From: a virus
IMG/VR virus record: IMGVR_UViG_3300010885_063274
Span: 1-20,093 of that record
Length of the DNA stretch: 20,093 nt
Reading direction: 5' to 3' (one strand)
The notes below the pieces were generated by a model that saw nothing but the letters and a program-made list of their open reading frames with translations, had not been told where the DNA came from and searched no databases. Position 1 is the stretch's first letter; each line of letters opens with the position of its first letter. The position numbers were made by a program, and so were the translations under genes. Below, piece after piece: positions 1 through 20,093 of the stretch.

Positions 1-673
1 AATCAGTGATACCGTTAGAGTATGGCTGAATTGGTGTGTTACCAGCATATGATTCGTTGATTCTCTTGATACGAACCATTAAGTTATTCAAGTCATTCAA
101 GAGGAACTTGCTTGAAGCACCAATAGTATCAGTGCTGGCAATGGTATGACCATATTGAGCCTGAACAGACTGACCGCCACCATAAACTGGGGTAAAAGCT
201 TCAGCAAGAGCCTTGAGAACAACTGCCCAACCATTGCGTTCTTGCTTGGTCAAAACTTCGTTAACCATACGCTCAATAGCCTTGGAAACAACGTCCAAAC
301 GGCTCTTACGGGCATATTTCTTATTGAAAGAAACGGCAGAGTCAAGGCGATAAGTACCAAACTTGACTTCTTTCATTCCTTCAACTTGAGAGGTGGGGAG
401 ACCGCCAGCTTGAGACTGACTCCAAACGGTCACATATCCAGCACCTTCATTGTAGAAGAGATCCAACGGGATTGAAGGATCCGAATCTTCGTCGAATTCA
501 ACATCACGATAAACAGTTGAGGCAGTACCAGCAGTCAAGAGAACCTTCTTGATAACTGGCGCCAAAAACGCTGCAATAGCTTCAGTGGCTTCGCGGGCAA
601 CAGTGGAGTTTTTTGAACCCATGGCCTTGATAAGCTCAACTTGCTCTGGTGTATTTTTTAATTTAATTTCCAT
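1..673 (-). CDS. Major capsid protein, C-terminal part beyond the window (partial)
   Basis: This frame reads open from an ATG at 673 to the left edge, giving 224 residues with no stop. The protein starts MEIKLKNTPEQVELIKAMGS and has an N-terminal helical stretch followed by mixed sequence. It includes segments such as VYRDVEFDEDSDPSIPLDLF and KFGTYRLDSAVSFNKKYARK, which resemble the N-arm and E-loop regions of HK97-fold capsid proteins. I infer the identity mainly from position: it follows a protease-scaffold gene and a small decoration-like gene, the order seen in lambda and many other tailed phages. A good Shine-Dalgarno (AAGGA about 9 bases before the ATG) fits high expression. The main alternative is another abundant head protein. 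The catalogued plus-strand frames here are shadows. Confidence 0.75.
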   Translation of the reverse strand, partial: MEIKLKNTPEQVELIKAMGSKNSTVAREATEAIAAFLAPVIKKVLLTAGTASTVYRDVEFDEDSDPSIPLDLFYNEGAGYVTVWSQSQAGGLPTSQVEGMKEVKFGTYRLDSAVSFNKKYARKSRLDVVSKAIERMVNEVLTKQERNGWAVVLKALAEAFTPVYGGGQSVQAQYGHTIASTDTIGASSKFLLNDLNNLMVRIKRINESYAGNTPIQPYSNGITD

Positions 674-703
674 AATATTTTTTCCTTATTTTGTAACAAT
701 TTA

Positions 704-1324
704 TTAGATGGAGATCTTAACCAAGCAGAATCCATCAACCCCTGTGACGCCCAAGAATTTTCCAACAACGGGAGAAAGGGCTTGACCGCTATAATATCCA
801 TTACCTAATCCAAATGTTCCTGCAGGAACCGCGCACTTTGCGCTATATGCAGAAAGTTCACCATTTGAACCGGCATAAATTGGGCCGCCAGGAACAATCA
901 ATGAACCAGATTGAATACCGCTAATGAGGAACGTGCCCTTTGTAACAATAGGAACTGTTTGACCAGAAATACAAGCTTCCAATTCGGCGGCTTTACGAGG
1001 GTTATATTTGAGAGGAATTGTGTTTTCATCAAGTTCACGAACATCAAAAAGAGTAATACCCAACGGAACGTCTCCTGTGCCAGAGCCACAATAAGTAACT
1101 TTGGCGGGCGTACCATAACGTAAAGCTTGCACGTTACTGACGCTAAAATCACCGTAACTGCCAAGAATTTCAACTGGCTCAGTATCACTTCTCCAACCGT
1201 CACCAACAACTTTTACAAGTGTTCCACGATTTACAATCGTGTTTACGCTTGCTTGTCCAGAAAAAGTGTAAAGATTTACTACATCCTTTTCGTTATAATC
1301 TCTAAATGGTCTTAATAGTGGCAT
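704..1324 (-). CDS. Probable capsid decoration protein
   Basis: A 206-residue protein, rich in Gly, Val and Thr, with no signal peptide or membrane segment. Its sequence looks like short beta strands joined by glycine turns (for example TLVKVVGDGW and TYCGSGTGDVPLGITLFDV), consistent with a beta-barrel or beta-sandwich head protein. It lies between the protease-scaffold gene and the major capsid gene, exactly where lambda carries its decoration protein gpD. The 23-bp upstream gap holds AAAGGA about 7 bases before the ATG, a clear ribosome binding site, as expected for a protein made in high copy. I do not recognise a family. Head stabilisation is inferred from gene order and composition. A head fibre or spike is the alternative. 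Confidence 0.55.
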   Translation of the reverse strand: MPLLRPFRDYNEKDVVNLYTFSGQASVNTIVNRGTLVKVVGDGWRSDTEPVEILGSYGDFSVSNVQALRYGTPAKVTYCGSGTGDVPLGITLFDVRELDENTIPLKYNPRKAAELEACISGQTVPIVTKGTFLISGIQSGSLIVPGGPIYAGSNGELSAYSAKCAVPAGTFGLGNGYYSGQALSPVVGKFLGVTGVDGFCLVKISI

Positions 1325-1347
1325 AATTTATCCTTTTGTTTTTTTGT

Positions 1348-2046
1348 TTATAATTTGATAACAAAATTTTCTTCAGCAAAAGCAGCTTGATATTTTGCTT
1401 TGAGTCCTGGCGCACTCGCGGGGGAGCTATTTGGCAAACCAGCCGTTTCTTCTTTTGCATTATCTAAAGCGTTTTCGACAACAGTAGCAATTGCTTCTTT
1501 TTTGTCTTCTTTAATAGTCTCTTCAGAAGCTTTGGCTTCTTTCTTTTCTTCTTTTTTGTTTTCTACTTTTTCTGTTTTCTCTTCTTGCTCTTCATCTTTT
1601 TTGGCAGCAGAAGCTTCAGTCATATCTTCGGCCTTGGCCTTTTTCAAGTAGGGACGGAAAAGAGTATCAGCCTTGGACTGCCAATTGGCGTACATACCAT
1701 CGTCGGCACAAGACTTTAAATCATCAGCAACAACTTTTGCAACGTCTTGAGGAAAGTCATATTTGGCGCAAACATCATTCATGCGAGAATTGAATGTATC
1801 CATTGCTTCGCGATCCTGCTTTTCTTTTGAAAGGGAGTCCATTGTGGCCTTCATTTCAGCAATTGATTTTGTTAAAGATTCATGCTGGTCTTGCAACTTT
1901 TTGTGCATGTTTTCTTTTTCAGCCTTTTCTGCAGCATAAACTTCGCTGGCTTTTTGAATTTCAGATGCAATGAACTGTGTAATAACACCTGCGGTGCATT
2001 GCTTCAAATTCTCATCAGTAATATCTTGGATAGACGTGATTTTCAT
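1348..2046 (-). CDS. Nested in-frame scaffold protein (candidate internal start)
   Basis: An in-frame ATG at 2046-2044 (residue 288 of the 519-residue protein) would give a 232-residue product containing only the coiled-coil and charged scaffold domains. It is preceded by an A-rich leader with AGAAAGAAT about 10-18 bases upstream, which resembles the leaders of bona fide genes in this window. The ATG falls at the boundary between the acidic linker after the protease and the start of the coiled coil. Separate scaffold production from an internal start of the protease gene is established for lambda Nu3 and several other phages. Here it is an inference; the sequence shows only a well-placed start codon and a purine-rich upstream tract. 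Confidence 0.4.
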   Translation of the reverse strand: MKITSIQDITDENLKQCTAGVITQFIASEIQKASEVYAAEKAEKENMHKKLQDQHESLTKSIAEMKATMDSLSKEKQDREAMDTFNSRMNDVCAKYDFPQDVAKVVADDLKSCADDGMYANWQSKADTLFRPYLKKAKAEDMTEASAAKKDEEQEEKTEKVENKKEEKKEAKASEETIKEDKKEAIATVVENALDNAKEETAGLPNSSPASAPGLKAKYQAAFAEENFVIKL

Positions 2047-2907
2047 ATTATTTATTCTTTCTATTTTTACATTCTTTTCGTTTGATTGTGAAAAATTTTC
2101 TTGTATTTCTTCACTATTTGAGGTTTTGGTGTCAACTTTGGCTCCGCTTTCTTCTTGCTTAACTTCTTTCACTGCAACTCCAACTACATCTGCTGCCGGT
2201 TTTTCGGTAAGTCCTATGCCCATTGGAATAACATTTTCGTTGGGCATACGATAAAAAGTTTTACCATCTTTAACACCTGCGCCGCCAAAGCATTTTAAGT
2301 ATTTTTTAATCATTTCTTTTTGCTCTGGATCAGTTACCTCAATTGGGTGAACTAGGTTTTTTTCTCCAGAAGCAAGTTCAACAATTTTATATCCCGAAAA
2401 TCCAAGCTCCCAACTAGCAGAAACATTTAAGTAATTTTCAGATGTTGGATCATTTGATTCTTCGATTAAATCACAGAGGTCTTGATTCACTGCCTTCCAT
2501 ACAATGCCGCCAAGAGTAATATTAAATGGTTTATTTGAGCCTCTAACATCATCTTCTGACAAGGGCTTGTCTGTTCCAAACTCGCTGATAGAAGACGATA
2601 AAATTACTCCAATAATTTTTTGACGATTATGTTCTGTATCAATAAACTTATTAACAAAGTTCTTATACATTGCCAAAGCAGTGTCTGTATCAATAATGTC
2701 GCCATTTTTGTTTACTCTATTAACAACACAAGCATTAAAAGCAATTGGCAGCAAATCAATGTCTTTTGTGATGTCTATATTGGGTATAAAATGGGAAAGT
2801 TCACTTAACGAAGCCAAAGATAATAATTTATCTTTTTCCTCTGATACAATGGGTTTAATTTGTATAGAAGAGAATGATTGCTTAAATGGTAAATCTTTTA
2901 ATATCAT
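1348..2907 (-). CDS. Fused prohead protease and scaffold (capsid assembly protein)
   Basis: 519 residues in two parts. Residues 1-240 look like a prohead maturation serine protease: INRVNKNGDIIDTDTALAMY-type sequence leads to KFIDTEHNRQ with a candidate catalytic His93, then a hydrophobic strand (IIGVIL), then NVSASWELGF with candidate nucleophile Ser163 or Ser165. This His-then-Ser layout is that of herpes-assemblin-like phage proteases such as T4 gp21. Residues about 288-430 are predicted long coiled coil. Residues about 435-475 are an extreme Lys/Glu tract. The tail ends FAEENFVIKL and could contact the capsid. Such fusions make both protease and scaffold, as in lambda C/Nu3. The gene sits 33 bp after its neighbour and 23 bp before the decoration gene. 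The protease call is good; the exact catalytic residues are inferred. Confidence 0.75.
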   Translation of the reverse strand: MILKDLPFKQSFSSIQIKPIVSEEKDKLLSLASLSELSHFIPNIDITKDIDLLPIAFNACVVNRVNKNGDIIDTDTALAMYKNFVNKFIDTEHNRQKIIGVILSSSISEFGTDKPLSEDDVRGSNKPFNITLGGIVWKAVNQDLCDLIEESNDPTSENYLNVSASWELGFSGYKIVELASGEKNLVHPIEVTDPEQKEMIKKYLKCFGGAGVKDGKTFYRMPNENVIPMGIGLTEKPAADVVGVAVKEVKQEESGAKVDTKTSNSEEIQENFSQSNEKNVKIERINNMKITSIQDITDENLKQCTAGVITQFIASEIQKASEVYAAEKAEKENMHKKLQDQHESLTKSIAEMKATMDSLSKEKQDREAMDTFNSRMNDVCAKYDFPQDVAKVVADDLKSCADDGMYANWQSKADTLFRPYLKKAKAEDMTEASAAKKDEEQEEKTEKVENKKEEKKEAKASEETIKEDKKEAIATVVENALDNAKEETAGLPNSSPASAPGLKAKYQAAFAEENFVIKL

Positions 2908-2919
2908 AAAATCTCTTTA

Positions 2920-2929
2920 TAATTACACT
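2920..2929 (-). promoter_or_regulatory. AGTGTAATTA intergenic motif, copy 1
   Basis: Reads AAGTGTAATTATAAAG on the minus strand in the 33-bp gap before the protease-scaffold gene, 12 bases upstream of its ATG. The 8-base core AGTGTAAT recurs in the same orientation at three other minus-strand intergenic sites. A phage promoter or RNA-processing signal is inferred. Confidence 0.4.
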
Positions 2930-2940
2930 TAAAAATTGAA

Positions 2941-4668
2941 TTATGAACAACCACTTACTTCTGGAGGACAAGGAACACTCCATGTCAATTTCGTGTTTAA
3001 TACTGGATAATCAGAGTTTGGCGCATAGAAAAGATAAAAATAATCATTACTTCCAACTCCAGATAAATATGCGCCAGTTGTACCAAACTCATCCACACCA
3101 GTAGTTATCTCGGGAATAAAAACGCCACCATCTCCACTACCAGAAAATATTGCATCAAAAAACGGAACAAGATTTGTTGTGTCTCCTTGTCTCCAACTTG
3201 AACCGTAACTAATATCTTTATACGCTGCTACAAAACTTTTAATAGACAACGTATTGGTTTGAGTATAGTTTTGAAAATTGAATGTGTATAAAACTTGACC
3301 AGTTCTTGTGCCGCTATTAGGCAGTCCAACTTTTAAATTTATTAAACTAAAATTTGGGTTAGATCTTGCTGTCGCATCAAAATAAGAACTATTCATTGAA
3401 TCAGCAATTGTTATGTTTCCAGTATTTGGACTGGTACCTTGCTCTTTTCTAATGTTGTAATTATTTAAATTATTTGTCCAATATGCGCCGCCCAATGTAA
3501 GAGCACTATCTATTTCATTAACATATGGTTTAAGGCCATGGTTTGAAATATTAAGATCCACTCCTGTGGGATTCCAGGGTTTATAAGATCCAGTATCTTC
3601 TGAGAATCTTCCACCCGAGGGATTAACTAAAAATTGAGAATTATTATTTGATAAATAAAAACTAATATTTTGATTTAATGGACTTGCCCCAATTGAGACA
3701 TTAGATGGTTCAAGTGGTATTCCATGGGGAGGAACAAATGATTCTCCATATTCATTTGCAAAATTATAAGCATAACTTCCAGTATAATCAAAATGCTGTA
3801 ATCTTGTTTGTCCATTTGGAGCAATAGAATTCGTTACTTGTCCATCATTTATTAATTTAATCCCAGGTTGTGTTATGTTAAAGAAGGCATTCCAATAACC
3901 ACTCCAGTTACCTTCTGTATTGTGGGTGTTATTAAAATACATTGACTTATAATTTACTCCAGTATCAATAGAAACATTTAATTTATAAGTAACATTTAAA
4001 ATGCTTCCTGAAGTATAACTAAAAGGATAAATTATTCTGGCAAAAGCTGCAGTTGCGTCACAAGTTTTTAATCTACCTTCTTGGGCGCTATATTTTGTTT
4101 TTAACCAACTATAATATTCGCTAATAGACGAACAATCTAATCCAGTAGCATAATCATCATACTCGCTACATGAACAAAATTTTATGCCACCATCTCCTGT
4201 AACATAAGGTCTACCAGGAGAAACCATAAACTCATTAAATGTTCCATCAGATTGGAATACCCCATTTGGATCACCGCCACCCAAATTAGTTGGAAGAGTC
4301 CACTGTCTGAATAAGTTTACCCCTCCACTAGAAAATGTATAACCGCACGCCGGATATAATGCGTAATTTGTATCTGGAGAATTAAAAGCGTTCCTGTTAC
4401 CCAAGTAAGATAACTCTGGGACGGCAATTTCCAGCCCAGTTGTTTCAGAAAAAGAATTTGGAAAGTTTTTTAATAATGAATTTCCTTTATCCCCAGAACC
4501 AACACTTAAAAATCGGAAGCAGTCAGCGAAAGCAAAGTAATAAGGATACATTACTCCAGAGTTTGTAATAAAGTTATCTATAAATTCCGACGTCTTTATT
4601 AAGTTGCCGCTGGCATCATGCAAGTCCAATTTGAATTGACCTTGTAATTTTAGTCCTAGTGCTGACAT
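2941..4668 (-). CDS. Structural protein, paralogue of the 869-aa neighbour
   Basis: 575 residues rich in Asn, Ser, Gly and Tyr, with no membrane segment. It is co-linear with the 869-residue product of the preceding gene. Shared blocks, in the same order, are: the N-terminus (LKLQGQFKLDL vs LKGQYKVDV); FADCFRFLSVGSG vs FAKCFMFLSIGTG; ACG...GVNLFRQWTLPT vs ACG...GVNLYRGWTIPT; and LEPSN...FYLS...SQFLVN.FGG-like vs LEPSK...FYLS...SQFAVNKFGG. The gene starts 3 bp after the paralogue's stop, with GGAAGA overlapping the upstream gene end, so translation is probably coupled. Composition and context suggest an extended virion protein such as a head-vertex, neck or fibre component. I do not recognise the family. 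Several paired cysteines around residues 165-205 are a feature not shared with the paralogue. Confidence 0.6.
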   Translation of the reverse strand: MSALGLKLQGQFKLDLHDASGNLIKTSEFIDNFITNSGVMYPYYFAFADCFRFLSVGSGDKGNSLLKNFPNSFSETTGLEIAVPELSYLGNRNAFNSPDTNYALYPACGYTFSSGGVNLFRQWTLPTNLGGGDPNGVFQSDGTFNEFMVSPGRPYVTGDGGIKFCSCSEYDDYATGLDCSSISEYYSWLKTKYSAQEGRLKTCDATAAFARIIYPFSYTSGSILNVTYKLNVSIDTGVNYKSMYFNNTHNTEGNWSGYWNAFFNITQPGIKLINDGQVTNSIAPNGQTRLQHFDYTGSYAYNFANEYGESFVPPHGIPLEPSNVSIGASPLNQNISFYLSNNNSQFLVNPSGGRFSEDTGSYKPWNPTGVDLNISNHGLKPYVNEIDSALTLGGAYWTNNLNNYNIRKEQGTSPNTGNITIADSMNSSYFDATARSNPNFSLINLKVGLPNSGTRTGQVLYTFNFQNYTQTNTLSIKSFVAAYKDISYGSSWRQGDTTNLVPFFDAIFSGSGDGGVFIPEITTGVDEFGTTGAYLSGVGSNDYFYLFYAPNSDYPVLNTKLTWSVPCPPEVSGCS

Positions 4669-4671
4669 ATT

Positions 4672-7281
4672 TTATCTTCCAGTCCAGCTTAAAGTTAAAT
4701 ACAATTCCATGCCATTTTGAGTGCTCATGCCTGGGAATTTTCCTCCTGTAACTGGGAGATAAGTATTTACTCCTGCATTGTTTGCGGTTGCATAATTTGG
4801 CAACAATCGGTATCCAATATTGTTAATATTTTCAACGTGACGAATAACTCCTGATGGTTTTTTCCATGCTATGGCAGATACAGTTAATGTTGAACCATTT
4901 ATACTTGAAAAATTAGCATCACCTGTAGAGGTATAAGCATTTAAAGTAGATAAACCTAAATATAATCCAGTACCTCTTTGATATGTATTAGATAAATTAT
5001 ATCCAGTAATTAAATAACTATTACCAGGGTCCCCTAAAAATTGCATGGATATAGATGGATTTGGAGCATTTGTAAATGTTAAACTATTTGGAGTACTAAG
5101 CATATAAATATTTCCAATAACAGTTTGACCATTGTAAAGAACATCGTTAATTGCTGTTCTTCCTGTTCCTAAAATATTTGGAGTATCAGAAATAGTACCA
5201 TTTCCATAACCACTAAAGAAATAACTTACTCCAGTTATTCTTAATCCAATTCCACTATTTACAATTGGCCAATATATATTTGAGCCAGTTGAGTTTGGAA
5301 TTCCTCCACTAAAGCCGCTCCAAGACGGATTATCAGTTAAACAAGTGTCAATTTGAGAAGCGTAAAAACCTGTACTTGCAACGACTCCATAAACTGACCC
5401 CCAACCAGTGTTGTTATTGTAAGTTACATTTCCAGGGACATTTTCATTTAAAAATTGGCCAGTAAATAAATATCCAGCCACTTTATTTCCGGGAGGAATA
5501 AAAGTATTAGTTCCTTGGTAAACTGTTTGATTTAAAAGTGGTTGACCTATGTTGATTCCACTTACGTTGTCATAAATTGAAACACCATTACCCATAAAAC
5601 CATCCGCAGTCCAAAATCTATTAATTGAAGATGGTTGTGAGCCATCTGCTCCAGTAATGTCAAATCTGACGCTTGCAACGCCACTACCTCTTTCAACCAA
5701 ATAAATATCAGGGATAAGACGATAATGAGGCATGTTTGCTCCCCTGCCTTGGTCATCAAAAAATAAGAAATCAATATAGGGATGAAAATCCGCGCTTCCA
5801 ATTGTGTTAGTTGCTGTATTGTATGCAAGAGTTAAACTGCCATATCGGCTATTTGTGCCGTAACTATTAATTGGAGAAAAAATTGATCTTTTTGTAACGT
5901 ATTTACCTCTAACTCCGGTGCCAGTAACTTCAGCAGAAATTGGTAATCTCTTTAAATAAGAAGAATACACCGCTTTTTGTCCATAATCAGAAAACGAACC
6001 ATTAAATCCAAGCCTGCCGGGAGTGGCAAAAGCAACAGGAAGATTTTTTGCACCAATATAACTTTTTGTTTGATAATTTAAAGAGCTAGTGGGTAAAGCT
6101 CCACTGTTATAATTTGATATTGGAATCATTCCTTCCAAACGAGTGTTTGTTAAAATTTCTGCCTCAGTTGTTGATGCACCATTTTGAGAAGAACCATCGG
6201 GAGTATTTACTGCGTCTCCAGAATAATACCACTTGTTTGCGTCACTAAAAATAGACCCATCTTCCTTATCAGAATGAATTTCTAAATCTCCGCCAACTTG
6301 ACTAACGAATTCTGCATAATTAGCCATTAATCCATAAGAATTATACGCTCCATACTCTCCCGTTGAAGCCCCACCAAATTTATTAACAGCAAATTGAGAA
6401 ATATCAGGAGAAAGGTAAAAAACAGATTTTTGACAATTAATTTTACTTGGTTCAAGATCTGATCCCATTTTAGGAATAACACAAGCTCCAACGCCATCAA
6501 TTAATTGAATAGCAGGAAAAATTTGGCGATAAATACCGCTTAATTTGGACCACCCACTTAATAATTCAAATTCATTTGAACCATTTGCCCCAGTTGAAGC
6601 ATTACCAGTATTAAAATAACCTCCAGTAGTATCATTATTTCCAGAAAAGAAAGTATATCCAGACGCATAATTTGAGAAATTGATGCTTAATTGATAAGTT
6701 ATTGTGGCAGAATATCCAGATGGAACAACAATTGTTCTGCTAACTAAGCTAAAAGCTTTGTTACCATTAACATCACTACCACTTGATGGAGAAGTCATAA
6801 ACTGATTAATCGTCATGTTTTGAGCAACAACATTTCCATTTTCATATGAACCGGTTGGAATTGTCCAACCCCTATATAAATTGACTCCTTGATTTGTTAA
6901 AACTGTTCCACAAGCAGAAGAAAGGGATCCATCGTACGTGCTATCATGTGGTCCACCAATTTCATAACCTTCCCAACCAATGTATTGACCAAGTTGAGTA
7001 CCATAACTTGCAGAAGTAGGATTATAAACGCTGAAAGAGCCCAATCCAGTGGCCAAACCCGTTCCATTAGAATTGTTTGTTGGAGCAGTAAGACCAGTAC
7101 CAATCGACAAAAACATGAAACATTTAGCAAATGGATAAGTAAATGGATAGTTTAATCCAATATTAGTAATGTCATTAGAAAACCAGTTTGTGGATTCAAC
7201 AAATTCCCTTGATTTGCCTCCTCCACGAAAAACGTCCACCTTGTACTGACCTTTTAATCCACAATTTATACTAGTATTCAT
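4672..7281 (-). CDS. Large structural protein, longer tandem paralogue
   Basis: 869 residues, Asn/Ser/Gly/Thr/Tyr-rich, low in charge, no signal peptide or membrane span. Residues 1 to about 320 align by eye with residues 1 to about 370 of the following 575-residue protein. The shared anchors are a hydrophobic FAKCFMFLSIGTG near residue 57, ACG and GVNLYRGWTIPT near 123-143, SRTIVVPSGYSATITYQLSI near 181-200, and LEPSK...FYLSPDISQFAVNKFGG near 277-304. The remaining 500 or so residues are unique. The gene follows the 18-residue-repeat gene by 24 bp and carries an AGTGTAATTA motif 6 bases before its ATG but no Shine-Dalgarno. A virion appendage or large neck protein is inferred from composition and from its place between portal and protease. 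The family is unknown to me. Confidence 0.6.
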   Translation of the reverse strand: MNTSINCGLKGQYKVDVFRGGGKSREFVESTNWFSNDITNIGLNYPFTYPFAKCFMFLSIGTGLTAPTNNSNGTGLATGLGSFSVYNPTSASYGTQLGQYIGWEGYEIGGPHDSTYDGSLSSACGTVLTNQGVNLYRGWTIPTGSYENGNVVAQNMTINQFMTSPSSGSDVNGNKAFSLVSRTIVVPSGYSATITYQLSINFSNYASGYTFFSGNNDTTGGYFNTGNASTGANGSNEFELLSGWSKLSGIYRQIFPAIQLIDGVGACVIPKMGSDLEPSKINCQKSVFYLSPDISQFAVNKFGGASTGEYGAYNSYGLMANYAEFVSQVGGDLEIHSDKEDGSIFSDANKWYYSGDAVNTPDGSSQNGASTTEAEILTNTRLEGMIPISNYNSGALPTSSLNYQTKSYIGAKNLPVAFATPGRLGFNGSFSDYGQKAVYSSYLKRLPISAEVTGTGVRGKYVTKRSIFSPINSYGTNSRYGSLTLAYNTATNTIGSADFHPYIDFLFFDDQGRGANMPHYRLIPDIYLVERGSGVASVRFDITGADGSQPSSINRFWTADGFMGNGVSIYDNVSGINIGQPLLNQTVYQGTNTFIPPGNKVAGYLFTGQFLNENVPGNVTYNNNTGWGSVYGVVASTGFYASQIDTCLTDNPSWSGFSGGIPNSTGSNIYWPIVNSGIGLRITGVSYFFSGYGNGTISDTPNILGTGRTAINDVLYNGQTVIGNIYMLSTPNSLTFTNAPNPSISMQFLGDPGNSYLITGYNLSNTYQRGTGLYLGLSTLNAYTSTGDANFSSINGSTLTVSAIAWKKPSGVIRHVENINNIGYRLLPNYATANNAGVNTYLPVTGGKFPGMSTQNGMELYLTLSWTGR

Positions 7282-7287
7282 TATTTT

Positions 7288-7297
7288 TAATTACACT
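7288..7297 (-). promoter_or_regulatory. AGTGTAATTA intergenic motif, copy 2
   Basis: Lies in the 24-bp gap between the 18-residue-repeat gene and the 869-aa gene, ending 6 bases before the ATG. If TGTAAT acted as a -10 box, the transcript would be almost leaderless. This gene has no Shine-Dalgarno, which makes the placement notable. Confidence 0.4.
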
Positions 7298-7305
7298 ACT
7301 TTATT

Positions 7306-8061
7306 TTAATTTCTGGCAGTAAAGCTGTCTAAGAAATAAGTTATATTATTAATATCATCTTCTAAAGCTATTCCAGTAAAGTCATAATTGAATTTTCCAG
7401 AGTAAGATTCTATAGAATAACTTATGTTTGAGTAATCATTATTTAATGGAAAAAATTTACCACTTAAATTGTTTGATATTGCTGCAAAATCGAGATTATC
7501 TCCACTGAAAAAACCAGAAAATTTAGGAGAAAGGTCGCATTGATGAGGTGAACCATTAATAACACTCCCCGAAATAATTGTAGATACAATATTTTGATCA
7601 AAGGTTATTCCACTTAATAAACCACTTAAAAATATTGAATTTGAAACTATATCTGGGTTATTACCAGTTATAAGACCAGATAATACAACAGCAACTGTTG
7701 AGAAGTCCGAGTCTTGAGGGAAATAATTTCCAGACATTACTAGTCTTGAATTAGAAAAATCAAAATCTCCAAACAGGCTTCCAGACAAATTTGCAGAAAC
7801 AGTTGGATATCTTATTCCAGCAGAAGAATCTGTTAGTAAAGTAGTTTGAAATGCTCCTCCGCCCCCTTCAATAATCTGCAAGGGTACAACTTCACCCGCG
7901 TACGGGAAAAACCAATTAAAATCAGCAACAGTTCCGGCTTTATTGTTGCCTCCTTCAATAACTAATTGCTTTTGTTCAGTAGTTAAATTAGTGGGAAAAG
8001 TTTGACCACTTTTCCCTGGCTGCTGATAGAAGCCAAATAAATTAAAGCTTCCAAATGACAT
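7306..8061 (-). CDS. Virion-like protein with tandem 18-residue repeats
   Basis: 251 residues. The N-terminal 90 residues include LTTEQKQLVIEGGNNKAGTV and IIEGGGGAFQ. From residue 93 the protein is built of repeats beginning Ser-Gly at 93, 110, 128, 146, 164, 182, 200 and 221, a spacing of 17, 18, 18, 18, 18, 18 and 21. Typical units are SGNYFPQDSDFSTVAVVL and SGFFSGDNLDFAAISNNL, with a hydrophobic end, a Ser-Gly turn and often an Asp-Phe/Ile/Tyr in the middle. An 18-residue period suits one turn of a small beta-solenoid. The gene lies 9 bp after the portal gene and before the paralogous pair, so a minor virion or appendage role is likely. No known family is recognised. Confidence 0.6.
   Translation of the reverse strand: MSFGSFNLFGFYQQPGKSGQTFPTNLTTEQKQLVIEGGNNKAGTVADFNWFFPYAGEVVPLQIIEGGGGAFQTTLLTDSSAGIRYPTVSANLSGSLFGDFDFSNSRLVMSGNYFPQDSDFSTVAVVLSGLITGNNPDIVSNSIFLSGLLSGITFDQNIVSTIISGSVINGSPHQCDLSPKFSGFFSGDNLDFAAISNNLSGKFFPLNNDYSNISYSIESYSGKFNYDFTGIALEDDINNITYFLDSFTARN
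7402..7785 (-). repeat. Seven tandem protein repeats of about 18 residues
   Basis: These codons cover residues 93-220 of the 251-aa protein. The units are diverged in DNA and in most positions, but all start with Ser-Gly and most end in Leu, Met, Ile or Phe just before it. The regular 54-bp coding period is the visible signal. Confidence 0.6.
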
Positions 8062-8070
8062 TTTTATTCT

Positions 8071-10194
8071 TTATTTTTTACTAGAATAAAGTAGAGCGGC
8101 CATATAGGTATCAACTTGATGCTCGGCCGCAATGGCCAAAACTTTACCTACTCTATCTAAATTTTTGTCAGTTGGATTATTGCAATATTCTTCAACAGAA
8201 TTTTTCCAATTTTCCTGTTCTTCATTAGCAATAATGACATTTAAAATTTCTGAACCAATTGAAATTTGAGCATCAGTTAATTTTTTAATTTTATGCTTTT
8301 TCTTTAATTGAGAAAAGATTTCTTTTTCAACTTCTTGAGATAGGAGCATATTATCTTTTAATCTAGATAAGCTAAATTGCATTTCGGGCTTTTGCTCGCT
8401 TGCTTTTGCTCCAATTGGAGAAACCTTCTTTGTGGTTTGAGGAGCCGTGGCCCCCTGTGGTCTTCCAGATGAATCTCCTGGTGTTTTTTGTCCACCAATT
8501 AAAGGAACATAAAGACCTGCATCTCTTTGTTTCTTGTAGGCCTTTTGTCCATCCTCAAGCTCGTCAATTTCTGGAAGACGATTAGTTTGAATGGCTTCAA
8601 TACCTTGCTCTGGAGTTAAAACGCCCACATCAATTAAATGGGAGTATATTTTAGTATAAAGCGGGTCATCTTTTTGGGTTGTATCATCATAATAAGGAGT
8701 TGGGTAACTCTTAAAATTGAGTGACTTTGAAATTCTCTTAATCTCTGGAATTAAAAAGTTATTTAAAAAAGCCTCCTTTGCTTGTTCAAGCCTCTTTACG
8801 AAAACTTCTATCTTCTTTTGCTGGTTGGCAAACTTTTCTCCACCCAAAAATACGTTATTCAAACCAACATTAATATCTTTATCAATAATCTCATACTTTC
8901 TTGGATCAAGTAATTCGGCAATTTTAGGAACAATAAACTCTGCTTTGGTTGTGTAATCTGCAACCAAAACTCTACCAACTGATTGATTAGTAAATAGCGT
9001 CTTAAGAGTCTCTAGATTTTTTTGATTGATTCCGCCCTTGTCTGGCTCAGTTCCAGCAGTAACAAGCAATATCATTTGCTGCATTGTTCTGGTGATGGCC
9101 ATATCAATGCGGCGCATTTCAATCTTTGCATTAATATCTTCTAAAACTGGGTAGCCCATTGGAACAGCAAAAGGTTCATAATCTTGTTTTTTATAAAAGA
9201 CAATTTTAACCTTTTTTGTATCCAAAGGAATATATACGCTTCGAACACCAGCTCGAATTTGGTCCTTTGTAAACGTGGGTAAAGAATTGAATACTTCAAT
9301 ATCTTCTTCGGTTTGTAGATTGCGAAGTCTTGAAACCTCATACTCAGTTAAAATTTTATAATAAATACCATACGAAAAGTTGGCTGTGCCCAACATATTA
9401 ATGTCAGCGGGGTTCAAGATAATGTATCTTGCTGGCATTTTCATTGGCTCTATCTCTAGTTTAATGTCTCCCTGTTGGAGCAAAGGATTATTGTCTCCAT
9501 CTTTTGGGTATCCAGTTGGATAGCCCATTTTGTTATTTTTATCCAACGCTGGGTCGCCAATAATTTTATTTTGATCAAGAACTGGATCGCCAATTGGAGT
9601 AACTCTTTTTGAAGCAAATGGATCTTTTTGGGCAGCCATGCTTTGGACCAATTTTCTAATATCATTGGGTTTAACTTCTGCATCAAAACGATAAATAAAC
9701 ACATTGCCGCTGCGATAATATTCACGAAAGAATTTATCTTGCAAATCCCAAATATTAATTTTCTTAAAAAGAGCTTCAAAGAATATTCTAGATTGTCTTG
9801 TGCCACCCTTGTAGTAGATATTGTCAATCGAAAATTCTGTCATCAAATCAATGATGTTACGAAAAAGGGCAAAATTATAATAACACTTCTGGCAAAGAAT
9901 GACGGCGTCACGAATATCAACGGCAGATTTACTTGGTCCATAGATAGCGTTAGAGTTGCGAAAAGGAACAAGGCCATCATCAATATTTTTAAAACGATCC
10001 GTTCTTTCAATTGACCCAGCTACATCTCGACGCATACCATCGCTGCCATTGGATGACGCTTCGGCAACCATCTCTGGCTCAAAGGGCGCGCTCTTTTTAT
10101 TTGTCTTTTTGGTCGTCTTCTTTGAGTCTAAAGAAGAACTAGATGATTGTGCCCCAATCATTTCTAGTTTTTCTAATTGTTTCTTTTTTTTCAT
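8071..10194 (-). CDS. Portal protein
   Basis: 707 residues, in the size range of large portal proteins, which form the dodecameric ring at the packaging vertex. Supporting segments are SKSAVDIRDAVILCQKCYYN and FREYYRSGNVFIYRFDAEVK in the N-terminal wing, PARYIILNPADINMLG, and RMIDMAITRTMQQMILLV-like sequence leading to the stem-type region ENIDKDINVGLNNVFLGGEK. The C-terminal crown-like part contains DDPLYTKIYSHLIDVGVLTPEQGIEAIQTNRLPE, the spacing typical of portal C-termini; segments here are quoted approximately. The first 50 residues are a Lys/Ser-rich, probably disordered extension. Residues 201-222 hold a short tandem repeat. It starts 8 bp after the fibre gene with no Shine-Dalgarno, so coupling to fibre translation is possible. 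Terminase upstream and protease downstream support the call. Confidence 0.85.
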   Translation of the reverse strand: MKKKKQLEKLEMIGAQSSSSSLDSKKTTKKTNKKSAPFEPEMVAEASSNGSDGMRRDVAGSIERTDRFKNIDDGLVPFRNSNAIYGPSKSAVDIRDAVILCQKCYYNFALFRNIIDLMTEFSIDNIYYKGGTRQSRIFFEALFKKINIWDLQDKFFREYYRSGNVFIYRFDAEVKPNDIRKLVQSMAAQKDPFASKRVTPIGDPVLDQNKIIGDPALDKNNKMGYPTGYPKDGDNNPLLQQGDIKLEIEPMKMPARYIILNPADINMLGTANFSYGIYYKILTEYEVSRLRNLQTEEDIEVFNSLPTFTKDQIRAGVRSVYIPLDTKKVKIVFYKKQDYEPFAVPMGYPVLEDINAKIEMRRIDMAITRTMQQMILLVTAGTEPDKGGINQKNLETLKTLFTNQSVGRVLVADYTTKAEFIVPKIAELLDPRKYEIIDKDINVGLNNVFLGGEKFANQQKKIEVFVKRLEQAKEAFLNNFLIPEIKRISKSLNFKSYPTPYYDDTTQKDDPLYTKIYSHLIDVGVLTPEQGIEAIQTNRLPEIDELEDGQKAYKKQRDAGLYVPLIGGQKTPGDSSGRPQGATAPQTTKKVSPIGAKASEQKPEMQFSLSRLKDNMLLSQEVEKEIFSQLKKKHKIKKLTDAQISIGSEILNVIIANEEQENWKNSVEEYCNNPTDKNLDRVGKVLAIAAEHQVDTYMAALLYSSKK
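9529..9594 (-). repeat. 11-residue tandem duplication inside the portal gene
   Basis: Residues 201-211 (IGDPVLDQNKI) and 212-222 (IGDPALDKNNK) are two in-frame copies, followed by Gly/Pro-rich MGYPTGYPKDG. This looks like a recent small duplication in a surface loop of the portal wing. Confidence 0.6.
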
Positions 10195-10202
10195 AAATTT
10201 TA

Positions 10203-12689
10203 TTAATAATTATATGGATTTGTATATGTTCCAAAACAAGATATTTGATTGTCTTCATCGTCCGCAAATCTTAATATTGAATAAATAAACACTTGTCCTT
10301 GATTTGGGCAAGTAAAAATATCATTTGGCCATTTTATTCTATTAGCGCTGTTTCCAGAAAAATAAAATAAAGATGGTTCACTATTACCATCTGGAACTCC
10401 CAAATTTCTAACTTTTAACAACACGCATTTTCCAGTATTAAAATATGTCCAATCAAAATCTATTCCTATTTTATCAACTCCAGGATATTGAGTTCCATCT
10501 CCACTAATTGTAATATTAAATACATCTAAACCAGAGGGTTGGAGAAGAATACCTGTTCCATTGTCATAATTTGCTACAATATTATTTGAATTCCTTAACA
10601 AGGAAGGCTGCCCAGATGGACCTTGTGGGCCAATTGGACCTTGGGGTCCTGGACCCCCAGACATTAAATTGGCACCCAAATTAACTGTAGAGTTATTATA
10701 ATTGTACCAAAGGAAATATCCACCAGATATTGTAGAATTCACAACCCCAGTACCACCAGAAGAGACCGTAAAGCTTAAAATTCCACTGGTTGAATTGTAT
10801 GAGCTTACCGTTCCAAAACAATAAGAATTTGTTACTGAATTGGAGGCAAGTATGATATTTTGATATGGAGTGTAAGAATAACCAGCTAGTCCAGAATTTC
10901 TAAACGAAACAAGTTGACCAGTTAAAAATCTTGCTCCTGTTCCACTTAAGCCGGTTCCATTTACAGTTATGCCGGTAATCCCGTTTGCATAAGATCCAAC
11001 TCCAGTGGGGAAACCAGACTGAACATAAAAACTTGAACTATATCTGTCTGCCACTCCAGATGCGCCGGTTGCTCCTGTGGCACCAATTGTTCCACTTTTT
11101 GCTAATAATTGCCAATAAATCCCATTTTCTGGTGCGTTACCGGCTGTAGGAGAGCTGCCGGTGTAGATATAAGAAGAACCAATCCTTGATACAGTGTCAT
11201 TCTGACTATATGTATTTGTATTAACATACTCTCCGCTAAAATAATTTGTTAATGAACCTGCTGGGCCGGTTGCGCCAGATGGTCCTGCTGGACCTCCTAC
11301 AGGCAATTCAATCCAATCTGATTCAGAACCATCAGAAAAAACAAACTGTATTTCGTAAACTCCTTGGTTTATGGCAACAATATCTGCTCCATTATCACCT
11401 TGTGGACCAGTGGGACCTTGTGGACCAATAGGACCAACTTCCCCTTGAATTCCTTGAATTCCTTGTGGGCCAATTGGACCAACACCAGATGAAACATATG
11501 CATCTCCAGTAATAATTGCAAAAGAATAAGCGTTTGCAATAGAATCCTCTGTCATTACTTGGTCTTGTAAAGAATAAACAATGAACCCATATTTGTATTG
11601 ATTTTGGGCGGTAAATCTAGTATTAAAAGTTAAACTTGTTCTGTATAAGTCTGGATAGTAATAGGAACCAAATACTTCGTCATTTTTTACTGCTCTTCCT
11701 GCGCTAGAGAAAGCATTTAAAAAAGTATTCTCATCTGCGTATTGACCTGAATAAATTCCAACTGGAGAATCTTTATCAAAAAATGCCAAACGCCAATATC
11801 CTGTTCCATTGTTTGGGTCTGAATAATAATTGCTCTGACCACCGATTATTCCGGTAGGAACAGTTGTCCCAGATAGCGAACCACTCAATAATAAATAATC
11901 TTGTTCATTAATTGTGTGAGTATTTAGTCCAGAAAGATCAACGGTATAAGTCATCCCCCTCATTAAAGATATTGCTGGAAAAACACTTGAATCATAATAG
12001 TCTAAAATATATGCTCCGCTTGGGAAATTAACTTGAGTATAACTTCCCGTGTTAGGAGCAAGTCCAGAATAGTAATTGAGGGTTACGGTTCCAGGAAGCC
12101 CCTGTATTCCTTGAGCGCCACTGGGTAAATAAATTGCTTTCCCAGTTCCTCTAAAATTATCAAACTGAGGATAAATAACACTGCCACTTTGAAAAAATCC
12201 AGTTACACTGATTCCTGTTGCACCACTTAAGGGAGGTATGTAAATTCCGGTGCTTGTACCATTTGATAATTGGAGATACAACTTGTATGTACTGCCACTG
12301 TAAGTTGCCCCAGTAATACTAGTTCCAGTTGCTCCAGTAATGCCCGTGGCACCACTTGGACCTTGAATACCTTGCGGCCCCTGGATTGATATAAAATTGC
12401 CTGAAGAGACAATTGTATAATTATCTATCTTAATTACGCCTGCGCCGCCAGAAGTAAAAGCGGTAACAAAAGAGCTCCCAATTTGAATTCCACTACCAGA
12501 AGGGAGCGTAATTCCATTAGAATATAAATTTTTATAATAACTTGTTGTGGAGCCAAGATTATAAACTCCAGAACTAGACGGAATAATGTTTCCAGAAGTA
12601 TTAGCCTGTGACTGTCCAGCAAAAACACTGACTATATAGCCAGAAAGTTCCGGTTGATTTAATTGTCTTAACCTAATTGTGCTGTCCAT
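10203..12689 (-). CDS. Collagen-like phage fibre / appendage protein
   Basis: 828 residues. The N-terminus (MDSTIRLRQLNQPELSGYIV) is probably the virion-anchoring part. It is followed by GVYNLGSTTSYYKNLYSNGI, a short motif common in phage fibres. Gly-X-Y collagen-like blocks occur near residues 104-122, 191-200, 404-434, 467-479, 533-545 and 679-693, separated by globular beta-rich domains. Residues 483-533 resemble a CBM5/12-type carbohydrate-binding module (aromatic, then Gly-Asp-Thr-Val, Tyr-Ile-Tyr, and a Trp near the end). The last 130 residues, with IKWPNDIF and YSILRF, resemble fibre tip domains. This points to a trimeric, surface-exposed, glycan-contacting appendage. It has AAGGA 8 bases before the ATG. 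Its place between terminase and portal is unusual and suggests a head or vertex fibre rather than a tail fibre, but this is inference. Confidence 0.75.
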   Translation of the reverse strand: MDSTIRLRQLNQPELSGYIVSVFAGQSQANTSGNIIPSSSGVYNLGSTTSYYKNLYSNGITLPSGSGIQIGSSFVTAFTSGGAGVIKIDNYTIVSSGNFISIQGPQGIQGPSGATGITGATGTSITGATYSGSTYKLYLQLSNGTSTGIYIPPLSGATGISVTGFFQSGSVIYPQFDNFRGTGKAIYLPSGAQGIQGLPGTVTLNYYSGLAPNTGSYTQVNFPSGAYILDYYDSSVFPAISLMRGMTYTVDLSGLNTHTINEQDYLLLSGSLSGTTVPTGIIGGQSNYYSDPNNGTGYWRLAFFDKDSPVGIYSGQYADENTFLNAFSSAGRAVKNDEVFGSYYYPDLYRTSLTFNTRFTAQNQYKYGFIVYSLQDQVMTEDSIANAYSFAIITGDAYVSSGVGPIGPQGIQGIQGEVGPIGPQGPTGPQGDNGADIVAINQGVYEIQFVFSDGSESDWIELPVGGPAGPSGATGPAGSLTNYFSGEYVNTNTYSQNDTVSRIGSSYIYTGSSPTAGNAPENGIYWQLLAKSGTIGATGATGASGVADRYSSSFYVQSGFPTGVGSYANGITGITVNGTGLSGTGARFLTGQLVSFRNSGLAGYSYTPYQNIILASNSVTNSYCFGTVSSYNSTSGILSFTVSSGGTGVVNSTISGGYFLWYNYNNSTVNLGANLMSGGPGPQGPIGPQGPSGQPSLLRNSNNIVANYDNGTGILLQPSGLDVFNITISGDGTQYPGVDKIGIDFDWTYFNTGKCVLLKVRNLGVPDGNSEPSLFYFSGNSANRIKWPNDIFTCPNQGQVFIYSILRFADDEDNQISCFGTYTNPYNY
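11091..11243 (-). other. CBM5/12-like carbohydrate-binding segment in the fibre
   Basis: Residues 483-533 read as a compact aromatic domain: Tyr-Phe-Ser-Gly, then Tyr-Ser-Gln-Asn-Asp-Thr-Val, then Ser-Ser-Tyr-Ile-Tyr-Thr-Gly, Pro and a closing Tyr-Trp-Gln-Leu. This order matches chitin-type CBM5/12 modules used in phage fibres to hold glycans. It is flanked on both sides by collagen-like blocks, which supports a separate domain. Confidence 0.4.
11388..11480 (-). repeat. Longest collagen-like Gly-X-Y block of the fibre
   Basis: Residues 404-434 form an almost unbroken Gly-X-Y series rich in Gly-Pro-Gln, Gly-Pro-Ile and Gly-Ile-Gln. Shorter blocks lie at 12324-12380, 11256-11291, 11055-11093 and 10611-10655. 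Such blocks form triple helices in phage fibres, which implies a trimer. Confidence 0.8.
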
Positions 12690-12732
12690 TTTTTATTCCT
12701 TGATCCGTATTATTATAATTACAAACTAACGG

Positions 12733-12742
12733 TAATTACACT
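12733..12742 (-). promoter_or_regulatory. AGTGTAATTA intergenic motif, copy 3
   Basis: Lies in the 55-bp gap between terminase and fibre, 43 bases before the fibre ATG. Twelve bases further on there is a second partial copy, TTTGTAATTATAATAAT, which contains a perfect TATAAT. This gap is the longest in the packaging cluster, so it is a good candidate promoter for the fibre and portal genes. Confidence 0.45.
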
Positions 12743-12744
12743 TT

Positions 12745-14583
12745 TTAAAACAAGATAGGCTCAAAACTAGACTGAGATTCTTCCTCTTGCACTCTGGTTA
12801 TATCATAATAGCATTTTAAGCCCCAACAAGCCAACATTAAGGCGGTATAAGAGTCTCTTCTCATTCTTGAAGAAGAGTTGTCTCTTTTCATTATTTGGGG
12901 CAAGTCAAAGCTTTGGGTGCCTTTGGCTGTGGACTTAACTTCAATTGAGGCACACTGGTACTTTGTTTGTCTCATTAACACTTCTTGCTCGTCAATAAAG
13001 TCCCCAAGAGATTCTTCATCAATTAATTGTAAATCATTATCAAGGCTTGTGGACACAGTTTTATCAAAAGTAGATTCGTCGGCCTTAATATTGGATCCAA
13101 ACCATATTTTCTTATAATCAATGCACCCCTGGAGCCATTCATTACCTTTTCTAATAAAATCTGTTGTAAAGTATTGAGTAAAAGCTATTCTATGGATTTC
13201 TTTATTGAGGCTTCTTCTGGCTATTTTTAATTGATCTTCTAGTTCTATGCCATCTTTTTCGGCGTAGAATTCGAACACTTTAATTTCAATTTTTTCTTTC
13301 TTTAACCACTCGCTTTCGTTTGCCGCTTCAAGAAATTGATAACCAGCATAGTCAATAATTATCATTTCAATATTAAAATTCTTTAAAATATAGTAGAAGT
13401 ATTTAATGTGGTCTTTTAAATCTTTACCAGCCTTGGCATAGTTATGAACAACTGTGCCTGAGCACCGTTCTTCATCCATTTCCACAACACACATGGCAAA
13501 ATGATCGGCAGTTGGAGAATTAGAGAAGTTTGGGTCAATTGCTATTAGATATTTCTTGTCTTTTTCGCCTTTTAATAAAATAGAGGGTGATTCGCCATCG
13601 GGAATACTACATTCTATCATTTTCTTCATTGAAAAATAACTATCCGACCCATCAATAAACTGGGCCCCATATTCTCTTTTAAAAGTGGCTGCATTAGACT
13701 CATTACTACCCGCCAATTGAATAATGGATTTATCAATACGGTCTGGAGGAATGGCGTTCCAAGCCAATTGACTAATGAAATACTTTTCTCCAGTTTCTGT
13801 CATACTGGGCTCATAAATCTTTTTGACAAATTCGTCATATTTCTTATAAAGAAACTCGCAAGTGTAACTTGCTGATGAAAGCCCAATAAATTTTGCTTTA
13901 TTTGGGAAAATCATTTTTTCTTCTTCTTTTAGTAGACCCCTTCTAATCAGTTCATCTTCTTTGCGACGAATGGTTTGGCGCTCATCAATGTCTTGTGGAG
14001 CCAAAAGGAATGGCATCAAAACCTTTTCAACAATTTCCTCATTCATTAACAAAAACTCATCAATAACAAGAACATTTGCGCGAAAACCACGAATCTTTTC
14101 GCCGTTTAAAGGAATGGCAACAATTTCTCCACCATTTATACTCCATCGGAATTCGTCGTTTCTCTTTGACTTTGCCCCCATTGCTTGAAAAAGTAATTTG
14201 GCGCCAGGACTATCACACATTTTTTCAATGTGATTAAAAATAAACCTTGCTGTTCTGAATGTGGGACCAGCAATTAGGATTTTTGATTTTGGAAAGAAAA
14301 TACACTGTAAAATACAAAACATTGCTGCGGAGAAAGTTTTACCAAGACCACGACCCCAAACACACATGGTATAATTACTATTTAACATTCCTTTGATGTT
14401 AATAATTTGGTCAGGGTAGAGCTTGGTTCCAGTTAATAATTCTGTAGTGAACCCAAGGTTGCGAAAAAGGAACCTTGCAAGAGTAATCTTTGCAGTTTTC
14501 TCATCAAGCTCCCCAGTCAACAATGAAAATTCTTTATTTACATCAAGAACTTCTCTTTTATATTTTTCGGGAGAATACCACAT
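12745..14583 (-). CDS. Terminase large subunit (packaging ATPase and nuclease)
   Basis: 612 residues, the usual size for TerL, which pumps DNA through the portal and cuts the concatemer. The N-terminal ATPase has a Walker A at 77-83 (GRGLGKT), a hydrophobic GPTFRTARFIF segment, Walker B at 171-176 (VLVIDE) and a coupling motif near 233-240 (FIGLSSAS). The C-terminal RNase H-fold nuclease shows its three acidic sites: Asp350 in LIAIDPNFS, Asp411 in IIIDYAGYQ and a third acidic site, probably Asp577 in MRRDSYTALMLACWG. The start codon overlaps the stop of the upstream nuclease gene by one base (TAATG), indicating translational coupling, and AGGA lies about 9 bases upstream. The fold is that of T4 gp17-like terminases. 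No intein or frameshift is seen. Confidence 0.93.
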   Translation of the reverse strand: MWYSPEKYKREVLDVNKEFSLLTGELDEKTAKITLARFLFRNLGFTTELLTGTKLYPDQIINIKGMLNSNYTMCVWGRGLGKTFSAAMFCILQCIFFPKSKILIAGPTFRTARFIFNHIEKMCDSPGAKLLFQAMGAKSKRNDEFRWSINGGEIVAIPLNGEKIRGFRANVLVIDEFLLMNEEIVEKVLMPFLLAPQDIDERQTIRRKEDELIRRGLLKEEEKMIFPNKAKFIGLSSASYTCEFLYKKYDEFVKKIYEPSMTETGEKYFISQLAWNAIPPDRIDKSIIQLAGSNESNAATFKREYGAQFIDGSDSYFSMKKMIECSIPDGESPSILLKGEKDKKYLIAIDPNFSNSPTADHFAMCVVEMDEERCSGTVVHNYAKAGKDLKDHIKYFYYILKNFNIEMIIIDYAGYQFLEAANESEWLKKEKIEIKVFEFYAEKDGIELEDQLKIARRSLNKEIHRIAFTQYFTTDFIRKGNEWLQGCIDYKKIWFGSNIKADESTFDKTVSTSLDNDLQLIDEESLGDFIDEQEVLMRQTKYQCASIEVKSTAKGTQSFDLPQIMKRDNSSSRMRRDSYTALMLACWGLKCYYDITRVQEEESQSSFEPILF

Positions 14584-15503
14584 TATAGTTTTCCTAAATC
14601 GTAGAGAAGTTGAAGATCAACATCTTTTACCTGTTCGTCAGCAGAGAATAGCTTTTGAATAACTCTGCTTGATTCATCCCTATCATTAACAAATAAGAAT
14701 TGTATATGCGTATACTTTTGCATTAAGTCTCTAATATTGTGATATAAAAACTCAACTGGTATCTTTATTTTACCAGCAACTTGTCTTTGAAGCGGAAACT
14801 TCTCTAAACTAGAAAAAGAACTTTCAACAAGTATAACCAAATACGCATTTGCTTCTTTTGCGCGAATTATCTCGCGCTCAAACCTCTCAAATCCACCAGT
14901 TAAGGTTCCCCAAGCGTCTCCAAGAGATTTTCTTTCTATATAAACTGAAGAACCCTTCATTCTATAGTCTCCAAAAGACATGCCTTTAACTCTTGTTCGG
15001 TTGTCAAATTCTAAAGCTTTTTGCTCTCTTGAGTCAGTAAAGATAAACTTCTTGGAAACATCTTTGAATTTTTTTTCATCTAAACTATTCGAGGAAAACC
15101 TAATTTCTAAACCAATTGCATTGCACAAATTAGAGTAGGAACCAAATTGATCACTTATATATTTTATGCCTGGGACCATCATAGTTTTTAATTCAACTTG
15201 AGTTGGTGCATATTTTAGTTTGCCTTTTTCTTTGCGCTTGACTAAGATTTCTTTGATATAGCTTTTTGCCAATTCGGGGGCAACAGACATTAGCCATCCC
15301 TTTAACGAGGCCTTTGAGTTAAAGTCGGCAGAAAAATATTGTTCTTTGTTTTTGTATTTGATTATTAGGCCAGTATACCTATCTTTTCTAGGGAAATGAG
15401 TCTGATAGTATTCTGTTTGTCTAATTTTATGAGCTTTTAAATGATGATGCAGAGAAACATCATTCTCAAATTTTTTAGAGCATATTGCGCAAGCAAGATT
15501 CAT
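14583..15503 (-). CDS. C2H2 zinc finger / HNH-type repeat / ERCC4 (XPF-like) nuclease
   Basis: 306 residues with three recognisable parts. Residues 5-25 form a perfect classical C2H2 finger (Cys5-x2-Cys8-x12-His21-x3-His25). Residues about 82-133 match the repeat often attached to HNH and homing endonucleases: a helix, an APTQ-like turn, then DQFGSYSNLCNAIGLE. Residues about 152-270 form an ERCC4-type nuclease: FTDSREQ (Asp157, Glu160), MSFGDYR (Asp179) and the catalytic ERKxxxD as ERKSLGD (190-196). XPF-type enzymes cut branched or flapped DNA. The gene lies between the putative small terminase and TerL and overlaps the TerL start by one base, so a role in trimming branched DNA for packaging is attractive. 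A freestanding homing-like nuclease that has settled there is the alternative. Confidence 0.8.
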   Translation of the reverse strand: MNLACAICSKKFENDVSLHHHLKAHKIRQTEYYQTHFPRKDRYTGLIIKYKNKEQYFSADFNSKASLKGWLMSVAPELAKSYIKEILVKRKEKGKLKYAPTQVELKTMMVPGIKYISDQFGSYSNLCNAIGLEIRFSSNSLDEKKFKDVSKKFIFTDSREQKALEFDNRTRVKGMSFGDYRMKGSSVYIERKSLGDAWGTLTGGFERFEREIIRAKEANAYLVILVESSFSSLEKFPLQRQVAGKIKIPVEFLYHNIRDLMQKYTHIQFLFVNDRDESSRVIQKLFSADEQVKDVDLQLLYDLGKL

Positions 15504-15506
15504 AAA

Positions 15507-16616
15507 TTATCCATACAATATATCGTCTTTATTTAAGCCAAGGATTCTGGCTTTAATTTCATCCATACTAGTGAGTTTTTCAACTTCTTGGGCAATTGCA
15601 TCTTGTTCAATTTGAACATACTTAATCATTTTCTTACGCTCTTCTTCGTCGCGCCACATTTGCACAAGGTTCAAGATGGATGCATTTTCCTTAATTTGTT
15701 TTGAAAGGCGGGTGCTTCTTTTTTCTTTCAAATCGTCAAGGAGTTTTTGTTGGCGCTTAATGCATTGGTCATATTCAGTGCTGGCCTTACCAATTGCTTC
15801 TACAAGACCCATTGAAACTTTCATTGTGTCTGGGTCATTGCCAGTTATTTCTTCAAGGGCAAACTGCATTCTTTCGCTGCGACGCAAAACCTTGAATCCT
15901 TGCACAACTTGATTTGATAATTCAATGTATTGGTCAACTTCTTCTTGATTTAAATCGGGCTTATCGTAAGTATAGCGAACAAAAGCGTCTTCACAAAGCG
16001 TTCGGTCATCCTCACTGTCAAAAGTATTCATTTGTTTAATAAAACGAAATGTGTGCAAGTAATTTATAAGAGCCTCTAAACCCTTTTTTTGATGGTTCTT
16101 TAAGTTTTCCTTGTCAAGAGTGCAGTTAACATATTTGTTTACTCTTCTTAAGACTTTTTCAATGGTTGCGGGGGGTTGATAATTCTCTGCGGGAATATCA
16201 TCATTCTTAGCTTGGTTATAAATTACTTTTGTGTCAAGAGTTTTAACAAACTCATTTACTGCCCGGGTTTCTGAATTTAAATTGGTGAGACCATTATTTT
16301 GAAAAATAATTTTTGCAATCTCAAGCGAATTCATTGTGGAGACATTATTTATAATGAATTGCCGGTGTTCTTCGCTTAGTTGCTTTTCATTGGTTTTAGG
16401 AACATAATCACTGGTCGCTTTTGCTTTTAGATTATATTTTGATAAAGACTTTTTTACTGCGCGCCCCTGGGAACTTCTGCCATCAAAATCGCCACCAAAT
16501 AACTCTTTTGTAATTTCTTTTAATCCTGGTGGAGCTTCTGGTGTCTTGTTCCAGAAATCCATCATCTGCTTCTCTTGTTCGGGGGTAAGAGATTCTATTT
16601 CTGGAGCATTTTCCAT
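15507..16616 (-). CDS. Double-HTH coiled-coil protein, candidate small terminase
   Basis: 369 residues. Two related segments, residues 9-65 and 78-130, each look like a helix-turn-helix unit: LTPEQEKQMMDFW...ITKELFGG...QGRAVKKSL and LSEEHRQFIINNV...IAKIIFQNN...ETRAVNEFV. A mostly helical middle follows (about 150-250). Residues 275-350 form a strongly charged coiled coil. DNA-binding repeats plus an oligomerising helical domain fit a terminase small subunit that recognises the pac or cos site. No other candidate is present, and the gene is in the TerS-TerL neighbourhood with one gene between. It starts 1 bp after the sigma gene's stop, with GAAGG about 12 bases upstream. It is longer than most small terminases (100-250 aa), so the call is tentative. 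Confidence 0.45.
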   Translation of the reverse strand: MENAPEIESLTPEQEKQMMDFWNKTPEAPPGLKEITKELFGGDFDGRSSQGRAVKKSLSKYNLKAKATSDYVPKTNEKQLSEEHRQFIINNVSTMNSLEIAKIIFQNNGLTNLNSETRAVNEFVKTLDTKVIYNQAKNDDIPAENYQPPATIEKVLRRVNKYVNCTLDKENLKNHQKKGLEALINYLHTFRFIKQMNTFDSEDDRTLCEDAFVRYTYDKPDLNQEEVDQYIELSNQVVQGFKVLRRSERMQFALEEITGNDPDTMKVSMGLVEAIGKASTEYDQCIKRQQKLLDDLKEKRSTRLSKQIKENASILNLVQMWRDEEERKKMIKYVQIEQDAIAQEVEKLTSMDEIKARILGLNKDDILYG

Positions 16617-16617
16617 A

Positions 16618-17298
16618 TTAATATAAACCTTCTTTTTCTATATATTCCTTAGCTTTAGCAATTATTGATTTTGTTATATTTTTTATTTGTCTGTATCCTG
16701 GGGTGCGGCCCTTTTCATTAGAAATGAAACCTAATTTTTTTGCAATAACAGATTCTTCTTCGTTGTCAATATATAAGCCTTTGTATACTTGATATTCTAT
16801 TGGCTTTAATATTTTTTTCATTAAGGTGTGCAGCTTTTTTATGTCTTCTATGCCGTAATTGTTGTTGTCTGGAATATCATAGACTTCGTGGTTGTGATTT
16901 TCTATAGAAACAGGAAGCTTAACAAAAGTTGCGGGTTGTTTGTGTTTTTTCCAATGGGCAAATAGGGGGCATGCTTCACACTGCTCTTTGTATATCTTGC
17001 ACCCGTCATTATCAATTGCGGCATCACACCTTAAACAAGGGCGGGCATAATTTGTGTAATGATTTCTGATTAAGTTTCGAAGTTGATTGGTTATAATTAT
17101 ACTTATCCAAGGCTGCAGTGGTTTTTCGGGATTGTATTGTTTCCATTTTTGGTAAATGTGAAAGCGAATAATCTGAGAAACATCGTCATAATCCATCCAG
17201 GCTATTGAAGATAAATTCCATTTTGATTTTCTTTTTGTTATTTCTTGATTGATTAAAGCCAAACAATCCTCAAATTTTGGGCGCTTTATTTTTCTCAT
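16618..17298 (-). CDS. Sigma-70-like transcription factor with zinc-knuckle insert
   Basis: 226 residues. Residues 36-84 match sigma region 2: an acidic DYDDVSQIIRFHIY helix, then KPLQPWISIIITNQLRNLIRNHY, which has the Trp-Ile and Asn/Arg pattern of region 2.2-2.3. Residues 160-218 match region 4: IEYQVYKGLYIDNEEESVIAKKLGF followed by a basic recognition-like helix. Between them is a cysteine cluster (Cys88, 91, 100, 107, 110), which should bind zinc. Phage sigma-like factors direct host RNA polymerase to late promoters, as T4 gp55 does. The gene starts 2 bases upstream of the previous gene's stop region with no Shine-Dalgarno, and the zinc-ribbon gene upstream is its likely operon partner. 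The sigma call is by pattern; the promoter class it reads is unknown. Confidence 0.65.
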   Translation of the reverse strand: MRKIKRPKFEDCLALINQEITKRKSKWNLSSIAWMDYDDVSQIIRFHIYQKWKQYNPEKPLQPWISIIITNQLRNLIRNHYTNYARPCLRCDAAIDNDGCKIYKEQCEACPLFAHWKKHKQPATFVKLPVSIENHNHEVYDIPDNNNYGIEDIKKLHTLMKKILKPIEYQVYKGLYIDNEEESVIAKKLGFISNEKGRTPGYRQIKNITKSIIAKAKEYIEKEGLY

Positions 17299-17299
17299 T

Positions 17300-17722
17300 T
17301 TATTTTTGTCTTAATGTGCCTGCCTCATTTTTGAATTGTTGCAAAAAGGTTTGATGATCAACTAGCGCAGGCGTTCCCCTTGTAAAACTATCTGCATTTT
17401 GAGGCAGTGATGAACCTTGCTTAACTAAATTTCCAACGTTTTCTCTTGATGGATTATCTTGCCTAATATATTCTACGTCTAATGCAGACATGGAAATATC
17501 CAAATGACTCAGGTGATCAATATAACTATCATCATCATCATCTCCTTCTCCCCTTGCTACTGGAGTAAAAGTTGATTGTGGTCTATTTTTTGGCTTAACT
17601 TGTTCCTCAACTGGAGGCTTTGAAGATAAAGAAGCTTGGGATGTTCCGCACTCTGGACAGAACTTTGCAATGGGGACCAGCTTTATCCCACAATGATGAC
17701 AAAATTTATTTTGTATACTCAT
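17300..17722 (-). CDS. Zinc-ribbon protein upstream of the sigma-like factor
   Basis: 140 residues. Residues 8-27 form a compact zinc ribbon with two knuckles (FCHHCGIK and FCPECGTS), the arrangement seen in many small zinc-ribbon domains. The rest is low complexity: a Lys/Pro linker, then a GEGDDDDDS acidic run, then a polar tail with a short hydrophobic LDISMSALDVEYI segment near 74-86 that could dock onto a partner. There is 1 bp between its stop and the sigma-like ATG, so the two are almost certainly co-translated. A transcription co-factor acting with the sigma protein is a reasonable inference, but nothing in the sequence proves it. No Shine-Dalgarno is visible; the leader is TATTATAAAATAAATTAAAT. 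Confidence 0.55.
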   Translation of the reverse strand: MSIQNKFCHHCGIKLVPIAKFCPECGTSQASLSSKPPVEEQVKPKNRPQSTFTPVARGEGDDDDDSYIDHLSHLDISMSALDVEYIRQDNPSRENVGNLVKQGSSLPQNADSFTRGTPALVDHQTFLQQFKNEAGTLRQK

Positions 17723-17778
17723 ATTTAATTTATTTTATAATAGAAAGACAGCTATTTATTAGAAATTTACACAAGTTT
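17723..17778. promoter_or_regulatory. Divergent promoter region between zinc-ribbon and plus-strand gene
   Basis: This 56-bp AT-rich gap separates the only divergent gene pair inside the cluster. On the plus strand a perfect TATAAT lies at 17736-17741, 37 bases before the 17779 ATG, with only a weak TTGTAT as -35. On the minus strand there are TAATAAATA, resembling a T4-type late box (TATAAATA), and TGTGTAAATT, related to the AGTGTAAT motif. Both directions therefore have candidate start sites. Confidence 0.5.
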
Positions 17779-18228
17779 ATGCCAAACCTATTTTATCCCA
17801 TACCAAAAGAAGAAAAAGTTGAATTTTTTGTTAAGTGCCAAGAGCTCTTGATAAAACATCATTCCACCAGCAATTTCATTGTAAAAGAGAGTAATTTGGA
17901 AGAAGCGGCAGACATATTTATGGACAAAATCGACAAATATAAAGGGTATTATTATTTTGATGAAAATGTTTGTATTTTATGGAATCATGTTTTCATTTCT
18001 GACCCAAATGATGCAAATGGGTCACTAATTGAAAACGCTTATAAAGCGCCGCACCCAAATTATAATGCAGCAAGCATGGACTTTGTAGTGTGCAGAAGAG
18101 TGACCGACATTCTTAGGTTTGCCAAAGAGAATGACTCTGCACAAGTAAAATACTTGCTTTCAATAAAAAATGGCCGCACCAAGCTCCTTAAAAAAGAAGA
18201 CTTGTTAAAGAATATTAAATCTTTTTAG
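17779..18228 (+). CDS. Uncharacterised 149-aa protein, lone plus-strand gene in the cluster
   Basis: I chose the ATG at 17779, because the frame upstream of it overlaps the zinc-ribbon gene and lacks a leader. The product starts MPNLFYPIPKEEKVEFFVKC, is mixed alpha/beta in composition, and has an aromatic core (GYYYFDENVCILWNHVFISD) and a later SMDFVVCRRVTDILRF segment. It ends in a basic KKEDLLKNIKSF tail. No catalytic or binding motif is recognised. Its last 14 bases overlap the end of phoH, which runs the other way. A perfect TATAAT 37 bases upstream suggests it has its own early-type promoter. The ribosome binding site is poor. It is a real gene by length and protein-like composition, but of unknown function. 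Confidence 0.6.
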   Translation: MPNLFYPIPKEEKVEFFVKCQELLIKHHSTSNFIVKESNLEEAADIFMDKIDKYKGYYYFDENVCILWNHVFISDPNDANGSLIENAYKAPHPNYNAASMDFVVCRRVTDILRFAKENDSAQVKYLLSIKNGRTKLLKKEDLLKNIKSF

Positions 18229-18973
18229 GCGGCAACTGGTGAAACTTTTTAACTAAAAATCTAACAAGCTCTGAGCGCATAATATCTTCTTCACCAAACT
18301 CAAAGGTGTAAATGCCTTGTTCGCGGCTCTCGTCATTATTAAACAAGTTAAAGATTTCCTCAAACCCGCCGCATTTACCGTGCGGCAAGTCTGTTTGTAG
18401 TGGGTCTGCCAATACAAAGCACCTGGAGAACTGCCCTAACCTTGTTAAAATGGTCACAATTTCTTTTCGCGAGGAGTTTTGGGCCTCATCCATAATAATG
18501 GCTTTGGCATTCCAGCTCATGCCGCGAGCAAAGTTGGTTGAAAAGCAGGTAACTTTTTGTTGCTTTTTTAATGATTCAACATCGTTAGAGGGCAGCAATT
18601 CGTAAAGCTTGTCTTCAAATGGAAGGTTATAAAAGGCCATTTTTTCTTCATTGGTTCCTGGCAGATAGCCCATTTTTGACTCTGAGCTTTCAACTGCTGA
18701 CCTAATGTACATAATTTCAGACACTTTTTTCTGATCAAGCATTAAAAGGGCAGCATATACTGCAAGAATAGACTTGCTGGACCCTGCAGGGCCTTTAATA
18801 AAAATTAATTTAACTTCTTTATTGGAAACTAATTCTAGAAACTTTTTTTGCTTTTCTGTCCACTGGATTTTGTTCTTAAATTGGAGCTTGCCTTTGAATT
18901 TGTCGTCTTGATAAACATATGGAGATTGGTCTTTTTCTTTGTTTTTATTTTTTTTCATATGGTGTTTGGCCAT
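18215..18973 (-). CDS. phoH: PhoH-like P-loop ATPase
   Basis: 252 residues. A basic 40-residue N-terminal extension is followed by a PhoH ATPase domain: Walker A at 61-68 (GPAGSSKS), RSAVESSESKMGYLPG near 91-106, Walker B at 158-166 (AIIMDEAQN), RCFVLADPLQTD with the sensor Asp190, and IMRSELVRFLV at the end. The Walker A carries Ser-Ser-Lys-Ser instead of the usual Thr-Gly-Lys-Thr, a substitution also found in phage PhoH proteins. PhoH is an RNA- or nucleic-acid-linked ATPase common in phages, especially marine ones; its exact role in infection is unclear. The gene starts 6 bp after the 76-aa gene's stop with no Shine-Dalgarno, and its end overlaps the convergent plus-strand gene by 14 bp. 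Confidence 0.9.
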   Translation of the reverse strand: MAKHHMKKNKNKEKDQSPYVYQDDKFKGKLQFKNKIQWTEKQKKFLELVSNKEVKLIFIKGPAGSSKSILAVYAALLMLDQKKVSEIMYIRSAVESSESKMGYLPGTNEEKMAFYNLPFEDKLYELLPSNDVESLKKQQKVTCFSTNFARGMSWNAKAIIMDEAQNSSRKEIVTILTRLGQFSRCFVLADPLQTDLPHGKCGGFEEIFNLFNNDESREQGIYTFEFGEEDIMRSELVRFLVKKFHQLPPKKI

Positions 18974-18979
18974 AAGTAA

Positions 18980-19210
18980 TTAAATTGCACCTGTTAAGTA
19001 GTAATTACTCAAGCCAGATATTTGATATAATTTTATTGCGAATTCTCTGTTCCAGCGGTCAGTGAGGCCTGAAGCAGGCGCACCAGAGGATGGCGCGCCA
19101 GTTCCTGTATACCCCCGACATTCAGTTAAAAAAGTGGTTAAATCTGCCCCGCTAATTGCAAGTTGATGAAGCCTACTTTCAAAATCTGACACTGTGCCTG
19201 TGATATACAT
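18980..19210 (-). CDS. Small uncharacterised protein, first gene of the minus-strand run
   Basis: 76 residues: MYITGTVSDFESRLHQLAIS, then a Thr/Gly/Ser/Pro/Ala linker (residues about 34-48), then RWNREFAIKLYQISGLSNYYLTGAI. No known domain is recognised. It is accepted as a gene because it fills the space upstream of phoH with a 6-bp spacer, carries the AGTGTAAT motif 8 bases before its ATG, and has a protein-like composition. There is no Shine-Dalgarno. It heads the cluster, just downstream (in its own direction) of a strong two-way terminator-like hairpin. The function is unknown; a small virion or regulatory protein is possible. Confidence 0.5.
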   Translation of the reverse strand: MYITGTVSDFESRLHQLAISGADLTTFLTECRGYTGTGAPSSGAPASGLTDRWNREFAIKLYQISGLSNYYLTGAI

Positions 19211-19217
19211 TTGATTT

Positions 19218-19227
19218 ATATTACACT
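19218..19227 (-). promoter_or_regulatory. AGTGTAATAT motif, copy 4
   Basis: Reads AAGTGTAATATAAATC on the minus strand, 8 bases before the ATG of the 76-aa gene, at the head of the whole minus-strand run. It also contains TATAAATC, one base from the T4 late box TATAAATA. Confidence 0.45.
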
Positions 19228-19253
19228 TATGCTGCCAAAAAAGTTTAAAAAAT

Positions 19254-19338
19254 AAAAAAGCCCCGCGTATTTTTTGCCCGAATGATTTGGTTATTTGGGC
19301 TATTTTGTTTATATTTTTTAAAATAGGGGGCTCTTTTT
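19254..19338. terminator. Two-way terminator-like nested hairpin
   Basis: AAAAAGCCCC at 19255-19264 pairs with GGGGCTCTTTTT at 19327-19338 with one bulged base. Inside, GCCC at 19276-19279 pairs with GGGC at 19297-19300, extended by AAT and ATT after single mismatches. T-runs follow the GC stem on both strands, so it could stop transcription from either side and insulate the minus-strand cluster. The outer loop is long, so efficiency is uncertain. Confidence 0.5.
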
Positions 19339-19384
19339 TATTAATTGTTATTAGATTGTTGGGATTTTTTTACCCTGATGAATA

Positions 19385-19413
19385 TTTTAATTAATTATAA
19401 TTTTAATTAATTA
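19385..19413. repeat. AT-rich 13-bp direct repeat
   Basis: TTTTAATTAATTA occurs at 19385-19397 and 19401-19413, a 16-base period. AATTAATT within it is itself palindromic. It could be an easily melted element or a double binding site. Confidence 0.6.
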
Positions 19414-19531
19414 GATTTGGTTGTGTGTTTTCGGGGAGACTGATATAACAGCCCCCCTGTCGCCATATGCGCCTAAAAAAAATTTTTTTTTTCATAAATT
19501 GGGGGGGGCGTGAACCGTATTTGGAAAAAGT

Positions 19532-19568
19532 TTTTCTTTACATGAAACCGCGCCGAATGTAAAGAAAA
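19532..19568. repeat. Perfect 12-bp inverted repeat with 13-base GC-rich loop
   Basis: TTTTCTTTACAT at 19532-19543 is the exact reverse complement of ATGTAAAGAAAA at 19557-19568. The loop GAAACCGCGCCGA is GC-rich, the reverse of the stem. It may be an RNA hairpin in the leader of the plus-strand gene or a protein-binding palindrome. Confidence 0.75.
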
Positions 19569-19586
19569 GATTTAAAATAAATCTTT
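19566..19586. repeat. 9-bp inverted repeat overlapping the previous stem
   Basis: AAAGATTT at 19566-19573 pairs with AAATCTTT at 19579-19586, plus one more A-T pair, leaving a 3-base loop. Its first three bases are also the last three of the 12-bp stem, so the two hairpins compete at their border. Confidence 0.65.
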
Positions 19587-19635
19587 CGGAAAAGCAAAAT
19601 AACTCTTGCGCCAAACAATTTTTCTGATACTCTTT

Positions 19636-19662
19636 CCATAGTCAAGATTCACTTGGCTACGG
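19636..19662 (+). ncRNA. Leader hairpin upstream of the plus-strand zinc-ribbon gene
   Basis: CCATAGTCAAG pairs with CTTGGCTACGG around a 5-base loop, with one mismatch and one G-U wobble. The G-U pair only forms in plus-strand RNA, which favours an RNA structure in the 5' leader. It ends about 40 bases before the ATG at 19702. It could control translation or stability; it matches no riboswitch class I know. Confidence 0.4.
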
Positions 19663-19701
19663 CAAAACGCCATACGAAAAATACGGAGAAAAATTAAAAA
19701 C

Positions 19702-19932
19702 ATGAATACTTACAAAACGAAATGCAACTGCCCAACATGCGATAACGAAATTGAATTGGATTATTCGGAGGATGAAATTGAATGTTTAGACTGTGGCGAC
19801 ATTTTCCGGATTAATCCAGATTACGACTTTTCCGATGGAATGTGGCACAATCTTTCAACGTTCACAAGGATTTCGGGTCGTTTAGAGAAAGCCGCAGAGA
19901 TGCGCGAGATTGCGTCAGAAGGCGAAAGGTAA
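19702..19932 (+). CDS. Small zinc-ribbon protein
   Basis: 76 residues. Residues 8-32 hold two cysteine knuckles (CNCPTC and CLDC) separated by a very acidic strand region (IELDYSEDEIE), a typical single zinc ribbon as in small phage and bacterial transcription- or repair-linked proteins. The C-terminal part (about 45-76) is predicted helical and basic-acidic mixed, ending AAEMREIASEGER. GGAG lies 13 bases before the ATG, a rather long spacing. The gene lies on the plus strand after a long structured leader and just before the palindromic repeats, so it may belong to the neighbouring, divergently transcribed region of the genome. The exact role is unknown. Confidence 0.6.
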   Translation: MNTYKTKCNCPTCDNEIELDYSEDEIECLDCGDIFRINPDYDFSDGMWHNLSTFTRISGRLEKAAEMREIASEGER

Positions 19933-19943
19933 AAAATCCCCTT

Positions 19944-20090
19944 CGTAAGCTCTTGAATATCAAGGGCTTACGCGGGGCGTCCCTTGTTGGCACGAAACTT
20001 GCTGCAAGACGGGGCACGCGTAACATGTTGAATACCAAGGGTTTACGCCATGCGTAAGTGCCTTATATTCAAGGACTTACACGGGGGGTC
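19944..20090. repeat. Palindromic repeat array, at least three units, running to the window edge
   Basis: Three related units begin with CGTAA at 19944, 20019 and 20053. Unit 1 is a nearly perfect palindrome: CGTAAGCTCTTGA, three bases, then TCAAGGGCTTACG. Unit 2 keeps TTGAATA, CCAAGGG and TTTACG but its left arm is diverged. Unit 3 keeps GTAAGT and CCTT pairing with AAGG and ACTTAC with one bulge. G-rich tails (GGGGCGTC, GGGGGGTC) follow units 1 and 3. The array lies in a gene-free segment right after the zinc-ribbon gene. Iterons, a hairpin-forming mobile repeat, or a decayed coding repeat are all possible. Confidence 0.65.
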
Positions 20091-20093
20091 ATT

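Follow-up and report, generated by a model that had tools for sequence, protein, structure and literature searches.

The cellular enzymes of the XPF type bind DNA or partners through a tandem helix-hairpin-helix (HhH) domain. In phage T4 the DNA is debranched for packaging by endonuclease VII (gp49) (PMC3485210, PMC9958956). Attached to the portal, this resolvase releases motors that have stalled on Y-DNA or branched DNA (PMC9958956). HNH proteins, too, are described as packaging components (PMC5304195). According to a survey of jumbo phages, several of them lack a recognised resolvase, and where phages have RuvC, it comes without a coupled RuvB (PMC7824862). In a search of mostly open-access literature, no publication on a linkage of ERCC4 nucleases to the terminase was found.

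We here describe such a linkage. The window, i.e., the whole stretch of 20,093 nucleotides that was analysed (IMG/VR record IMGVR_UViG_3300010885_063274), encodes an XPF-type nuclease next to the large terminase TerL. The pertinent features are:

8071..10194, minus strand: conserved protein of 707 amino acids, probable portal by position; downstream of terL in relatives, no family match
12745..14583, minus strand: TerL, the large terminase (PF03237; Terminase_6N, E 2e-8 in Pfam; PHROG_2)
14583..15503, minus strand: ERCC4 (XPF-type) nuclease of 306 amino acids with an ATG start (Pfam, PHROG, AlphaFold2 model, fold match, conserved family)
14634..15053, minus strand: its ERCC4 nuclease domain, residues 151-290, with DxRE, GDY and ERKxxxD motifs (Pfam, fold, conservation)
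15105..15221, minus strand: its HNH_repeat-like helical segment, residues 95-133 (PF18780 below threshold; helices 102-106, 113-120 and 123-130 in the model)
15429..15491, minus strand: its C2H2 zinc finger, residues 5-25 with C5, C8, H21 and H25 (conservation in 151 relatives)
15507..16616, minus strand: probable small terminase of 369 amino acids, ending 3 bases ahead of the nuclease gene; no family match
16618..17298, minus strand: sigma-70-like factor (PF04542), a conserved neighbour

By profile, motif and fold, the 306-residue protein is a member of the XPF/Hef/MUS81 (ERCC4) superfamily. It matches PF02732 with an E value of 5.5e-7 and 30.0 bits (cut-off 24) and PHROG 3490, “ERCC4-type nuclease”, with an E value of 1.9e-11; PF02732 also matches all of 21 diverse relatives at E 0.1 or better. 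Pyrococcus Hef was reached by sequence from the family profile (E 5e-6). The AlphaFold2 model has a mean pLDDT of 88, and XPF of Aeropyrum pernix (2bgw) superimposes on it with a Z score of 13.0 and an rmsd of 2.4 over 124 residues. These fall within residues 151-290; the fold search was run with the whole model and says little on the N-terminal 150 residues. The catalytic E190-R191-K192-x3-D196 is present, as are D157, R159, E160, G178 and D179, which completes the motif GDXnERKX3D. In a set of 151 non-identical relatives D157, R159, E160, D179, E190, R191, K192 and D196 are invariant, and G178 is kept in 150. An earlier note, made from the letters of this DNA, had proposed an XPF-type nuclease with ERKxxxD, and this proposal is borne out.

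The nuclease domain is preceded by the finger at the N-terminus and by helices in the middle of the chain, which ends about 16 residues past the domain. A tandem HhH C-terminal to the nuclease domain is absent, and no HhH family occurs among the Pfam matches. Nor is endonuclease VII (PF02945) found among the Pfam matches at E values up to 1. The finger that the earlier note had seen has the classical C2H2 spacing, C5-x2-C8-x12-H21-x3-H25. Each of the four ligands is retained in 148-151 of the 151 relatives, and the family profile matches solved C2H2 fingers; the Pfam zinc-finger matches of the single window protein all stay under the cut-off. Two near-identical contigs (L133 and L134) encode a nuclease without the finger region, the match beginning around position 69 of the family profile; being too short, they were left out of the 151-protein set. 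Of the HNH-associated repeat proposed in the same note only a resemblance remains: PF18780 matches with E 0.0059 and 17.4 bits, the cut-off being 26, and merely three of the 21 diverse relatives display a similarly weak match below the cut-off. Segment 95-133 is possibly an extra DNA-binding part.

The nuclease gene is under purifying selection. Compared with its relative in L002, dN is 0.051 and dS is 0.76, which corresponds to a dN/dS of about 0.07. The evolutionary distances of the nuclease, TerL and the 369-residue protein correlate with r of about 0.8, as is expected for joint inheritance.

The stop codon of the nuclease gene and the ATG of TerL overlap by one base (TAATG), exactly as had been noticed before, and AGGA is found just ahead of this ATG. 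Is this neighbourhood constant? A first search with the nuclease yielded 38 viral loci. Alignment-based scans with the nuclease or with TerL then disclosed about 470-590 related stretches each, of which the best 80 per scan were kept. Loci with at least 1.1 kb available upstream of TerL were considered testable. Among all loci collected in this way the nuclease is encoded upstream of TerL in 305 of 305 testable ones, which form 144 clusters at 95% TerL identity or 29 clusters at 70%. Since the scans retain the most similar relatives, this count holds for TerL proteins that share some 45% identity or more. If only new loci fetched via TerL are considered, the nuclease is there in 119 of 119 (71 clusters at 95%), with the same range of validity. 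The survey of gene neighbours suggested in the earlier note thus reveals a constant linkage.

The spacing is less uniform. Between nuclease stop and TerL start the gap is −1 in 70 of 144 loci, i.e., in about half of them, and +1 in 32. In about nine of the 144, an extra gene of 550-950 bp is inserted, which by eye is of the HNH/NUMOD type, 2OG-oxygenase-like or methyltransferase-like. Tight coupling is, therefore, not essential: the translational coupling, presumed earlier to lock the nuclease to TerL, is typical but not strict. The nuclease/terL junction looks like an insertion hot spot (L129, L133, L144, L152, L189, L269, L275 and others). The linkage is one of co-inheritance and probably of shared expression; it does not show contact between the proteins.

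The wider gene order is also kept: PhoH, a zinc ribbon (in close relatives), the sigma factor, the 369-residue protein, the nuclease, TerL and the probable portal. The sigma-70-like factor is probably a late transcription factor of the nuclease/terL operon. Of the 144 non-redundant loci, 141 have the 369-residue protein upstream of the nuclease; the model of this protein consists of helical N-terminal modules followed by a long coiled coil. It has no match by profile (Pfam, PHROG) or by PDB fold and is for this reason graded as a probable small terminase only. Of the earlier placement of the nuclease between small terminase and TerL, then, the TerL side is confirmed, while the other side stays probable. 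Further genes in the window comprise one for an 828-residue protein with collagen-like GPxG repeats (10203-12689, minus strand); it separates terL from the probable portal gene and has matches in close relatives but none in more distant ones. An open reading frame for 202 amino acids (17620-18228, plus strand) lies antisense to the zinc-ribbon gene and overlaps it; it is kept in close relatives and has no family match.

Cultured relatives that cover the whole window protein were not found; the ERCC4 domains of haloviruses are the sole match. With the ERCC4 protein of the halovirus HRTV-27 as query, six other viral loci were returned. In four of these, the gene for an ERCC4-only protein of about 150-170 residues overlaps the beginning of terL, whose product is just 23-24% identical to the TerL of the window. 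A TerL-anchored scan together with these four yielded 75 loci with ERCC4 at most 700 bp upstream; in L429 and L455 it lies farther upstream. In this second group (loci L380-L383 and L389-L467, 66 clusters at 95% TerL identity), ERCC4 is thus upstream of terL in 77 of 77 testable loci; L443 and L463 were left out of the count, as they comprise too little upstream sequence. ERCC4 and terL are often separated by a gene of about 600 bp, in whose place L443 has a gene for a ClpP-like protease. The nucleases of the second group have no zinc finger, and nearly all read ERKxxxxE instead of ERKxxxD. For each of the two uncultured groups IMG/VR holds hundreds of matches. A genome collection of 84,980 species yielded a single one (L191, Flavobacteriales MAG NAT55), which possibly hints at the host or reflects a binning error; it is too weak to call a host.

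The haloviruses themselves are different. In HRTV-27 the ERCC4 gene is about 40 kb from terL, and no terminase is found within 1.5 kb of the ERCC4 gene in HSTV-2 and HCTV-6. The side of terL is, hence, not the default place for ERCC4 genes. This contrast and the TerL-anchored sampling rule out a chance neighbourhood of nuclease and terL. In the trees both TerL groups and the ERCC4 group of the window are supported clades. The two TerL groups are adjacent with weak support (86/59), whereas in the ERCC4 tree the haloviral sequences join the window group (96/91), with long branches. The latter grouping suggests two recruitments to terL or a transfer, an uncertain choice given these branches.

The replication equipment of these phages was inspected in the larger records. 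A relative of 170 kb (G001) encodes the alpha subunit of Pol III, DnaB, RecA/UvsX, a protein of the tubulin/FtsZ family and RIIA/RIIB. It also encodes

L346:8622-9593, plus strand, in the 170-kb G001: RuvB-like AAA+ protein (structure alignment)

Of 24 related records, 11 contain a protein of this kind, one of the 11 being the bacterial MAG. The RuvB-like protein aligns to RuvB structures along its length, its score being below the RuvB equivalog cut-off. In 12 large records of the family neither RuvC nor RusA nor RuvA was detected, while the positive controls were. Endonuclease VII did not exceed the cut-off in the virus records of the family, and the controls, too, matched only below it. The same holds for the second group, where 11 records were scanned and no RuvC was found either. 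A search for T7 endonuclease I gave no matches, nor did the control genomes. This lack of any other resolvase is suggestive only, because the contigs may be incomplete.

What, then, is the nuclease good for? Most probably, though by no means with certainty, it is the branch-clearing enzyme of the packaging machine, with a role like that of T4 gp49. In this analogy, a structure-specific endonuclease would have become a dedicated part of the packaging module of a large group of uncultured tailed phages, produced from the gene cluster that also encodes TerL and the probable small terminase. Its substrates would most likely be Y-forks, flaps or four-way junctions that arise from recombination-dependent replication. 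It would cut these before the motor reaches them or once the motor has stalled on them, and in this way allow TerL to keep translocating. The C2H2 finger and the helical middle probably stand in for the tandem HhH of cellular XPF. In favour of this role are the ERCC4 profile and fold, the invariant active site and the linkage to terL in two groups; RecA/UvsX, the RuvB-like helicase and the failure to find RuvC or RusA in the 12 large, possibly incomplete records fit as well. Against it count the preference of cellular XPF and MUS81 for flaps and forks above intact Holliday junctions and the genes that in some loci separate the nuclease from terL. That the protein cuts DNA, prefers such substrates, touches the motor and forms dimers is what we infer.

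The main rival explanation sees in the protein an accessory nuclease of packaging initiation that, together with TerS, labels the pac or cos site or cleaves it, a role proposed for terminase-adjacent HNH proteins of the HK97 gp74 type. Its gene indeed lies between the probable TerS and TerL, and the finger and the helical segment could recognise a particular DNA sequence. In the cultured phage Slash, whose TerL is distantly related, the equivalent place is taken by an HNH endonuclease, a position that fits initiation and branch clearing alike. Yet XPF-type domains recognise the structure of DNA, not its sequence, and the second group keeps the linkage without finger and helical part. We thus consider a function in initiation unlikely. 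The nuclease might also be a general late enzyme of recombination or replication without any link to packaging, its gene merely riding in the late cluster. The RecA/UvsX of the large phage, the RuvB-like helicase in about half of the records and the position of the haloviral relatives outside a packaging module would be in line with this; however, two groups whose TerLs differ greatly both have the gene upstream of terL without exception, and the ERCC4 parts of these groups are not joined in the tree. A mere passenger is, therefore, quite improbable.

Descent from a homing-type nuclease had also been read from the repeat. The weak resemblance to HNH_repeat and the HNH homing-type genes that, by eye, adjoin the nuclease in L129, L133 and L152 could be quoted for a homing origin or activity beside terL. 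ERCC4, however, is not a homing fold, the repeat stays below the cut-off and is seen in few relatives, and the gene is never missing from its locus and evolves under constraint. Being universal there instead of sporadic, it does not behave like a homing gene, and the HNH genes are separate insertions in a few relatives. This descent is rejected; we would give it hardly any chance.

Returning to branch clearing, the findings suggest that a repair-type nuclease clears branched DNA during packaging in two phage groups, and they argue for an XPF-type enzyme as an alternative to endonuclease VII. More tentatively, and with somewhat more doubt than conviction, XPF-type nucleases might be regarded as a further class of phage enzymes that resolve junctions or forks: lasting members of the packaging machine, recruited beside terL at least twice (in a C2H2 form and in a bare ERKxxxxE form), and in the group of the window acting in place of RuvC together with a RuvB-like branch-migration helicase. 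If two groups have an XPF-type enzyme permanently next to terL, part of the gap left by missing resolvases would be filled. The coupling of debranching and packaging could then be put to the test through a nuclease domain whose mechanism is known, and the terL-linked ERCC4 can serve as an annotation marker for both groups.

How does the protein compare with known systems? With T4 endonuclease VII it shares the proposed debranching role; the fold, in contrast, is unrelated, gp49 being a His-Me/HNH enzyme that binds the portal and whose gene is not known to adjoin gene 17. HK97 gp74, GVE2 HNHE and Slash_32 likewise are nucleases encoded beside terL, but they differ by their HNH fold; the HNH protein of HK97 is linked to cos cleavage. 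The haloviral proteins of HRTV-27, HSTV-2 and HCTV-6 have the same domain and are the nearest cultured relatives by sequence; unlike the window nuclease, they consist of a single domain and are encoded away from terL. With XPF of Aeropyrum pernix and Hef of Pyrococcus, finally, the nuclease fold (Z 12-13) and the motifs DxRE, GD and ERKxxxD are common. Compared with XPF, Hef and MUS81, the phage protein does without the C-terminal tandem HhH and the helicase domain; it has an N-terminal C2H2 finger and a helical module, and its gene resides in a phage terminase cluster.
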